64,000 bases of DNA from Micromonospora zamorensis (GTDB taxonomy: Bacteria; Actinomycetota; Actinomycetes; Mycobacteriales; Micromonosporaceae): assembly GCF_900090275.1 (NCBI RefSeq), contig NZ_LT607755.1, positions 4,650,001-4,714,000 on the forward strand, written 5' to 3'. The notes below the pieces were generated by a model. The model was not told where the DNA came from, made no database searches, and worked only from the letters and a program-made list of their open reading frames with translations. This document shows positions 1-64,000 of this stretch, piece by piece. Numbering within the stretch: position 1 is the stretch's first letter; each line of letters starts with the position of its first letter. The position numbers and the translations under genes were made by a program.

Positions 1-1934
1 GGACAGACCAGCAGGGTCGGGCCGGCCTCCGGTGGGTCCCCGGCGAGCAACGCGAGCAGTTGGACGGTCTTGCCCAGCCCCATGTCGTCGGCGAGCACAC
101 CACCCAGCCCGAGCGAGCGCAGGAAGGCCAGCCACGCCAACCCACGCTGCTGGTACGGCCGCAGCGTTCCCACGAAGCTCGGCGGCGGATCCAACGGGGT
201 GAGCCGGCGCTCGACCGCACCGGCGAGCAGGTCGCCGAGCGCCCCGTCGGCGCTCACCTCCAGCACCGGTAGCGCCCCGGTGGCCTCGCCGTCGGCCAGC
301 CCCAGGCGGAGCAGGTCGGCGACGGTCAACTCACCCGCGGAACGGAGCAGGCGCAGACCGGCGGCGAGCCGCCCCGGGTCCAGCTCCACCCACCGGCCGC
401 GCAGCCGCACCAGCGGGGTCTTCAACTCGGCCAGCGTCGCCAACTCGTCGGCGGACAGCGGATGGTCACCGAGGGCGACCTCCCAGCGGTAGTCGACCAG
501 GGCGTCCAGACCGACGCCGGCTTCGGTGCCACCCACAGTGCCGGGCGCGGTGCGACTGCGGGCACGCAACCGGGCGCCGAGCCGCGCCGACGGGCGCTGC
601 CACCAGGACGGCAGCAGCACCCCGAAACCGGCCGCGTGCAGCACCGGAGCGCCCTCGCTGAGAAACCGGTGCGCCCCCTCGACGTCGAGGTCCATCGCCT
701 CCGGGGCGGCGGTCCGCAGCGCGGCGTCCAGATCCGGCCAGAGCCGGCTGGCCCGCCCCAGCTCGGCGAGCAGCGTCTCCTGCGGGCTGGTCGTCCGACC
801 GGCCAGGCCGCCGAGCGTCTGCGGCGCCCGCCAGACCTGCCCGGCGTCGACGTGCAGGCCGGGTTCGTCGGCGGCCTGCAACCCGAACTCCAACCGCCAG
901 CGCCCACCGCCGGTCGGCTCGACCGACGCCGGGACGACGTCGGTCGGCGCCGGGCGGGTGGCCAGGATCGGTTCGGTGACCTCGTCGGGGGCCGGTTCCA
1001 CCAGCCGGAAACTGGCTCGCACCGGGCCGCCCGCGGCGTCGCGCTGCCAGTTGTCCAGCTCGTCGCGCAGGGTGGCCAACGCGGTCGGGTCGACGGTGAA
1101 GTCGCGCCGGGGGCCGGCGAGCGCGGCCAACCACGCCGGTGCCGGGCCACCCGGCCGCAGCCCACGCGCCAGGGTGGTGGTCGCCAGAGCGGCCCGCGCG
1201 GCGGCGTCGGTCAGCGCGTCCAGCGCATCCGCTACCACGTCGGCAGCGGTCAGCTCACCATCACCCGGGCCGGTGGTCCCGGTGGTGGTGACGGCTCGGG
1301 TGGCTGGTGGCAGGGCCAGTGCCAGCGAACGGGCCCATGCGGCGTCGGTGCCGGTCAGCAGGGGACGCCAGACCGCCAGCGCCGGCACCTGCGCCCCGGC
1401 TTCCAACGGCGCTTCGGCGGCCGACCGCGTTTCGGCGGCTGACGGTGTGCTCGGCTCCGTCGTGCGGACGCCGGGGAGGACACGGCCACGGGTCACCAGG
1501 TCGGCGGCGAAGTCAGCCAGCTCGGCGAGGTGACGCAGGGTGGCCCCGGGCACCGCCGGGAGTTCGTCCAGGGCGCGCAGGAGCGGCAGCGCGTCGTCCG
1601 GGGCGTACACCAGCACGGGGACCCGCCACCCGGCCAGGGTGAGCCGGCCGCGGGTCGGGGGTGCGACGGCGGTCCGGATCAGCTCGGGTGAGTCGGTCGG
1701 CGCGCCGGCCCGGGTGGGCAGGGTGAGCAGCGCGGTGTCCGGGCGGGCGGGCTCGGCGGCGTCGGCGAGGACGGCGACCAGGTCGGTGTGCCCGGCGGCG
1801 AAGGGATGCGGGCGTTCCCGGGGTGACCGACCGGAACGGGTCGGTGCGGAAGGCGCGGCGCTGTCCTCGGCCCAGACGGCGAGACCGCCGGTTGGGCTGT
1901 CGCCGGGCAGCCACAGCCCGTGGATGACCAGCAC
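1..1934 (-). CDS. SNF2-family DEAD/DEAH helicase, 3' end beyond left edge
   Basis: About 644 residues are visible; the C-terminal part of the protein lies outside the window. The start is a GTG at 1934 preceded by GAGGGGGAGCAG. The frame begins [12 protein letters not shown] and runs open to base 1. The long N-terminal region, including a [20 protein letters not shown] segment, fits the SNF2 helicase-associated domain (DUF3670 type) of bacterial SNF2 ATPases. The ATPase core begins near residue 590 with [19 protein letters not shown], followed by the Walker A motif ADDMGLGKT near residue 615. Later helicase motifs are cut off. By family it should be a double-stranded DNA translocase acting in the cytoplasm; its target is unknown. 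Frame, start and Walker motif agree, so the family call is firm. Confidence 0.88.
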
Positions 1935-2047
1935 CTGCTCCCCCTCGTCGCCGCCCGCGCCCAGGATAGGCGGCCCCCTGCGGGTCCGGCGCATCCCACC
2001 CAGGGCTCACCGCGTCGCCGTCAAAGGCCGCCCGGGGTGATCGAAGA

Positions 2048-2566
2048 TCAGATCGCGCCGGACTCGCCGTCGGTCAACTCGCGCAGGATGTCGGCGTGAC
2101 CCGCGTGCCGGGCCGTCTCCTCGATCATGTGCACCAGCACCCAGCGCAGCGACACCTCACCGAGCTGCGGGTGCGGCACCACGTGGTCGAGGTCGAGGCT
2201 CGCGGCGACGACCCGGGATCGGGCGCAGGCCCGCTCGTACGCCTCGGTGAGCCCGGCGACGGTGTCCTGGTCGCCGACCGCGAAATGCGCCGCCGCGTCC
2301 TCGTCCGAGGTCAGGTAGACGTCGCCCGGCTCGGGGGCCAGCAGGGTCGGGAACCAGTTCCGCTCGACCATCGTCAGGTGCTTGACCAGCCCGGCGAGCG
2401 TGGTCGCCGAGGGCACCAGCCGGCGGCGCGCGTCGGCGTCGGAGAGACCGCGCAGCTTGCGCAGCAGCACGGCTCGGTGGAAGTCGAGGAACGAGTCCAG
2501 GACGGCGCGTTCGTCGGCGGTGCGGGCGAGCACCGGACCGAGCGTCGGATCGATCGTCTGCTCCAT
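2048..2566 (-). CDS. DinB-superfamily protein (DUF664 type)
   Basis: A 172-residue cytoplasmic protein with the helical-bundle pattern of DinB/DUF664 proteins. The conserved histidine positions that bind a metal in this family are visible in VKHLTMVERNWF (about residues 65-76) and in HMIEETARHAGHADILRE near the C-terminus. Family members include mycothiol-dependent enzymes and many proteins of unknown reaction, so no substrate is assigned. The ATG at 2566 has only a weak purine-rich site upstream. The gene is the next reverse-strand gene after the helicase start, separated by 113 bases with no visible hairpin. Confidence 0.8.
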   Translation of the reverse strand: MEQTIDPTLGPVLARTADERAVLDSFLDFHRAVLLRKLRGLSDADARRRLVPSATTLAGLVKHLTMVERNWFPTLLAPEPGDVYLTSDEDAAAHFAVGDQDTVAGLTEAYERACARSRVVAASLDLDHVVPHPQLGEVSLRWVLVHMIEETARHAGHADILRELTDGESGAI

Positions 2567-2649
2567 CCGCCGACCCTAGTGACGAAGCGGGGCTCCCCGC
2601 TGCCCCGCTATCCGCTGCGGGCGGGCGGCACTACGGGCAGGATGGGCGC

Positions 2650-2856
2650 ATGGCTTCATCCGTGCAGATCCTTCTCGTCGGCGGCACGGCGGACGGGCAG
2701 ACCATCACCGTCGAACTGGACAGCAACGGCCGTCCGCCGCTGACCCACCACCACATCGGCTCCGGTGGGCTGGCCGACGCGCAGATCTACGAGTTGGAGA
2801 CCGCCCGGGAAGAGGCCCGCGAGTGGCGCTACCGGTGGACCGGCCCGGCGGTGTGA
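2650..2856 (+). CDS. small hypothetical protein, 68 residues
   Basis: I do not recognise this protein. It is 68 residues, with a short hydrophobic start (SVQILLVGGTADGQT), a predicted beta-rich first half and a charged ELETAREEAREWRYRW helix near the end. There is no signal peptide or membrane segment. The start ATG at 2650 follows GGCAGGATGGGCGC. Codon third positions are G/C rich, as in neighbouring genes, which supports real coding. It lies convergent to the pyruvyl transferase gene with only nine bases between the stops. Confidence 0.6.
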   Translation: MASSVQILLVGGTADGQTITVELDSNGRPPLTHHHIGSGGLADAQIYELETAREEAREWRYRWTGPAV

Positions 2857-2865
2857 CAGCCCAGG

Positions 2866-4008
2866 TCAGACCCGGGTGAGGGCCTGACTGCGCAGGCTCT
2901 CCAACACGCCACGGGTGACCTCCGAGGTGCCCCGCGCCTGCTCGCACACCTCCGCCACCCGGCGGGCGGTGGCCTCGGCGCGTTGCTCCCGCTCGTCCCA
3001 CAATCGGTCGACCTCGGCCAGCAGCGGCCCCTCGACCTCCCGCTCGACACCGCGCAGCGCCGGCACGCCGAGTCGTTGGGCCAGGTCGAAGACCTTGCCG
3101 GCGTACGGCAGGGGCAGGAACGGTGTGCCGACCATCGCCGCGAAGATCAGGAAGTGCAGGCGCATGCCGACGGCCAGGTCGAAGTGGCGCATCAGCCCGA
3201 GCACCTGCTGCGGCGAATAGGTGCCGTGCAGGATCCGGCCCCGCTCGGCGGCGACCATGTGGGACAGGACGCCGTGGGCATGCCGGATGTCGTCGCGTTC
3301 CATCGGCACGAACAGCACGTACGCGTCGATCCGGTGCACCAGGAAGTCACCGATCTGGGCCAGCAGCCGGTGGTAGCCGTCCACGTCCAGCCGCTCGGCG
3401 GCCCGCCCCGGCTCCCGCACGCTGATCCCGACCAGTCGCTTGCCGACCGGCACACCCTCCTCGGCCAGCAGGTGCGCCGGGAACTCCTCCGGTTGCAACA
3501 GGAAGGCCGGGTCCGCGGTGACCGTGATCGGGTTGAGCAGGCCAGCCTCCTCCAGCACCATCCGGGACTCCTGGTCACGGACGGTCACCTGAGTCGCGCC
3601 GGAGAGCGTCTCCCGGACCATGCCGGTGTCCACCCCGTCGCTGAGCGGCCCGACCCCCACCGCGTACGTGATCAGCGGCAGGCCCCGCTCCTGGGCGACC
3701 CGGACCACCCGCAGGTAACGGCGAGCCTCCCGGTCGTAGAGGATGCCACCGCCGCCCAGGATGAGGAGGTCGAGCTGGGCCAGGACCAGGGCGGAGTCGG
3801 TGCGGCTGACGCCCTCCCAGGGCACCGCCTCGACGTCCGGATGGGCGGCCCGGGTGTGCTCCGGGTTACGGGAGAAGACGATGATCCGGGCATTCGGTTC
3901 CTGCGTACGCAGATCGGTGAGCAGGCCAGTGAGGATCGCCTCGTCGCCGAGGTTTCGCCCACCGTACGAGCCCAGCACACCGATGGTCAGTCCGGCACCG
4001 TGCGTCAT
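2866..4008 (-). CDS. polysaccharide pyruvyl transferase family protein
   Basis: A 380-residue protein opening with LTIGVLGSYGGRNLGDEAIL, the glycine-rich N-terminal signature of the polysaccharide pyruvyl transferase family (CsaB/WcaK-like). A second typical stretch is LDLLILGGGGILYDREARRY near residues 90-110, and another is FDLAVGMRLHFLIFAAMVGTP near residue 290. Family members add a ketal-linked pyruvate to surface glycans, using phosphoenolpyruvate; some homologues lack proven activity. I chose the ATG at 4008 because GGGGAGGAGCGACGG sits directly before it, although the frame stays open further upstream. No other surface-glycan gene is adjacent, so the acceptor cannot be inferred. Confidence 0.85.
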   Translation of the reverse strand: MTHGAGLTIGVLGSYGGRNLGDEAILTGLLTDLRTQEPNARIIVFSRNPEHTRAAHPDVEAVPWEGVSRTDSALVLAQLDLLILGGGGILYDREARRYLRVVRVAQERGLPLITYAVGVGPLSDGVDTGMVRETLSGATQVTVRDQESRMVLEEAGLLNPITVTADPAFLLQPEEFPAHLLAEEGVPVGKRLVGISVREPGRAAERLDVDGYHRLLAQIGDFLVHRIDAYVLFVPMERDDIRHAHGVLSHMVAAERGRILHGTYSPQQVLGLMRHFDLAVGMRLHFLIFAAMVGTPFLPLPYAGKVFDLAQRLGVPALRGVEREVEGPLLAEVDRLWDEREQRAEATARRVAEVCEQARGTSEVTRGVLESLRSQALTRV

Positions 4009-4103
4009 CCGTCGCTCCTCCCCAGGTGCGGTCCGCGCCGGTTTCCCGCTGGGCAGGTGAACAGTCCTGCCGGGGGGACCGTCCTGGGGTCTCGCTTCCG
4101 ACC

Positions 4104-4583
4104 TCAGCTCGCCGGGTCGATCCGCTTCGCCATCTGCTGTGAGGTGACCTCGAAGCCCAGACTGCGGTAGAGCCCGATCGCCACGGTGTTCGTCCCGAAC
4201 ACGTTCAGACCCAGCTCGGGCACCTTGAGCTGGGCGAGTTCGACCTCGATGAGCTGGATCATCCGGCGTGCGTACCCATGTCCCCGGTGCTCCTCGTGCA
4301 CCTCGATGTTGTGGATCCACGCCTGGTCCGGGGCGGCGGCCGTCGGCAGGGTCACCCAGATCCAGCCGATCTCGGTGTCACCGACCCGGCCCATCCGCAG
4401 CAGCGCTCCCTCGGTGGCCGCGCCCGCCGGCAGCGACTCCCGGATCTGGCTGCTCGACCGATCAAGGGCCGCCTCCGGGGTCATCCCCCGGTGCGCCACC
4501 AGGTCATCGGCGTACCCCTGCTCCAGCGACACCAGCAGCCGGGCCAACTCCTGCGCCGTCATCGGCGTCAATGTCAATTCCAC
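4104..4583 (-). CDS. GNAT-family N-acetyltransferase
   Basis: A 159-residue cytoplasmic acetyltransferase. The acetyl-CoA-binding core is visible as IHNIEVHEEHRGHGYARRMI (about residues 97-116), with the R/Q-x-x-G-x-A pattern of GNAT motif A. It is followed by LGLNVFGTNTVAIGLYRSLG, the motif B region typical of RimI-like enzymes. The start is the GTG at 4583, preceded by AAGGGGAGCGACT; the upstream in-frame ATG at 4688 has no such site. The substrate is not predictable. Confidence 0.87.
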   Translation of the reverse strand: MELTLTPMTAQELARLLVSLEQGYADDLVAHRGMTPEAALDRSSSQIRESLPAGAATEGALLRMGRVGDTEIGWIWVTLPTAAAPDQAWIHNIEVHEEHRGHGYARRMIQLIEVELAQLKVPELGLNVFGTNTVAIGLYRSLGFEVTSQQMAKRIDPAS

Positions 4584-4794
4584 AGTCGCTCCCCTTCGTC
4601 GTTGCCAGCGGGTAGTGCAGCAGAACCCGCCCGGACACGCCACCGGGTTGGCCACGGCGGGACGGCCAGGCGTGCGCGACCCGGCCATGATGACGAGCTC
4701 ACGTCAGCGATGGCCACCTCGACAATCCGGAGGGGGTGGCCACCGGCGGGGAAATGGGTTGTCCGGCGGCGTGGACGGGGCGCACGGTGAGTAG

Positions 4795-5730
4795 GTGACG
4801 CAGCAGACCACCAACCGGATCGGCTGGACGGACCTGCCCGAGCGGGTCCGGACGTCGGTGCAGGAGATCATCGGCGACCGGGTGGTCGAGGCGGTGTCCC
4901 AACCGGGCGGCTACTCGCCGGGCACCGCGGACCGGGTCCGCACCGCGACCGGTCGGCGGGCGTTCGTCAAGGCGATCAGCCCGGCGCAGAACCCGGACAG
5001 CCCCGGGATGCACCGGGCGGAGGCCCGCACGGCCGCCGCCCTGCCGGCCTCGGCACCGACGCCCCGACTGTTGGGCTGCCACGACGACGGCGAGTGGGTG
5101 GCGCTGGTCTTCTCCGACGTGGACGGTCGACACCCGGCCACCCCGTGGCGGGCCGACGAACTGACCCGCGTCCTGAAGGCCCTGGAGGTGATGGCCGCGG
5201 TGCTCACCCCGAGCCCGGTGACGCACGTGCCGACCGCCGCCGACCGGCTGGCCGAGGACTTCGCCGGGTGGCACCGGATCGCCGCCGACCCACCGGCTGT
5301 GCTGGACCCGTGGGCCCGGGAGCACCTGGACCAGCTGCGCGCCGCCGCCGACCACGGCATCGCCGCGCTGACCGGTGACACGCTCTGCCACGTGGACGTA
5401 CGGGCCGACAACCTGCTGCTCGACGCGACCGGCACGGTCACCGTCGTCGACTGGCCGTGGGCCTGCCGGGGGCCGGCCTGGCTGGACACCGCGCTGCTGC
5501 TGGTCAACGTCCGGCTGCACGGCGGGCACGACACCGAGTCCCTGCTGCGCCGGCTGCCGATCACCGCCGAGGTCGACCCGATGACGCTCACCGGCGTGTA
5601 CGCCGGGTTGGCCGGGTTCTTCGCCGACGGCGCTCGTCGTCCGCCACCGCAGGGCATCCCCACCGTCCGCGCGTTTCAGCAGGCCCAGGCCGACGCCCTG
5701 CTCCCGTGGCTGGCCACCCGCCTCCGGTGA
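4795..5730 (+). CDS. aminoglycoside phosphotransferase (APH)-fold kinase
   Basis: A 311-residue protein of the APH / choline kinase fold. The catalytic loop HVDVRADNLLLD starts at H199 and fits the H-x-D-x(4)-N Brenner motif. The metal-binding aspartate follows in VTVVDWPWA. The N-terminal lobe has FVKAISPAQNPDSPGMHRAEA, containing the likely ATP-anchoring lysine and a following glutamate. Enzymes of this fold phosphorylate hydroxyl groups of small molecules. Resistance to an antibiotic cannot be assumed, because most actinobacterial members have unknown substrates. The start GTG at 4795 follows GGTGAGTA. Confidence 0.82.
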   Translation: MTQQTTNRIGWTDLPERVRTSVQEIIGDRVVEAVSQPGGYSPGTADRVRTATGRRAFVKAISPAQNPDSPGMHRAEARTAAALPASAPTPRLLGCHDDGEWVALVFSDVDGRHPATPWRADELTRVLKALEVMAAVLTPSPVTHVPTAADRLAEDFAGWHRIAADPPAVLDPWAREHLDQLRAAADHGIAALTGDTLCHVDVRADNLLLDATGTVTVVDWPWACRGPAWLDTALLLVNVRLHGGHDTESLLRRLPITAEVDPMTLTGVYAGLAGFFADGARRPPPQGIPTVRAFQQAQADALLPWLATRLR

Positions 5731-5731
5731 C

Positions 5732-5808
5732 CCGGCGGGCGGGTCAGGGCGCCGTCGGCGTCGACCCCCGCTGACCGGCGGGCGGGTCAGGGCGTCGTCG
5801 GCGTCGAC
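5732..5808. repeat. tandem duplication of the 3' end of the HAD gene
   Basis: Two 34-bp copies (5732-5765 and 5775-5808) begin CCGGCGGGCGGGTCAGGG, end GTCGGCGTCGAC and differ at one base. Their period is 43 bp. The right copy contains the stop codon and last codons of the reverse-strand HAD gene (ending STPTTP). The left copy, outside the gene, would encode STPTAP and a stop in the same phase, so it looks like a duplicated gene terminus. Confidence 0.85.
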
Positions 5809-6416
5809 TGCAGGTGGCGTGCCAGTTGCGCCAGGTCGGCAAGGCGCAGATCGCCGTCGAGGCCCTTCAGCGCGGCGGTCATCGCACCGGCCGCCCGCCC
5901 GGCCCGCAGCCCCACCTCGGCATCCTCGACCACCAGGCACCGCGCCACGGGCACGCCCAGCAGAGCGGCGGCCCGCAGATAGCCCTCCGGGTCCGGCTTG
6001 CCCACCCGCACGTCCTCCACGGTGACCAGCACCGGCGCGACGATGCCGGCGGCACCGAGCCGAGCCTCGGCCAGTCGCGCGTCCGCGCTGGTCACCACCG
6101 CCCAGGGCAACCCCAACCGGGCCAGCGCGCTCAGCAGGTCGTGGGCCCCGACGGTGGCCGTCACGTCGGACAGGTCGTCGTACTGCAACGAGAGCTGCCG
6201 CGCCGCAGCCGCGGCGACCGCGCTGTCGTCGAGCGCGGGCAGCAGCCGGCGGATGGTCCGGTCGGCGGGGCTGCCGTGGGCGATCGCCAGCGCCGCAGCG
6301 GGGTCGACGGCGTACTCGACGGCCCACCGCTCCCAGGCCCGCTCGACGGCGGCGTCGGAGTCGACCAGGGTGCCATCCATGTCGAACAGCACCGCGCCGA
6401 TGCCTGCCAATGTCAC
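5787..6416 (-). CDS. HAD-superfamily phosphatase (phosphoglycolate phosphatase-like)
   Basis: A 209-residue HAD hydrolase. Motif I is LFDMDGTLVDSD near residue 10, giving the nucleophile and the general acid aspartate. Motif II is VVTSAD near residue 110, the motif III lysine lies in VRVGKPDPEGYLRAA, and motif IV is CLVVEDAEVGLRAG. The helical cap between motifs I and II puts it in the phosphoglycolate phosphatase / beta-phosphoglucomutase group, so a sugar-phosphate or similar substrate is likely. The GTG at 6416 follows CATCAGGGGGAGCGTGGC. The extra in-frame length upstream is not counted, as it overlaps a palindromic repeat. Confidence 0.85.
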   Translation of the reverse strand: MTLAGIGAVLFDMDGTLVDSDAAVERAWERWAVEYAVDPAAALAIAHGSPADRTIRRLLPALDDSAVAAAAARQLSLQYDDLSDVTATVGAHDLLSALARLGLPWAVVTSADARLAEARLGAAGIVAPVLVTVEDVRVGKPDPEGYLRAAALLGVPVARCLVVEDAEVGLRAGRAAGAMTAALKGLDGDLRLADLAQLARHLQSTPTTP

Positions 6417-6470
6417 GCCACGCTCCCCCTGATGCTCGTCGGACGACAATAGCCGCCCCGCTCCCCCGCC

Positions 6471-6552
6471 CCAAGATCCGCGCAACTTCGGGGATCCTGC
6501 TGCCTCGCCGACTGCCCAGGCAGCAACAACACTGAAGTTGCGCGGATCTTGG
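6471..6552. repeat. intergenic palindromic repeat, copy 1
   Basis: A perfect 19-bp inverted repeat: CCAAGATCCGCGCAACTTC at 6471-6489 and its complement at 6534-6552. A nested inner stem is TGCTGCCT / AGGCAGCA. The AGATCC-to-GGATCT core (6474-6549) is 76 bp, exactly as long as the related element at 13635-13710. It lies between divergent genes and has no T tract, so it is unlikely to be a simple terminator. Confidence 0.9.
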
Positions 6553-6630
6553 CGGGTGGTGTCCTCAGCTCGGCAGGGGGCCTCAACCATCCGCCGCACG
6601 GGAGGCGTTCTTCTCACCGAGGGGGTGGGC

Positions 6631-7134
6631 ATGACCGAGACGTTCCACGAGTTCGTGGTGCAGCGTTCGCCGGCCCTGTCCCGGACCGCCTACCTCCTCA
6701 CCGGTGACCATCAACTCGCCGAAGACCTCGTGCAGACCGCCCTGGCGCGCACCTACCGCCACTGGCGACGCATCCGCGACGGCGATCCCGAGGCGTACGT
6801 CCGCCGCGTCATGTACCACCAACAGGTCTCCTGGTGGCGACGCCGACGCCTCGCCGAACGACTCGAAGCCGAACCCACCGAACGAGCCGGCGGCGACCAC
6901 ACCGACACCACCGCCCTACGACTGACCCTCACCGCCGCGCTGCGCCACCTCACCCCCCGCCAACGGGCCGTCATCGTGCTGCGCTACTACGAGGACCGCA
7001 CCGAAGCGCAGGTCGCCGACCTGCTCGGCTGCTCTCTCGGCACCGTCAAACGCCACGCCCACGACGCACTGCGCCGACTCCGAGCGGTCGCTCCCGACCT
7101 GCTGGACGCCGCCGCGGAGAGGAGCACCCGATGA
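6631..7134 (+). CDS. SigE-family (ECF-type) RNA polymerase sigma factor
   Basis: A 167-residue sigma factor of the actinobacterial SigE-like ECF group. Region 2 covers about residues 5-75 and includes LSRTAYLLTGDHQLAEDLVQ. Region 4 (about 105-155) contains LTPRQRAVIVLRYYEDRTEAQ and the recognition helix GCSLGTVKRHAHDALRRLR. It should direct RNA polymerase to a specific promoter set. The start ATG at 6631 is preceded by GAGGGGGTGGGC. Its stop overlaps the next start as ATGA, so the two genes are translationally coupled. The partner gene therefore probably acts with it. Confidence 0.9.
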   Translation: MTETFHEFVVQRSPALSRTAYLLTGDHQLAEDLVQTALARTYRHWRRIRDGDPEAYVRRVMYHQQVSWWRRRRLAERLEAEPTERAGGDHTDTTALRLTLTAALRHLTPRQRAVIVLRYYEDRTEAQVADLLGCSLGTVKRHAHDALRRLRAVAPDLLDAAAERSTR

Positions 7135-8516
7135 CCGCCCGGCTCCGCGACGCACTGCGTGCCACCGCCGAGGACGTGCCCACCTACCCGGTGTACGAGC
7201 GCGCTCTCGCCACCGCCCGCCGCGACCGTCTGCGCCGCGTGGGCGTCGGCGCCGCGGCGTTGTTGCTGCTCGCGTTGGCCGGCGTCGTGGTGCCGCTGAC
7301 GCGTACCCCCGGCCTCGACCCGGCCGCCGCCGCGAACGCCGCGCTGCCCGACCACATCGCCCTGCCGCCGATCGGCACGCTGCATGTCACCGACCGTCCC
7401 CGGCTCGGTCCGGCGTCGGTCATCTTCGACGGGCCGGCGCCGCGTCTGCACGGTTGGAACGACGTGAACGTGGTCGGCGTGGTCGACGCGGACTCCGACC
7501 GCTACCGGATCATGCGGATGGGCGGGGAGTCACTGGCAGGCGTGTCGGTCCACCTCTCCCCCGACGGCCGGTACGTGGCCCGGCCGGACGGGGTCCAGGA
7601 CGATCCGGGCGTCGAGGTCATCGACCTGATCACCGGCCGGACCCAGCGACTCACGTCGCCCGTCGACCGCAGTGTCTGGAGCACACCTGTCGGCTGGTCC
7701 GCTGACGGCGGGTCGCTGGTGGTCAGTGACGAAGTGCCGGTCGCGTTCGAAGGGGCCACGTACACCACCGTGCTGAGTGCGGTGACCCTCGGCGGGGAGC
7801 GTTGGACCAGGCTGGCCGCCGGCGCCCAGGAGGCCCGCTTCGGCTCGACCGTCGCCGCCGCCCCGGGTCGGCTCGCCTACCAGTACGGCCGCACCGTCGC
7901 GGTGACCGATCTGGCTGGCCGCGAGCTCTCCTCGTTCGCCCTGCCCGACGAGACATGGCTGGCCGGCAAGGGCGCATGGCGTCCGGACGGCACGAACCTG
8001 ACGCTGGCTGTCCGCCGGGCGGACAGCGAGTGGACCCTGCGTCAGGTCGACCCCGCCAGCGGCCGGGACGTCGGTCCACTACGCCTGCCCGCTGTGTCCG
8101 GGGTCGTCGCCATCCGGCTGCTCGGCTGGGCGCCGGACGGGTCGGCCCTGGTGGCGGCCTATCAGCCGGACGCCCTCGCCCCCGACCTGCCGCTCGAGGA
8201 GCAGACGGCCCCGCCCACGAGCGACCAGCGCGTGCGCACCGTGCGGGTGCTGGCGCTCACGCCCGGCGCCACCGCGCCGCGAACCGTGTTGACCGCGCCG
8301 GACCAGGTCATCGCCGTCGACGTCGCCGACCAGGTGGTCCGCAGCGGACGCGTCCGCGACGCGCAGCCGCCGGGCGGAGTGGGTGGTCGGTTCTGGCTCT
8401 GGACGGGTCTCGTCACCATGCTGGTCACGGTCGGAGTGTTGTACGCGAGCCGCCAACGGATCGCGCTGTGGCTCGACGATCGACGCGTCAGGCGGGCCCG
8501 CCGGGCTGGTGGGTGA
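7131..8516 (+). CDS. membrane-anchored beta-propeller-like protein coupled to sigma factor
   Basis: A 461-residue protein with a short cytoplasmic N-terminus (about 36 residues) and a membrane segment at about residues 37-58 (VGVGAAALLLLALAGVVVPL). A large outside domain has repeated beta-strand blocks such as GWSADGGSLVVSD, RPDGTNLTLAV and GWAPDGSALVAAY, resembling TolB/WD-type propeller blades. A second membrane helix (LWTGLVTMLVTVGVLYASR) and a basic tail close it. Proteins in this position behind SigE-type factors often act as regulators, but no classical zinc anti-sigma motif is visible. Regulatory function is inference from coupling. The start ATG at 7131 follows GGAGAGGAG. Confidence 0.78.
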   Translation: MTARLRDALRATAEDVPTYPVYERALATARRDRLRRVGVGAAALLLLALAGVVVPLTRTPGLDPAAAANAALPDHIALPPIGTLHVTDRPRLGPASVIFDGPAPRLHGWNDVNVVGVVDADSDRYRIMRMGGESLAGVSVHLSPDGRYVARPDGVQDDPGVEVIDLITGRTQRLTSPVDRSVWSTPVGWSADGGSLVVSDEVPVAFEGATYTTVLSAVTLGGERWTRLAAGAQEARFGSTVAAAPGRLAYQYGRTVAVTDLAGRELSSFALPDETWLAGKGAWRPDGTNLTLAVRRADSEWTLRQVDPASGRDVGPLRLPAVSGVVAIRLLGWAPDGSALVAAYQPDALAPDLPLEEQTAPPTSDQRVRTVRVLALTPGATAPRTVLTAPDQVIAVDVADQVVRSGRVRDAQPPGGVGGRFWLWTGLVTMLVTVGVLYASRQRIALWLDDRRVRRARRAGG

Positions 8517-8540
8517 GAGACGGCAGCAGCACGGTCGGCG

Positions 8541-9089
8541 TCACTCGCCCCGATTCAAGACCGGACGAACGGTGTCGACGAACGAGATCCGGTGATTCGC
8601 CCGTGCCTCGATCGCGACGAGCCAGCGCTCCCGATGGCCCTCGCGCAAGGGCGTCGTCGCCCCGCCCGGCTCGTCGCCCAGCCGACGCTGGTCGGCGTGC
8701 TCCGCACCGATGCTGGTCAGCACAGCCCGGCTCGCCGCCTCGACCTCCGCCGGCCCTTCCAACAACACCAGGTTGTACGCCTCGTCCACGGCGCGCATCG
8801 CCACGTACGCCTCGTCGTAGCCCGAAACCGGCTCACTCCCGCCGGCGTCGAGCCACCGCCGGTCCAACTGCCGGTACGCCTGGTCGCAGGCGCTCAGGAA
8901 CCCGACGTACGCGTCCCGCCGTAGCTCGTCCCGGCGCGTCGCCCGCCGTTCGACGCTCTCCTGCCGGGCCACGGCGAGCTGGTGGGCCAGTTGCCGTCGG
9001 GTGCTCAACGCGCCGACCAACCCGGTCAGGGCGGCGGCGGCCAGCGTGGACAGTGAGGTGATCAGCGCGACGGCGACGGTGTCCTGCAC
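8541..9089 (-). CDS. hypothetical protein with N-terminal membrane helix and coiled coil
   Basis: A 182-residue protein I do not recognise by name. Residues 4-28 (TVAVALITSLSTLAAAALTGLVGAL) form one membrane segment. A charged, heptad-like helix follows (RRQLAHQLAVARQESVERRATRRDELR), then a soluble helical domain. The layout matches many actinobacterial hypothetical proteins anchored at the membrane with a cytoplasmic body. No catalytic motif is visible. The gene is convergent with the sigma-factor operon, with 24 bases between the stops. Confidence 0.68.
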   Translation of the reverse strand: MQDTVAVALITSLSTLAAAALTGLVGALSTRRQLAHQLAVARQESVERRATRRDELRRDAYVGFLSACDQAYRQLDRRWLDAGGSEPVSGYDEAYVAMRAVDEAYNLVLLEGPAEVEAASRAVLTSIGAEHADQRRLGDEPGGATTPLREGHRERWLVAIEARANHRISFVDTVRPVLNRGE

Positions 9090-9262
9090 CCGGCCATCAT
9101 GGCGGCGCGCGCAGTGGGCGTCGTCACCCGGGCGCGGGTCGACTCCGGGTCAGCACGCGGTCGATGGTTGGCGGTCGGGCAGCTCGACACGCCGAACGCC
9201 GCGCTGCTGAGCTGCCAGGGATCGTTCGCGGGCACGTACTGCTGCCGTTTTCATGATGAGGG

Positions 9263-9334
9263 GTGGGCGCGGCAGGTTTCGAACCTGCGACCCCCCGCTT
9301 GTAAGGCGGGTGCTCTCCCACTGAGCTACGCGCC
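9263..9334 (-). tRNA. tRNA-Val (anticodon UAC)
   Basis: Read on the reverse strand, the acceptor arm is GGGCGCG pairing with CGCGCCC, followed by discriminator A. The D arm is AGCTCAGTGGGAGAGC. The anticodon stem CCCGC/GCGGG encloses loop CUUACAA, giving anticodon UAC. The T arm is GCAGG-TTCGAAA-CCTGC. CCA is not encoded. The gene is single, not in a cluster, and lies upstream of ahpE on the other side of a short hairpin-rich spacer. Confidence 0.95.
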
Positions 9335-9412
9335 CGGATCGCCCGTGCGGCGGGCCGGTGGTGGGCAAGCTTACCTTGCCCGCCACCGGTCCCGGCGCAC
9401 GGCGTACCCCGG

Positions 9413-9877
9413 TCAGACGGTCGCTGCGGCGATGGCCTTGCGCCAGCCCTGCTGGTCGCGGGCCTCGCCCGGGCCGTTCATCTCGGCGAAGCGGACCACG
9501 CCGGCCTTGTCGATGACGAAGGTGCCCCGGTTGGCGAACCCGGCGACGTCGTTGAAGACCCCGTACGCCTGGGCGACACCGCCGTGCGGCCAAAAGTCGG
9601 CCAGCATGGGGAACTGGTAGCCCTCGCGGTCAGCCCAGATCTTGTGGCTGTAGGCCGAGTCGACGCTGACGGTCAGCACCTGGACGTCGTCGTTCACGTA
9701 CTCGTCGAGGTTGTCCCGTATCTCGGACAGCTCACCCCGGCAGGTGCCGGTGAAGGCGAGCGGGTAGAAGACCAGCAGGACGATGCGCCTGCCCCGGAAG
9801 CCCGAGAGCCGGACCTCCTGGTTGTTCTGGTCCTTCAGCACGAAGTCCGGTGCCTCGGCACCAACCTCGATGGGCAT
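9413..9877 (-). CDS. ahpE: one-cysteine peroxiredoxin AhpE
   Basis: A 154-residue thioredoxin-fold peroxidase. The peroxidatic cysteine is C46 in FYPLAFTGTCRGEL, and no second cysteine exists. Long stretches such as FPMLADFWPHGGVAQAYGVFN and ANRGTFVIDKAGVVRFAEMN match my recollection of Mycobacterium tuberculosis AhpE (Rv2238c). It reduces hydroperoxides and peroxynitrite in the cytoplasm; in mycobacteria mycothiol/mycoredoxin recycles it. A DUF3052 gene follows upstream in the same orientation, as in mycobacteria, which supports the name. The start ATG at 9877 follows CGAGGAGAGTTCGC. Confidence 0.93.
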   Translation of the reverse strand: MPIEVGAEAPDFVLKDQNNQEVRLSGFRGRRIVLLVFYPLAFTGTCRGELSEIRDNLDEYVNDDVQVLTVSVDSAYSHKIWADREGYQFPMLADFWPHGGVAQAYGVFNDVAGFANRGTFVIDKAGVVRFAEMNGPGEARDQQGWRKAIAAATV

Positions 9878-9963
9878 GCGAACTCTCCTCGGGTCGGGTC
9901 ACGAAAACGGCACCGGCTTGCCACCCGGCGGTGCAGACCGCCGGGCGCGCGAAGCGGCACGGG

Positions 9964-10401
9964 CTACTTCTTGGCCTTGGCCCCTCGGCGCAGCACCAGA
10001 CGTGCGCCGCTCCAGTCCCGGCCGGCGTTGACGGTCGAGGTCTGCTGAAGGCCGGCGGTGGGTGCGGACTCCGCGACCTCACTCGGCTCGACGTGCCCGT
10101 CACGCCCCGCCTTCGGGGTGAGGAGCCACACGACCCCGTTGTCGGCCAGCGGGCCGAGGGCATCGACGAGAAGCTCGAAAAGGTCACCGTCGCCGTCGCG
10201 GTACCAAACCAGCACGGCGTCGACCACCTCGTCGGTGTCCTCGTCGACCAGATCTCCACAGCGGTCGGTCAGGGCGTCTCGGAGATCCTGGTCGACGTCG
10301 TCGTCGTACCCCATCTCCATGACGACCATCCCCGGTTCGATTCCGAACCGGTCCGCCAGGCTGCGTACCCCGTCGGCGGCCTGACCAGCGGTCGCGCTCA
10401 C
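9964..10401 (-). CDS. DUF3052 family protein
   Basis: A 145-residue acidic cytoplasmic protein of the actinobacterial DUF3052 family. Typical stretches are FGIEPGMVVMEMGYDDDVD, the acidic DLVDEDTDEVVDAVLVWYRD and GPLADNGVVWLLTPKAGRDG. The C-terminus is basic (RLVLRRGAKAKK). The function is not known. I chose the GTG at 10401 because GATGAGGAGGC lies 9-10 bases upstream; the ATG at 10419 overlaps that ribosome site. Adjacency to ahpE and, further on, aceE copies the arrangement around Rv2239c in M. tuberculosis. Confidence 0.85.
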   Translation of the reverse strand: MSATAGQAADGVRSLADRFGIEPGMVVMEMGYDDDVDQDLRDALTDRCGDLVDEDTDEVVDAVLVWYRDGDGDLFELLVDALGPLADNGVVWLLTPKAGRDGHVEPSEVAESAPTAGLQQTSTVNAGRDWSGARLVLRRGAKAKK

Positions 10402-10513
10402 TGTCGCGTGCCTCCTCATCTCGTCCCTGCTCGCGGCGTCGGTGCGACGCCGTCAGGCAAAGTCCACACAGTTGTGCGTCCGCGCGCAAGTGGCGCACCG
10501 GGTGGAACGGAAT

Positions 10514-13051
10514 TTACCGTGCCAGCAGCGTACGGGCACCGTCGGTAATGGCTTCCGCGGAGACCAGTACGTGACGTGCTGCCGGACCTAATGGTACAAA
10601 CGAGTCAACTGCCGCTACTCGTCGCGCGGCACCGACATATCCGGCGTCGACCAGCGCGGCGATCACTCCCTCGCCGACCCCGCCGGAGCGGCGTGTCTCG
10701 TCCACCACCAGCACCCGACCGGTCGCCGAGGACTCCCGGATGATGTCGGCCACCGGCAGGGGGGCCAACCAGCGCAGGTCCACCACCCGCGTGCCCACCC
10801 CCTCCTCGGCGAGGACGGCCGCTGCCCGCAGCGACATCCGCACCCCGTTACCGAAGGTGATGATGGTCAGGTCGTCCGCCGAACCGACCCGGTAGACCCG
10901 GGCCCGGCCGATCGGCACGTGCCCGGCCACCCACGCCCCCGGCTCCGGGTATCCGGCCAGCCACTCCCCGTCGCCATCGGCGTACAGGTCGCGGGTGTGG
11001 TAGAGCGCGATCGGCTCCAGGAACACGCAGACACTGCCGTCCACCGCCGCGCTGGCCAGGCAGGTCCGCAGCATGGGCGCGGCGTCGTCCGGCCGCGCCG
11101 GCACCGCGACCACCAGACCAGGCACATCCCGGAGTACGGCCACCGAGTTGTCGTTGTGGAAGTGCCCGCCGAACCCCTCCTGGTACGCCAGCCCGGCCAC
11201 CCGCACCACCATCGGGTTGCGGAACGCCCCCTGCGAGAAGAACCGCATGGTGGCCGCCTCGCCGCGCAGCTGGTCTTCGGCGTTGTGCAGGTACGCCAGG
11301 TACTGGATCTCCGGCACCGGCAGCATCCCGGCCAGCCCCGCGCCCAGGCCCAACCCCAGCACCGACGTCTCGTCCAACAGGGTGTCGAAGACCCGGGCCG
11401 CCCCGAAACGGTCGCGCAGCCCCTTCGTCACCCCGTACACGCCGCCCTTGGCAGCCAGGTCCTCACCGAAGATCGCCATCTGCGGGTGGTCGAGCATCCC
11501 GTCGGCGAGCGCCGCGTTGATGCTCTGCGCCAGGGTCATCGGCCCGCTCAGCTCCGGCGGCTTGCCACCGAACGCCTCCGCCCGGGCACCCGCGCCCGGG
11601 CCGCTGGCCCGCGCCGCGGCGTCGGCCACCGCCCGCGCCACCCGCATCGGGCGGCGGGGCGCCAACGTCGACACCACGTCGGCCGCGGAGGCGAGCTTCG
11701 GCTCGCCCAGCACCTCCTCGGCCAGCCGGCGTACCTGCCAGCCGGTCTCGTCGTACCGGGCCAGCAGCTCCTCGCCGGTCGCCACACCGGTGTCGACGAG
11801 CAGCCGCGCGGTGGCGGCCACCGGGTCCCGGTCCAGGTCCTCGGCCAGCTCGGCCGGGCTGCGGTACGCCGACTCCGCGTCCGCCCCGGCGTGCCCCATC
11901 AGCCGTACGGTGCGCAGGTGCAGCACGGCAGGCCGCCGGGTACGGCGTACCCAGGCCGCGGCCTCCGCCGCCACCGCGTACGTCTGCACCGGGTCGGCCC
12001 CGTCCGCGCTGAAGTAGCGGATACCCGGCTTGGCCCGCAGGGTCGCCTCGACCCAGCCCTCCGGTGAACGGACGCTGATGCCCAGCCCGTTGTCCTCGCA
12101 GACGAAGAGCACCGGGATGCGCAGCTTGCCGTGGTCGTACCACCCGGCGGTGTTGAAGGCGGCGGTGGCGCTGGCGTGGTTGACCGAGGCGTCGCCGAAC
12201 GAGCAGACCACGATCGCGTCCGGTGGCCAGGGAGCGTGCGCGGCGCCCGCGCCGCTGCCGGCCCGGACCCCCGCCCCGGTACGCCGCCCGGCGCTGTCCA
12301 GCCGGCGCAGCCGTTCCACGGCCAGTCCCATGCCGACCGCACGGGGCAGGTGCGAGGCGATGGTGGAGGTGGTCGGCACGATGGCCAGGTCGGCCCGGCC
12401 GAACACCTTGTGCCGACCGCCGGCGATCGGCTCCTGGCTGGAGGCGACCATGCCGCGCAGCACGTCCCGGGCCGCGTCCGCGTACGCCGCGAACCCACCG
12501 GTCGGCGGCTCGGTCCCGGACGGCTCGGACGGCTCGGACTGGTCGGCTGCCTCGGGTTCGGCGGCGGGCCCCGGGTCCACGGCTCGCTGCGGGTCCACGG
12601 CGGGCTGCGTGCCGGTGCCTGGTGGCGTGCCGGTGGCTGGTTGCGTGCCAGGGGGTGGTTGCGTGTCGGCGGCCCGCTGTGCCTGGTCCGCCGGTGTCGC
12701 CTCGGCGGCGGCCTGCGCGGCGCGCTGGCAGTAGAACGCGCCGGAGCGGTAGTGCAGCAGCGCCGGATCGGTGGGACGTAGCGCGGCGGCGACCGCGGCG
12801 TTGCCCTCGTGCCCGGCCGAGCCGATCGTGTAGAAGCCCTCCCCGAAGCTGCGCAGCCAACGGCCGGCCAGGTCGAGCTGCCGGCTGGTCACCTGTGCGT
12901 CGAACAGGTCCAGCACCTGCGCGCCGGTCAGTGGGGCGTCGTCGGTGACCGGGTCAGCGGGATCACGCCGTTGCTGCGCGGCGGGCAGCGCCGCCAGCGT
13001 CTCCCGGAATCGGTCGTCGAGGTCTTGCGGGGTGGTCACGTCGGACAGCAT
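10514..13051 (-). CDS. fused alpha-beta E1 of a 2-oxoacid (branched-chain type) dehydrogenase
   Basis: An 845-residue protein joining both E1 chains. Residues about 20-490 are the alpha-type part; the thiamine pyrophosphate region is [20 protein letters not shown], followed by [19 protein letters not shown]. Residues about 510-845 are the beta-type transketolase part, with [34 protein letters not shown] and [20 protein letters not shown]. It should decarboxylate a 2-oxoacid and pass the acyl group to a lipoyl E2, but no E2 or E3 gene is in the window. A Pro/Thr/Gln/Glu-rich insert of about 65 residues (near 115-180) interrupts the alpha part before [17 protein letters not shown]. The MarR gene 51 bases upstream may be co-transcribed. 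Confidence 0.88.
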
Positions 13052-13102
13052 TACCGACGGGAGGCCGCCTCGCCCAGTGGGACACGGCTGGGGCGGGTCG
13101 GC

Positions 13103-13588
13103 TCACTCCGGCCCGCAGGGCTCCGGGCAGCCACCGTCGGACACCTTCCACACCAGGTCACGAAGGGTGCTCAGCTCCCGGTCGGTCAGCCCCGACAGGA
13201 GTCGGGAGTCAGACATCACCTCGGTCACCCGGTCCCGTTCGACGCGCCCCTTCTCGGTCACCACCAACGTCTTCTGCCGGCGGTCCGCCGGGTCGGTGCG
13301 GCGCTCGACCAACCCGGCGTGCTCCAGCTTGTCGACCAGCACCGTCACGTTCGACCGGTCGCAGCCGAGTTGGCCGGCGAGGTCACGGGCGGGCAGCGGG
13401 TGGTCCGGGTCCAGTTCACGCAACGCCCGGGCCGCCGCCGGGGTGAGTCCCAACTCGGCGAACGCGGAGCCCTGCCGGTGCCGCAGGGCGTCGCTCACGT
13501 GGGCCATCCGGCGTAGCACATCGGCGGCGAGACCGGCCCGATCCACCGGCCCACCTGCTGCGGAACCCACCTCCTGCGTCACGGCCAC
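13103..13588 (-). CDS. MarR-family transcriptional regulator
   Basis: A 161-residue winged-helix regulator. The DNA-binding unit lies at about residues 60-110: [20 protein letters not shown] is the helix-turn-helix, followed by [21 protein letters not shown], the recognition-to-wing segment with its D-x-R-DRR signature. The N- and C-terminal helices would form the dimer. The C-terminal tail CPEPCGPE has two cysteines that could be redox sensitive, which is speculation. It precedes the fused E1 gene by 51 bases in the same direction, so that gene may be its target. The GTG at 13588 is the chosen start. Confidence 0.88.
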
Positions 13589-13634
13589 ATCGTACGCACG
13601 GGGCCGGTCACCGAGGCCCCCGACCGAAGCCTCT

Positions 13635-13710
13635 AGATCCGCGCAACATCAGGGAAGTTGCTGTCTCGGCGCGCGTTGAGGCAGCACTTTCAGGGAAGTT
13701 GCGCGGATCT
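13635..13710. repeat. intergenic palindromic repeat, copy 2
   Basis: The arms AGATCCGCGCAAC (13635-13647) and GTTGCGCGGATCT (13698-13710) are perfect complements. The 76-bp total equals the core of the 6471-6552 element, and the inside repeats parts of it (GGAAGTTGC, GAGGCAGCA). It lies between the MarR and YjbQ genes. No open frame of note crosses it. Confidence 0.88.
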
Positions 13711-13739
13711 TGAGCGCGCGACGGCGGCGCGAGGCGCGG

Positions 13740-14153
13740 TCAGCCGGGGAGGAAGGAGAAGCGGACCTGGCGGGTGGGGTTGTCACCGTTGGTGTCGACC
13801 AGGCAGACGGACTGCCAGGTGCCGAGGGCCAGCCGGCCGCCGAGCACCGGCAGTGTGGCGTACGGCGGAATGAACGCCGGCAGCACGTGGTCCCGGCCGT
13901 GGCCGGGCGAGCCGTGCCGGTGCCGCCAGCGGTCGTCGGTGGGCAGCAGCGCGTCGATGGCGGTCAGCAGGTCGTCGTCGGAGCCGGAGCCCGTCTCGAT
14001 GATCGCGAGGCCGGCGGTGGCGTGTGGCACGAAGACGTGCAGCAGGCCGTCACCCTCAGTGGAGACGAACTGCTGGGCCTCTGCGGTGATGTCGTGGACG
14101 CTCGGGCGGGACCCGGTCCGGACGGTGATGACGTCGCTGCGCATACGTCGCAT
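13740..14153 (-). CDS. YjbQ / UPF0047 family protein
   Basis: A 137-residue protein of the UPF0047 (YjbQ) family, sometimes annotated as secondary thiamine-phosphate synthase. The signature is FVPHATAGLAIIETGSGSDDD in the first half. It is followed by RHRHGSPGHGRDHVLPAFIPP and LALGTWQSVCLVDTNGDNPTR, the end motif of the family. The fold is a small beta barrel forming trimers. The physiological role is unsettled. The start is either ATG 14153 or ATG 14144; neither has a strong ribosome site. Confidence 0.88.
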   Translation of the reverse strand: MRRMRSDVITVRTGSRPSVHDITAEAQQFVSTEGDGLLHVFVPHATAGLAIIETGSGSDDDLLTAIDALLPTDDRWRHRHGSPGHGRDHVLPAFIPPYATLPVLGGRLALGTWQSVCLVDTNGDNPTRQVRFSFLPG

Positions 14154-14167
14154 TCTGCCCGAGCGGG

Positions 14168-14515
14168 TCAGGACCCGCCGCCACCGCCACCGGAGTCCCC
14201 ACCACCCCCACCGCCGGAGTCGCCACCGCCGCCGGACCAGTCCCAGCCGCCCGAGTCGCTCCCGTAGTAGGTCGCCGGGATACCTGTGTCCGCGTGCCTG
14301 CGGGGCTGGCCGGGCACGGGCCGCGCCCTCCGGTCAGCAGGTGCCCGCAGGCCGCCGCGCAACTGGGCCGCGCCGAAGACGGCTGCGGCCAGGCCGAGGA
14401 CGATGATCGGGAGCACGGCGGGATCACCCGACAGGAGCACCCAGGTCGCTGGGATCGCCACGAGCACCCCGACCGCCAGGAGTGCACCGCCGACAACTAC
14501 TCGTCGCCCGAACAT
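14168..14515 (-). CDS. small two-helix membrane protein with Gly/Ser-rich tail
   Basis: A 115-residue protein with two membrane segments: VVVGGALLAVGVLVAIPATWVLL (about 6-28) and VLPIIVLGLAAAVFGAAQL (about 34-52). A basic linker follows, then an acidic aromatic patch (IPATYYGSDSGGWDWSGG), and it ends in repeats of GGGGGDS. I do not recognise the family. The tail is low complexity and probably disordered. It lies 14 bases upstream of yjbQ in the same direction. The coding start ATG at 14515 faces the aceE promoter region. Confidence 0.65.
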   Translation of the reverse strand: MFGRRVVVGGALLAVGVLVAIPATWVLLSGDPAVLPIIVLGLAAAVFGAAQLRGGLRAPADRRARPVPGQPRRHADTGIPATYYGSDSGGWDWSGGGGDSGGGGGGDSGGGGGGS

Positions 14516-14567
14516 GTCACCACGGTAGGAAACGAGAACAAGGGTCGAAAGCTCGTCGTCGCGCTAA

Positions 14568-14581
14568 GTTACCGGCGGGTA
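14568..14581. promoter_or_regulatory. candidate operator GTTACCGGCGGGTA upstream of aceE
   Basis: The core TACC-N4-GGTA is a small palindrome 106 bases before the aceE start. Nearly the same string (GTTACCGCCGGGTA) occurs at 37044-37057 between two other genes. The spacing and symmetry would suit a TetR-type repressor, but no regulator is identified. Confidence 0.3.
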
Positions 14582-14686
14582 CCTGTGTTGAGCGTCGCGT
14601 CAGGGGCCCCTAGACGTGACGGCGGGTGCCACCAGGGGGCAGGATGGCGCTAGAGACCTATCCCACACACAACCGAGGGAACGCCT

Positions 14687-17425
14687 GTGGCTACGGAACG
14701 CAAGCGCCCGGTGATCAGCGACGGCCTACCGAGCCAGCTTCCGGACATCGACCCTGACGAGACAAGCGAATGGGTCGAGTCGCTTGACGGTGTCATCGAC
14801 GAACGCGGCGCCAAACGCGCCCGCTACGTCATGCTGCGCCTGCTGGAGCGGGCCCGTGAGCGCCAGGTCGGGGTTCCGCCCCTGACCACCACCGACTACA
14901 TCAACACCATCCCGTCGGAACGCGAACCGTGGTTCCCGGGTGACGAGCACGTCGAGCGGCGGATCCGGGCGTACGTCCGGTGGAACGCCGCGATGCTGGT
15001 GCACCGGGCGCAGCGCCCGGAGATCGGCGTCGGCGGGCACATCTCGACCTTCGCCAGCTCGGCTTCGCTCTACGAGGTGGGCTTCAACCACTTCTTCCGG
15101 GGCAAGAACCACCCGGGCGGCGGCGACCACATCTTCTACCAGGGCCACGCCTCCCCCGGCATGTACGCGCGGGCGTTCCTGGAGGGGCGGCTCAGCGAGC
15201 ACCAGCTCGACGGGTTCCGCCAGGAGTTGTCGCACCCCGGCGGCGGGCTGCCGTCGTACCCGCACCCGCGGCTGATGCCGGACTTCTGGGAGTTCCCCAC
15301 CGTCTCGATGGGTCTCGGCGGTCTGAACGCGATCTACCAGGCCCGGTTCAACCGGTACCTACAGCACCGCGGCATCAAGGACACCTCGCAGCAGCACGTG
15401 TGGGCGTTCCTGGGCGACGGTGAGATGGACGAGCCGGAGACGCTGGGCGCCATCGGCGTGGCCGCCCGCGAGGAGCTAGACAACCTCACCTTCGTGATCA
15501 ACTGCAACCTCCAGCGGCTGGACGGCCCGGTCCGGGGCAACGGCAAGGTCATGCAGGAGCTGGAGTCGTTCTTCCGGGGCGCCGGCTGGAACGTGATCAA
15601 GGTCGTCTGGGGCCGCGAGTGGGACCCGCTGCTCGCAGCGGACACCGACGGCGCGCTGGTCAACCTCATGAACACCACGACCGACGGCGACTACCAGACC
15701 TACAAGGCGGAGTCGGGCGCGTACGTGCGGGAGCACTTCTTCGGGCGCGACGCGCGGACCCGCAAGATGGTCGACCCGCTCAGCGACGACGAGATCTGGA
15801 ACCTCAAGCGGGGTGGGCACGACTACCGCAAGCTCTACGCGGCCTACAAGGCGGCCACCGAGCACACCGGTCAGCCCACCGTCATCCTGGCGAAGACGAT
15901 CAAGGGCTGGACGCTCGGCTCGCACTTCGAGGGCCGCAACGCGACCCACCAGATGAAGAAGCTGACTCTGGAGGACCTGAAGACCTTCCGCGACCGGCTC
16001 TACCTGGACATCCCGGACAAGGCGCTGGAGGACAACCCCTACCTGCCGCCGTACTACAACCCGGGTGAGAAGTCCGAGGAGATCCAGTACCTCAAGGAGC
16101 GGCGCGAGCAGCTCGGCGGCTACCTGCCGTCCCGGCGGACCAGCACCAAGCGGCTGACCATCCCCGGTCCGGAGCGGTTCGCCGACGTCAAGCGCGGCTC
16201 GGGCAAGCAGAAGGTGGCCACCACGATGGCCTTCGTCCGCCTGCTCAAGGACATCATGAAGGACAAGGAGTTCGGCAAGCGCTGGGTGCCGATCATCCCG
16301 GACGAGGCCCGCACCTTCGGTCTCGACTCGATCTTCCCCACCGCGAAGATCTACTCGCCGCACGGCCAGCGCTACACCTCGGTCGACCGGGAGCTGTTCC
16401 TGTCGTACAAGGAGTCGACGACCGGGCAGATCCTGCACGAGGGGATCAACGAGGCCGGCTCGGTGGCCTCGTTCACCGCGGCCGGTTCGGCGTACGCCAC
16501 GCACGACGAGCCGATGATCCCGATGTACATCTTCTACTCGATGTTCGGGTTCCAGCGGACCGCCGACGGCCTGTGGGCGGCGGCCGACCAGATGGCCCGG
16601 GGCTTCCTGCTCGGCGCCACCGCCGGTCGCACCACGCTCAACGGTGAGGGCCTCCAGCACGAGGACGGCCACTCGATGCTGATCGCCGCCACCAACCCGG
16701 CGGTGGTCGCGTACGACCCGGCGTTCTCGTTCGAGATCGCGCACATCATGGAGCACGGCCTGCACCGGATGTACGGGGACGCGCAGGAGAACGTCTTCTA
16801 CTACCTGACGGTCTACAACGAGCCGATCCTTCAGCCGGCCGAGCCGGCCGGGGTGGACGTGGAGGGCCTGCTCAAGGGCATCTACCGCTACTCCCCCGCA
16901 CCGGAGGTCGACGGCCCGAAGGCCAACGTGCTCGCCTCGGGCACCGGCATGCAGTGGGCGCTCAAGGCCCAGCAGCTGCTCGCCCAGGACTGGGGAGTGG
17001 CCGCCGACGTCTGGTCGGTGACCTCCTGGACCGAGCTGCGCCGCGACGCGGTGGAGACCGAGGAATACAACCTCCTCAACCCGGGCGCCGAGGCGAAGGT
17101 TCCGTACATCCAGCAGAAGCTGGCCGACGCGGACGGGCCGAAGGTCGCGGTCAGCGACTGGATGCGTGCGGTGCCGGATCTTATCGCCCGCTGGGTGCCA
17201 GGCGACTACACGTCGCTCGGCACCGACGGCTTCGGCATGTCGGACACCCGGCACGCGCTGCGTCGACACTTCCACGTCGACGCGGAGTCGATCGTGGTGG
17301 CCACGCTGCGGCAGCTTGCCCGCAGCGGCGCGGTGGCGGCCACCGTGCCGGCCGAGGCCGCCAAGAAGTACGCGATCGACGACGTCAACGCCGCCCCGGT
17401 CGGCGAGACCGGCGGCGACAGCTGA
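14687..17425 (+). CDS. aceE: pyruvate dehydrogenase E1 component, homodimeric type
   Basis: A 912-residue thiamine-dependent E1 of the AceE type that converts pyruvate and hands the acetyl group to lipoyl E2. Visible landmarks are [20 protein letters not shown] near residue 107, the TPP-binding [20 protein letters not shown] near residue 235-255 (GDGE motif) and [19 protein letters not shown]. Also present are [19 protein letters not shown] near residue 650 and [20 protein letters not shown]. Length matches the roughly 900-residue family. The GTG at 14687 follows CCGAGGGAACGCCT. A strong hairpin follows the stop, so it is probably transcribed alone. E2 and E3 are elsewhere. Confidence 0.97.
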
Positions 17426-17437
17426 ACCAGCACGACC

Positions 17438-17475
17438 AAGGAAGGGCCCGGCGCTTGCGCGCCGGGCCCTTCCTT
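17438..17475 (+). terminator. hairpin terminator after aceE
   Basis: A perfect 17-bp stem (17438-17454 and 17459-17475) with loop TTGC. The arms start AAGGAAGGGCCCGGCGC. It begins 12 bases after the aceE stop. There is no long T run, which is usual for high-GC actinobacterial terminators. Confidence 0.85.
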
Positions 17476-17497
17476 CGGTACGACCCACCCCCACTCG

Positions 17498-17574
17498 GGT
17501 CGATCATGGAGTTGTGGTGGGGGACGAAGCTGTCAAGTCACCTCGCAACGGGCACCACAACTCCATGATCGACC
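17498..17574. repeat. intergenic palindromic repeat with 22-bp perfect arms
   Basis: The arms at 17498-17519 and 17553-17574 are perfect complements (core TCGATCATGGAGTTGTGG). The whole element is 77 bp with a 33-bp centre. It has different bases but almost the same size as the 76-bp elements at 6474 and 13635. It lies just past the aceE terminator, between convergent genes. Confidence 0.9.
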
Positions 17575-17721
17575 GCAGCGGACGGCCCGGCGGACGGCCC
17601 GGCGGAGGGCCCAGCGGAGGGCCCAGCGGCGGTCCGGAGCCGGAAGCGGCGGCGGTCCGGGGTCCCTGGCGGGGATCCGGACCACCGCCGTCGCGGGTGA
17701 CGCCGGGAGGATGTGCGCTCG

Positions 17722-18168
17722 TCAGCCGACGGCGGCCAGGTCGGTGAGCCGGGCCAGCGAGTCCTCCAGGTCGGCGCCGACCCGACGTAGTCCGAGGCGC
17801 AGCAGGGCCGCCTTGACCGGACCGGCCGGCCAGCGGACGACGATGAGCCGCACGACGGTCCCGCCCTCCTCCTCGTCGGTGGTGAGCTGGACGTAGATCT
17901 CGGTGCGCGCCTCCGCACGAGCACCGGCACCCTTGGCCCGTTCCCGCCAGCCGATCAGCGTCGGCTCCTGGTAGGCGATCACCTCGGCCTCATGCGCCGA
18001 GCCGCGCCCCGCCTGGACCAGTTGTCGCCGGCCGAAGCCCTCTCCCGAGAGCACTTCGGCCGCGCGGACACCCGCCAACCAGGCCGGCAACTGCTCGGCC
18101 CGCTGGACAACATCCCAGACCACTTCAATCGGCGCCGCCACGTGCGCACTGCGTTCAACGAGGATCAT
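17722..18168 (-). CDS. SRPBCC-family (polyketide cyclase/START-like) protein
   Basis: A 148-residue single-domain protein of the SRPBCC fold, a deep hydrophobic ligand pocket. It opens with MILVERSAHVAAPIEVVWDV, the usual first strand and helix, and has AYQEPTLIGWRERAKGAGAR in the middle. A C-terminal helix follows after WPAGPVKAALLRLGLRRVGA. The role is unassigned; members bind lipids or act as cyclases or coenzyme-binding proteins. The ATG at 18168 is preceded by GGAGGAAGACGGAA, so the upstream in-frame ATG at 18198 is rejected. Confidence 0.83.
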   Translation of the reverse strand: MILVERSAHVAAPIEVVWDVVQRAEQLPAWLAGVRAAEVLSGEGFGRRQLVQAGRGSAHEAEVIAYQEPTLIGWRERAKGAGARAEARTEIYVQLTTDEEEGGTVVRLIVVRWPAGPVKAALLRLGLRRVGADLEDSLARLTDLAAVG

Positions 18169-18355
18169 TTCCGTCTTCCTCCGGTGAGGACATCCCACGA
18201 TATCGGCACTCTATGCGTTAAATCGGACTTACCTGGACGGGTTCGGAAAAAGACACGCCGATCAACCATTGCGGATTGCGCCAAGCCGGCCTATGGCGCA
18301 TTCATCGAGAGCGCCCTAAAGTCCCGAGCACGTTTCACGTTGACCGGGAGGGCGC

Positions 18356-19705
18356 ATGTCGACCGCACCGATGCCCCAGTTCCCCACCGGCTTCCGTTGG
18401 GGTGTCTCCACATCGGCCCATCAGATCGAGGGCGCCACAGCGGTCGACGGGCGTGGTCCGTCCATCTGGGACACGTTCGCGCGCTCCCCCGGCCGGATCG
18501 GCGACGGCAGCACCGGCGAGGTGGCCTGCGACCACTACCACCGGCACACCGAGGACGTCGCGTTGCTGGCCGGGCTGGGCGTTTCCGCGTACCGGTTCTC
18601 GATCGCCTGGCCCCGGGTGCAGCCCACCGGCACCGGCCTGGCCAACCCGGCCGGCCTGGACTTCTACGACCGGCTGGTCGACGAGCTGCTGGCCGCCGGC
18701 GTCGACCCCGTGGCGACCCTCTACCACTGGGACCTGCCCCAACCCCTCGAAGACGCCGGCGGCTGGCTGCACCGCGACACCGCCGCCCGGTTCGCCGAGT
18801 ACGCCGACCTGACCGCCGCCCGACTCGGCGACCGGGTCCGGCTCTGGATCACCCTGAACGAACCATTCATCCACATGAGCCTCGGGTACGGCATGGGAGT
18901 GCACGCTCCCGGTCGGATGATGCTCTTCGACGCCTTTCCGGTCGCCCACCACCAACTGCTCGGGCACGGGCTCGCGGTCACCGCGCTGCGGGCCCGCACC
19001 ACCAGCCCGGTGGCGATCGCCAACAACTACTCGCCCGTGCGGGTGCTCGGCGACCGCGACGCCGACCGGGCCGCCGGGGCCGCCTACGAGGCGCTGCACA
19101 ACCGGCTCTTCACCGACCCGCTGCTCGGTCGCGGCTACCCGGAGCTGCCCGGCTTCGACCCGAGCGTCATCCACCCCGGCGACCTCGACACGATCGCCGC
19201 GCCGATCGACGTGCTCGGGGTCAACTACTACAACCCCACCGGCGTACGGGCCGCCGAGGAGGGTTCACCGCTCCCGTTCGACCTGGTGCCGCTGGACGGC
19301 TACCCGCGTACCGCCTTCGACTGGCCGGTGGCCCCCGAGGGGCTGCACGAGCTGCTCGGCTGGCTGCACGACACCTACGGCGACGCGCTGCCACCCATCG
19401 AGATCACCGAGAGCGGCTGCGCGTACGACGACGCGCCGGACACCGACGGGCAGGTGGCCGACCCGGAGCGGATCGCGTACCTCGACGGGCACCTGCGCGC
19501 CGTCCGGGCCGCCATCGACGACGGAGTCGACGTGCGCGGGTACTTCGTCTGGTCGCTGCTGGACAACTGGGAGTGGGCCGAGGGGTTCACCAAACGCTTC
19601 GGCCTGGTGCACGTCGACTACGCCACCCAGAGGCGTACGCCGAAGTCGTCGTACACCTGGCTGCGGGACGTGATCGCGGCCTCCCGGCCGGGGTCGGCGC
19701 GGTGA
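18356..19705 (+). CDS. GH1 family beta-glucosidase
   Basis: A 449-residue cytoplasmic glycoside hydrolase of family 1. FRWGVSTSAHQIEGA near residue 13 is the N-terminal signature. The acid/base glutamate is E169 in TLNEPF and the nucleophile is E352 in ITESGCAYDD. GYFVWSLLDNWEWAEGF near residue 400 binds the substrate. It hydrolyses beta-linked disaccharides such as cellobiose. ATG 18356 follows GGGAGGGCGC. Its stop overlaps the start of an MFS transporter (GTGA), so uptake and hydrolysis of the same glycoside is likely. I saw no clear LacI-type operator immediately upstream. Confidence 0.95.
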   Translation: MSTAPMPQFPTGFRWGVSTSAHQIEGATAVDGRGPSIWDTFARSPGRIGDGSTGEVACDHYHRHTEDVALLAGLGVSAYRFSIAWPRVQPTGTGLANPAGLDFYDRLVDELLAAGVDPVATLYHWDLPQPLEDAGGWLHRDTAARFAEYADLTAARLGDRVRLWITLNEPFIHMSLGYGMGVHAPGRMMLFDAFPVAHHQLLGHGLAVTALRARTTSPVAIANNYSPVRVLGDRDADRAAGAAYEALHNRLFTDPLLGRGYPELPGFDPSVIHPGDLDTIAAPIDVLGVNYYNPTGVRAAEEGSPLPFDLVPLDGYPRTAFDWPVAPEGLHELLGWLHDTYGDALPPIEITESGCAYDDAPDTDGQVADPERIAYLDGHLRAVRAAIDDGVDVRGYFVWSLLDNWEWAEGFTKRFGLVHVDYATQRRTPKSSYTWLRDVIAASRPGSAR

Positions 19706-20979
19706 CCACCCTCGACCCGACGCCGGCGTCGCTGCCGGCGGCGCTCGCCGAGCCGACCGTGCCGGTGCGACGCGGCTGGATCGGGTTGATCTTCGCCGCC
19801 AACCTCGGCGTCTGGATGGCGTTCTTCACGCCCATCCAGGTGCTGCTGCCCCAGCAGATCGAGCAGATCGCACCCGGCGACAAGGAGAACATGCTGGCCG
19901 TGGTCACCGGCCTCGGCGCCCTGGCCGCGGTGCTCGCCAACCCCCTCGCCGGCGCGCTCTCCGACCGCACCTGCCTGCGGGTGGCCGGCCGCGAGTTCGG
20001 TCGCCGGCACGTCTGGACGGCGGGCGGGGCCCTGCTGGGCGCGGCGGCCCTGGTGCTGTTGGCCCAGCAGCGGACCATCCTCGGGGTCGCGCTCGGCTGG
20101 GTGGCCGCGCAGGTCTGCTTCAACGCGATGCTGGCCAGCCTCAGCGCCGCCGTCCCGGACCGGGTCCCGGTGACCCAGCGCGGTGGCGTCTCGGGCTGGG
20201 TGGGCATCCCGCAGGCGCTCGGGCTGGTGCTCGGCGCGGTACTGGTGACCGCAGTGGTCACCGGCAACGCCGCCGGCTATCTGGCCATCGCCGTGGCCAT
20301 CCTGCTGTTGTCGCTGCCGTTCGCGCTGTTCACCCCCGACGAGCCGCTGCCACGTACGCACCGGCCCGTGGTGCGCACCCGGGCGTTGCTGGCCTCGATG
20401 TGGATCAGCCCGCGTCGGCACCCGGACTTCGCCTGGGCCTGGATCACCCGGTTCCTGGTGCAGCTCGGCAACGCCCTGGGCACCCTCTACCTGCTGTACT
20501 TCCTCACCGACGGGGTGCGCCACCCCGATCCTGAGGGTGGGCTGCTGGTGCTGATCCTGCTCTACACGCTCGGCATGATGCTGACCGCTGTGGTCGCCGG
20601 ACGGCTGTCGGACCGTTCCGGACGCCGCAAGATCTACGTCATCGCATCCGGGGTGATCATGGCGGTGGCGGCGCTGCTGCTGGCGGTGGCGCCGGTCTGG
20701 CCGATGGCGATCGTCGCCGCGCTGCTGCTCGGCGCCGGCTACGGCGTCTACCTCGCCGTGGACGCCGCGTTGATCACGCAGGTGCTGCCCCGGGCCACCG
20801 ACCGGGCCAAGGACCTGGGCGTCATCAACATCGCGAACTCCGCGCCGCAGGTGCTCGGCCCGGCGCTCTCCGCCCCGCTCGTCGTGTACCTGGGTGGCTA
20901 TCCCACCCTTTACGCCGTCACCGCCGTGGTCACCTTGATCGGCAGCGCGCTGGTCGTCAAGATCCGCTCGGTTCCCTGA
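19702..20979 (+). CDS. MFS sugar transporter, GPH-like, coupled to beta-glucosidase
   Basis: A 425-residue membrane protein with about 12 hydrophobic segments. The loop [21 protein letters not shown] after the second helix and [20 protein letters not shown] in the second half are the typical MFS loop 2-3 and 8-9 motifs. The GTG at 19702 overlaps the stop of the beta-glucosidase gene, indicating translational coupling. The transport substrate is therefore probably a beta-glucoside or oligosaccharide. That is inference from the neighbour, not from the protein itself. Confidence 0.9.
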
Positions 20980-21029
20980 GTCGAGGCCCCTGGCGGAATG
21001 CGCTCGACCGTCGCCGTAGGCTGGGGGAC

Positions 21030-22439
21030 GTGACAGTACGTGTGCGCTTCGCCCCCTCCCCGACCGGCATGTTCCACGTCGGCGGCGCCCGCTCGGCGCT
21101 GCAGAACTGGATCTACGCCAAGCAGCAGGGCGGGGTGTTCGTGCTGCGTATCGAGGACACCGACGCGGCGCGCAACAAGCCCGAGTGGACCGAGGGGATC
21201 CTCTCCGCGCTGGACTGGATCGGCATCTCGCGGGGCAGCTACGAGGGCCCGCACTTCCAGTCGGAGAACGCCGGCGAGCACCGGGCCGCCGCCGCCCGGC
21301 TCTACGAGTCGGGTCGCGCCTACTACTGCGACTGCACCCGCGAGGACGTGCAGGCCCGCACCGGCTCGCAGTACCAGGGCTACGACGGCTACCACCGCGA
21401 CCGTGGCCTCGGCCCGGGCCCGGGGCACGCGCTGCGCTTCCGTACGCCGGACGAGGGCGCGACAGTGGTCGTCGACCTGATCCGCGGTGAGCCGACCTTC
21501 GAGAACAAGCTCATCGAGGACTTCGTCATCGCCCGGGGCGACGGCTCGCCGGTCTTCCTGTTGGCCAACGTCGTGGACGACATGACCATGGGGATCACCC
21601 ACGTGATCCGGGCCGAGGAGCACCTGCCCAACACGCCCAAGCAGCAGCTGCTCTGGGACGCCCTCGGGGTCAAGCCGCCGATCTGGGCCCACGTGCCGGT
21701 GGTGGTCAACGAGAAGCGGCAGAAGCTGTCCAAGCGCCGGGACAAGGTCGCTCTGGAGGCGTACCGCGAGGAGGGCTACCTCCCCGGCGCCATGCGCAAC
21801 TACCTGATGCTGCTCGGCTGGGCGCCGTCGGGCGACCGGGAGATCGTTCCCTGGTCGGTCATCGAGGAGGAGTTCCGGCTCGAAGAGGTCAACCCCTCCC
21901 CCGCGTTCTTCGACGAGAAGAAGCTCCGCGCGTTCAACGGCGATTACATTCGCGCGCTGCCGGTGGACGAGTTCATCGACGCCTGCCAGCCGTGGCTGAC
22001 CGGCACCGGCACCATCGCGCCGCCGCCGTGGCAGCCCGAGGAGTTCGACGCCGACGCGTTCGCCGCAGTCGCCCCGCTGGCCCAGACCCGGATCACGGTG
22101 CTCAGCGAGATCGTGCCGAACGTCGACTTCCTCTTCCTGGCCTCGCCACTGATCGACGAGGCCGCGTGGGCCAAGACGATGAAGGAAGGCTCCGCCGAGC
22201 TGCTCGACGACGCCGTCGCGGCGTTCGAGGCGCTGGAGTCCTGGGACGCCGAGTCGCTGAAGTCGACGCTGGAGGCGGTCGGCGCCGAGCGTGGCCTCAA
22301 GCTCGGCAAGACGCAGGCGCCGGTACGCGTCGCGGTCACCGGCCGCACCGTGGGCCTGCCGCTGTTCGAGTCGCTGGAGGTGCTCGGTCGTGAGCGCGCC
22401 CTGACCCGGATGCGCGCCGCCCGGCTCCGACTGGTCTGA
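21030..22439 (+). CDS. gltX: glutamate--tRNA ligase
   Basis: A 469-residue class I synthetase attaching glutamate to tRNA-Glu. The HIGH-like signature is [20 protein letters not shown] at residues 6-25. The KMSKS-like loop is [11 protein letters not shown] near residue 230. The helical anticodon-binding part runs from about 315 to the end. Actinobacteria commonly also charge tRNA-Gln with glutamate for later amidation, but no gatCAB gene is present here to confirm that. The start GTG at 21030 lies close behind GTAGGCTGGGGGAC. The gene stands 50 bases after the transporter. Confidence 0.95.
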
Positions 22440-22502
22440 CCTCCGAGCTCCGGCGCCGTCTCCGCCGCCGGTCGCCGGCCAACCGGGCTGATGCCCGGCC
22501 GT

Positions 22503-23168
22503 TCAGCGGCGTCGGGCTCGGAGCCACCGCTGCAACCCGACGACGAGCGCGCCCACCAGCAGGGCCGCCGCGATCGTCCACAGCCAGCCGCGCATCTGGC
22601 TGCTCTCCTGCGCGGCCGGCACCGGGCTGCCCGCCGCGGTCGCACCGGCGGTCGCGGTGACGGCCGGGGCTGCCGACGACGCCCCGCCGGAGGTCGGACC
22701 CGCCGCCGCGGTCGGGGCGGAGCCACCGGCGGTCGGGGCGGAGCCGCCAGCGGTCGCCGGCGAGGCGGACGGGTCGGCGGCGGTGCCGGTCGTGAGGGTG
22801 AATCGCACCTCGCCCTTCACCGGGTGTCCGTCCGAGGACGCGAGCTGGTAACCGACGATGTAGAGCCCGGCCGCCGCCGGCTTGAACGGCACCCGCACCC
22901 GGCTGCCGTCGAAGGCCGGCGGGCCGCCAGCGACCACATTGTCCGGCCCGGTTATTGTGATCTTCGTCGTAGCCGGTGCCGGCTTGGCCAGGAACCGCAG
23001 CTCGATCTGGGCGGGTGCCGTCGCCACCCGGGCACCGTCGCGCGGGTCGCTGCCAGTCAGCGAGTTGTGCGCGGCGGCTGGCGTTGCCGGCGCCAGGAAC
23101 GACACACCGAACGCCACGCCGAACACCACTGGCACGACCCGTGCCATACGTGTAACCCTGCCCCCCAT
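22503..23168 (-). CDS. CopC-domain copper resistance protein, membrane anchored
   Basis: A 221-residue exported protein. A signal peptide ends in TPAAAHNSLTGSDP, leaving a mature N-terminal AH, typical of the histidine ligand of CopC. The CopC domain covers about residues 35-130 and closes with VGYQLASSDGHPVKGEVRFTL, which carries the second metal histidine. A long Ala/Gly/Ser/Pro linker with repeated GGSAPTA units follows, then a membrane helix (WTIAAALLVGALVVGL) and a basic tail. It probably binds copper outside the membrane; no CopD gene is adjacent. ATG 23168 follows GGAGGGGTTC. Confidence 0.88.
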   Translation of the reverse strand: MGGRVTRMARVVPVVFGVAFGVSFLAPATPAAAHNSLTGSDPRDGARVATAPAQIELRFLAKPAPATTKITITGPDNVVAGGPPAFDGSRVRVPFKPAAAGLYIVGYQLASSDGHPVKGEVRFTLTTGTAADPSASPATAGGSAPTAGGSAPTAAAGPTSGGASSAAPAVTATAGATAAGSPVPAAQESSQMRGWLWTIAAALLVGALVVGLQRWLRARRR

Positions 23169-23387
23169 GAACCCCTCCGTAAGGGTACGATCCGCCCGCT
23201 GATCTAACCGCTCCTCATTAGTCGAGCAGAGATCGCAGATAGTTCCAATTACTGTTCCACAAGCTGCAACTCATCGACGTTTTCCGGAGTCTGTAAGGGT
23301 GAGCCCGACCATCTGGTCGGTGCCGCATCGGCAGACCGATCCAGACGTCACAACGATGCCATCCATCGAACGGGGCGAGGAGGCGGG

Positions 23388-24038
23388 ATGGTCCGTCACA
23401 TGAGGTGGTTGGCAACCGTGCTGGCGGGCGCGCTGGCCACGGCGTTGCTGTCACTAGGCACTGCCGGCCCGGCCTCGGCGGCGCCGAAGCCGCCACCCGC
23501 CGGAGTGGACATCGCCGGCGAGGGCCTCTCCGCGCCGCTGCGGTTGCGCGCCGACACGCAGCCCACCCACGTGGGCGCGGTCATCGACCAGGTCAACTTC
23601 CTGGCCCCCACCGGCATGCCGAAGGGCCCGAAGCCGGCCGACCTCGGTCCGAAGTACACGGTCGTGGTGCTCGCCGGCGAGACGCCGAAGCAGACCTACG
23701 ATCTCTATCCCAAGGCGGTCGGCGGCCCCCGCGTCTACCGGCCGGCGAAGCAGCCGGACGGCCGCAAGATCAGCGCCGGTTGGTTCCTGGGTCGGCTCAG
23801 CATGTCCGAGACCCTGCGCACCGCCGGCGTCCCGCTGGAGCGGCAGTTCGACACGGTCAGCGGTGGCGTGGGCGGCGGCGAACGGGCGCTCCCGGAGAAC
23901 ACGCTCGACCCCGCGAAGGACCTTGACAAGGCGCTCGGCGACCTGCAACGCCTGCTGCTGCTCAACGTCGGGGTGATGCTCACGATCACGGTCGGCCTCG
24001 CCGGGATCGCCCTGCTGATCCGTCGCCGCACCCGCTGA
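23388..24038 (+). CDS. secreted, C-terminally anchored hypothetical protein
   Basis: A 216-residue protein with a signal peptide (WLATVLAGALATALLSLG, cleaved near ASA-AP) and a C-terminal helix (LLLLNVGVMLTITVGLAGIALLI) followed by RRRTR. The outside domain of about 150 residues contains GPKYTVVVLAGETPKQTYDLYP and GRKISAGWFLGRLSMSETLR, but I do not recognise it. The topology resembles the CopC protein encoded divergently 219 bases away, so both may share the intergenic promoter region. ATG 23388 follows GGGGCGAGGAGGCGGG. Confidence 0.72.
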   Translation: MVRHMRWLATVLAGALATALLSLGTAGPASAAPKPPPAGVDIAGEGLSAPLRLRADTQPTHVGAVIDQVNFLAPTGMPKGPKPADLGPKYTVVVLAGETPKQTYDLYPKAVGGPRVYRPAKQPDGRKISAGWFLGRLSMSETLRTAGVPLERQFDTVSGGVGGGERALPENTLDPAKDLDKALGDLQRLLLLNVGVMLTITVGLAGIALLIRRRTR

Positions 24039-24599
24039 GCTACCCCCGCCCGGTGGTCAGCACCAGCGGCGCGGTGGGCGTTGCCGGCGGGTGGCCCGCG
24101 GCCGAGGTCGGACCGGGCCGTGCCGATGCGCCCCGGCCCAGCCGGGAAGTTCGCTGAGGCAACCAGCGGGAACGTCCGAGTCGGGTTCGGCGAGGATGTT
24201 GGGCTCCCCGGAGCGCTGGCGCGGCAGGGCGGCATCGTCGTCGGCCCGGCCGGCGAGCGGCTCCACCGGGTGCGACGGTGCGCCGCCGACCGGCCGGCGG
24301 TGCTTGCCAGCCGCCTGCGGGTCGTGGTGCCCCGGTCGGCAGGGCTCGCCCTGGGCGCAGCCGTGCTCGGCCTCCCCGTGCGCCATCCCCGGTCTCCTCA
24401 CACTCGTCCCAACCTCGGGTGCTCCCCCCGACGTGCCCTGTCACCGTACTGGCCGGGACCGGCGGGCCGCGCGCCGCGTACCCCGGGGTCAGGACCGGGC
24501 GGTTCATCCGGACGACGGGGAGCGCGGGACCTGGTTACGCAGTTCACAGCTTCTTTTCGTGCCGTTCACCGTGGGGGCGCGGCCGGGGCGGAGCGGTGC
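24039..24599. other. 560-base stretch without a convincing gene
   Basis: Several frames are open on both strands, but all are Arg/Pro/Gly rich and none resembles a known family. The best coding candidate is the short reverse-strand frame listed separately. A palindromic GGAC/GTCC-rich patch lies near 24490-24530. No insertion sequence ends, tRNA or repeat copy were found. A decayed gene is possible. Confidence 0.4.
24057..24386 (-). CDS. possible small hypothetical protein, 109 residues
   Basis: A doubtful gene. The ATG at 24386 is preceded by TGAGGAGACCGGGG, a good ribosome site, and the first 60 codons have mostly G/C third positions. The protein begins MAHGEAEHGCAQGEPCRPGH, rich in His and Cys, and ends in a basic ATRRQRPPRRWC. 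There is no recognisable domain. The C-terminal half is Arg/Pro rich and could be out-of-frame or non-coding. An alternative GTG start lies 15 bases upstream. Confidence 0.28.
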   Translation of the reverse strand: MAHGEAEHGCAQGEPCRPGHHDPQAAGKHRRPVGGAPSHPVEPLAGRADDDAALPRQRSGEPNILAEPDSDVPAGCLSELPGWAGAHRHGPVRPRPRATRRQRPPRRWC

Positions 24600-25142
24600 T
24601 CAGCGGGTGCGGTGAGCCTCCAGGTCGGCGCGGGTGAAGAGCGCTCGCAACGCCACGCCGTGGCCGGCGAGCGCCTGCGCTCCACCCTCGGCCCGGTCGA
24701 TGACGCAGAGGGCGTGCTCCACCCGGGCACCCAGGTCGCGCAGTTGCCCGGTGGAGATGACCACCTGGCCGCCGGAGGTGACCACGTCCTCGACCACCAG
24801 CACCCGCCGACCGACCAGCTCCGCCCCCTCGGCCAGCCGGGCAGTCCCGTACGGCTTGGCGCTCTTGCGGACGAAGGCGCAGGGCAGCCCGGTGTGCCGG
24901 CCGAGCGCGGTCACCACCGGAATGCCGCCCATCTCCAAACCGGCCAGCACCTCGGTGTCGGTCGGGACCAGGAGCGCCAGCTGGGAGGCCACCCGGTCCA
25001 GCAGACGGGGGTCGGCCTCGAAGCGGTACTTGTCGAAGTACTCGTCGGCGGTCCGCCCGGAGCGGAGCACGAACGTGCCGGTCAGCCGGCAGGTGGTGTC
25101 GATCTCGCGAGCCAGCGCGGCCAGGGTTCCCACATCGGTCAT
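24600..25142 (-). CDS. pyrE: orotate phosphoribosyltransferase
   Basis: A 180-residue enzyme of de novo pyrimidine synthesis that joins orotate to PRPP to form OMP. The PRPP-binding signature is RVLVVEDVVTSGGQVV near residues 115-130. FDKYRFEADPRLLDRVASQL, EVLAGLEMGGIPVVTALG and FVRKSAKPYGTARLAEG cover the flexible loop and the substrate-facing strands. Two starts are possible, ATG 25142 and ATG 25151 (the latter adds MII); neither has a strong Shine-Dalgarno site, so translation may be weak or leaderless. No other pyr gene is nearby. Confidence 0.92.
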   Translation of the reverse strand: MTDVGTLAALAREIDTTCRLTGTFVLRSGRTADEYFDKYRFEADPRLLDRVASQLALLVPTDTEVLAGLEMGGIPVVTALGRHTGLPCAFVRKSAKPYGTARLAEGAELVGRRVLVVEDVVTSGGQVVISTGQLRDLGARVEHALCVIDRAEGGAQALAGHGVALRALFTRADLEAHRTR

Positions 25143-25261
25143 GATGATCATTATCGCGTCGGCGACTCGGGGTCCGCGTACCCCTTTCGGCGCATGTCGG
25201 CGTCGGCGGGCTCCTCCTGCGGACGGTGTCCGAGGGTCGGCCGCTGTGGTGGGATCGGGGC

Positions 25262-26467
25262 ATGCGTCCGCCACCGTGGCTCGGCTCCGGCACCCTGGCC
25301 CGCGACGTCGCGCTCGCCGGCGCGTCGCTCGCCGGCGGCCTGGCGCTGTACGCCCTGGATTGGCAACCGCAGATCCACCGGGACGCGGGCCTACCGACGA
25401 CGCTGTTCCTGCCGCCGCTGCTGGCGATGTGCGTGGCCGTCGGCCTGCGCCGGGTCGCCCCCCGCACCAGCCTGGCCACCGGCACCGTGGCACTGGTCGT
25501 GGACGTCGCGCTCGGCGGCTCCCTGGGGACGATCCTGATCTACACCCAGGTGCTCTACGACGCCTGCGTGTACGGCCCGCCCCGCCTGTGGCGGTGGTTG
25601 CTGCGGGTGACCGTCGCGCTGAGCCTGATCGGTGCGGTCGTCGGCGTCCTCCTCCTCGGCCAGTGGCGCGGGGTCGCCGTGGGGGTGCCAGTGGTGCTCG
25701 CCGGGTTGCTGCCGGTCCTGACCGGGGTCAGCGTCCGGCAGTACCGTGACCAGGCCGCCGCCGAGCGGACGCGGGCCGAGCAGACCGCCCGGCTGGTCGA
25801 GATGGACCGCCGGCAGGCGGTCAGCGCCGAGCGCGCCCGGATGGCCCGGGAGCTGCACGACGTCGTCGCCAACCACCTCAGCGCGGTGGCCATCCACGCC
25901 ACCGCCGTGCTGTCCGTGCCCGGGCTGGACCGCGGCCAGGTCGAGTCGGCGTTGCGGGTGATCCGGGAGAGCAGCGTGCAGGGGCTCGCGGAGATGCGTC
26001 AGATGATCGAGGTGTTGCGCGAGCCGGGGACCACCGGTGGGCCGGCCCCGGTGGGAGACGACCCGGCCGTGGCGGAGATGGTCAGCGCGCGGCTGGCGGA
26101 GGCGGACGGGTTGGTCGAGCGGATCCGCGCTGCCGGCCTGGCGGTGCGGGTCCGCACCGACGGCACGCCGGGGCCGCTGCCGGTGGCGGTGGACCTGGCC
26201 GCGTACCGGATCGTGCAGGAGTCGCTGACCAACGCGCTCAAGCACGGCACGGGTGAGGCCGATCTGACGATCGCGTACGGCTCGGCGGAGGTGGTGCTGA
26301 CGGTGGAGAACCCGGTGCGCCGGAACGGGATCGGTCTGACCGGCGCCGGGGCCGGGCTGATCGGGATGCGGGAGCGGACCACACTGCTGGCCGGTCGACT
26401 CACCGCCGGGCCGCAGGACGGTCGCTGGCTGGTGCGGGCCGCCCTGCCCACCGGGGAGGGCGGGTGA
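25262..26467 (+). CDS. sensor histidine kinase (HisKA_3 / NarL type)
   Basis: A 401-residue membrane kinase. Residues 1-165 carry about five hydrophobic helices. The phosphoacceptor is H199 in ARMARELHDVVANHLSAVAI, the DHp motif of the NarX/DesK group. The ATP-binding domain shows the N box in AYRIVQESLTNALKHG and the G box in GAGAGLIGMRERTTLLAG. It has no recognised extracellular sensor domain, so the signal may be sensed in the membrane. The following response regulator overlaps by GTGA and is its partner. ATG 25262 was chosen; a GTG at 25226 is an alternative. Confidence 0.92.
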   Translation: MRPPPWLGSGTLARDVALAGASLAGGLALYALDWQPQIHRDAGLPTTLFLPPLLAMCVAVGLRRVAPRTSLATGTVALVVDVALGGSLGTILIYTQVLYDACVYGPPRLWRWLLRVTVALSLIGAVVGVLLLGQWRGVAVGVPVVLAGLLPVLTGVSVRQYRDQAAAERTRAEQTARLVEMDRRQAVSAERARMARELHDVVANHLSAVAIHATAVLSVPGLDRGQVESALRVIRESSVQGLAEMRQMIEVLREPGTTGGPAPVGDDPAVAEMVSARLAEADGLVERIRAAGLAVRVRTDGTPGPLPVAVDLAAYRIVQESLTNALKHGTGEADLTIAYGSAEVVLTVENPVRRNGIGLTGAGAGLIGMRERTTLLAGRLTAGPQDGRWLVRAALPTGEGG

Positions 26468-27156
26468 CCGGGCCGTCGGGAGACGCGGGCACGGCGACGG
26501 TACGGGTGGTGCTTGCCGACGACCAGCCAGCGGTACGGGCGGGGCTGGCCCTGATCCTGGGTGGCTCACCGGGCATCGAAGTGGTCGGCGAGGCGGCCGA
26601 CGGCGACGAGGCGGTGCGGTTGTGTCGGGAGTCGCGCCCGGACGTGGCGGTGCTGGACGTCCGCATGCCCCGCCGGGACGGGATCTCCGCGACACGGGCC
26701 ATCGTCGCCGACGGGCTCGCCGACGTGCTGGTGCTCACCACCTTCGACCTCGACGAGTACGTCTTCGGCGCATTACGTGCCGGCGCGGCCGGGTTCCTGC
26801 TGAAGGACACCGACGCCGACGGCCTGGTGACCGCTGTGCGTACGGTGGCGCGCGGCGACGGCTTCATCGCCCCCGCGGTGACCCGCCGGTTGATCACCGC
26901 CTTCGCGGCCACCACGCCGGGCGCGTCCGCGGCCACCCGGGCCGCGCTGGGCACCCTCACCCCACGCGAGCGGGACGTGCTGGCCTGCCTCGGCCTGGGC
27001 CTGTCCAACCAGCAGATCGCCGATCGGCTGGTGCTGGCCGAGAGCACCACCAAGACACATGTGAGCCGGATCCTCGCGAAGCTGGGCCTGCGTAGCCGGG
27101 TACAGGCCGCGATCCTGGCCCAGGAGCTGGGGCTGACCGCTCCCCCACAATCGTGA
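26464..27156 (+). CDS. NarL/LuxR-family response regulator
   Basis: A 230-residue two-component regulator. The receiver domain (about 12-130) has the acidic pair in VVLADDQPAVRAG, the phosphoacceptor D65 in VAVLDVRMPRRDG and the conserved lysine in FLLKDTDADGL. The C-terminal helix-turn-helix (about 160-222) contains LTPRERDVLACLGLGLSNQQ and ESTTKTHVSRILAKLGLRSR. It is translationally coupled to the kinase by a GTGA overlap. Its targets are unknown; the septum-formation-family gene 96 bases downstream is a possible one. Confidence 0.94.
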   Translation: MTGPSGDAGTATVRVVLADDQPAVRAGLALILGGSPGIEVVGEAADGDEAVRLCRESRPDVAVLDVRMPRRDGISATRAIVADGLADVLVLTTFDLDEYVFGALRAGAAGFLLKDTDADGLVTAVRTVARGDGFIAPAVTRRLITAFAATTPGASAATRAALGTLTPRERDVLACLGLGLSNQQIADRLVLAESTTKTHVSRILAKLGLRSRVQAAILAQELGLTAPPQS

Positions 27157-27252
27157 ACCGGGTTCGGTCCACTCCGGACGGTGCTGGATCGCTTGCCTGC
27201 CGTACGCTGCGCGCCACCGGCGTCGATGCCGGCCGCTCAGAACGGAGCACAC

Positions 27253-28104
27253 GTGCGACGGTGGTGGGGACCGACGGTCCTGCTGGTGCTGATCATGGGA
27301 ACGGGTGGTTGTGACGCCATCCTCGCCGAAGACTCAGCCTCGCTCTTCGCACCCGAGGCAGGGGTGTGTCACGCCACCGCCTCCGACGAGCGCAGCCCTG
27401 AGGCGTACACGCCGATCCCCTGCTCGTCGAAGCACGAGACGGAGACCTTCCTGGTCGGCCGGTTCGGCGGCGCGGACGCCGCTGCGGAGGCGCCACCGGT
27501 GGCCGACAGCGAGGGCCGTGGGCGGGTGTACAAGTCGTGCGACGCCGAGGCCGACCTCTTCCTGGGTGGCGAATGGCGCGAGTCACGGCTGGCGATGCGG
27601 GTGCTGATCCCGTCGGCGGCGCGCTGGGGGGCGGGTGAACGGTGGTACCGCTGCGACCTGCTGGAGATGCATGCGGTGGACCGGTGGTTCCCGAACCCCC
27701 GGGCAAACAGCCTGAGCGGCGCCCTGACCGGTGACTCGCCGCTGCGGCTGAGCTGCTTCACCGAGCCGGAGGAGACCTCCCAGGGCCTTGTCAATCTGCC
27801 GCCAGCCTCCTGCACCGGGCCGCACGCCACCGAGTTCGCCGGCATCTGGCGGGCCGGGCCGGACGTCGAGGAGTTGACCGACGAGATCGTGGACGCGGGG
27901 TGCCTGTCGAGCATCGCCGATCATGTCGGATTGCCGGAGGGGACTCTGGGGCAACGTTTTGAGCCGTTGGCGCTCGTGCCCGAGGGCGAGCCTGAGTGGC
28001 AGGCGGGCACTCTCAGCGTGTGGTGCTTCCTCCACAGCCCTCAGCGGGTGCTCAACGCGTCGGTCAAGGGTGCCGGCCGCACCGTCCTAGCGGCGGCCCG
28101 CTGA
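27253..28104 (+). CDS. septum formation family lipoprotein-like protein
   Basis: A 283-residue exported protein. The short N-terminus has a membrane-type signal (WGPTVLLVLIMGTGGC) with a possible lipidation cysteine, although TGGC is not an ideal lipobox. The mature part has evenly spread cysteines in motifs such as AGVCHATASDERSPEAYTPI followed by CSSKHETETFLVG, and later RWYRCDLLEMHAV, LSCFTEPEE and PPASCTGPHATEF. This is the pattern of the actinobacterial Septum_form family, whose role is poorly known. GTG 27253 follows AACGGAGCACAC. It may be cotranscribed with the two-component genes. Confidence 0.7.
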   Translation: MRRWWGPTVLLVLIMGTGGCDAILAEDSASLFAPEAGVCHATASDERSPEAYTPIPCSSKHETETFLVGRFGGADAAAEAPPVADSEGRGRVYKSCDAEADLFLGGEWRESRLAMRVLIPSAARWGAGERWYRCDLLEMHAVDRWFPNPRANSLSGALTGDSPLRLSCFTEPEETSQGLVNLPPASCTGPHATEFAGIWRAGPDVEELTDEIVDAGCLSSIADHVGLPEGTLGQRFEPLALVPEGEPEWQAGTLSVWCFLHSPQRVLNASVKGAGRTVLAAAR

Positions 28105-28151
28105 CCGGTGCCGACGTGGATGGCCTGCTCACCACGTGTCAGGCTAGGGCG

Positions 28152-29417
28152 GTGAGCACGCCGGGCGGTGGAGACCTGTCGGCCACGCTGCGCCGGATCG
28201 AACGTTCGGCGGGGGCGTTGGCCACCTCCAGCGTGGCCCGGATGGACGACACGCTACCGTGGTTCCGGACCCTGCCGGCCGACCAGCGCTCCTGGGTGAT
28301 GCTGGTGGCGCAGGCGGGCGCCCGGTCGCTGGTGCAGTGGCTGCGTGACGGCGGCGGCACGGCGGACAGCACCCAGGAGGTCTCGGACGAGGTCTTCGCC
28401 GCCGCCCCGCAGGCGCTGGCCCGGTCGATCACCCTCCAGCAGACCGTGGCGTTGATCAAGGTGACCATCGACGTCGTCGAGGAGCAGGTGTCGCACCTGG
28501 CCGCCGAGGGTGAGGAGCAGCAGCTGCGCGAGGCGGTGCTGCGCTTCTCCCGGGAGATCGCGTTCGCCGCCGCCCGGGTGTACGCGCGGGCGGCCGAGTC
28601 GCGCGGCGCGTGGGACGCCCGGTTGCAGGCACTGCTGGTCGACGCGCTGCTGCGCGGTGACTCGCCGGACGTGCTGGCCAGTCGGGCCGCCGCGCTCGGC
28701 TGGGCGGACGCGCCGCCGGTGGCGGTGGCGGTCGGTCGGTCGCCCGGCGGCGAGGTGTCCGCGGTGCTGCACGTGGTCTACCGGCAGGCCCGCCGAATCG
28801 GGGTGGAGGTCATCGGCGGGGTGCACGGCGACCGGCTGGTGATCGTGCTGGGCGGCGCACCGGACCCGTTGACGGCGACCGCCAAGTTGTTGAGCGCGTT
28901 CGGGGACGGCCCGGTCGTGGTGGGTCCGGCCGTGCCGAGCCTGGACGAGGCGACCGAGTCGGCGCGGGCGGCGTTGTCCGGTTTCCGGGCGGCACCGGCA
29001 TGGCCCAGCGCCCCCCGGCCGGTGCCGGCCGCGGACCTGTTGCCGGAGCGGGCCCTCGCGGGCGACGCGGAGGCCCGTCGGCGGCTGCGGCACGACGTGT
29101 ACGCGACGCTGGTACGCGCCGGTGGCGAGCTGCTGGCGACCCTGGACGCGTTCCTGGCCGCCGGCGGCACACTGGAGAGCGCAGCGCGGGCGCTGTTCGT
29201 CCATCCGAACACCGTGCGTTACCGGTTGCGTCGGATCGCCGAGGTGACCGGCTTCTCGCCGCTGTCACCGCGGGACGCTTTCGCTCTCCAGGTCGCGCTG
29301 ACAGTGGGTCGGTTGGATCCGGTCGCCCCGCTCATCTCGCCTGTCCCGACTCAGACAATGACCCCGGCCACCCGGAAAACCACCCAAAACGAGGATGATC
29401 CCCGCCGATCTTTGTAG
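28152..29417 (+). CDS. PucR-type (CdaR-like) transcriptional regulator
   Basis: A 421-residue regulator. The middle (about residues 150-300) is a GGDEF-like ligand domain typical of this family. The C-terminal helix-turn-helix is TLESAARALFVHPNTVRYRL followed by RRIAEVTGFSPLSPRDAF, near residues 335-385. A homologous gene (Rv2242) sits between aceE and fabD in M. tuberculosis. Here too it immediately precedes fabD, 78 bases away, which suggests control of fatty acid synthesis or of the regulator itself. That link is inference. The start GTG at 28152 has only a weak site; GTG 28111 is an alternative. Confidence 0.85.
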   Translation: MSTPGGGDLSATLRRIERSAGALATSSVARMDDTLPWFRTLPADQRSWVMLVAQAGARSLVQWLRDGGGTADSTQEVSDEVFAAAPQALARSITLQQTVALIKVTIDVVEEQVSHLAAEGEEQQLREAVLRFSREIAFAAARVYARAAESRGAWDARLQALLVDALLRGDSPDVLASRAAALGWADAPPVAVAVGRSPGGEVSAVLHVVYRQARRIGVEVIGGVHGDRLVIVLGGAPDPLTATAKLLSAFGDGPVVVGPAVPSLDEATESARAALSGFRAAPAWPSAPRPVPAADLLPERALAGDAEARRRLRHDVYATLVRAGGELLATLDAFLAAGGTLESAARALFVHPNTVRYRLRRIAEVTGFSPLSPRDAFALQVALTVGRLDPVAPLISPVPTQTMTPATRKTTQNEDDPRRSL

Positions 29418-29495
29418 GAAACCTCCAAAGGCGCTAGTGCGGTTTGGTCGAAGGCGGCACAGCGTTACCCGCGCGTATCCGGGAGAGTCATAGGC

Positions 29496-30422
29496 GTGCT
29501 CGCCGTACTTAGTCCCGGCCAGGGTTCCCAGAAACCCGGCTTCCTGACCCCCTGGCTCGACCTGACCGGCACCGAGGCGCGTCTGCGCGAGTGGTCGGCG
29601 TTGGCCGGGGTCGACCTGATGCATCTGGGCACCACCGCCGACGCCGACGAGATCAAGGACACCGCCCGCACCCAGCCCCTGCTGGTCGCCGCGGCGTTGC
29701 TCGCCGGCGAGCACCTGCCGCTGGACGACGTGACGCTCACCGCCGGGCACAGCATCGGCGAGCTGGGCGCTGCCGCCCTGGCCGGCGTGTTGTCAGCCGA
29801 AACGGCGATCACCCTCGCTGGCGTCCGCGGCCGGGAGATGGCGGCCGCGTGCGCGCTGGAGCCGACCGGCATGGCCGCGGTGCTCGGTGGCGACCCCGAC
29901 GAGGTGCTCGCCGCGATCGAGGCGCACGGGCTCTACCCGGGCAACCGCAACGGCGCCGGGCAGATCGTCGCCGCCGGCTCGCTGGACGGGCTCGACAAAC
30001 TCGCCGCCGAGCCGCCCGCCAAGGCCCGGATCATCCGGCTCAAGGTGGCGGGAGCGTTCCACACCCCGTACATGGCCCCGGCCGAGACCGCGCTCGCCGC
30101 GGTCGCCGCCGAGATCACCCCCGCCGACCCGGTCCGCCTCCTGCTGTCGAACCTCGACGGCACCACGGTCGACACCGGCGCGGACATGGTGCAGCGCCTC
30201 GTGCGCCAGGTGACCGCACCGGTGCGCTGGGATCTGTGCATGCGTACGCTGGCTGACCTCGGTGTCACCGGCGTGATCGAGCTACCACCGGCCGGCACCC
30301 TCGCCGGGCTGGTCAAACGGGACCTCAAGGGCGACGGAGCCCCGGAGATCGTCACCCTGAACACCCCGGACGACCTGCCGGCCGCACGGGACCTGATCGC
30401 CCGCACCGGAGGTCGCTCATGA
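29496..30422 (+). CDS. fabD: malonyl-CoA:ACP acyltransferase
   Basis: A 308-residue enzyme that moves malonate from CoA to acyl carrier protein. It opens VLAVLSPGQGSQKPG. The catalytic serine is S86 in TAGHSIGELGAAALAG, and the active-site histidine lies in KVAGAFHTPYMAPAE near residue 188. It is the first gene of a four-gene type II fatty acid synthase operon; its stop overlaps fabH (ATGA). The start GTG at 29496 follows GGGAGAGTCATAGGC. Confidence 0.96.
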   Translation: MLAVLSPGQGSQKPGFLTPWLDLTGTEARLREWSALAGVDLMHLGTTADADEIKDTARTQPLLVAAALLAGEHLPLDDVTLTAGHSIGELGAAALAGVLSAETAITLAGVRGREMAAACALEPTGMAAVLGGDPDEVLAAIEAHGLYPGNRNGAGQIVAAGSLDGLDKLAAEPPAKARIIRLKVAGAFHTPYMAPAETALAAVAAEITPADPVRLLLSNLDGTTVDTGADMVQRLVRQVTAPVRWDLCMRTLADLGVTGVIELPPAGTLAGLVKRDLKGDGAPEIVTLNTPDDLPAARDLIARTGGRS

Positions 30423-31363
30423 CTGGCAGTCGCATCGTCTCGATGGGGCACTACCAGCCCTCCCGGGTGGTGACCAACGACGACATCGCCCAGCTCGTCG
30501 ACACCAACGACGAGTGGATCCGCGACCGGGTCGGCATCGTCAGCCGGCGGATCGCCGACAGCGAGACGGTGGCCGACATGGCTGCTGCCGCCGCCGGCAA
30601 GGCGCTGGCCAACTCGGGCCTGACCGCCGCCGACATCGACCTGGTCGTCGTCGCCACCTGCACCTCCATCGACCGCAGCCCCAACGTGGCCTGCCGGGTC
30701 GCCGCCAAGCTGGGCATCACCGCGCCGGGCGCGTTCGACGTCAACACCGCCTGCTCGGGCTTCGCGTACGCGTTGGGCACCGTCGACCACGCCATCCGGG
30801 CCGGCGCGTCGCGCAACGCCCTCGTCATCGGCGCCGAGAAGCTCTCCGACTTCACCGACTGGACCGACCGCTCCACCTGCATCATCTTCGCGGACGGCGC
30901 CGGCGCCGCGGTGGTCAGCGCCACCGCCGACGACGAGCCGGCCGGGATCGGGCCGGTGGTCTGGGGTTCGGCGCCGGAGAAGAGCGACGCGGTCCGCATC
31001 GAGGGCTGGCGCCCGTACGTCCAGCAGGAGGGGCAGGCGGTCTTCCGCTGGGCCACCACCGCGATCGCGCCACTCGCGCTGCAGGCCTGCGAGCGGGCCG
31101 GGGTCGATCCGTCGGAGCTGGCCGCGTTCGTGCCGCACCAGGCCAACGCCCGGATCATCGACGGCATCGCCAAGCGGCTCAACATCCCCAACGCGATCAT
31201 CGCGAAGGACATCGTCGAGTCCGGCAACACCTCCGCCGCGAGCGTGCCGCTGGCCCTGTCCAAGCTGGTCGAGCGCCGGGAGGTGCCCTCGGGCGCACCG
31301 GTGCTGCTGTTCGGCTTCGGTGGTGGCCTGACCTACGCCGGTCAGGTCATCCGCTGCCCCTGA
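30419..31363 (+). CDS. fabH: beta-ketoacyl-ACP synthase III
   Basis: A 314-residue condensing enzyme starting fatty acid synthesis by joining an acyl-CoA primer to malonyl-ACP. The catalytic triad is visible as C112 in DVNTACSGFAYALG, H240 in VPHQANARI and N270 in ESGNTSAASVPLAL. In actinobacteria this enzyme usually accepts branched primers, which fits iso/anteiso fatty acids, but the primer preference is not readable from sequence. It overlaps fabD by four bases. An 83-base spacer separates it from acpP. Confidence 0.97.
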   Translation: MTGSRIVSMGHYQPSRVVTNDDIAQLVDTNDEWIRDRVGIVSRRIADSETVADMAAAAAGKALANSGLTAADIDLVVVATCTSIDRSPNVACRVAAKLGITAPGAFDVNTACSGFAYALGTVDHAIRAGASRNALVIGAEKLSDFTDWTDRSTCIIFADGAGAAVVSATADDEPAGIGPVVWGSAPEKSDAVRIEGWRPYVQQEGQAVFRWATTAIAPLALQACERAGVDPSELAAFVPHQANARIIDGIAKRLNIPNAIIAKDIVESGNTSAASVPLALSKLVERREVPSGAPVLLFGFGGGLTYAGQVIRCP

Positions 31364-31446
31364 TGACCCCCTCGGCGCGTACGCGTCCAGGAGCGGCGGT
31401 CGGCGACGCCGTCCGCCGGAAACCCCGATGAAAGGAACCAACCGTA

Positions 31447-31686
31447 ATGACCCGTGACGAGATCACCACCGGCCTCGCCGAGATCCTCGAAGAGGTTGCC
31501 GGGGTGAACCCGGACGACGTGGCCGAGGGGAAGTCCTTCACCGACGACCTCGACGTCGACTCGCTCTCCATGGTGGAGGTCGTTGTCGCCGCCGAGGAGA
31601 AGTTCGGCGTCAAGATCCCGGACAACGAGGTGCAGAACCTCAAGACCGTCGGTGACGCCGTCAGCTACATCGCGGCGCAGTCCTGA
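31447..31686 (+). CDS. acpP: acyl carrier protein
   Basis: A 79-residue acidic four-helix carrier. The phosphopantetheine serine is S39 in DDLDVDSLSMVEVVVAAEE. The C-terminal helix contains KTVGDAVSYIAAQS. It carries growing acyl chains between FabD, FabH and FabF. ATG 31447 follows GAAAGGAACCAACCGTA. The fabF start is two bases beyond its stop. Confidence 0.97.
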   Translation: MTRDEITTGLAEILEEVAGVNPDDVAEGKSFTDDLDVDSLSMVEVVVAAEEKFGVKIPDNEVQNLKTVGDAVSYIAAQS

Positions 31687-31688
31687 TC

Positions 31689-32915
31689 ATGAGTCGTCCC
31701 GACGTCGTCGTCACCGGGCTCGGCGCGACGACCCCGCTTGGCGGGGACGTCGCGTCGACCTGGGACGCCATGCTCGCCGGCCGCTCCGGGGTGAGTGCCC
31801 TCACCCAGGAGTGGGCCGCGCAACTGCCGGTCCGGATCGCCGCCCAGCTGGCCGTGGAGCCGTCCGAGGTGCTGGACCGGGTCCGGCTGCGCCGACTGGA
31901 CCGTTCCGAGGCGATCGCCATCATCGCGGCGCAGCAGGCCTGGGCGGACGCCGGCCTCGCCGGCTCCGACCTCGACGGGGAGCGGCTGGCCGTCAGCGTC
32001 GGCTCCGGCATCGGTGGCGCCACCACCCTGCTCGCCCAGGACGACATCCTGGAGGCCTCCGGGCCACGGCGGGTCTCCCCGCACACCATCCCGATGCTGA
32101 TGCCGAACGGTCCGGCCGCCTGGGTCGGGCTGGAGCTGGGCGCCAAGGCCGGCGTGCACTCGGTGGCCAGCGCCTGCGCCACCGGCGCCGAGGCGATCGC
32201 CCTCGGGCTGGACATCATCCGCGCCGGTCGTGCCGACGTGGTGGTGGCTGGCGGCACCGAGGCGGTCATCCACCCGCTGCCGATCGCCGGCTTCAGCTCG
32301 ATGCGGGCCATGTCGACCCGCAACGACGACCCCGAGCGCGCCTCCCGCCCGTGGGACCGGGGCCGGGACGGCTTCGTCCTCGGCGAGGGTGCCGGCATCG
32401 TGGTGCTGGAGCGGGCCGAGCACGCGGCAGCCCGGGGTGCCCGGGTGTACGCACGCCTCGCCGGTGCCGGCATCACCTCCGACGCGTACGACATCGTGCA
32501 GCCGCACGCCGAGGGTGAGGGCGCCATCCGGGCCATCGCCAAGGCGATCGCGGACGCGGACGTGGCGAAGCGGGACATCGTGCACGTCAACGCGCACGCC
32601 ACCTCGACCCCGGTCGGGGACATGCTGGAGATCAGCGGGCTGCACAAGGCGCTCGGCGACCACCCGGTGCTGTCCGCGACGAAGTCGATGACGGGTCACC
32701 TGCTCGGTGCGGCCGGAGCGCTGGAGTCGATCGCCACCATCTTGGCGATCCGCGACAGTGTCGTCCCTCCGACCATCAACCTCGACGACCCGGAGCCAGG
32801 CCTCACCCTGGACGTCGCCGCGCACAAGGCCCGCCACATGGAGATCCCGGCCGCGTTGAACAACGCGTTCGGCTTCGGCGGCCACAACGTGGCGCTCGTC
32901 TTCGCCCGGCCCTGA
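31689..32915 (+). CDS. fabF: beta-ketoacyl-ACP synthase II
   Basis: A 408-residue elongating condensing enzyme. The catalytic cysteine is C163 in SVASACATGAEAIALG. The two histidines lie in VHVNAHATSTPVGDMLE (near 300) and KSMTGHLLGAAGALE (near 337). ALNNAFGFGGHNVALVF closes the protein. It extends acyl-ACP in the type II pathway. It is the last gene of fabD-fabH-acpP-fabF; a strong hairpin starts nine bases after its stop. No mycolate-type second KAS gene follows, unlike mycobacteria. Confidence 0.97.
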   Translation: MSRPDVVVTGLGATTPLGGDVASTWDAMLAGRSGVSALTQEWAAQLPVRIAAQLAVEPSEVLDRVRLRRLDRSEAIAIIAAQQAWADAGLAGSDLDGERLAVSVGSGIGGATTLLAQDDILEASGPRRVSPHTIPMLMPNGPAAWVGLELGAKAGVHSVASACATGAEAIALGLDIIRAGRADVVVAGGTEAVIHPLPIAGFSSMRAMSTRNDDPERASRPWDRGRDGFVLGEGAGIVVLERAEHAAARGARVYARLAGAGITSDAYDIVQPHAEGEGAIRAIAKAIADADVAKRDIVHVNAHATSTPVGDMLEISGLHKALGDHPVLSATKSMTGHLLGAAGALESIATILAIRDSVVPPTINLDDPEPGLTLDVAAHKARHMEIPAALNNAFGFGGHNVALVFARP

Positions 32916-32923
32916 GATCCCGC

Positions 32924-32960
32924 GGAAGGGCCCCTCCTCGTCGAGGAGGGGCCCTTCCTT
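32924..32960. terminator. terminator hairpin after fabF
   Basis: A near-perfect 17-bp stem: GGAAGGGCCCCTCCTCG (32924-32940) pairs with 32942-32958. It lies between convergent genes and can terminate both. The GGAAGGG/CCCTTCC outer arms are shared with the aceE terminator. Confidence 0.85.
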
Positions 32961-32963
32961 CGT

Positions 32964-33182
32964 TCAGCCCCGGTTGCGGGGGTGCTGTTTCGCGGTGCGC
33001 TCGTTGCCGTGGCGGTAGTTGCCGGTCCAGCGGGCCATCACCAACTGCGGGTCGTCGTCGACCTCGGCGAGGAACTCCGCGGCCCGAGCGCCGCGCAGCG
33101 TGCCGGCGACCCGTCCGTGGTGTGTGATCACCACAGTGCCGTCCGCCCGTTGCACGTGCCGGAATCCTTCTGCCGCTCCCAT
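32964..33182 (-). CDS. conserved small hypothetical protein, 72 residues
   Basis: A 72-residue basic protein. It contains HVQRADGTVVITHHGRVAGT, then LRGARAAEFLAEVDDDPQLV and a basic tail with GNYRHGNERTAKQHPRNRG. I recall near-identical small proteins in other actinomycetes but know no function. There is no signal or membrane segment. The high Arg/His/Lys content of the tail would allow nucleic acid binding, which is speculation. Its stop lies just inside the fabF terminator region. Confidence 0.75.
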   Translation of the reverse strand: MGAAEGFRHVQRADGTVVITHHGRVAGTLRGARAAEFLAEVDDDPQLVMARWTGNYRHGNERTAKQHPRNRG

Positions 33183-33245
33183 GCCTGGAAGGTTGTCAGG
33201 CCGACCGAACCGAGGCGACCCGATTTTCGGCCCCGTGAACGGCGG

Positions 33246-34982
33246 TCAGCTACTGGCGCAGGTCGTCGCCGGCAGGCCCGGCACGGTCACCGGGGACCGC
33301 CCGCCCGGCCGGGCCTTGCCGGCCAGCACGGCGGCCAGCCCGGTCATGGAGGCCCGGCTGGAGGAGTACGTGGCCAGCAGCGTCGGCGACTTCGCGCCGC
33401 TCAGCACGTACGGGGTGTCCATCGCGACAGTGACCGCCGCGTCGGCGCGCAGGTCGTTGGCGCCGTCGCCGTAGCCCACCAGGTGCACGATCGTGCCGCC
33501 GCTGGGCTTGACCTGCACCCCGGCGGCGGTCAGTGCGGCGGTGAGCACCGTCCGGGTGCCGTCGCGGCCACCGGAGGAGGTGACGGTGACCGGTCCGCGT
33601 ACGGCACCGCCGCAGGTGCCGCGCAGCACGGTGACGGCGGCGGTGGCCAGTGCGTCGGCCGCCGCGCGGTGCGCCGGGGCGTTGAGCGTGGACATCTGCG
33701 CGGCCGGGGTCTCCGCGAGCCGGAACTTCATGGTCAGCACCCGGGTGACCGCCTCGACGAGCCGGGCGCGTGGCAGTGAACCGCCGCGAAGCGCGGCGAG
33801 CAGCCCGTCGTACGCCTGGCCGACGTTCGGGGTCATCAGGATGAGGTCGTTGCCGGCGTTCAGCGCGCGGACGGCCGCCTCACCGGGAGCCCAGCGCTTC
33901 GCGGGCGGCATGTTCATCCCGTCGGTGATCACCACGCCCTTGAAACCGAGCTGACCCCGCAGGACGTCGGTGAGCAGCTTGTGCGAGAACGTCGCCGGGG
34001 TCCCCGGGTCGATCGCGCGGGCGTCCAGGTGACCGGACATCACTGCCATCGCCCCGGCGTCCATCCCGGCGGTGAACGGCGGCCACGCGCCGCTCCGCAA
34101 CGCCTCGGCGGACTGGGTGAGCACCGGCAGGTCCTGGTGGGAGTCGTCGGCGCTGTGACCGTGCCCCGGGAAGTGCTTGAGGGTGGCCGCGACCCCGGCC
34201 GCCTGGAGGCCACGGACGGCGCCGCCCACCTGCACCGCGGCCTGCTTCGGGTCCGAGCCGTACGACCGGGAGCCGATCACGGTGCTGCGGGTGGCCAGCA
34301 CGTCGGCCACCGGGGCGAAGTCGACGTTGATCCCCATCGCCGCCAGCTCGGCGCCGGCGGCCTGCCAGGCGGCCTCGGTCAGCTTCGGGTCGCCGGCCGC
34401 GCCCGCCGCGAGGGCGCTGGGCAGCACGGTGACGCCGTCGGTCACGCGGGTGACGACGCCGTACTCCTGGTCGGTGCCGATCAGCAGCGGCGCGGGGCCG
34501 GCGGCGAGCCGACCGGCGGCGGTACGCAGCCCGCTGGTGAGCTCGTGCACCTGCTTCGGGTTGTCGACGTTCGTGGTCTCCTGGTTGCCCTTGGTCGGGT
34601 CGTCGGCGCTGAAGCCGACCAGGATCAGGCCACCCAGTCGATATTTGCTGATCATGTCGGCGGGGGTGTCGACCCCAGCGAGGGCCTGGTTGCCGGCGGC
34701 CGAGCCGGCCGAGACCTTGGTCGCGGAGTCGCCGTAGGCGTACGGCATCAGCACCTGACCGACCAGGTCCTCGTCGGACAGCGTGGCGACCAGCGCGGCG
34801 GCCCGGGCGGCCGGGTCGGTGGCCGGCGGCGCGGCGGGTGCGCTCGGGGCTGCGGATGTGCCGGCCGGGCTGGGTGTCGGCGCGGGGCGCTCGGGGTCGC
34901 TTGAGCAGCCGGAGACGAGCAGGACGGTCAGGGCGGCGACTGCGACGGTGGCGCGCCACGGGCGATTCGACACGCCGCCCAT
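33246..34982 (-). CDS. GH3 family beta-N-acetylhexosaminidase-like lipoprotein
   Basis: A 578-residue exported glycoside hydrolase family 3 protein. The lipobox is AALTVLLVSGCSSD, with the lipidated cysteine near residue 24. A Pro/Ala/Ser spacer follows. KHFPGHGHSADDSHQDLPVL, at about 268-287, is the K-H-F-P-G-H-G motif with the acid/base-type histidine loop of NagZ-like enzymes. The nucleophile aspartate lies in VVITDGMNMPPAK near residue 354. A second alpha/beta domain (about 440-578) is present, longer than in cytosolic NagZ. It probably trims peptidoglycan or other amino sugars outside the membrane. ATG 34982 is chosen; ATG 35030 is possible. Confidence 0.9.
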   Translation of the reverse strand: MGGVSNRPWRATVAVAALTVLLVSGCSSDPERPAPTPSPAGTSAAPSAPAAPPATDPAARAAALVATLSDEDLVGQVLMPYAYGDSATKVSAGSAAGNQALAGVDTPADMISKYRLGGLILVGFSADDPTKGNQETTNVDNPKQVHELTSGLRTAAGRLAAGPAPLLIGTDQEYGVVTRVTDGVTVLPSALAAGAAGDPKLTEAAWQAAGAELAAMGINVDFAPVADVLATRSTVIGSRSYGSDPKQAAVQVGGAVRGLQAAGVAATLKHFPGHGHSADDSHQDLPVLTQSAEALRSGAWPPFTAGMDAGAMAVMSGHLDARAIDPGTPATFSHKLLTDVLRGQLGFKGVVITDGMNMPPAKRWAPGEAAVRALNAGNDLILMTPNVGQAYDGLLAALRGGSLPRARLVEAVTRVLTMKFRLAETPAAQMSTLNAPAHRAAADALATAAVTVLRGTCGGAVRGPVTVTSSGGRDGTRTVLTAALTAAGVQVKPSGGTIVHLVGYGDGANDLRADAAVTVAMDTPYVLSGAKSPTLLATYSSSRASMTGLAAVLAGKARPGGRSPVTVPGLPATTCASS

Positions 34983-35067
34983 CCCACCAGCTTCCCCCTT
35001 ATCGGGGCAACTTGACCTTACCGGTCGCACCCTCCCGGGGGGTGTGGCCAGCGGATCGACGGTCGGG

Positions 35068-35559
35068 TCAGCCGACCCGGGTGAGCAAGGTCACCGGGGC
35101 GCCGTCCCCGGCGTACCGGTAGGGCTCCAGGTCGGCGTCCCAGGCGGTGCCGAGCGCCTTGTCGAGGGCGTGCGCCAGCGCCTCCGGGGCCCGCGAGGAG
35201 ACCATCAGCGCCCGTAGCCGGTCCTCGCCGAGCTGGATGTCGCCGGCCACGCCGACGGTGGCCCGGAACAGGCCACGAGCCGGCACGTACATGAAGCGTT
35301 CACCGTCGACGCCGGCGCTCGGCTCCTCGGTGACCTCGAAACGGATCATGGGCCACTGCCGTAGGGCAGCAGCCAGCTCGGCGCCCGTTCCCGGACGACC
35401 GGTCCACCCGCACTCGGCCCGGCGTGCGCCGGGGTCGACGGGCTGAGCCGTCCACTGCAGGTTGACCGGCGCGGCTAGGACGCGCGCGATCGCCCACTCG
35501 ACGTGTGAGCACACGGCGAGCGGGGTCGAGTGGACGTATACGACGCCACGCGTTGGCAC
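35068..35559 (-). CDS. DUF3145 domain-containing protein
   Basis: A 163-residue protein starting MPTRGVVYVHSTPLAVCSHV, with IARVLAAPVNLQWTAQPVDP and PARGLFRATVGVAGDIQLGE, the layout of the actinobacterial DUF3145 family. The function is unknown. In Streptomyces a DUF3145 gene sits just after the fab operon, and here it is likewise close to fabF, which suggests a link with lipid or envelope metabolism. That link is context only. The start GTG at 35559 follows GGGAGGTCACC. Confidence 0.88.
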   Translation of the reverse strand: MPTRGVVYVHSTPLAVCSHVEWAIARVLAAPVNLQWTAQPVDPGARRAECGWTGRPGTGAELAAALRQWPMIRFEVTEEPSAGVDGERFMYVPARGLFRATVGVAGDIQLGEDRLRALMVSSRAPEALAHALDKALGTAWDADLEPYRYAGDGAPVTLLTRVG

Positions 35560-35867
35560 GGTGACCTCCCGGAGAGCGAGGTGCGTCTTCCCCTACGACC
35601 TCGTCCACCCAGGTGGTTCCTGCAACACATGATTACTCCTGTGACGGGTGGTGCGCCAGGGAATCGGAAAAATCGCCGGGTGGAATAGCCGGACGGGTGG
35701 TCGCCGTTGCCTCTCAGGACACCGCGACAACCAGCGTGATGTCGTGGTCATGTACAGTTCCATCGGCGGCTTATGCCGCGTTACACCTTCGCGAGCCGAG
35801 TCAAGTGCGGCCCGCACACAGCCCCCGGACGTCCAGTCCTCCCGTACGTCTTGCAAGGAGTACCTCC
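35560..35867. promoter_or_regulatory. divergent promoter region between DUF3145 and the 109-residue gene
   Basis: A 308-base region lower in G+C than its surroundings. It contains AATCGGAAAAATCG near 35661, a TGTACAGT string at 35751-35758 that could be an extended -10 hexamer, and a small hairpin (GCGGC-TTAT-GCCGC, 35766-35779). These would serve the rightward gene at 35868. I see no gene here, and the promoter assignment is tentative. Confidence 0.4.
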
Positions 35868-36197
35868 GTGGCGAGCAACACCTCTAAGACCGCGCGCGCG
35901 TCCGTCCGGGCCGGCCAGGCTGGCCAGGGTGGCGCCCTCAGCGTGCTGGGCGAGTTCAAGTACCTCATCCCGCTCAACGGCGGCAAGCACGCCTACGTGC
36001 GGAACCTGACCAACGGCAAGACCGCGCACCTGCGCACGGACTCCGACGCCTTCGTCGAGGAGATCCGCGTGCTGGCCGCCGCCGGCCACGCCGCCAAGAT
36101 CCGGGCGGAGATCAACAACCTGGCTGCCACCCACCCGGGTGACGGCTGGGAGGCCACCGAGAAGCGCCTGGTCGCGGCCGGCGTCTTCGAGGGCTGA
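35868..36197 (+). CDS. conserved hypothetical protein, 109 residues
   Basis: I do not recognise this protein. It has a Ser/Thr/Ala/Gly-rich N-terminus (MASNTSKTARASVRAGQAGQ), then ALSVLGEFKYLIPLNGGKHA and YVRNLTNGKTAHLRTDSDAF, and helices ending in GWEATEKRLVAAGVFEG. There is no signal or membrane segment. It may be strongly expressed, judged from an ideal AAGGAG-TACCTCC-GTG start, a long AT-richer leader and a strong terminator on its own. The very regular codon use is consistent with that. The start GTG is 35868. Confidence 0.78.
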   Translation: MASNTSKTARASVRAGQAGQGGALSVLGEFKYLIPLNGGKHAYVRNLTNGKTAHLRTDSDAFVEEIRVLAAAGHAAKIRAEINNLAATHPGDGWEATEKRLVAAGVFEG

Positions 36198-36221
36198 GCT
36201 CTCCCCCACCGCAACACGTAG

Positions 36222-36253
36222 AGCGCCCGCCGGGAGTCCCGGCGGGCGCTTTC
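36222..36253 (+). terminator. terminator after the 109-residue gene
   Basis: The stem AGCGCCCGCCGGGA pairs with TCCCGGCGGGCGCT and is followed by TTCG. It begins 25 bases after the stop. The downstream gene is convergent, so the hairpin may act on both strands. Confidence 0.85.
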
Positions 36254-36305
36254 GCGTGTCCGGCGTGAGATCGAAAAGGCCACGGTCGAGCGCGTCAGGG
36301 CGGGT

Positions 36306-36950
36306 TCAGCCCGGATCGAGCAGAGCGACCTCACCGGTGGCCAGGTCGTAGAGGCCACCGACCACGGCCACCCTTCCGGCGGCGATCGGCCCGGCCAGCA
36401 GGTCGTCGGCGCGTAGCGTGCCCACCGTTCGCCGGACATGCCGGCGGATCGCCAGCGGATGCACCGCCGGGTCGTCGATCCCCACCTCGGTCACCGCCGG
36501 GGCGATCTCGTCCACCAGGTGCGCCAGCGACCCCCCGGGACGTTGCCCGCTGCGCAGCGCGTCCACCGCCGCGCCCACCGCGCCGCACCGCTCGTGGCCG
36601 AGGACCATCACCAGCGGTACGCCGAGCTGGCCGACCACATACTCGATCGAGCCGCACACCGCGCGGTCGAGGACATGCCCACCGGTACGGATCACGCAGA
36701 TCGCGCCGAAGGTCTGGTCGAAGATCGCCTCCAGCGGCACCCGGGAGTCGATGCAGCCGAGCACCACCGCGTACGGCTGCTGATCGCCGGAGGCGGCCGC
36801 GGCGGCGGTGACGTCGTGTCCGTGGATCGGCTGGCCGCTGACGAACCGCCGGTTGCCGGAGAGCAGGTCTGCCAGCGCGGCGCGGGGCGTCCCCCCGGCC
36901 TGCCGTCCCTGCCCCGCCGCCCCGCCCATGGACGCCCCCGACGACCCCAT
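36306..36950 (-). CDS. beta-class carbonic anhydrase
   Basis: A 214-residue zinc enzyme interconverting CO2 and bicarbonate. Zinc ligands are visible as the cysteine in [17 protein letters not shown] (with the D-x-R pair) and the H-x-x-C in [29 protein letters not shown] [16 protein letters not shown] at the start is typical. No SulP transporter domain is attached. ATG 36950 is chosen, with GGGGGACCAAG upstream; an internal ATG at 36929 is possible. It is divergent from an alpha/beta hydrolase gene across a 148-base spacer. Confidence 0.92.
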
Positions 36951-37043
36951 GCCGTACAGCTTGGTCCCCCGCCGACGACCACGGGCGCGGTCGGGAATGT
37001 TAGCCCCGGCGCGATTGACGTGGTCTGATGGCGGGTAGCCCGT

Positions 37044-37057
37044 GTTACCGCCGGGTA
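37044..37057. promoter_or_regulatory. candidate operator GTTACCGCCGGGTA
   Basis: The core TACC-N4-GGTA lies between the divergent carbonic anhydrase and hydrolase genes, 42 bases before the latter's start. It differs by one base from the site upstream of aceE (14568-14581). The function is not known. Confidence 0.3.
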
Positions 37058-37098
37058 TCCCCGGTGCTGGTGATGCTGGGCGGCCCTGGGAGGCGGCG

Positions 37099-38037
37099 AT
37101 GCCGGAGCGGTTCGAGGTGGGTCTGCCGGACGGCGTGCGGCTCAACGTCGAGGTGACGGGGCCGACGGACGCCCCGGTGACCGCCATCCTGCTGCACGGT
37201 TGGACGCTGGACGGGCGCGCCTGGCACCGACAGGTCGACGCGCTCACCGCGGCGCCGCTCGGCGGGGCGGTGCGGGTGGTCACCTATGACGCGCGGGGGC
37301 ACGGCCGCTCCAGCTGCATGGCGCTGCCCACGGCCACACTGGCCCAGCTGGGTGACGACCTGGCCGCGGTGATCGACGCGGTGGCGCCTCCCGGGCCGGT
37401 GCTCCTCGTCGGGCACTCGATGGGCGGCATGACGATCATGGAGTACGCCCACCGCCACCCCACGCACTTCGCCGCCCGTACGGCCGGGCTGGTCTTCGTC
37501 TCGACCACCGCCGAGGGGCACACGCACACCGTCTACGGGCTCTCGCCGCGGATCGCCCGGTTGATCCGGCTGGCCGAGACGACCGGAGCCGGAGTGCTCG
37601 CCCGGTGCGGGTCGTGGCGAGCGCCCCGGGCCCTGCTGAACGCGCTGCAACCGAGCATCCGGTGGATGCTCTTCGGCGACCGCTGCGAGCCCTCCGACAT
37701 CCGCCTGGTGACCTCCGCGGTGGCTCGTGCCTCGCTGCGCTCGATCGGCGGGTTCCGCGCCTCCATCGGCACCCAGCACCGACTGGACACCCTCGCCGCG
37801 TTGGCCCACCTGCCGGCCGCCGCCCTGGTCGGCGACCGGGACCGACTGACCCCACCGCCCTGCGCCGAGTCGATCGCGGCGGCGCTGCCGGCCACCGAGC
37901 TGACCGTCTGCCCGGGTGCCGGGCACATGCTGATGATGGAGCGCCCGGACGAGGTCAACGCCGCCCTCACCGGCGTACTGCGCCGGGTGCTCGCCGCACC
38001 GCAGCGCGGGGTGACACCCGCCGGGACGGGCGTCTGA
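37099..38037 (+). CDS. alpha/beta-fold hydrolase
   Basis: A 312-residue cytoplasmic hydrolase. The nucleophile elbow is LLVGHSMGGMTIMEYAHRHP, giving the catalytic serine near residue 105. The oxyanion-hole stretch is AILLHGWTLDGRAWHRQ. The acid lies in ALVGDRDRLTPPPCAE and the histidine in VCPGAGHMLMMERPDEV. It belongs to the large esterase/epoxide hydrolase-like group, and the substrate is unknown. The ATG at 37099 follows GGGAGGCGGCG. Confidence 0.88.
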   Translation: MPERFEVGLPDGVRLNVEVTGPTDAPVTAILLHGWTLDGRAWHRQVDALTAAPLGGAVRVVTYDARGHGRSSCMALPTATLAQLGDDLAAVIDAVAPPGPVLLVGHSMGGMTIMEYAHRHPTHFAARTAGLVFVSTTAEGHTHTVYGLSPRIARLIRLAETTGAGVLARCGSWRAPRALLNALQPSIRWMLFGDRCEPSDIRLVTSAVARASLRSIGGFRASIGTQHRLDTLAALAHLPAAALVGDRDRLTPPPCAESIAAALPATELTVCPGAGHMLMMERPDEVNAALTGVLRRVLAAPQRGVTPAGTGV

Positions 38038-38145
38038 GCGCGTTCCCGCACCTCGGGCGCGGCGGGCCGGGCCGGGGGCCGTACCCTTCTGCGGTTGGCT
38101 TGCGCGGTTTCCGCCGCCTGCCGGCGACCTTCGAAGGAGCGTGCG

Positions 38146-40260
38146 TTGACCGACCAGACCGGCCTGGAGCAGGAGATCGCCGTCGAGCAACGCCACCTCG
38201 ACCGGGTGTACGCCCGACTCGCCGAACTGCGGCAGTCGGCGGTCCGCGCCGAGCGTGACGGCTACCGGATGGCTCGGGTGGGCACGCACGGGGCGCTGGT
38301 CGAGCGCGACGCGATGGTCTTCCACGCGGCGCAGCGGCGACACACCCTGGACGCCGAGCACGAAGGGCTGGTCTTCGGCCGGCTGGACCTGCGCGACAGT
38401 CAGGTGCTGCACGTCGGGCGCCTCGGCATCCGCGACGAGGACGCCCGCACGCTGGTCGTCGACTGGCGGGCGCCGGCCGCCGCCGCCTTCTACCAGGCCA
38501 CCCCGGCGCAGCCGCTGGACGTGGTGCGCCGCCGCACGATCCAGTCCCGCGCCGAGCGGGTCACCCGCATCGAGGACGACCTGCTCGACCCGAACGCCGC
38601 GCCGGAGGGCATGACGGTCGTCGGTGACGGCGCGCTGCTGGCCACCCTGTCCAAGGCCACCGGCCGGGGCATGCGGGACATCGTGGCGACGATCCAGCGG
38701 GAACAGGACGAGGCGATCCGCTCCCCCGGCTCCGGGGTCACGATCGTCGCGGGCGGCCCCGGCACCGGTAAGACCGCTGTCGCCCTGCACCGGGCCGCCT
38801 TCCTGCTCTACTCCGACCGCAGCCGGTACGCGGGCGGCGGCATCCTGGTGGTCGGCCCGTCGTCGGTCTTCGTGGAGTACATCGGCTCGGTGCTGCCGTC
38901 GCTGGGCGAGGACACCGCGACCCTGCACTCGCTGGGCACCCTGTTCCCGGGCATGAGCGCCACCCGCACCGACCCGCCCGAGGTGGCGGCGGTGAAGGGC
39001 TCGCTGCGGATGCGTCGGGTGCTGGAGCGGGCTGCCCGCGACGCGGTGCCGGGCGGCCCGGGTGAGCTGCGGCTGCTCTACCGGGGCACGCTGCTGCGGC
39101 TGGACCGGACGGCACTGGACCGGATCCGGGACCGCGCGTTGCAACGGGGTGCCCGCCGCAACGAGGTGCGCCGGGCCGGCTTCGACGGGGTGTTCGCCGC
39201 GCTCTGGGCGCAGGCCCGTGAGGTGGGCATTCGACTGCCGGACCAGCGGACCTTCGAGGCGGAGATCGCCGAGCGGTCGGAGTTCCGGGAGTTCCTCAAG
39301 GCGTGGTGGCCCCGGCTGCACCCTCGACACGTTCTGGGCTGGCTGGCGCAGCCGGACCGCCTGCGCCGGTACGCCGGGGGGATCCTCTCCTCCGCGGAGA
39401 TCCGGCTGCTCAGCGCCGCGTACCGGCACCTGGACACGACCGGGCTGACCATCGCCGACATCGCGCTGCTGGACGAGTTGGACTCCCTGCTCGGCAAGCC
39501 GGCGCAGTCGGCAAAGGCCCGGCGCGACCCGTTCCAGCTGGCTGGCGGCGTACGCGAGTTGAGCACCCTCGGCGAGCGGCAACGGGCCGCCCGTGCGGCG
39601 GCGCGCGAGCGCCCGGAGGACTACCGGGACTACGCGCACGTGGTCGTGGACGAGGCGCAGGACGTCTCACCGATGCAGTGGCGGATGGTCGGTCGACGTG
39701 GCCGTCTGGCCTCCTGGACGGTGGTCGGCGACCCCGCCCAGACCGCGTGGACCGGGGACCCCGACGAGCTGGACCGGGCCCGGGACCAGGCGCTGGGTCG
39801 GCGCAAGCGGCACGATTTCACGCTCACCACCAACTACCGCAACTCCTCGGAGATCTTCGCGGTGGCGGCGGCGGAGATCCGCCGGCTCTATCCTGACCTG
39901 CCGCTGCCGACCGCGGTCCGCTCCACCGGGGTCGACCCGGTCGAGCTGGTGGTGCCCCCGAGCGGGTTGGAGACCGCGACAGTGGAGGCGGCCGCCGGCC
40001 TGCTGGCCGAGGTGGAGGGCACCGTCGGCGTGATCACGCCGGTCCCCCGCCGCGACGAGGCCGCCGGCTGGGTCGCCGCACTCGGCGCGCCGAGGCTCCA
40101 GGTGGTCACCAGCCTGGAGGCCAAGGGCATGGAGTACGACGGGGTCGTGCTGGTCGCGCCGAGCGAGATCCGGGCGGATCCGGGTGCCGGGGTGCGCACC
40201 CTGTACGTGGCGCTCTCCCGGGCCACGCAGCGCCTCACCACCATCGACCCGACCGGCTGA
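38146..40260 (+). CDS. HelD/HelR-like superfamily I helicase
   Basis: A 704-residue UvrD-related ATPase. The N-terminal region is a long coiled coil (EQEIAVEQRHLDRVYARLAE). Walker A is GGPGTGKTAVALHRAAF near residue 204, Walker B is VVDEAQDVSPMQWRMVG near residue 500, and motif IV is TTNYRNSSEIF. A C-terminal SLEAKGMEYDGVVLVAPSEI belongs to the ATPase. HelD proteins bind RNA polymerase and free stalled complexes; HelR relatives in Streptomyces protect against rifamycins. Which role applies here is not readable from sequence. The start is a TTG at 38146 with GAAGGAGCGTGCG upstream. Confidence 0.88.
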   Translation: MTDQTGLEQEIAVEQRHLDRVYARLAELRQSAVRAERDGYRMARVGTHGALVERDAMVFHAAQRRHTLDAEHEGLVFGRLDLRDSQVLHVGRLGIRDEDARTLVVDWRAPAAAAFYQATPAQPLDVVRRRTIQSRAERVTRIEDDLLDPNAAPEGMTVVGDGALLATLSKATGRGMRDIVATIQREQDEAIRSPGSGVTIVAGGPGTGKTAVALHRAAFLLYSDRSRYAGGGILVVGPSSVFVEYIGSVLPSLGEDTATLHSLGTLFPGMSATRTDPPEVAAVKGSLRMRRVLERAARDAVPGGPGELRLLYRGTLLRLDRTALDRIRDRALQRGARRNEVRRAGFDGVFAALWAQAREVGIRLPDQRTFEAEIAERSEFREFLKAWWPRLHPRHVLGWLAQPDRLRRYAGGILSSAEIRLLSAAYRHLDTTGLTIADIALLDELDSLLGKPAQSAKARRDPFQLAGGVRELSTLGERQRAARAAARERPEDYRDYAHVVVDEAQDVSPMQWRMVGRRGRLASWTVVGDPAQTAWTGDPDELDRARDQALGRRKRHDFTLTTNYRNSSEIFAVAAAEIRRLYPDLPLPTAVRSTGVDPVELVVPPSGLETATVEAAAGLLAEVEGTVGVITPVPRRDEAAGWVAALGAPRLQVVTSLEAKGMEYDGVVLVAPSEIRADPGAGVRTLYVALSRATQRLTTIDPTG

Positions 40261-40302
40261 TCCGTGCTGGCGAGCGGCCGGCGAGAGTTGCCGCCCCTAC
40301 AC

Positions 40303-40331
40303 TTGCATACATAGCGATGTGAACATACATT
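40303..40331 (+). promoter_or_regulatory. promoter with inner repeats before the metal efflux gene
   Basis: TTGCAT at 40303-40308, a 17-base spacer and TACATT at 40326-40331 form a plausible sigma-70 promoter. The direct repeats CATACAT (40306-40312 and 40324-40330) and an inverted ACAT-N4-ATGT (40309-40320) overlap it. It is an AT-rich island. A metal-responsive repressor such as an ArsR/SmtB type would fit, but no regulator gene is seen. Confidence 0.5.
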
Positions 40332-40367
40332 TGACCGGGTCCCGACTGGCGGCGGAGGGTGGTTCTC

Positions 40368-41285
40368 GTGGGCGCAGGTCATGACCACCACCACGGGTCC
40401 GTCGCCAATGCCGCACACCAGCACCGGGGCCGCCTCTGGGCGGCATTCGGGCTGCTCGCCACCCTGATGGTGGTCGAGGCGGTGGCCGCCCTGCACACCG
40501 GCTCGCTCGCCCTGCTCTCCGACGCCGGGCACATGTTCACCGACGTGCTCGGCATCGGGATGGCGCTCGCCGCGATCACCGCGACCCGGCGGGCCACCGG
40601 CGACCCGCAGCGCACCTTCGGGCTCTACCGACTCGAGGTGCTCGCCGCGCTGGCCAACGCCGTCCTGCTCTCCGGCGTCGCGATCTACGTGGTGATCGAG
40701 GCGATCCGCCGCTTCGGCGACCCGCACGAGGTCATCGCCGGCCCGATGCTCGCGGTGGCCGTGCTCGGCCTGCTCGCCAACATCGCCGCCTTCGCCCTGC
40801 TCCGCACCGGAGCCCGGGAGAGCATCAACCTTCAGGGTGCCTACCTGGAGGTGCTCGGCGACCTGCTCGGCTCGGTCGGCGTGATCGGCGCCGCACTGCT
40901 CATCACCGTCACCGACTGGTGGTGGGCCGACCCGCTGGTCGCCGTCGCCATCGGCGTGTTCATCCTCCCGCGCACCTGGCGGCTGGCACGGGCCGCCGTC
41001 CGCATCCTGGTGCAGGCCGCCCCGGAGCACCTCCAGGTGACCGCCGTGCACGACCGACTGGCCGCGGTCCCCGGTGTGGTCGAGGTGCACGACCTGCACG
41101 TCTGGACGCTCACCTCCGGCATGGACGTGGCCTCCGCACACCTGACCATGGCACCCGGGGCGGAGGTCGGCGCGGTGCTCACCGCCGCGCGTACGGCCCT
41201 GCACGACGACTTCCGGATCGAGCACGCGACGTTGCAGATCGAGCCGGGCGCCGCCTCCGGAGCGTGTGGCTCGATCGAGTGGTGA
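40368..41285 (+). CDS. cation diffusion facilitator (zinc/cadmium/cobalt efflux)
   Basis: A 305-residue membrane transporter with six hydrophobic helices. The His-rich cytoplasmic start is GAGHDHHHGSVANAAHQH. Helix 2 carries SDAGHMFTDVLGIGMAL, with the D-x-x-x-H/D metal site. Helix 5 carries GAYLEVLGDLLGSVGVIGAA, with the second D. The C-terminal domain has VPGVVEVHDLHVWTLTSGMD, the CzcD-like ferredoxin-fold domain. It exports divalent metal ions in exchange for protons. The GTG at 40368 follows GGAGGGTGGTTCTC. A promoter with overlapping repeats lies 37-65 bases upstream. Confidence 0.93.
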   Translation: MGAGHDHHHGSVANAAHQHRGRLWAAFGLLATLMVVEAVAALHTGSLALLSDAGHMFTDVLGIGMALAAITATRRATGDPQRTFGLYRLEVLAALANAVLLSGVAIYVVIEAIRRFGDPHEVIAGPMLAVAVLGLLANIAAFALLRTGARESINLQGAYLEVLGDLLGSVGVIGAALLITVTDWWWADPLVAVAIGVFILPRTWRLARAAVRILVQAAPEHLQVTAVHDRLAAVPGVVEVHDLHVWTLTSGMDVASAHLTMAPGAEVGAVLTAARTALHDDFRIEHATLQIEPGAASGACGSIEW

Positions 41286-41399
41286 CAGCAGCTCTCGTGA
41301 CGACGCACGCACCGTCCGTCACATTGGCTGCAACCACCCCACCGGCACCGGTAGGCTCGGTCCCGGCCTCCACCAGGCGGCGCCCTCCCGGCGCCGGTG

Positions 41400-41520
41400 G
41401 TGGTCGCCGCCTAATCGCCCGCGAGGGCGAACCGGGGAACCACGTACCTGGGGTGCATCCGCGTCAGCGGTAGGGATCTTCCGTCCCGAACCCGTCAGCT
41501 AACCCGGTCGGCGGCTGACG
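41400..41520 (+). promoter_or_regulatory. c-di-AMP (ydaO/yuaA) riboswitch
   Basis: The conserved core is clear: GCCGCCTAATCGCCC, then ACCGGGGAACCACG, CTGGGGTGCATCC, AGGGATCTTCCGTCCCGAAC and CCGTCAGCTAACCCGGT. The outer stem P1 pairs GCCGCC (41406-41411) with GGCGGC (41510-41515). This class binds cyclic di-AMP and usually turns genes off. It lies 15 bases before the start of a secreted cell-wall protein, a common target in actinobacteria. Confidence 0.93.
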
Positions 41521-41534
41521 GAAGGACATGCACA

Positions 41535-42599
41535 GTGGCACCAGCACGACCACCCGCCGCCCGACTGGCGGCCCTGATCGTCGCGATGTTCGCCCTCGGC
41601 GTCGCGCTCCCGGCCGGCACCGCCTCGGCCGCTCCCCCGACCGGCCTGCGGGCCGCCGCCCCCGACTCCGACGAGGAGGGTGGCACCCCCGCGCTGCGAG
41701 CCCAACTCGAGGCGGCCAGCAAGGGCTACCTGGACGCGAAGCGCGCCCTGGACGCCTCGGTGCAGCGGCAGCAGCAGCTCACCACCCAACTGAAGACCAT
41801 CGAGGTCGAGCTCAACCAACGCAGCGGCAAGGTCGGCGAGATCGCCGGCGTCGCGTACCGCACCGGCCGGCTCAGCGCGATGTCGGCGCTGCTCAACAGC
41901 GACAGCCCGGAAGGCTTCATGGACCGGGCAGCCGCACTGGACGCGGTGGCCGCCAACGAGGACCGGGTGCTGCGCGACCTGCTCAGCAGCAAGGACCAGG
42001 CCAACCGCACCCAGGTCGCCCTGAACGGTGAGATCAACGAGCAGCGCAAGCAGGTCGCGGTGATGGCCAAGCGCAAGGAGCAGGCCGAACGGGCCCTGAC
42101 GGTGGCCACCACCCCCAAGCCGCAGCCCGCCGCCGACACCGACTCCAACCGGGGCACCTCCGCCGCCAACGCGAAGGCCGCGCCGCGCAACTCCGACGGC
42201 TCCTGGCCGTCGGAGACGTGCAGCGTCAACGACCCCACGCCGGCCAGCGGCTGCATCACCCCGCGCACCCTGCACGCCCTCAACCAGGCCAAGGCGGCCG
42301 GCTTCACCCGGTACGTCTCCTGCCACCGCCCCAGCGGCTCCGGCGAACACCCGAAGGGCCGGGCCTGCGACTTCGCGGCCCAGACGGGCGGCTTCGGCGG
42401 TGACGCCACCGGCGGCGACAAGACGTACGGCAACAACCTGGCCGCGTACTTCATCCGCAACGCCGACCGGCTCGCCGTGCTGTACGTGATCTGGTACAGG
42501 CAGATCTGGCTGCCCAGCAGCGGATGGAAGTCCTACAGCGGGGCGGGTGGCGACCCGTCCAGCGACCACACCAACCACGTGCACCTGTCGGTCTACTGA
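41535..42599 (+). CDS. secreted coiled-coil protein with ARB_07466-like C-terminal domain
   Basis: A 354-residue exported protein with a signal peptide ending near GTASAAPP. Residues about 50-190 form a long coiled coil (EAASKGYLDAKRALDASVQR and LKTIEVELNQRSGKVGEIAG), as in NlpC/P60 and RipA-like cell-wall proteins. A Pro/Ala linker leads to a Cys-containing domain with TRYVSCHRPSGSGEHPKGRA, CDFAAQTGGFGG and DPSSDHTNHVHLSVY. That histidine-rich end resembles ARB_07466/VanY-like peptidoglycan domains. A c-di-AMP riboswitch lies just upstream, so envelope turnover or osmotic control is a reasonable inference. GTG 41535 follows GGAAGGACATGCACA. Confidence 0.85.
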   Translation: MAPARPPAARLAALIVAMFALGVALPAGTASAAPPTGLRAAAPDSDEEGGTPALRAQLEAASKGYLDAKRALDASVQRQQQLTTQLKTIEVELNQRSGKVGEIAGVAYRTGRLSAMSALLNSDSPEGFMDRAAALDAVAANEDRVLRDLLSSKDQANRTQVALNGEINEQRKQVAVMAKRKEQAERALTVATTPKPQPAADTDSNRGTSAANAKAAPRNSDGSWPSETCSVNDPTPASGCITPRTLHALNQAKAAGFTRYVSCHRPSGSGEHPKGRACDFAAQTGGFGGDATGGDKTYGNNLAAYFIRNADRLAVLYVIWYRQIWLPSSGWKSYSGAGGDPSSDHTNHVHLSVY

Positions 42600-42620
42600 T
42601 CCGGCCGTTCCCCAAAGTGT

Positions 42621-42660
42621 GTGATGCCTGTGAGTCATCAAGATGACTCACAGGCATCAC
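42621..42660. terminator. 40-bp perfect hairpin between two genes
   Basis: A 19-bp stem with no mismatch: GTGATGCCTGTGAGTCATC (42621-42639) pairs with 42642-42660, leaving the two loop bases AA. It starts 22 bases after the stop of the secreted protein gene. There is no T tract. It is either a bidirectional terminator or another palindromic repeat element. Confidence 0.7.
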
Positions 42661-42764
42661 GTTCGTCCGGGCAGCGCTTTCCGACCGGGCTACGTCGCCG
42701 GGCGTACCCCTGATGTCGTCGCTCGTCGGACGACCCGGCGGCGGTCGGCGGGCAGCATCGCGGT

Positions 42765-43265
42765 ATGCCTCGGATCCCACCCACCGCCCGCAAGGGGCTG
42801 CTCACCCTGCACCTGGTCACCTCGCTGGGCTGGCTCGGCGCCGACCTGGTGCTGCTCACCCTCGGCATCGCCGTGCAGCGTGGCGCCGACCCGGCGGTGC
42901 TCTACCCGGTCGGCGCGCTGGTCGGCACCGTCCTGTTCGCGCCGCTGAGCGTCCTGGTCTGGCTCATCGGTGTCGCCAGCGCGCTGCTCACCCCGTGGGG
43001 CCTGCTGCGCTACCGGTGGGTGGTGGTCAAGCTGGTGCTCACCACGGTGATGGTCGGGCTGGTGCTGTTCCTGCTCACCCCGAATCTGCGGCACGCCGGA
43101 GCGGTGGGCGCCGCCCTGCCCGCACGGGACCGCGCCGACCTGGTGATCGCACCCGCGGTGTCGACCAGCCTGATGATCATCGCGACGGTGCTGTCCACGT
43201 ACAAGCCGTGGGGACGGCGTCCCGCCGCCCAGCCCGCGCTGGCGGGCCACGCCCGCAACCGGTGA
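42765..43265 (+). CDS. four-helix integral membrane protein
   Basis: A 166-residue membrane protein with helices near residues 12-34 (LLTLHLVTSLGWLGADLVLL), 46-75 (two helices around LVGTVLFAPLSVLVWLIGVA) and 85-105 (VVVKLVLTTVMVGLVLFLLT). A last one lies near 130-150. The histidine in helix 1 and the arrangement recall DUF2269-like membrane proteins, but the match is weak. It has a basic C-terminus. ATG 42765 follows GGCGGGCAGCATCGCGGT. Confidence 0.7.
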   Translation: MPRIPPTARKGLLTLHLVTSLGWLGADLVLLTLGIAVQRGADPAVLYPVGALVGTVLFAPLSVLVWLIGVASALLTPWGLLRYRWVVVKLVLTTVMVGLVLFLLTPNLRHAGAVGAALPARDRADLVIAPAVSTSLMIIATVLSTYKPWGRRPAAQPALAGHARNR

Positions 43266-43288
43266 CCCCGCTGCCGTCCGCGCTCGGG

Positions 43289-43756
43289 TCAGGCTGGGGG
43301 CGGCGGGTCGCCGGTGCGGTCGAGGGCAGCGCCGAGGCGGGTGGCCAGGGCGAGGTGGGCGGCTCGGGCCTGACGGAACGCGTACCGGAACAGCGGGGTC
43401 GGCGCGGTCAGGGTGATGTCGACGTCGATCCGGGTCAGGCCGTCCGGCTCGGGGCGCAGCCGGGTGTGGTTACGCACGGTGGTGGCGGGCCACTGTCGGG
43501 CCACCATGACGATCTCGTCGTCCTCGCTGATCAGGACGTCCGCGTGGTAGGTGGTCCGGAAGCGCAGCGGACCGGCCGCCAGCCGGTCGTTGATCGTGTA
43601 GCTGGCCTGCGCACCGGGTCGGGGCGGCAGTCGGCGGACCCGGACGATCAACGGGTGCAGCTCACCCTGCCGGGTCAGGTCGCTGAGCAGCGCCGCCGCC
43701 TCGGCCGGCGAACACCGGGCCTGCACGGTGTAGCTGAAGGTATCGCTGCTGAGCAC
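43289..43756 (-). CDS. SRPBCC-family protein
   Basis: A 155-residue START-like fold protein. It begins with SSDTFSYTVQARCSPAEAAA, then LLSDLTRQGELHPLIVRVRR, the usual first strand and helices. A beta-rich centre follows (GPLRFRTTYHADVLISEDDE), and the C-terminal helix is FRYAFRQARAAHLALATRLG. Such proteins bind hydrophobic ligands or act as cyclases; the ligand is unknown here. GTG 43756 is chosen because GGGAGACGGT precedes it; the upstream frame to 43813 is probably non-coding. The stop is convergent to the membrane protein gene. Confidence 0.78.
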   Translation of the reverse strand: MLSSDTFSYTVQARCSPAEAAALLSDLTRQGELHPLIVRVRRLPPRPGAQASYTINDRLAAGPLRFRTTYHADVLISEDDEIVMVARQWPATTVRNHTRLRPEPDGLTRIDVDITLTAPTPLFRYAFRQARAAHLALATRLGAALDRTGDPPPPA

Positions 43757-43908
43757 ACCGTCTCCCGCCGTCGATGGTCGCACGATCGTCCCGTACCGAT
43801 GTCTGGCTGGCAATGTCCGAGGGCCGGCCCGATGACACGCCCAGTCACCGTTTGGCGCATTAAGGTCGTTTAGTGAGGAATCACCCGGCCGTGCTGGAGG
43901 CGGACATC

Positions 43909-44904
43909 ATGAACGGCGACGATCCGGTGAGCGGGCACGTGATGGTCTTCGCGCCCACTCCACAGCTGACGGTGACCGTCGACCAGCCGAACGACCACCC
44001 CGAGCTGCACCTGCACCCCGGCGGGCAGGGCGTCTGGCAGGCCCGGATGGTGATGTCGCTCGGTGTCGAGGTGGTGCTCTGCGCTGCCCTCGGCGGCGAG
44101 ATCGGCCAGGTGCTGGAGCCGCTGCTGGTCAGTGAGGGCGTGGACCTCAAGGCGGTGGCCCGTGATTCCGGCAGCGGCGGGTACGTGCACGACCGCCGGG
44201 ACGGCTCCCGGCAGGAGATCGCCGACGTGCCCGGTCAGCCGTTGAGCCGACACGAACTCGACGAGCTGTACAACCTGGCCCTCGGCGAGGGCCTGTCGGC
44301 CGCGGTGAGCATCCTCAGCGGGCCGAACGAGCCGTGGCTCGTGCCTGCCGACCTGTACCGACGCTTCGCCGCCGACCTCAGCGCCAACGGCGGTCGGGTG
44401 GTGGTCGACCTCTCCGGCGATCACCTCGGCTCGGCGCTGGAGGGCGGCGTCTTCTTCCTCAAGGTGAGCCACGAGGAGCTGATCCGCGACGGCCGCGCCC
44501 GCAGCGACGACATCGTGGAACTGACCCGGGTCATGTACGAGCTGCACGCGGCCGGCGCCGAGACGGTGGTGGTGAGCCGGGCCGACCAGCCGGCACTCGC
44601 GCTCATCGACGGGGAGCTGTTCGAGGTCGAGATGCCCCGGTTGGAGGCCGCCGACCCGCGCGGCGCGGGCGACTCGATGACCGCCGGGGTGGCGGCCGTC
44701 GTGGCCGGCGGCGGGGACATCCGGACCGCCATCCGGACCGGGGCCGCGGCCGGCGCGCTGAACGTCACCCGGCATGGCCTGGGCACCGGACGACTGGACT
44801 CGATCACCGGCCTGGTGGAACGGGTCCGACTGGTGCCTGCGGACAGCCGGCAGCAGGAGCGGACCACCCCGGACGAGCTGGCCGACCGGGCGGTCGACCG
44901 ATGA
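43909..44904 (+). CDS. PfkB-family sugar kinase (1-phosphofructokinase-like)
   Basis: A 331-residue ribokinase-fold enzyme. The N-terminal glycine pair is in HPGGQGVWQARMVMSLGVEV, and the C-terminal signature DPRGAGDSMTAGVAAVVAGG (near residue 255) holds the catalytic aspartate and anion hole. It phosphorylates a sugar or nucleoside hydroxyl with ATP. The 1-phosphofructokinase-like layout is a guess from the N-terminus (FAPTPQLTVTVDQP). It overlaps surE by ATGA, so the two are coexpressed. ATG 43909 follows GGAGGCGGACATC; GTG 43873 is an alternative. Confidence 0.86.
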   Translation: MNGDDPVSGHVMVFAPTPQLTVTVDQPNDHPELHLHPGGQGVWQARMVMSLGVEVVLCAALGGEIGQVLEPLLVSEGVDLKAVARDSGSGGYVHDRRDGSRQEIADVPGQPLSRHELDELYNLALGEGLSAAVSILSGPNEPWLVPADLYRRFAADLSANGGRVVVDLSGDHLGSALEGGVFFLKVSHEELIRDGRARSDDIVELTRVMYELHAAGAETVVVSRADQPALALIDGELFEVEMPRLEAADPRGAGDSMTAGVAAVVAGGGDIRTAIRTGAAAGALNVTRHGLGTGRLDSITGLVERVRLVPADSRQQERTTPDELADRAVDR

Positions 44905-45728
44905 CCCTGCGGGTGCTGATCACGAACGACGACGGGATCGCCGCGCCGGGCATCCAGGCACTGGCCTGGGCTGCCCGGCAGCGGGGCCTGGACGTGGTGG
45001 TCGCCGCCCCGCTGGAGGAGGCGAGCGGCACCAGCGCCGCGATGAGCGCCGTGGAACGGGACGGACGGGTGGTCGTGAACGACCACCCGCTGCCCGACCT
45101 GGAGGGCGTGCCGGCGTACGGGGTTGGCGGCTCACCGGGCTTCATCACGCTGATCGCCCTGCACGGCGCGTTCGGCCCACCGCCATCGGTGGTGCTCTCC
45201 GGCATCAACCGTGGTGCCAACGCCGGCCGGGCCGTGTTGCACTCCGGGACGGTGGGGGCCGCGTTCACCGCCGCCACGAACGGGTGCCGGGCGATGGCGG
45301 TCTCCCTGGACGTGCTCTCCGCGGGCGAGGCGACGGCGGCGAGCGGCGGTGCGGCAGTGGACGCGGCCGCCCGGGTACGCGACGCCGAGCGGCACTGGAG
45401 CACCGCGGCGCGGGTCGCCCTGGACCTGCTCCCCCGGTTGACGTCCGCACCGATGGAGAGCGTGCTCAACGTGAACGCCCCGGACCTGCCGCACGGACGC
45501 CTGCGCGGGGTGCGGCGAGGCACGCTGGCCAGCTTCGGTCAGGTGCAGATGACGGTGGCCGAATCCGGCCACGGCTTCATCCGCACGTCGCTGGAGGAGC
45601 CGGGGCAGGCCGCCCAGCCGGGCACCGACGTGGCGTTGCTGGCCGCCGGGTATGCCTCGGTGACGGCCATCCGGGCGGTCACCGAAGCAACCGACATCGA
45701 CCTGACCGGGCTGGACGAGCAGCCCTGA
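44901..45728 (+). CDS. surE: 5'/3'-nucleotidase SurE
   Basis: A 275-residue metal-dependent nucleotidase. The metal site is in VLITNDDGIAAPGI at the N-terminus and the following ASGTSAAMS. SGINRGANAGRAVLHSGTVG near residue 100 is the second SurE signature. VLNVNAPDLPHGRLRGVRRG follows near residue 190. It removes phosphate from nucleoside monophosphates in stress survival. It is coupled with the PfkB kinase, an unusual partner that may point to a nucleoside or sugar-phosphate salvage step. Confidence 0.93.
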   Translation: MTLRVLITNDDGIAAPGIQALAWAARQRGLDVVVAAPLEEASGTSAAMSAVERDGRVVVNDHPLPDLEGVPAYGVGGSPGFITLIALHGAFGPPPSVVLSGINRGANAGRAVLHSGTVGAAFTAATNGCRAMAVSLDVLSAGEATAASGGAAVDAAARVRDAERHWSTAARVALDLLPRLTSAPMESVLNVNAPDLPHGRLRGVRRGTLASFGQVQMTVAESGHGFIRTSLEEPGQAAQPGTDVALLAAGYASVTAIRAVTEATDIDLTGLDEQP

Positions 45729-45746
45729 CCGGAATGCCCGGTGTGC

Positions 45747-46109
45747 TCAGGCGCCGGGCAGCACTTCGGGGGTGGCGGCACCGGCGAAGTAGGGCTCCGG
45801 GGCGCCGAACAGGCCGAGCAGACCGGTCACCCAGAGCTGTCGGTGCACGAACCGGCTCGGCTGCGTGACCACCAGCTTGACGTCGCTGACCTCGGCCGTC
45901 TGGAAGCCGGCGACCATGGCGCTGATGCCGACGGAGTCGATGAAGGTGACCAGCCTCATGTTCAGCTCGATGCGGAGTGGACGGCCCTTGGCCAGCACCT
46001 CCGCGATCGCCTCGCGCACCTCGTACGCGGTGTCCACGTCGATCTCGCCCCGCGGGGCGATCTCCACCACACCACCGGACAGAACCGACTTCACGATCGA
46101 CAGGCTCAC
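45747..46109 (-). CDS. STAS-domain anti-sigma factor antagonist
   Basis: A 120-residue STAS protein of the SpoIIAA / RsbV type. The phospho-acceptor serine is S59 in VTFIDSVGISAMVAG. VVEIAPRGEIDVDTAYEV is the first strand-helix. In this family the unphosphorylated form binds a kinase anti-sigma factor and releases a stress sigma factor. No RsbW kinase gene is next to it. The start GTG at 46109 follows GGTGGAGGTGCTCGC. The 387-base region upstream is unusually AT rich. Confidence 0.88.
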   Translation of the reverse strand: MSLSIVKSVLSGGVVEIAPRGEIDVDTAYEVREAIAEVLAKGRPLRIELNMRLVTFIDSVGISAMVAGFQTAEVSDVKLVVTQPSRFVHRQLWVTGLLGLFGAPEPYFAGAATPEVLPGA

Positions 46110-46496
46110 GCGAGCACCTCCACCCGCCCGTCCCCCGGGCGCCTCATCAGTACGCGGGCCGCGACCGAGAGTATTCCTCCGACGGCCTCGGTCGCCACCC
46201 CTCGGGATGAGTAATTCGCGGATCCGGACCCACAAAGCCGCCCATATCCGTACTTTTCAGTATCTGATTACTCAACACTTTTCGTTATCTGACCCTCGGC
46301 GATCAGTCGGGACCGACGCGCCGCGGACAAGGGTAGCCGCCCGGACCCGACAGGCCCGACAACCGGACCACCACCTACGCCCGCCCCGTGTGCCACCGGC
46401 GTGTCGCCCGCGAACGCCCGCCCTGATCGGCACCTGTGGTTGCCGACGCGCCCTAGCATCGGGCCGGGAAACCCACCGTGACGGAGAGGACCTTCG
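46110..46496. promoter_or_regulatory. 387-base intergenic region with 16-bp direct repeats
   Basis: This holds no gene. Two copies of a 16-mer, ACTTTTCAGTATCTGA (46252-46267) and ACTTTTCGTTATCTGA (46277-46292), are 25 bp apart and differ at two bases. They lie in an AT-rich island 143-183 bases upstream of the STAS start and about 205 bases before the small lipoprotein gene. The spacing suggests a regulator binding site for one or both genes. Confidence 0.55.
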
Positions 46497-46637
46497 ATGA
46501 TCAAGCGACTTGCGGGGCTGGCTGGCGTCGGCGTCTTGCTCGCCCTCGTTCTGGCCTGCGGTTTCGGCGGCGGAGGCGACGATGACGACGATGACGACGA
46601 CTTCGCCCGGGGCGTCGCCGTGACAGTGGTGCGCTGA
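46497..46637 (+). CDS. 46-residue small lipoprotein-like protein with Asp tract
   Basis: The start ATG at 46497 follows GGAGAGGACCTTCG. The peptide begins MIKRLAGLAGVGVLLALVLA and continues CGFGGGG, then eight consecutive aspartates, then FARGVAVTVVR. It looks like a signal peptide with a lipidation cysteine at residue 21 (LVLAC), followed by a glycine-rich and acidic tail. It is too short for routine gene calls but has a good ribosome site and a clean stop. I do not know a family. Calcium or cation binding by the Asp run is speculation. Confidence 0.6.
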   Translation: MIKRLAGLAGVGVLLALVLACGFGGGGDDDDDDDDFARGVAVTVVR

Positions 46638-46773
46638 GTTCCTCCGAGCCAGGGCCGGCCGGGTTTGCGCTCGGGCGGCCCTGGGCACTGCGGGGTAGGC
46701 GAACCGTGACGCGCTGAACAGACGCCGAAGTCCGAAGTGGCCGGCGGCTTCGGCACCCGAGGAGGTAACCACG

Positions 46774-47172
46774 ATGTTCGGAACCAACCTGCTGGACCGC
46801 CGCAGCAAGCCGGAGCGGATCGCGGACCAGGCCTGGGAGCACCTGCTCTCGGCCGTGAGCTCCGCCGGAGACAGTGTGCGGGACACCGCCCGGTCGGCCC
46901 GTCGCAACAGCGGCGACCTCGCCGATGGCGCGGGTGACCTGGTGGGCTCCGCCGCCGAGGAGGCACGTCGGCGTGCCTCGCTGGCCTTCGACGCGCTCGC
47001 CGGCCGCCAGCCGGCACTGCCCTGGACGCTGCTGATCGGTGCCGCGCTCGTCGGCGCGGCGGTCGGCTGGGCCGTCGGGTCCGCCGCGCGGGCCGCCGGC
47101 AGCCACGACGACCGTGCCGTCGACGACGTGGAGTTCGTCGACGTCGACCGCCCCAACTCCCCCGCGGTCTGA
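46774..47172 (+). CDS. hypothetical single-helix membrane protein
   Basis: A 132-residue protein. Residues 10-75 form a helical, Ala/Arg-rich region (RIADQAWEHLLSAVSSAGDS), rather like DUF883 or YtxH-type proteins. It is followed by one membrane segment (LPWTLLIGAALVGAAVGWAV) and an acidic tail (DDVEFVDVDRP). Family identity is uncertain. The ATG at 46774 has GAGGAGGTAACCACG upstream. A long hairpin terminator follows its stop. Confidence 0.72.
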   Translation: MFGTNLLDRRSKPERIADQAWEHLLSAVSSAGDSVRDTARSARRNSGDLADGAGDLVGSAAEEARRRASLAFDALAGRQPALPWTLLIGAALVGAAVGWAVGSAARAAGSHDDRAVDDVEFVDVDRPNSPAV

Positions 47173-47199
47173 TCAACCGCTCTCCCCGCACCACCACCA

Positions 47200-47233
47200 C
47201 GGGCCCCACTCGACCACGGTCGAGCGGGGCCCG
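47200..47233 (+). terminator. terminator hairpin after 46774-47172
   Basis: GGGCCCC-A-CTCGACC pairs with GGTCGAG-C-GGGGCCC, with a two-base loop. It starts 28 bases after the stop of the membrane protein gene. There is one internal mismatch (A/C). Confidence 0.8.
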
Positions 47234-47547
47234 CCGGCATTGCGGCGGGACAGGGCGGGTTGGACGTGGCCGATTACCGAACAGGTTGGGGCCGGTCCGC
47301 CGGGTGCCGGACCCCTCAGGCCGCCGGCGGACCGGTGCTCGGGTGGTGGGGCGCATGGAGGCTGCTGGGTGGGTGCTGTTCCTCTCGGGCGGAGCCCCGG
47401 GGGACGGGGTCGACCGCACGTGAACGCCGTGGCCCGGGGGACGGGCACAGCGACGGGGACGGGAAGAGCTGCCCTGGCTCCACCACCCGACGCGAACGGC
47501 TCCCGCAATCGAGGAACGCCACTACCGTAACTGAAGGCGGCTCGCTT

Positions 47548-47561
47548 TGGAAGCGCTCCCA
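47548..47561. promoter_or_regulatory. LacI/CebR-like operator TGGAAGCGCTCCCA
   Basis: It is one base away from TGGGAGCGCTCCCA, the palindrome bound by the cellobiose repressor CebR in Streptomyces. It lies 157 bases upstream of the BON gene. No sugar gene follows, so it may be a chance match or an unrelated use of the site. Confidence 0.35.
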
Positions 47562-47602
47562 TGGCGGAAATCCGGCCGTCCCGGAACAGCACGGCCGGGC
47601 CG

Positions 47603-47632
47603 TCACCCCTTCCGGGCGAGGATGGTTCACCC
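47603..47632. promoter_or_regulatory. composite motif, copy A (upstream of BON gene)
   Basis: TCACCC at 47603-47608 is followed by CTTCC, then GGGCGAG, a 5-base gap and TTCACCC; the TCACCC boxes start 24 bp apart. The same design occurs at 48450-48478 and 52537-52566. The BON start lies 85 bases downstream. Confidence 0.65.
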
Positions 47633-47717
47633 GGAGCAGCGGCAGGATCGGACGACGGCGGACCTCCCGGCCGCGACCGCCGCCCGGTCCGCCGACAGAG
47701 CACGGGAGGAGGGGCAG

Positions 47718-48404
47718 ATGGCCATCGCGGAGATCAGCCGAACCGACCAGGACATCCAGTCCGCCGTACTCGACGAGCTGACCTGGGAACCGCGGGTACA
47801 GCCGCACGAGATCGGCGTGACCGTCGCCGAGGGCGTCGTCACGCTGACCGGACGCGTGGACAGCTACGCCAAGAAGTGGGCCGCCGAGCGAGCCACGCAC
47901 CGGGTCGCCCGGGTCCGGGCGGTCGCCAACGACGTGGCCGTGCAACTGGACAGCGGCTCCGAGCGCGCCGATCCCGACCTGGCCGCCGCCGCCAGCCACG
48001 CGTTGGAATGGGACGCCTTCGTGCCCATCGAGAAGCTCCAGGTCACCGTCTCGGCCGGCTGGGTGACGCTGCACGGCGACGTCGAGTGGGAGTACCAGCG
48101 CCGGGCCTCAGAACGGGCGGTCAGCCGGCTGACCGGCGTACGCGGGGTGAGCAACGGCATCACCGTCCGTCCGGCCGCCCCACCCGACGGCCGGGATCTG
48201 GCCGAGCGGATCGTCGACGCCCTCGCCCGGGCCGGCGCGACCGAGGCCGAACGGATCAGCGTCCGGGTGCACGGCGACACGGCGGTGCTCGCCGGTCTGG
48301 TGCACTCGATGCCCGAGCGGGCCGAGGTGGAGCAGCTGGCCTGGTCCGCGCCCGGCATCCGCGAGGTGCAGAACCACATCGCGGTCGCCCCGGTGCTGCG
48401 CTGA
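47718..48404 (+). CDS. BON-domain protein with three BON repeats
   Basis: A 228-residue protein made of three BON domains: about residues 12-85 (VTVAEGVVTLTGRVDSYAKK), 85-150 (LQVTVSAGWVTLHGDVEWEY) and 160-228 (ISVRVHGDTAVLAGLVHSMP). Each contains the typical alpha-beta unit with a central glycine. BON modules bind phospholipid membranes and usually occur in exported osmotic-stress proteins such as OsmY. No signal peptide is visible here, so it may be cytoplasmic and membrane associated. The start ATG at 47718 follows GGGAGGAGGGGCAG. A shared composite motif sits upstream. Confidence 0.9.
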   Translation: MAIAEISRTDQDIQSAVLDELTWEPRVQPHEIGVTVAEGVVTLTGRVDSYAKKWAAERATHRVARVRAVANDVAVQLDSGSERADPDLAAAASHALEWDAFVPIEKLQVTVSAGWVTLHGDVEWEYQRRASERAVSRLTGVRGVSNGITVRPAAPPDGRDLAERIVDALARAGATEAERISVRVHGDTAVLAGLVHSMPERAEVEQLAWSAPGIREVQNHIAVAPVLR

Positions 48405-48449
48405 GCGGACGCGGGCGCCCGCTCAGCGGGCGCTGAACGGGCGTGGAAC

Positions 48450-48478
48450 CACCCGGGGTGGGTGAGTCCGTCTCACCC
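48450..48478. promoter_or_regulatory. composite motif, copy C (upstream of peroxiredoxin)
   Basis: CACCC at 48450-48454, GGGGT, then GGGTGAG, TCCGT and CTCACCC. The last two boxes form a perfect 7-bp inverted repeat with a 5-base spacer. CACCC boxes start 24 bp apart. It ends only 22 bases before the start codon, so it may overlap the promoter or leader. Confidence 0.65.
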
Positions 48479-48500
48479 GCCCCGGGAGCAGGCTGGAGGC

Positions 48501-48998
48501 ATGAGTGATCCGAACGGGCTGATCCAACCGGGCCGCCCCGCGCCCGGTTTCACCCTGCCGGCCACCCCGGACGGGGGCCTCGTCGGCCCTGAGCAGTTCC
48601 GTGGCCGGCCGGTCGTGCTCGCCTTCTACCCCGCTGACTGGAGCCCGGTCTGCGGTGACCAGATGTCCCTCTACCAGTCGGCGGCGCCTGTCTTCGCCCA
48701 GTACCGGGCAGCGGTGCTCGGCATCTCGGTGGACAGCATCTGGTCGCACCGGGCGTTCGCCGAGAGCCGGGGCATCGAGTTCCCGCTGCTGGCCGACTTC
48801 GAGCCCAAGGGCGAGGTGGCCCGCCGCTACGGCGCGTACATGTCGAACGGTGAGGCGGCCCGCGCGCTCGTGGTGCTGGACCCGGCGGGGACGGTGACCT
48901 GGAGCTACCTCTCCCCGCCCGACGTCAACCCGGGCGCGGACGGCATCTTCGACGCGCTGGACCAACTCGCCGCCGATCGGAAGGTGATGGCCGGATGA
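48501..48998 (+). CDS. one-cysteine peroxiredoxin
   Basis: A 165-residue thioredoxin-fold peroxidase. The peroxidatic cysteine is C51 in AFYPADWSPVCGDQMSLYQS, and there is no other cysteine. FPLLADFEPKGEVARRYGAY is the conserved stretch after it. It is distinct from AhpE at 9413-9877 (PLAFTGTC there). It reduces peroxides in the cytoplasm with an outside thiol donor. The following DsbA-like gene overlaps by ATGA and may supply or use the redox partner. ATG 48501 follows GGCTGGAGGC. Confidence 0.9.
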   Translation: MSDPNGLIQPGRPAPGFTLPATPDGGLVGPEQFRGRPVVLAFYPADWSPVCGDQMSLYQSAAPVFAQYRAAVLGISVDSIWSHRAFAESRGIEFPLLADFEPKGEVARRYGAYMSNGEAARALVVLDPAGTVTWSYLSPPDVNPGADGIFDALDQLAADRKVMAG

Positions 48999-49543
48999 CC
49001 ACGCCACTTCAGGTCACCGCCCGGCTTCGGGATCCGGTGACGACCGATGACCACATCCGCGGCCCGGCCGACGCGTCGGTGACCATCGTCGAGTACGGCG
49101 ACTTCCAGTGCCAGTTCTGCGGTGCCGCGTACCCGAACCTGCACGAGTTGCTGCGGCAGCGGGCCGACACCGTGCGGTTGGTCTACCGGTACTTCCCGAT
49201 CGCCAACATGCACCCGTACGCGGAACGCGCCGCCGAGACGGCCGAGGCCGCCGGGGTCCGGGGCCGGTTCTGGGAGATGCACGACTGGCTCTACGAGCAC
49301 CAGGACCAACTCGACCCGGTGCACCTCTCGCTCGGTGTCGAGCAGGTCGGGTTGCCGCCGGACGAGTTGAACGCCGAGGTGGAGGGCCGCAGTCACGCGG
49401 ACCGGGTGCGTCGGGACTTCGTCGGCGGCATCCGCAGCGGGGTGAACGGCACCCCCACCCTGTTCGTCAACGGCGTTCGGCACGACGGTGGTTACGACCT
49501 GCCCGACCTGCTGGCGGCCGTGGACGCCGCTGGCAACGCCTGA
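48995..49543 (+). CDS. DsbA-family thioredoxin-like protein
   Basis: A 182-residue protein with CxxC motif C39-Q-F-C42 in VEYGDFQCQFCGAAYPNLHE. The helical insertion (WEMHDWLYEHQDQLDPVHLS) and cis-proline loop (GVNGTPTLFVNGVRHDGGYD) are typical of DsbA/FrnE-like oxidoreductases. No signal peptide is visible, so it is probably cytoplasmic, unlike classical DsbA. It is translationally coupled to the peroxiredoxin, and a disulphide partner role is plausible but unproven. Confidence 0.88.
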   Translation: MTTPLQVTARLRDPVTTDDHIRGPADASVTIVEYGDFQCQFCGAAYPNLHELLRQRADTVRLVYRYFPIANMHPYAERAAETAEAAGVRGRFWEMHDWLYEHQDQLDPVHLSLGVEQVGLPPDELNAEVEGRSHADRVRRDFVGGIRSGVNGTPTLFVNGVRHDGGYDLPDLLAAVDAAGNA

Positions 49544-49586
49544 CCGCCGGCAACGCCTGACCGCCGACCGAGAACCGCCGACCTGC

Positions 49587-52472
49587 TCAGATCAGCCGCA
49601 ACTCGCGCGCCCGCCGGACCGCCTCGCGCCGGCGGGTCGCGTCGAGTTTGCGGTAGATGTTGCGGACGTGGGTCTTCACCGTGTTGACCGAGAGCGACAG
49701 TTCGCTGGCGATCTCCACGTTGGACAGGATGCTCTGCAGGTAGCGCAGGATGGTCAGCTCCCGCTCGGTGAGCGGCTCGTCGAGCGTGTCCCTCGGCTCG
49801 GCGGCGGGGCGGGCGGTGCTCCTGCCGGCTCCCCGCACCAGGTCGCTGACCAGCGCGAAGTGCGCGGTGCCGGCGTCCAGGTGGGCGGCCAGCAGGTCCC
49901 GCACGGGTGGTTCGGCGCGGGTGAAGACCCGTCGACAGCCCTGCGGCCCGGCCAGGTCCAGCACCTGCTCCAGGATCCGGCCCGCCCGCCGCCCGTCGCC
50001 GGCCCGCTCGGCCAGCAGGGCGTCCAGCAGCCCCGCGTCGAGGCGTACCGGCAGGGGCCAGGAGGTGGCCGCTGGTGACTGCCAGCCCGGAAGGGCGCGC
50101 CCTGCGGCAGCGGCCTCACCGGCCAGCAGCTCCACCTTCGCCGCCGCGACCGCGAGGACGGGTTCGCTCGCGCCGACCAACAGGTCGCGGGCGGCGTCCA
50201 GGTCACCCCGCTCGGCGCGCAGTTCGGCCTCGGCGGCCCGCAGCAGGCCGGCCAGCTCGGTCGCGGACGGCCGGTCGGCCAGCGCCTCCCGGGCCCGGAC
50301 GAGCAGTCGTTGCCCGGCTGCCGGGTCGCCGGAGTCGCGGTGCAGCTTTGCCCGGCACAGCGCGGCCACCGTCGCCGCTACCGGTTCGTCGGCAGCGGCG
50401 GCCGGCCAGTCGTCGCCCGCATCCGTCTCGAGGCCGGCGATCCAGCCGCCGACGATGCCGAGGGCCGGGCCGGCGAGAGCGAGGTTGGCGGCAGCCTCCT
50501 CGGGCTGGTCGCGGAGCTGCGCCACCAGGGCCAACGCCAGGTACGCGTAGGCGCAGTCGAGCCGACAGGACCAGCCCCGACAGGGTGGCATCCCGAGCGC
50601 GTCCCGAGCCGCCTGCTCGGCCGCCCGCAGTTCGCCGCGCACCGCGAGCAGCAGCGCGGCACGGCTGGCGCCGACCAACTCGGTACGCGGACGGCCGGCC
50701 TCGCGCGCCGCCGCCCGGGCCCGGACGAACCGGGCGGTCGGGAGTGCGCCGTCGGCCAACTCGACCAGCCCGAGGGCGGTGCCGGTGAACGCTCTCAGGT
50801 CCGCGTCGTCGGCCGCGCCTCCCCCACCGGCCGTCGGGGCGGAGCTGGCCGCTCCGGTCGGCGCGGAGTCCGGCACACGGGTCGGCGTGGCGCCCGCAGG
50901 GCGGGTTCGCAGCAGTCGGGCGGCGGCGGCCCGGACCTCCGCCGGGTCGCCGGAGAGGCGTGCCACGCTTACTTCCAGCGCCGTGACCAGGCGTAGGAAC
51001 CGGTCCCGCCGCGGCACGGGCAGACCAGCGGCATGGTCGGCGGCCGAGCGCAGGTGGCTGCTGGCGGCCGGCAGATCACCGGCGTACGCGCGCTCGGCGG
51101 CGCAGGCCAACGCCACCTCCGGGTCGGCGCGGATCACCTCCGCCGGCGGGCTCATGGGGGCGGGGGCGTGCACCGGGTCCCGGTCGTACCGGGTCAGTTC
51201 CGGCCAGTGCGCGACGAACAGGTCGCCGGCCAGGTCCCACCGGCCGGCGGCCAGCGCGTGCCGCAGACCGTCGGCCGGCCGCCCGTCCTCGGCGTACCAG
51301 TCGGCGGCCCGTCCGTGCAGGTCACGGAGTTCGTCGGGGGGCAACCGGGCCAGGTCGGCGCGGAGCAGGTCGGCGAGCAGGGGCTCGCAGCGGTACCAGG
51401 GTGGGCGGGTGTCCTCGCGGTGCAGCAGGCCACCGGTCCCGGCCAGGGCGGCCAGCACCTGTGCGGCGTCGGCCCGACCGGTCAGCGCCTCAGCCAGGTC
51501 GGCGCAGACGGTGTCGACGATGGCCGTCCGGCGCAGCAGATCCTCCTCGGCCGGGTCGAGTGCGGGGAGCACCTCCTCGTGCAGGTAGCCGGCGATCTCC
51601 GGCTGGTCACCGCCGAACTGCCCCACCCAGCGCTCCGGGTCGGGCTGCCCGCGCACCGCCAGCGCGGCGATGCGCAGCGCGGCCGGCCAGCCTCCGGTCC
51701 GGTCGCGCAGCTGGTGCACGGCGGCTGCCGGTAGCGCGGCGGCGTGCGCGGTGAGCAGGTCGGCCACCTCGTCGTCGGTGAACGCCAGCTCGTCCGGGCC
51801 GATCTCGGTCAGCTCTCCGGCGAGGCGTAGCCGGTGCAGGGGCAGGTGCAACCCGGCCCGCGCGCCGATCACCAGGCGCAGCCGCCGCTCGGCATGTCGC
51901 AGCAGGAACTCCAGGCCGGTCAGCGCCGCCGGGTCGGCGACCCGGTGCAGGTCGTCCAGGACCAGCAGCACCGGCCGGTCCGCGGCGGCGAGCGTGGCGG
52001 CCAGCACCTCCAGCTGCTCCGGGCGCGGCGGCCGGTCCGGCAGCGGGCCGTCCTCCGCCGACCCGGTCGCCGACCGCAGGGCCGCCGCGAGGTACGCCCA
52101 GAGCCGGTCGCCGTCGTCGCCCACCTCCACGGACAGCCACGCCGGGACCGGGCGGGCCTCGGGCGGCACCGACAGGTCGCCGGAGTCGGGCACGACCCCG
52201 CCCGGCTCGACGTCGGGCTCAGCACCGCCCAGCCGTACCCAGGAGGCGAGGAGCGTGGTCTTGCCCCAGCCGGCGGGAGCAGCGATCAGGGTGACCGGCC
52301 CGGCACTGCCCTCGTCCAACCGGCGCAGCAGTCGGGGCCGGGCCACCACCGGCTCCGGCGGCACGGCCGGAGTCAGCCGGGACGCCAGCAGCGGAGACTC
52401 CGCCGGACGCCCCGGTGCCGTATCGACCTGTCGTGCGGTTTCGACCCGTACGCGATTCCGCTGTTCCGGCAC
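49587..52472 (-). CDS. LuxR-family ATP-dependent regulator (LAL/MalT-like)
   Basis: A 961-residue signal-transducing ATPase. Walker A is IAAPAGWGKTTLLASWVRLG near residue 65. Walker B is VLLVLDDLHRVADPAALTGL near residue 165. The middle is a long helical repeat region (about 350-890) resembling MalT/TPR arms. The C-terminal LuxR helix-turn-helix has LTERELTILRYLQSILSNVE and SLSVNTVKTHVRNIYRKLDA. Such proteins sense a small molecule and activate promoters. It starts at GTG 52472, divergent from the 52618 gene, with the composite motif between them. It may be the regulator of the stress genes here. Confidence 0.9.
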   Translation of the reverse strand: MPEQRNRVRVETARQVDTAPGRPAESPLLASRLTPAVPPEPVVARPRLLRRLDEGSAGPVTLIAAPAGWGKTTLLASWVRLGGAEPDVEPGGVVPDSGDLSVPPEARPVPAWLSVEVGDDGDRLWAYLAAALRSATGSAEDGPLPDRPPRPEQLEVLAATLAAADRPVLLVLDDLHRVADPAALTGLEFLLRHAERRLRLVIGARAGLHLPLHRLRLAGELTEIGPDELAFTDDEVADLLTAHAAALPAAAVHQLRDRTGGWPAALRIAALAVRGQPDPERWVGQFGGDQPEIAGYLHEEVLPALDPAEEDLLRRTAIVDTVCADLAEALTGRADAAQVLAALAGTGGLLHREDTRPPWYRCEPLLADLLRADLARLPPDELRDLHGRAADWYAEDGRPADGLRHALAAGRWDLAGDLFVAHWPELTRYDRDPVHAPAPMSPPAEVIRADPEVALACAAERAYAGDLPAASSHLRSAADHAAGLPVPRRDRFLRLVTALEVSVARLSGDPAEVRAAAARLLRTRPAGATPTRVPDSAPTGAASSAPTAGGGGAADDADLRAFTGTALGLVELADGALPTARFVRARAAAREAGRPRTELVGASRAALLLAVRGELRAAEQAARDALGMPPCRGWSCRLDCAYAYLALALVAQLRDQPEEAAANLALAGPALGIVGGWIAGLETDAGDDWPAAAADEPVAATVAALCRAKLHRDSGDPAAGQRLLVRAREALADRPSATELAGLLRAAEAELRAERGDLDAARDLLVGASEPVLAVAAAKVELLAGEAAAAGRALPGWQSPAATSWPLPVRLDAGLLDALLAERAGDGRRAGRILEQVLDLAGPQGCRRVFTRAEPPVRDLLAAHLDAGTAHFALVSDLVRGAGRSTARPAAEPRDTLDEPLTERELTILRYLQSILSNVEIASELSLSVNTVKTHVRNIYRKLDATRRREAVRRARELRLI

Positions 52473-52536
52473 CCAGCCCCACCCCCACCACGCGCTCCGC
52501 CCCCGGTCGGCGAGCGGTTACCCGGCGGGGGCCGGT

Positions 52537-52566
52537 TCACCCCTTCCGGGCGAGCACGCTTCACCC
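52537..52566. promoter_or_regulatory. composite motif, copy B (divergent LuxR / oxidoreductase promoter)
   Basis: TTCACCC at 52536-52542, CTTCC-less linker TTCC, then GGGCGAG, a 5-base gap and TTCACCC at 52560-52566, again 24 bp apart. A weaker TTACCC box lies at 52518-52523. It lies between the LuxR start (52472) and the rightward gene start (52618). The 17-base string CACCCCTTCCGGGCGAG is identical to copy A. Confidence 0.65.
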
Positions 52567-52617
52567 GGCCGGGACCGACGATCGGGGGACGTGGACCGCG
52601 AGGACGGGTGGGGACGA

Positions 52618-53058
52618 ATGGGACGGCTGGCGCGGGCGGGACCCGCCCTCGGCAGCGCGGCGCTGACCGGGGCGGCGCGGTTGCTGCGCGTACCCCGGCG
52701 GCGCGGCCGGACCGGCGCGGACGGCGACCCTGGCGCGCCGGCCCGGTGGCAGGTGGTGACTGTCGACCGGCCTCCGGAGCAGGTGCTCCCCGATGGTCGC
52801 TGGCCCGAACCGCTGCGCCGCCTGGGCGGTGCGGTCGAGGTGCGGGTGCGGCCGGCGCCCGGCGACCGGGGCACGGAGCTGGCGGCCCGGCCGCTGCCCG
52901 GCGGCACCCCGCCCCCCGGGCTGGCCGCGCACCTGGTCGGTGACGACCCGGGCCTGCTGGTGCGCCGTACCCTGCGCCAGGTCAAGCAACGGGTGGAGGC
53001 CGGCGAGGTGCTGCGCGCGGACCGGTCGGCGCTGGACCGCCGCGAGGTGCACGGGTGA
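52618..53058 (+). CDS. hypothetical protein, 146 residues, upstream of dehydrogenase
   Basis: I do not recognise this protein. Residues 1-45 are basic (LLRVPRRRGRTGADGDPGAP). The rest holds WQVVTVDRPPEQVLPDGRWP, then EPLRRLGGAVEVRVRPAPGD, then RTLRQVKQRVEAGEVLRADR. The size and the beta strands would suit a SRPBCC or ferredoxin-like fold of the polyketide cyclase type. Its stop overlaps the dehydrogenase start by GTGA, so they are cotranscribed. The start ATG at 52618 follows GGGTGGGGACGA. Confidence 0.68.
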   Translation: MGRLARAGPALGSAALTGAARLLRVPRRRGRTGADGDPGAPARWQVVTVDRPPEQVLPDGRWPEPLRRLGGAVEVRVRPAPGDRGTELAARPLPGGTPPPGLAAHLVGDDPGLLVRRTLRQVKQRVEAGEVLRADRSALDRREVHG

Positions 53059-54188
53059 GGGCGCTGTGCTGGGTCGCCGCCGACGAGGTGGCGGTACGCG
53101 AGGTGAGCGACCCGGAGCTGCGCAACGAGCGTGACGTGATCGTCCGGGTTCGTCGCAGCACCACCTGCGGCGGTGACCTGCCGCTGCTGGCCGGGCGGGA
53201 TCCGCTGCTGCGGGCCGGTGACGTGCTCGGGGCCGAGTTCATGGGCGAGGTGGTCGAGGTCGGGCCCGCCGTCCGCCGGCACCGCACCGGCGACCGGGTG
53301 GTCGTCGGCGCGAGTGTCGCCTGCGGCGGCTGCTGGTACTGCCGTCAGGGCCTGCACTCCTGCTGCGACAACAGCAGCGTCGACCTGGCGAGCGCCGACC
53401 CCGACCAGGGACGGGACGCCGGCGGTTTCGGCCGGCCCCGGGCGGCGGGCGGCTTCGCGGGCGGTCACGCCGAGTACGTGCGGGTGCCGTACGCCGACGT
53501 GGGCGCGTTTCCGGTGCCGGACGCTGTCGACGACGACCGGGCGTTGTTCGCCGCCGACGCGGCACCGGCCGGCTGGTCGGCGGCTGAGCTGGGTGCGGTG
53601 CGCCCCGGCGACGTGGTGGCGATCTGGGGCGCCGGAGCGGTGGGCCAGTTGACCGCCTGGGCGGCGGTGCGGCGTGGTGCCGCCCAGGTGCTGGTGGTGG
53701 ACCGCTACGAGGAGCGGTTGCGGATGGCGGAGCGGCACTGTGGCGCGGAGCCGCTGGACTATCGCCACACCGACGTTGCGGCGGAGCTGCGTGACCGCAG
53801 CGGCGGACGCGGGGCGGACGTGTGCGTGGTGGCGGTCGGCTGGTCGGCGGCCGGTCGCTTCGGTGGCCGCACCGCCGACCACCCGGACGCCCTGCGGGAG
53901 GCCGTGTACGCCTGCCGCAAGGGCGGTGTGGTGGTGGTGCTCGGCGAGTCGGCCGGTTTCGTCGACGCGTTTCCGCTGGGCACGGTGAACGACCGGCGGC
54001 TCACGCTGCGCGGGGCCCGGCGGCCGGACCTGCGGGACGTGCCGATGCTGCTGGACCGGATGGCCCGCGACGAGCTGCGCACCGAGCAGCTGGCCACCCA
54101 TCGGCTGCCGCTCGAGCAGGGCCCGCAGGGGTACGCGCTGTTCCGGGACCGGGCTGACGGATGCGTACGGGCCGTGTTCACGCCGTGA
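53055..54188 (+). CDS. zinc-dependent alcohol dehydrogenase-like protein with altered zinc site
   Basis: A 377-residue medium-chain dehydrogenase. The structural zinc cysteines are C90, C93, C96 and C104 in VACGGCWYCRQGLHSCC. The NAD(P)-binding glycines are in VVAIWGAGAVGQLTAWAA near residue 198. The first catalytic cysteine is C38 in RSTTCGGDLPLLAG. The expected G-H-E motif reads GAE (A60), so the usual catalytic zinc histidine is replaced by alanine. The enzyme may use a different ligand, lack catalytic zinc or have another reaction. It resembles glutathione-independent formaldehyde dehydrogenase-type proteins in sequence order. It overlaps the 52618 gene by GTGA. Confidence 0.85.
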   Translation: MRALCWVAADEVAVREVSDPELRNERDVIVRVRRSTTCGGDLPLLAGRDPLLRAGDVLGAEFMGEVVEVGPAVRRHRTGDRVVVGASVACGGCWYCRQGLHSCCDNSSVDLASADPDQGRDAGGFGRPRAAGGFAGGHAEYVRVPYADVGAFPVPDAVDDDRALFAADAAPAGWSAAELGAVRPGDVVAIWGAGAVGQLTAWAAVRRGAAQVLVVDRYEERLRMAERHCGAEPLDYRHTDVAAELRDRSGGRGADVCVVAVGWSAAGRFGGRTADHPDALREAVYACRKGGVVVVLGESAGFVDAFPLGTVNDRRLTLRGARRPDLRDVPMLLDRMARDELRTEQLATHRLPLEQGPQGYALFRDRADGCVRAVFTP

Positions 54189-54238
54189 CGGCCCTTTCGT
54201 GATCTGCCATCGGGCACCGCGAATGGCAGACTCTGGGG

Positions 54239-55435
54239 ATGGCTGGGGAGCGAACGTACGACGTGGTGCTGTTCGGGGCGACCGGGTTCACCGGGGGCCT
54301 GACCGCTGAATACCTGGCCCGGCACGCGCCGCCGGGGCTGCGCTGGGCGCTGGCCGGGCGCGACTCGGGCCGCCTCGCCGCCGTCCGGGACCGGCTGGCC
54401 GCGACCGACCCGACGTTGACCGACCTTCCGCTGCTCACCGCCGACGTGACCGACGCGGCCTCGCTGCGCGCCGTCGCGGAGAGCGCCCGGGTGGTGGCCA
54501 GCACTGTCGGCCCGTACGTCCACCACGGGGAGCCGCTGGTCGCCGCCTGCGCCCGGGCTGGCACCGACTATCTGGACATCACCGGTGAGCCGGAGTTCGT
54601 CGACCTGATGTATGTGCGCCACCACGCCGAGGCGGCCCGCACCGGCGCGCGGCTGGTGCACGCCTGCGGGTTCGACTCCATCCCGCACGACCTGGGCGTC
54701 TGGTTCACCGTCAAGCAGCTGCCCGCCGACGTGCCGATCACCGTGGACGGTTACGTGCGCGCCGGTGGCCGGTTCTCCGCCGGCACCTACCACTCGGCGC
54801 TCACCGCGTTCTCCCGTACCGGGCAGGCCAGCCAGGCCGCCCGGGACCGTCGGGCGGTCGAGCCGCGCCCCACCGGCCGCCGGGTGCGGGCGGTGCCCGG
54901 CCGGCTGGGCCGCTCGGCGGAGCTGGGCATCTGGACCGTGCCGCTGCCGACCATCGACCCGCAGGTGGTCCGCCGCTCGGCGGCGGCCCGCCCGGAGTAC
55001 GGCCCGGACTTCCGTTACCGGCACTTCGCGGCCGTGAAGCGGCTGCCCACAGTGCTGGCCGGCGCGGTCGGGCTCGGAGCGGTGGTCGGGCTGGTGAAGC
55101 TGCCGCCCAGCCGACGGTGGCTGCTCGGCCGGCTCGCGTCCGGGCAGGGGCCCACCGCCGAGCAACGGGCGGCGTCCTGGTTCCGGGTCCGGTTCGTGGG
55201 CACCGGCGGCGGGCAGCGGGTGGTCACCGAGGTGGCTGGCGGCGACCCCGGTTACGACGAGACGGCGAAGATGCTCGGCGAGTCGGCGCTGTGCCTGGCG
55301 CTCGACGAGCTGCCGCAGACTGCCGGTCAGGTCACCCCGGTCGCCGCGATGGGTGACGCGCTGCTCGACCGGCTCGTCCGGGCCGGGCTCACCTTCCGGG
55401 TGCTCAAGCAGGACACGGCGGAGCACTCGGCTTGA
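54239..55435 (+). CDS. saccharopine dehydrogenase-like (trans-acting enoyl reductase) family protein
   Basis: A 398-residue oxidoreductase. The Rossmann motif is VVLFGATGFTGGLTAEYLAR at the N-terminus. VASTVGPYVHHGEPLVAACA and GTDYLDITGEPEFVD follow, then HACGFDSIPHDLGVWFTVKQ, the classic stretch of this family. It matches the mycobacterial Rv2953 / Rv2449c type, some of which reduce enoyl groups in lipid synthesis. The C-terminal part (LPTVLAGAVGLGAVVGLVKL) has a membrane-associated stretch. The substrate is unknown. ATG 54239 follows CTCTGGGG. Confidence 0.86.
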   Translation: MAGERTYDVVLFGATGFTGGLTAEYLARHAPPGLRWALAGRDSGRLAAVRDRLAATDPTLTDLPLLTADVTDAASLRAVAESARVVASTVGPYVHHGEPLVAACARAGTDYLDITGEPEFVDLMYVRHHAEAARTGARLVHACGFDSIPHDLGVWFTVKQLPADVPITVDGYVRAGGRFSAGTYHSALTAFSRTGQASQAARDRRAVEPRPTGRRVRAVPGRLGRSAELGIWTVPLPTIDPQVVRRSAAARPEYGPDFRYRHFAAVKRLPTVLAGAVGLGAVVGLVKLPPSRRWLLGRLASGQGPTAEQRAASWFRVRFVGTGGGQRVVTEVAGGDPGYDETAKMLGESALCLALDELPQTAGQVTPVAAMGDALLDRLVRAGLTFRVLKQDTAEHSA

Positions 55436-55460
55436 CCCTCGACCGGGTCGAGGGGGCAGG

Positions 55461-56543
55461 ATGCCCAGCGTGAGCGACCTGCACAGCATCGGTGAGCTGG
55501 CGAGGGCCAGTGGCCTGACCGTCAGCGCCCTGCGTTTCTACGACTCGGCGGGGGTGCTGGAACCGGCCCTGGTCGACCCGGTGACCGGCTACCGCTGGTA
55601 CACCGATGAGCAGATCGCCCCGGCCCGGCTGGTGGCCGGGCTGCGCCGGATCGGCATGCCGGTGCCGGAGATCGCCGCCGCGGTCCGCGCCGAGCCGGCT
55701 GCGGTGCACCGGTTGCTCGACACGCACCTGCGCCGGTTGGTCGACGGGCTGGCCGACGCCCGTCGGGAGGTGACCCGGCTCCGGGCGCTGGTCGACCCGG
55801 CCCAGCCGAGCACCACCACGCTGCTGCTCTCCCCCGCCGACCTGGCGGCCGCGCTCGACGCGGTGCGCTTCGCCGTCGGCGCGGACCCGGAGATGCCGAT
55901 GCTCTGCGGCGTGCTGCTCGACGTGGAGCCCGACGGTGTCCGGCTCGTCGCCACCGACCGGTACCGGCTCGCGTTGGCCCGCTCCCGGGCCGACGTCGAC
56001 GGTCCGCCGGTGCGGGTGTTCGTCCCCGTGGCCCTCGTCGACCAGCTCCGGCCGCTGCTCGACGCCGCCGACGCCTGGCCGGTGTCGTTGACAGTGGCGG
56101 GCGCGGACCTGCGGGTGCTGGTGGCCGACCGGACGCTGACCGGCACCGCCCTGCCGTACGACTTCCCGGACTACCGCCGGTTGCTGCGCAAGGCCGTCGG
56201 CGAGCGGCCCACCGCGCGCCGGATCACTGTCGACGTGGCCACGCTGCGCGCCGCGTTGGCCGACCCGGCGGCCCCCACCGTCGCCCGCGACGACGACGGC
56301 ACGGCCCGGGAGGTCACCGTGCTCGGCGTCGACGACCAGGGCGGTCTTCGGCTGCTCCCCGCCGCCGACCTGGACAGCGACGCGCTGCGGGTCGGGGTGG
56401 ACGGTCGCTACCTGCTGGACGCGTTGAACGCGGCCGGCGCGCCGCAACTGGTGCTGGAGCTGGACGGGCCGATCTCCCCGCTGGCCCTACGCCGACCGGA
56501 CGACGCGGACACCTACTCGGTGCTCATGCCGATCCGGCTCTGA
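55461..56543 (+). CDS. MerR-family regulator fused to DNA sliding clamp (DnaN) domains
   Basis: A 360-residue fusion. Residues 7-75 are a MerR helix-turn-helix (SIGELARASGLTVSALRFYD and GYRWYTDEQIAPARLVAGLR), and 85-112 a coiled coil. Residues 120-360 match the second and third domains of the beta sliding clamp: MLCGVLLDVEPDGVRLVATD, RYRLALARSRADVD and LPYDFPDYRRLL. TVDVATLRAAL follows, and the end is YSVLMPIRL. The clamp's first domain is missing and is replaced by the MerR part. It might respond to, or interact with, DNA replication or clamp-binding partners; this is inference. ATG 55461 follows GAGGGGGCAGG. Confidence 0.88.
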   Translation: MPSVSDLHSIGELARASGLTVSALRFYDSAGVLEPALVDPVTGYRWYTDEQIAPARLVAGLRRIGMPVPEIAAAVRAEPAAVHRLLDTHLRRLVDGLADARREVTRLRALVDPAQPSTTTLLLSPADLAAALDAVRFAVGADPEMPMLCGVLLDVEPDGVRLVATDRYRLALARSRADVDGPPVRVFVPVALVDQLRPLLDAADAWPVSLTVAGADLRVLVADRTLTGTALPYDFPDYRRLLRKAVGERPTARRITVDVATLRAALADPAAPTVARDDDGTAREVTVLGVDDQGGLRLLPAADLDSDALRVGVDGRYLLDALNAAGAPQLVLELDGPISPLALRRPDDADTYSVLMPIRL

Positions 56544-56640
56544 GCCGGCGGCCAGCAATCCCCGTCCCGCGAGGAAAAGCCCGCGACGGTAGCATCTGGT
56601 GGTTCACCTGTGAACCCCGGACGGAGGCGTACAGAGCAGC

Positions 56641-57924
56641 ATGCTCGACATGGAGTTGATCCGGAAGGATCGCGAGGCGGTGGCGACCGCGCTGGCGAAG
56701 CGTCTGGATCCCGCCGAGGTCACCAGTGCCCTGGACGAGATTCAGCGGCTCGACCAGGAACGACGCGCCCTGATCACGGAGATCGACGCCGAGCGGCAAC
56801 GCCGCAAGGCGGAGGCCCGGGCGTACGCGCAGGCCAAGCGCGCCGGCGAGGAGCCGCAGGCCGCCGCGCCGGAGGCCGAGCGTAAGCAGCTCGCCGAGCT
56901 GGAGTCCCAGCTGGACGAGGTGCAGGCCCGGCTGCGCGACGCGATGAGTGAGCTGCCCAACCTGCCCAGCGACGACGTCGTGGCCGGCGGCAAGGAAGCC
57001 AACCGGGTCGTGAAGACCTTCGGCGAGCCGCCGGTGATCGAGAAGGTCCGCGACCACGTCGAGCTGAGCCGCGCGCTGGGCCTGGTCGACTACGAGCGCG
57101 GGGTCAAGCTCGGTGGGTCCGGTTTCTGGATCTACACCGGCGTCGGTGCCCGGCTGGAGTGGGCGCTGCTCAACTACTTCGTCGACCAGCACATCAAGGC
57201 CGGCTACGAGTTCCTGCTGCCGCCGCACCTCCTGCTGGACTCGGCCGGCTTCGCCGCCGGCCAGTTCCCCAAGTTCTACGACGACGTCTACCACCTGGAC
57301 TCGGCGTCCGCCCCGCGCGGGCAGTTCCTGCTGCCCACGTCGGAGACGGCGATCCTCGGTGCGTACCAGGACGAGATCCTGGAGACCCCGAAGCTGCCGC
57401 TGAAGGCCTTCGCGTACACCCCGTGCTACCGGCGGGAGTCGGCCGGCTCGCACTCCGACGAGCGCGGCACGGTGCGCGGGCACCAGTTCAACAAGGTGGA
57501 GATCTTCCAGTTCACGCTGCCGGAGCAGGCCGACGCCGCTCTGGAGGAGATGCTCGCCCACGCCGAGAGCCTGGTCGAGGGGCTGGGTCTGCACTACCAG
57601 CGCACCCTGCTCTCCGCCGGTGACGCCAGCGCCTCGATGAAGAAGACCCTCGACATCGAGGTGTGGATGCCGAGCACCGGCAAGTACAAGGAGGTGTCGT
57701 CGGTTTCCTGGGCCGGCGACTACCAGGCCCGTCGGGCGGCCATCCGCTACCGGGAGCCGGGCGGCAAGCAGACGCGCTTCGTGCACACCCTCAACGGGTC
57801 GGCGCTGGCCACCAGCCGGCTCTTCCCGGCCATCCTGGAGCAGAACCAGCAGGCCGACGGCTCGGTGCTGATCCCGAAGGTCCTCCAGGACCGCCTGGGC
57901 ACCGACCGTCTGACCTCGCGCTAG
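56641..57924 (+). CDS. serS: serine--tRNA ligase
   Basis: A 427-residue class II synthetase that attaches serine to tRNA-Ser. The N-terminal coiled-coil tRNA-binding arm is at about 28-105 (RQRRKAEARAYAQAKRAGEE). Motif 2 is CYRRESAGSHSDERGTVRGH and motif 3 is LNGSALATSRLFPAILEQNQ. FQFTLPEQADAALEEMLAHA lies between. ATG 56641 or 56650 is the start; GGAGG lies upstream. Its stop overlaps the convergent ccdA stop through CTAG. Confidence 0.97.
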   Translation: MLDMELIRKDREAVATALAKRLDPAEVTSALDEIQRLDQERRALITEIDAERQRRKAEARAYAQAKRAGEEPQAAAPEAERKQLAELESQLDEVQARLRDAMSELPNLPSDDVVAGGKEANRVVKTFGEPPVIEKVRDHVELSRALGLVDYERGVKLGGSGFWIYTGVGARLEWALLNYFVDQHIKAGYEFLLPPHLLLDSAGFAAGQFPKFYDDVYHLDSASAPRGQFLLPTSETAILGAYQDEILETPKLPLKAFAYTPCYRRESAGSHSDERGTVRGHQFNKVEIFQFTLPEQADAALEEMLAHAESLVEGLGLHYQRTLLSAGDASASMKKTLDIEVWMPSTGKYKEVSSVSWAGDYQARRAAIRYREPGGKQTRFVHTLNGSALATSRLFPAILEQNQQADGSVLIPKVLQDRLGTDRLTSR

Positions 57925-58784
57925 CCGGTCCGTTCGACGGGGGCCGGGTCCGCCCCGCGCCCCCGTCGACGCATCCAGGCACCCAGCGCAGTGAGCAGGA
58001 CGAGAGCGGCCAGCAGCACTGGTGGGCCGACGGCGTCGAGCGCGTCGGCCAGGGCGTGCTGCACCTCCGACGCCACCCGGATCACCGGGTCCCGCAGGGC
58101 GTCGCGGCGGCCGGCCGCCAGCCGTAGCTCGTACCAGCCGTACCAGGCGACGTAACCACCGGCGAGCAGCAGCATCAGGCCACTGAGCCGGGGCACGAGC
58201 GCGCCGGCGACGCGCAGCCGCGCCACCAGGCCGTCGCGCACCAGCGCCACGCCGAGCGCGGCGACCGCGACCACCAGACCCATCCCGAGGGCGTACGCGC
58301 CGAAGAGCGCCACCCCCTGGCCGGTCGAGCCGGCCTGGAGGCTGGTCACCACGATGGCCAGGAACGGCGCGATGGCGCAGCCGAGCGACGCGAGCGCGTA
58401 CGCCGCACCGAACAGGACCATCGACGGCCAGGAACGGGTCAGCCGGGGCGCTCGGGCCGACCAGCCCGGGGAGGGCAGTCGCCGTCCGGCGAGCAGCCAG
58501 CAGCCCGCCACCATCAGCAGCACGCCGAGCGTCACGGTCAGCCAGGGCAGCCGGGGTCGCAGCCAGCCGGCCAGCGGCGCGAGCGCCAGCCCGAACGCGC
58601 CGAAGACCAGCACGTACCCCACTGTCAGCCCGGCCGCCGCGGTGAGCGCGCGGCCGACCGCGCCGCGGGCGTCCGACGCACCGGCGACCAACAGCGAGAG
58701 GTACGCGGGCAGCAACGCGAAGCCGCACGGGTTGACCGCGCCGAGCATGCCGGCGGTCAGCGCGAGCAGCAGTGCGGCGGTCAC
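57921..58784 (-). CDS. CcdA-like transmembrane thiol-disulphide transporter
   Basis: A 287-residue membrane protein with about six helices. The two redox cysteines are C20 in AVNPCGFALLPAYLSLL and C136 in LGCAIAPFLAIVV, the CcdA/DsbD-beta signature. It moves electrons from cytoplasmic thioredoxin to an outer thiol protein. The TlpA-like lipoprotein encoded just upstream (overlapping by GTGA) is the probable receiver. It has a longer C-terminal tail than small CcdA proteins, including a last helix (LLAALVLLTALGAWMRRRG). It is the last gene of the four-gene reverse operon. Confidence 0.9.
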   Translation of the reverse strand: MTAALLLALTAGMLGAVNPCGFALLPAYLSLLVAGASDARGAVGRALTAAAGLTVGYVLVFGAFGLALAPLAGWLRPRLPWLTVTLGVLLMVAGCWLLAGRRLPSPGWSARAPRLTRSWPSMVLFGAAYALASLGCAIAPFLAIVVTSLQAGSTGQGVALFGAYALGMGLVVAVAALGVALVRDGLVARLRVAGALVPRLSGLMLLLAGGYVAWYGWYELRLAAGRRDALRDPVIRVASEVQHALADALDAVGPPVLLAALVLLTALGAWMRRRGRGADPAPVERTG

Positions 58785-59398
58785 GCCCCGGCCAGGGCGG
58801 CGACGCGGGCGGTGAGCGCCTCACCGTCGAGGAAGCCCTGGTGGACCACTGTGCCGTTCCGGTCGATGATCACAAAGATGCTCTGTTCGGTCACCTTGAA
58901 CCGCTTCCAGAGCGCGCCCTTGCGGTCCTCGATCTGCGGCGTCCCGGCGAGGTCGAACTCGGTGACGAACTCCTTCATGGCGCGTTGCTCGCCCAGCCCG
59001 GCGACGCCGATGATCGGCACGGTGTCCCGGTATCGGGGCGCGACCTCGGCGACCGTCCAGGCCTGGCTGGCGCAGGTGGCGCACCACGGCGCCCAGAACC
59101 ACAGGACCACCGGCTTGCCGGCGAGCTGCGCGGCGTCGAACGCGGCGCCGGTGAGGGTGGTGCCGGTGAAGCGCAGGATGTCCGGGACCTGCGCCGGGGC
59201 TGCGGGTGGCGCGCCAGCCGGCGTACCGGTCGGTGTGGTCGCCGAACCGGTCGAGGCCGGGGCCGACCCGGCGACGGCGGGGCCACCCGGCGCGGTGCCG
59301 GTGCAGGCAGCAGCGCCGGACAGGGCCACGACGAGCGTCCCGGCGGTGGCGGCGCGGCGTAGATGCCCGGCCGCCGTCCATGCCATGCCACTGGGCAT
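58781..59398 (-). CDS. TlpA/ResA-like thioredoxin lipoprotein
   Basis: A 205-residue exported protein. The lipobox is VVALSGAAACTG, with the lipidated cysteine C32. A Pro/Ala/Thr/Ser linker follows. The thioredoxin domain begins near residue 75, with redox cysteines C106 and C109 in VLWFWAPWCATCASQAW. Also present are IGVAGLGEQRAMKEFVTEFD and IFVIIDRNGTVVHQGFLDGE. It should reduce disulphides in the cell wall space, receiving electrons from CcdA. The start ATG at 59398 follows GGAACGGAGAAGCGG. It lies 69 bases downstream of the NuoF-like gene. Confidence 0.9.
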   Translation of the reverse strand: MPSGMAWTAAGHLRRAATAGTLVVALSGAAACTGTAPGGPAVAGSAPASTGSATTPTGTPAGAPPAAPAQVPDILRFTGTTLTGAAFDAAQLAGKPVVLWFWAPWCATCASQAWTVAEVAPRYRDTVPIIGVAGLGEQRAMKEFVTEFDLAGTPQIEDRKGALWKRFKVTEQSIFVIIDRNGTVVHQGFLDGEALTARVAALAGA

Positions 59399-59467
59399 CC
59401 GCTTCTCCGTTCCGGTCAGGAAGGGACCCTTCCCGACTCTCATCAGGCGTTGACTGGGTGCCCTTCC

Positions 59468-60934
59468 CTACTCGGCCTTGGCGAGGCGCAGAGCCAGCTC
59501 CGGGCACACCTTGACGGCCTTCAGCGCGCCTTCGCGCAGCCAGGTCGGCACGGGGGTGGGCGGGAAGGCGGGGTATCCGTTCGCGTCGAGCCGGATGAAG
59601 TCCGGTACGACGTGCGCGCAGAGGCCGTGCCCGTCGCAGCGCGACCAGTCCAGGGTGAGCTTCTGCGGGTTCTCGTCGGGTGCGCCCGGCAGCCCCATCA
59701 CGCCCTTGACCCGCCGCCCACAGCCGTCGCCGGTGCTGTGCAGCCGCAGGTCCTCGGCGAAGACCTCGATCGCGGAGAGCGCGAACCGGGCGGTGCCGTC
59801 CGGGTGACTGCACGCGCCCCGGCCCTTCACCTCGCCGGCGGCGGCTCGCACCACGTCCGCCGGTTGGCTGCCGGCCACGGCCAGGTCCACGGCTCGGGCC
59901 AGGTCCGGCAGGCCCATCTTGCACGGCCCGCACTGGCCGGCGGACTCCCCGGCCAGGTAGCGCACCACCTGGGCGGCCTCACCGAGCGGGCAGGTGTCGA
60001 CGCCGAGCGGGATGATGATGCCCGCGCCGAGGGTGCCGCCTACCGCGGCCAGGCCCTTGCGGGAGACCTCGGCCGTCTCCGCCGCCTCCGGGGTGATCCA
60101 CTTGCCGTGGTAGCCGCCCATCAGGATGCCCTGAATTTCCGGCACCTCGCACAGGTCGAGGACGTCGCGCAGCGGCATGCCGGCGGTGCACTCGACCACC
60201 GCCGGCCGGCCCGCCGCGCCGGTCACGGTGAGCAGCACGGTGCCCGGCTCGTCGTCGGTGCCGAGGGCCGCGTACTCGTACGGGCCGAGTCGGGCGCCGA
60301 CGGCGAGCTGGGCGTACGTCTCGGCGTTGGAGAGCAGGGTGGGCAGGCCACTGACCCCGGAGTCGCTGGAGCGCTTCTTGGTGCCGGGCGGGATGTGCGG
60401 CAGCCCGTTGATCCCGTTGACCAGTGCGCCGCCCTCACCGGAGATGAACCGGTGCGGCACTGTGACGATCGTCGTCTGCACCGGCATCCGGCGCTCTTCG
60501 AGCGCATCCATCAGCGAGTCCCGGCCGACCCCGTCGTCCGCCACGCCGATCACGATCTCGTCGGCGTCCAGCGCGTACGCGGCCAGCGCCGCCCCGTCCA
60601 GGATCAGGTGCGGCGCGCGGGTCAGCAGCACCTTGTCCTTCCAGCTGGCCGGCTCCCCCTCGGTGGCGTTGACCACCACCACGGCGGCGAGGTCCTGCCG
60701 CTCGCAGGACTCCAGCACCGCGCGCAGTTTGCGGGCGAACGGGAAACCCGCTCCGCCCTTGCCCTTGAGCTGCATGCCCTCGGCAAGCCGGAGCAGCTGC
60801 GCCGGCTCCATCGGGCCGATCGGTCCGTGCACCTCCTCGTGCGCGAGCAGGTCGAGTCGGCCGTACTCGGCGAAGCCGGCGGTGAGCCGGGGCTCGCCCA
60901 CACAGGCGACCGGTGGCACGGCGGTACGCATCAC
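59468..60934 (-). CDS. NuoF-like NADH dehydrogenase flavoprotein with ferredoxin tail
   Basis: A 488-residue fusion. The first 380 residues resemble the 51-kDa subunit of complex I: the FMN/NADH region reads LKGKGGAGFPFARKL and VVVVNATEGEPASWKDKVLL. The iron-sulphur motif is ESAGQCGPCKMGLPDLARAV, with a later cysteine in GEVKGRGACSHPDGTARF; the first of the usual four cysteines is alanine. The last 75 residues form a ferredoxin domain (SRCDGHGLCAHVVPDF and AVKVCPELALRL). It could take electrons from NADH in the cytoplasm. Its start overlaps the membrane protein stop by ATGA. Confidence 0.88.
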   Translation of the reverse strand: MMRTAVPPVACVGEPRLTAGFAEYGRLDLLAHEEVHGPIGPMEPAQLLRLAEGMQLKGKGGAGFPFARKLRAVLESCERQDLAAVVVVNATEGEPASWKDKVLLTRAPHLILDGAALAAYALDADEIVIGVADDGVGRDSLMDALEERRMPVQTTIVTVPHRFISGEGGALVNGINGLPHIPPGTKKRSSDSGVSGLPTLLSNAETYAQLAVGARLGPYEYAALGTDDEPGTVLLTVTGAAGRPAVVECTAGMPLRDVLDLCEVPEIQGILMGGYHGKWITPEAAETAEVSRKGLAAVGGTLGAGIIIPLGVDTCPLGEAAQVVRYLAGESAGQCGPCKMGLPDLARAVDLAVAGSQPADVVRAAAGEVKGRGACSHPDGTARFALSAIEVFAEDLRLHSTGDGCGRRVKGVMGLPGAPDENPQKLTLDWSRCDGHGLCAHVVPDFIRLDANGYPAFPPTPVPTWLREGALKAVKVCPELALRLAKAE

Positions 60935-62508
60935 TTCGCCTCACCTCGCAGCCCGGCCCAGTACGCCCCGTCCACCGCGTCGGCGCTGGCCTTGCGGCGC
61001 TTGGCGGACCGGCCCTCGCCGGCCGTCCGGCGCGCGCGCCGGGAGGCCAGGTCGACCAGGGTCGGGGTGTCGTCGACCGGCGGCGGCACCTCGTCCGGTA
61101 CGTACCGGGCCGGTGGGCGCCAGTAGTCCGGCTCGTCCGCCAGGTCCTCGTCGGCGCTGTGCCAGCCGCTGTCACTGCGCGGCGTCGCGGAGATCGGGCT
61201 GCTGGAGATCGGGCCGGCGGAGATCGGCTCGGCGGCCTGCCACCGGCGCGGGCTGTCCCACGGCTCCTCGGGCTCGACCGTCGGCGGGGCCGAGTACCGG
61301 CTGCCGTCGTCCTCGCTGCGGGACCGGCGGCTGGACCGTTCGACGACCGGGTCCTCGGCGCGTCGCCGGCCGGTCGGAACGTCCTCGTCCCGGGTACGCG
61401 AGCCGCGACGCCGGGCCACCGGCGCCAGCTCTTCTTCGTCGCGCCGGCGGGTGTCGGTCTCCTCGACGCCGCGGCGGGTCGACCGGCGGGTCGTGGGCTC
61501 CACCTTGTCGCGCCGGCCGCGGGAGCGTTCGGTGTCGCGGCGGGCCGCCGGCTCCTCCTCCCGTCGACGTCGGCTCGGCCGGGTCGGCTCGACGAGGGAA
61601 CCGGGCTCGGGCACCACGGGGACGGTGAACCGTTCGGGGTCACGTCGCGCGGCCGGCGCGGCCCAGGTGGCGGTGGTGGTCTCCGCCCAGGCGGGACGCT
61701 TGTCGGCGGCCTTGCTGCGCCGACCCAACCCGGCCAGCAGCGATCGGGCGGTCTTCGCCTCCTCGGCCCGGCCTACCATCACCGCGTTGCGCACCGCGGC
61801 CTGGTGCTGTTCGCGGCTGCGCCGACCGATGGTGACCGAGAACCGGACCAGCAGGGCAAGCACCACCAGCAAAATGCAGCCGAGGTAGCTGAACATCACC
61901 CAGGGCGCTGCGGCCCGACCGGCGTTGAGGCCGTGAAAGACAGCGAACGGCCAGGCCAGGTACGCGGTGGAGTGCAGCGTGCGCCACAGCCACTTCGGAC
62001 CGACGCCCGCGAAGCGGGCCCGGATGATCCCGGTCCAGATCACGCTGACCATGAGCAGGGCGGCCACCGTGCCGAGCCCGACGTAGAGCCCTCGGCCGCC
62101 GACGAACGGCACCACCGCGTCGGTCGCCGCCGCCCGGCCCGTGGCGATCTTGGTGAGGACGTGAAAACCGAGGCCGGCCACGCCCAGCACACCGGTGGCC
62201 CGGTGCGCCGACTGCATCAGCACCCGGTGCGAGATGCGCAGCACCAACCGGTCGGTGGCGAGCAGACCGAGCATCACGGTGAGGCTCAACGCCACCAGGG
62301 AGATCACCCCGGCGAAGAACTCGGTGAAGAAGAAGCCGTACGCGTACGCCTTCTGGCCGGCGCCGGTCAGCATGACCGCAGCCCAGAGCGCGGCGAGCAC
62401 CGACGCGATCAGCATGGCTGTCGCCGACCGCGACCGGGTCCGCACCCCCCGACTGCTGGCGCTGGTCCGGACGGTCGCCGCCTTCTTGTCCTGCTGTGCC
62501 CGGGCCAT
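60931..62508 (-). CDS. ferric-reductase-like transmembrane protein with long disordered tail
   Basis: About 525 residues. Five or six helices in the first 240 residues include VMLTGAGQKAYAYGFFFTEF, GFHVLTKIATGRAAATDAVV, LLMVSVIWTGIIRARFAGVG and WLWRTLHSTAYLAWPFAVFH. The histidine pairs in these (SHRVLMQSAHRATG, FHVL, LHSTAYL, FHGLNAG) fit the haem ligands of ferric reductase / cytochrome b family proteins. The C-terminal half is highly charged and Arg/Glu rich (RSRRR-type repeats), probably disordered. The start at ATG 62508 follows GAGGAGCAG; GTG 62541 is an alternative. It is the first gene of the operon. Confidence 0.8.
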   Translation of the reverse strand: MARAQQDKKAATVRTSASSRGVRTRSRSATAMLIASVLAALWAAVMLTGAGQKAYAYGFFFTEFFAGVISLVALSLTVMLGLLATDRLVLRISHRVLMQSAHRATGVLGVAGLGFHVLTKIATGRAAATDAVVPFVGGRGLYVGLGTVAALLMVSVIWTGIIRARFAGVGPKWLWRTLHSTAYLAWPFAVFHGLNAGRAAAPWVMFSYLGCILLVVLALLVRFSVTIGRRSREQHQAAVRNAVMVGRAEEAKTARSLLAGLGRRSKAADKRPAWAETTTATWAAPAARRDPERFTVPVVPEPGSLVEPTRPSRRRREEEPAARRDTERSRGRRDKVEPTTRRSTRRGVEETDTRRRDEEELAPVARRRGSRTRDEDVPTGRRRAEDPVVERSSRRSRSEDDGSRYSAPPTVEPEEPWDSPRRWQAAEPISAGPISSSPISATPRSDSGWHSADEDLADEPDYWRPPARYVPDEVPPPVDDTPTLVDLASRRARRTAGEGRSAKRRKASADAVDGAYWAGLRGEAK

Positions 62509-62823
62509 CTGCTCCTCGATCGTCTCGCGGCGGCGTACCACCGGCCGACCCCTGCTCCCCCATCCAGTACGGACGGTGGGGGTGCGCGGATCACCCGCTG
62601 CCAAAAATTTCTGGGGCAGGATCGAACCGACTGCCGCCAACGTGCGTTGCGCACGCTCACACGCGCGGGTCATTGCAGTGACGATCGTCCATGCATTGAC
62701 AGTCGCTGCAACAGGCTTGTAATCTTTCGGAAATTTTCAGCATGGGTTGCAAGATTCCGACAACCCAGCGTTTCCCGCCGCGCCACCACCCCCACCCCGC
62801 CCTGCGTTCGTCAGGAGTCCTCG
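62509..62823. other. intergenic region between reductase operon and amylase
   Basis: About 315 bases without a convincing gene. The left half is the GC-rich leader of the reverse operon. From about 62690 on it becomes AT rich and holds the amylase promoter and operator-like repeats. I saw no hairpin large enough to be a terminator. Confidence 0.5.
62696..62725 (+). promoter_or_regulatory. sigma-70-like promoter for the alpha-amylase gene
   Basis: TTGACA (62696-62701), an 18-base spacer and TAATCT (62720-62725) form a near-consensus promoter about 100 bases before the start codon. Downstream sequences CTTGTAA (62717-62723) and TTGCAAG near 62748 form an inverted pair, similar to repressor sites of maltose-type genes in actinobacteria. 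Confidence 0.7.
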
Positions 62824-64000
62824 ATGCACCGACGTCGACGCGGCTCGGCGATCCTCGCCCTCGGCCTGGTCGCCAGCCTGCTTCTCCCCGCCACCGTGCC
62901 GGCATCACCGGCCGTCGCCGCCCCGTCCGGCTCCAAGAAGGTCATCGTCCAGCTCTTCGAGTGGAACTGGCCCTCGGTGGCCAGCGAGTGCCAGAGCACA
63001 CTCGGCCCGAAGGGCTACGGCTACGTGCAGGTCTCGCCCCCACAGGAACACGTACGGGGCAACCAGTGGTGGCTGGCGTACCAGCCGGTCAGCTACCGGA
63101 TCGAGTCCCGCAAGGGCACCCGGGCCCAGTTCCAGTCGATGGTGAACACCTGCCACGCGGCCGGGGTCAAGGTGCTCGTCGACGCGGTGATCAACCACAT
63201 GTCCGGTCAGGACAACGGCGGCACCGGCTGGGCCGGCTCGTCCTTCTCGCACTACGACTACCCGGGCATCTACCAGACCCAGGACTTCCACCACTGCGGT
63301 CGCAACGGCGGCGACGACATCGCCAACTACAACGACCGGTACGAGGTGCAGAACTGCGAGCTGGTCAACCTGTCGGACCTCAAGACCGAGTCGGACTACG
63401 TGCGCACGAAGATCGCCTCGTACCTCAACGACCTGCTCTCCCTCGGTGTGGACGGATTCCGACTGGACGCCAGCAAGCACATGCCGGCCGCCGACATCGC
63501 CGCGATCAGGGGCAAGCTCTCCCGCTCGGCGTACATCGTGCAGGAGGTCATCTACGGTGCCGGCGAGCCGGTCCAGCCGACCGAGTACACCGGCAACGGT
63601 GACGTGCACGAGTTCCGCTACGGCAAGGACCTGGCCCGGGTGTTCCGCTCGGAGCGGTTGGCGTACCTGCGCAACTTCGGCGAGGGCTGGGGGCACCTGC
63701 CCACCGGAAAGGCCTCGGTGTTCGTCGACAACCACGACACCCAGCGCGACTCGGGTGGGGTGCTGACCTACAAGGATCGGGGCATCTACTCCCTGGCGAA
63801 CGCGTTCATGCTGGCCTGGCCGTACGGCTCGCCGACCGTGATGTCCAGCTACACCTTCAGCAACCGGGACGCCGGCCCACCCTCGGACGGCGCCAACAAG
63901 ACGCTCAACGCCACCTGCTACTCCGGCTGGGAGTGTGAGCACCGCTGGCCGGTGATCGCCAACATGGTGGGCTTCCGCAACGCCACCGAGGGTGCCGCCG
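62824..64000 (+). CDS. secreted GH13 alpha-amylase, 3' end beyond right edge
   Basis: 392 residues are visible. A signal peptide (ILALGLVASLLLPATVPASP) is cleaved near AVA-AP. The mature enzyme starts KKVIVQLFEWNWPSVASECQ, typical of Streptomyces-type amylases. Catalytic residues are D215 in GVDGFRLDASKHM, E241 in IVQEVIYGAG and D305 in VFVDNHDTQRDSGG. It hydrolyses internal alpha-1,4 bonds of starch outside the cell. C-terminal domains, possibly a starch-binding domain, are cut off. The start ATG at 62824 follows GTCAGGAGTCCTCG, and a strong promoter lies upstream. Confidence 0.95.
   Translation, partial: MHRRRRGSAILALGLVASLLLPATVPASPAVAAPSGSKKVIVQLFEWNWPSVASECQSTLGPKGYGYVQVSPPQEHVRGNQWWLAYQPVSYRIESRKGTRAQFQSMVNTCHAAGVKVLVDAVINHMSGQDNGGTGWAGSSFSHYDYPGIYQTQDFHHCGRNGGDDIANYNDRYEVQNCELVNLSDLKTESDYVRTKIASYLNDLLSLGVDGFRLDASKHMPAADIAAIRGKLSRSAYIVQEVIYGAGEPVQPTEYTGNGDVHEFRYGKDLARVFRSERLAYLRNFGEGWGHLPTGKASVFVDNHDTQRDSGGVLTYKDRGIYSLANAFMLAWPYGSPTVMSSYTFSNRDAGPPSDGANKTLNATCYSGWECEHRWPVIANMVGFRNATEGAA

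Follow-up and report, generated by a model that had tools for sequence, protein, structure and literature searches.

A MerR-type regulator with half a sliding clamp as its putative sensor and a predicted regulon that includes the clamp gene

A gene in the window (the whole stretch of 64,000 nucleotides of Micromonospora zamorensis DNA analysed here) encodes a MerR DNA-binding domain joined to domains II and III of the DNA sliding clamp, an architecture that profiles and a structural model place practically beyond doubt. We describe the product as a putative MerR one-component regulator with a half-clamp sensor, whose predicted regulon includes dnaN, the clamp gene itself. In the model that we consider somewhat better than an even proposition, ligand docking in the clamp half would induce the regulator, efflux, a TPR-like partner and, in Micromonospora, dnaN.

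Domain architecture and distribution of the fusion

The gene and its domains are laid out as follows, with residue numbering that follows the start chosen in the initial annotation (ATG 55461).

55470..56543, plus strand: coding sequence, stop included; 357 residues from a likely leaderless GTG start, judged from promoter geometry
55485..55688, plus strand: MerR DNA-binding domain, residues 9-76 (Pfam)
55695..55793, plus strand: long helix, residues 79-111 (model secondary structure)
55830..56171, plus strand: clamp domain II, residues 124-237, with pocket segment TDRYRL at 165-170
56172..56540, plus strand: clamp domain III, residues 238-360, with pocket segment MPIR at 356-359

Pfam places MerR_1 at residues 9-76 (E 2.2e-12, above cut-off), with another MerR match at 9-47, and DNA_pol3_beta_2 at residues 124-237 (E 4.7e-13, above cut-off); DNA_pol3_beta_3 matches residues 303-359 at E 7.4e-6, scoring 26.2 bits against a cut-off of 27. 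The NCBIfam DnaN model TIGR00663 aligns its positions 122-367 with residues 116-360 (E 1.2e-21) at 77.1 bits, where the equivalog cut-off is 137.65, and a sequence search of the PDB leads to clamps (E 1.1e-16). An AlphaFold2 model built from a 52-row alignment (pLDDT 91.0, pTM 0.79) has clamps as its best 50 listed Foldseek matches and in all 50 VIA-align rows, most of which cover only residues 115-360. The long helix that follows the DNA-binding domain in this model, residues 79-111, we take to be the dimerisation coiled coil familiar from the MerR family. Clamp domain I is absent, as the fold alignment spans E. coli residues 122-366 only and a weak Pfam DNA_pol3_beta match sits on domain II, not on domain I; no GyrI-like or TipAS effector domain was found by Pfam up to E 1.

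The initial annotation had read a MerR-clamp fusion lacking domain I from the letters alone, and both parts of that claim are borne out by the profiles and the fold alignment: the modelled effector half resembles clamps rather than an unrelated ligand-binding fold, the motifs and neighbours are as it described, and the next gene is indeed serS (Pfam Seryl_tRNA_N and tRNA-synt_2b). Its open reading frame, 55461..56543, stands as to frame and needs revision as to start, because the predicted -10 hexamer (55457-55462) extends into ATG 55461-55463, which makes a leaderless GTG at 55470 the likelier initiation codon.

Actinobacteria commonly carry proteins of this domain composition, judging from the 120 matches listed of 2028 and 861, whose names include "DNA polymerase III subunit beta family protein" and "MerR family transcriptional regulator"; none of the entries listed by a literature search of open-licence papers names a MerR-clamp fusion. 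At E <= 1e-25, 111 of the 200 genomes in the family sample have a match, and these represent 16 of its 44 genera; one listed Micromonospora, G312, has no match at that threshold. The class sample yields near-full-model matches in 19 of 246 genomes and partial ones in two, and most of its remaining matches cover the DnaN part alone or the MerR part alone. In a tree of the clamp part, 59 fusions form one group separate from 31 actinobacterial DnaNs (support 0.855) and comprise clade A, which contains the M. zamorensis protein (support 0.993), and clade B, from Nocardia, Streptomyces and others (support 0.609), the two being about 32% identical.

Two further MerR fusions were observed by eye in the same genome: one whose C-terminal half resembles a PP2C-type protein phosphatase (L002 1042-2274, minus strand; G000:C1 near 2902749) and one whose MerR domain is followed by HEAT-type repeats (L004 1414-2574, plus strand; G000:C1 near 2613169). 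Elsewhere in the window, 49587-52472 on the minus strand encodes a 961-residue LuxR/MalT-like regulator (GerE and AAA_16 above cut-off, TPR_MalT below), and 59468-60934, also minus, combines Nuo51-type FMN, NADH_4Fe-4S and ferredoxin domains in a single chain.

Docking pocket and ring interface

The clamp pocket is the docking site of partner motifs, according to a portion of PMC11139829, whose listing supplied the 18 columns that we followed when mapping the 59 fusions and 31 true DnaNs onto E. coli DnaN in an alignment that is gappy in domain III. Across the fusions, retention in these columns is 0.71 versus 0.32 in conservation-matched columns, with p at the floor of 2000 draws. Subsite I is retained in clade A (0.77) and clade B (0.81) alike; subsite II is retained in clade A (0.77), whereas in clade B it stands at 0.32, no better than matched columns, so the clade B ligand may differ from that of clade A.

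The residues of the ring tell the opposite story. Every one of the 31 DnaNs has an acidic residue at the positions of E. coli E298 and E304, where the fusions almost never do; K198 is basic in all 31 DnaNs, in 7% of clade A and in no clade B fusion, and I272 is replaced or deleted in the fusions. Against this trend, V occupies position 273 in the 31 DnaNs and persists in 27 of 30 fusions of clade A; in clade B the position is deleted. Among basic DnaN columns R245 is still basic in the fusions, as is K235 in clade B, and fusions and DnaNs show no clear difference in the net charge of domains II-III. Compared with DnaN, then, the fusion shares the fold of domains II and III and the pocket residues, lacks domain I, carries a MerR domain and has mostly lost the ring-interface and channel-charge residues.

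These alignments indicate that the docking pocket has very probably been kept while the ring interface was lost, and that the effector half is more likely a peptide or drug receptor than a ring. The suggestion that it might bind clamp-interacting peptides thereby gains ground, as pocket residues are selectively kept in 59 relatives. The companion suggestion of ring formation loses it: E298, E304 and K198 are lost or deleted and I272 is replaced or deleted, even though V273 persists in clade A. A regulator that closes into a ring or slides along DNA would accord with the clamp fold, yet domain I, which provides the other half of each interface, is missing along with the interface and channel-charge residues, and we regard such a clamp variant as scarcely credible.

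Own promoter and predicted regulon

The putative promoter of the gene comprises three elements.

55432..55437, plus strand: -35 hexamer TTGACC, identified from the sequence; TTGAC in 68 of 68 aligned relatives
55436..55454, plus strand: predicted operator, a perfect 9-1-9 dyad, CCCTCGACC-G-GGTCGAGGG, identified from the sequence and kept across relatives
55457..55462, plus strand: -10 hexamer CAGGAT, 19 bp from the -35

Most of the dyad lies within the 19-bp spacer (55438-55456); the TGA stop of the upstream gene (55433-55435) falls within the -35 hexamer, and the promoter as a whole (55432-55462) stops 7 nt short of the GTG. A sigma-70 scan limited to spacers of 16-18 nt found no promoter here. 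MerR regulators work on overlong spacers that often hold a strong palindrome, as passages of PMC8113463, PMC1526738 and PMC11049809 describe. We fetched 80 fusion loci (L131 being a second fusion of G016), of which 68 were aligned, the remainder comprising 11 missed or low-scoring in gene picking and one without an anchor. A MerR-type promoter is present at 68 of 68 aligned relatives from both clades and at 11 of the 12 others, hence at 79 of 80, the sole exception being L133, near a contig end, where it was not found. Among named loci the count is 56 of 57, which omits L056, whose N-terminus lies beyond the contig; L063 failed the start rule only. A strong dyad marks the clade A promoters; those of clade B have a weaker one. 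Throughout 1.03 Mb of fusion loci, both strands included, just one further place exceeds 24 bits, in L125, where it overlaps the regulator's own palindrome opposite an ABC-transporter-like gene. This is strong sequence evidence, and the gene almost surely has a MerR-type promoter of its own. In L125, near 6000, the divergent ABC-transporter ATPase gene shares the palindromic promoter, and other exporter types may belong to the regulon.

Scanning the M. zamorensis genome with the 22-nt pattern at up to 3 mismatches returned 15 rows, compared with 0 for the reversed control, and a matrix scored only three places above 20 bits: the own promoter (42.8 bits), C1:2823293 (35.0 bits), which precedes the gene of a 158-residue TPR-like protein, and C1:6312357 (35.2 bits), which precedes an MFS transporter gene. 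The transporter matches MFS_1 and MFS_3, with drug-exporter models below their cut-offs; its site, G000:C1:6312357, is close to the origin region, at a distance of about 33 kb from dnaN. At no more than 1 mismatch, 20 Micromonospora genomes yield 35 sites, and each of them lies ahead of the regulator (14, of which five were assigned by place), an MFS gene (9, including one, behind L286, whose match is confined to the first 22 residues), dnaN (7) or a TPR gene (5); at 2 mismatches further likely sites mingle with chance matches within genes. Beyond Micromonospora, 19 of 22 regulator-bearing genomes have sites with at most 1 mismatch; merging two opposite-strand rows of a palindromic site reduces 39 rows to 37 places, namely 18 own promoters, 10 TPR genes (assigned by profile), 6 MFS genes (by BLAST or Pfam) and 3 that are neither. 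Strong sites in 18 clade B genomes are mostly own promoters; in addition, sites precede TPR genes in both G138 and G037, and the latter also has one before an MFS-like gene. The TPR and MFS genes are not all leaderless. From the position of these sites, the exporter, the TPR gene and dnaN are highly probable targets, none of which the initial annotation had anticipated.

Could the operators serve another MerR paralog, with the fusion acting at its own promoter only? Some other MerR genes in distant genomes do have similar promoters of their own (L314, L320). Against this, no other MerR locus of the M. zamorensis genome lies near a predicted site, clade B genomes carry the clade B form of the site before TPR and MFS genes (L300, L302, L317), and the clade A site occurs in none of 20 regulator-less family genomes, a control that used the clade A pattern only and 20 of the 89 genomes without a match. 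The site positions and the regulator-less genomes thus make a paralog a very unlikely user of the operators. The genes beside the regulator were also considered as its regulon and set aside: immediate neighbours differ from genus to genus, and transporters are not clearly enriched, occurring at position +1 in 7 of 69 loci and at other positions in 2-5 of 67-69. By eye, the regulator adjoins an apparent replicative helicase gene, dnaB, in one locus (L175 5980-8795).

The dnaN element was scored with a matrix built from regulator promoters only. Of 31 Micromonospora loci, 29 have it in the dnaA-dnaN interval with a score above 20 bits, 688-704 bp upstream of dnaN and oriented towards it, whereas ten shuffles of each locus gave maxima of at most 4.6 bits; the exceptions are G312, which lacks the regulator, and G015, which has it. 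None of 29 dnaN loci from other genera contains the element. Its conservation is 0.85, versus 0.48 in the flank before it and 0.64 and 0.62 in those after it, and the M. zamorensis copy is weak (22.9 bits, first hexamer TGGACT). The gene upstream is dnaA in L140 and L368, and DnaA-box-like repeats lie downstream. All 29 elements have a start codon after the -10; since the open reading frames behind this codon range from 46 to 217 residues, we rejected a conserved leaderless small protein and take the codon for a transcription start. The element may serve dnaN expression or origin activity, its sequence fitting either. Elsewhere, no operator lies near two additional dnaN genes, one whole (G157) and one with a stop (G224). 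The former (G157:C1:8288276-8289418, L372) is about 65% identical to that genome's own DnaN and is possibly of the griR/mypR kind.

Of 19 clade B loci, 9 have the TPR-like gene as the next gene after the regulator, with a 4-bp overlap in four of these pairs, and in one, from a distant genome, MerR, clamp half and TPR share a single 540-residue frame (L171 5461-7083, minus strand). No such adjacency occurs among 50 clade A loci. The model of the TPR-like protein is all-helical and TPR-like (pLDDT 88.2); Foldseek returned one match at E <= 0.001, to a designed protein, with other TPR matches weak. The protein is likely a physical partner of the regulator. Its predicted co-regulation, adjacency and single fusion would also suit an arrangement in which the clamp half is only a scaffold, the pocket holding the TPR protein or a fixed peptide and the signal arriving via the TPR-like partner or via a ligand site elsewhere; the loss of subsite II in clade B points the same way. 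We consider that arrangement improbable: no clamp-binding motif was seen by eye in the TPR family, and the strict retention of subsite I is also suited to an open docking site.

Proposed mechanism and significance

Returning to ligand docking as the inducing event, we propose that a MerR dimer would sit on the dyad inside the 19-bp spacer of its own and a few target promoters, and that a peptide-like ligand, most likely a clamp-directed natural product of the griselimycin or mycoplanecin type, would dock in the clamp pocket. The ligand-bound dimer would then distort the promoter such that RNA polymerase starts; that ligand binding activates transcription is quite likely by analogy with the MerR family. 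The output would be more regulator, the MFS exporter and the TPR-like partner and, in Micromonospora, transcripts that begin at the dnaA end of oriC and run towards dnaN, yielding more clamp. Griselimycin binds the clamp pocket between domains II and III, and mycobacterial resistance to it depends on amplification of the dnaN-ori region (both from sections of PMC5694481). Mycoplanecins bind DnaN, and their gene cluster has a second dnaN thought to confer self-resistance, as an extract of PMC10817943 relates. Efflux and extra target would make a matching inducible response to clamp-directed antibiotics, and we lean slightly towards such an antibiotic, rather than a peptide made by the cell, as the ligand.

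The main rival to an antibiotic sensor is a sensor of the cell's own clamp clients, whose pocket would bind the clamp-binding motifs of polymerases, the clamp loader and repair proteins, and which would report clients in excess of clamp, or replication stress, and raise dnaN. This is a distinctly less probable explanation, consistent both with the pocket being where partner motifs dock (in the part of PMC11139829 drawn on above) and with the dnaN-linked operator in 29 of 31 Micromonospora. It leaves the exporter in the predicted regulon hard to account for, and the dnaN site is missing from other genera. More speculatively, the protein could be a clamp-occupancy switch at the replication origin, which would read the competition of clients and drugs for clamp pockets and drive transcription that enters oriC from the dnaA side and continues into dnaN.

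Among known systems, the antibiotic-sensor model is closest to BmrR, TipA/SkgA and EcmrR, which share a MerR domain, a long helix, a C-terminal sensor, a 19-bp-spacer promoter (described in the papers on spacers cited above) and, as predicted here, an exporter among the targets and autoregulation (for SkgA/TipA, the abstract of PMC7762955). The sensors of BmrR and TipA are GyrI-like or TipAS domains, where the fusion has half a sliding clamp, and unlike drug-sensing MerR regulators the fusion has dnaN among its predicted targets. The DnaN paralogs griR and mypR (for mypR, the same extract of PMC10817943) are likewise second clamp-derived proteins tied to clamp-directed antibiotics; they are whole clamps that replace the target, whereas the fusion is a regulator.

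BlaR1/MecR1-type sensors resemble the fusion in that their sensor domain is related to the class of protein bound by the drug, and differ from a MerR one-component regulator in their membrane protease relay. As a transcription factor that reads what state the clamp pocket is in, a clamp-derived sensor would be without precedent to our knowledge. A genuine dnaN promoter would mean that clamp dosage can be regulated from the origin region, and if the tentative occupancy switch holds, one protein would couple clamp supply, origin activity and the export of clamp-directed compounds. Should the antibiotic-sensor model prove true, it would offer a reporter for the discovery of clamp ligands and reveal how soil Actinobacteria detect peptide antibiotics that target the clamp, compounds of a class that has been studied against tuberculosis.
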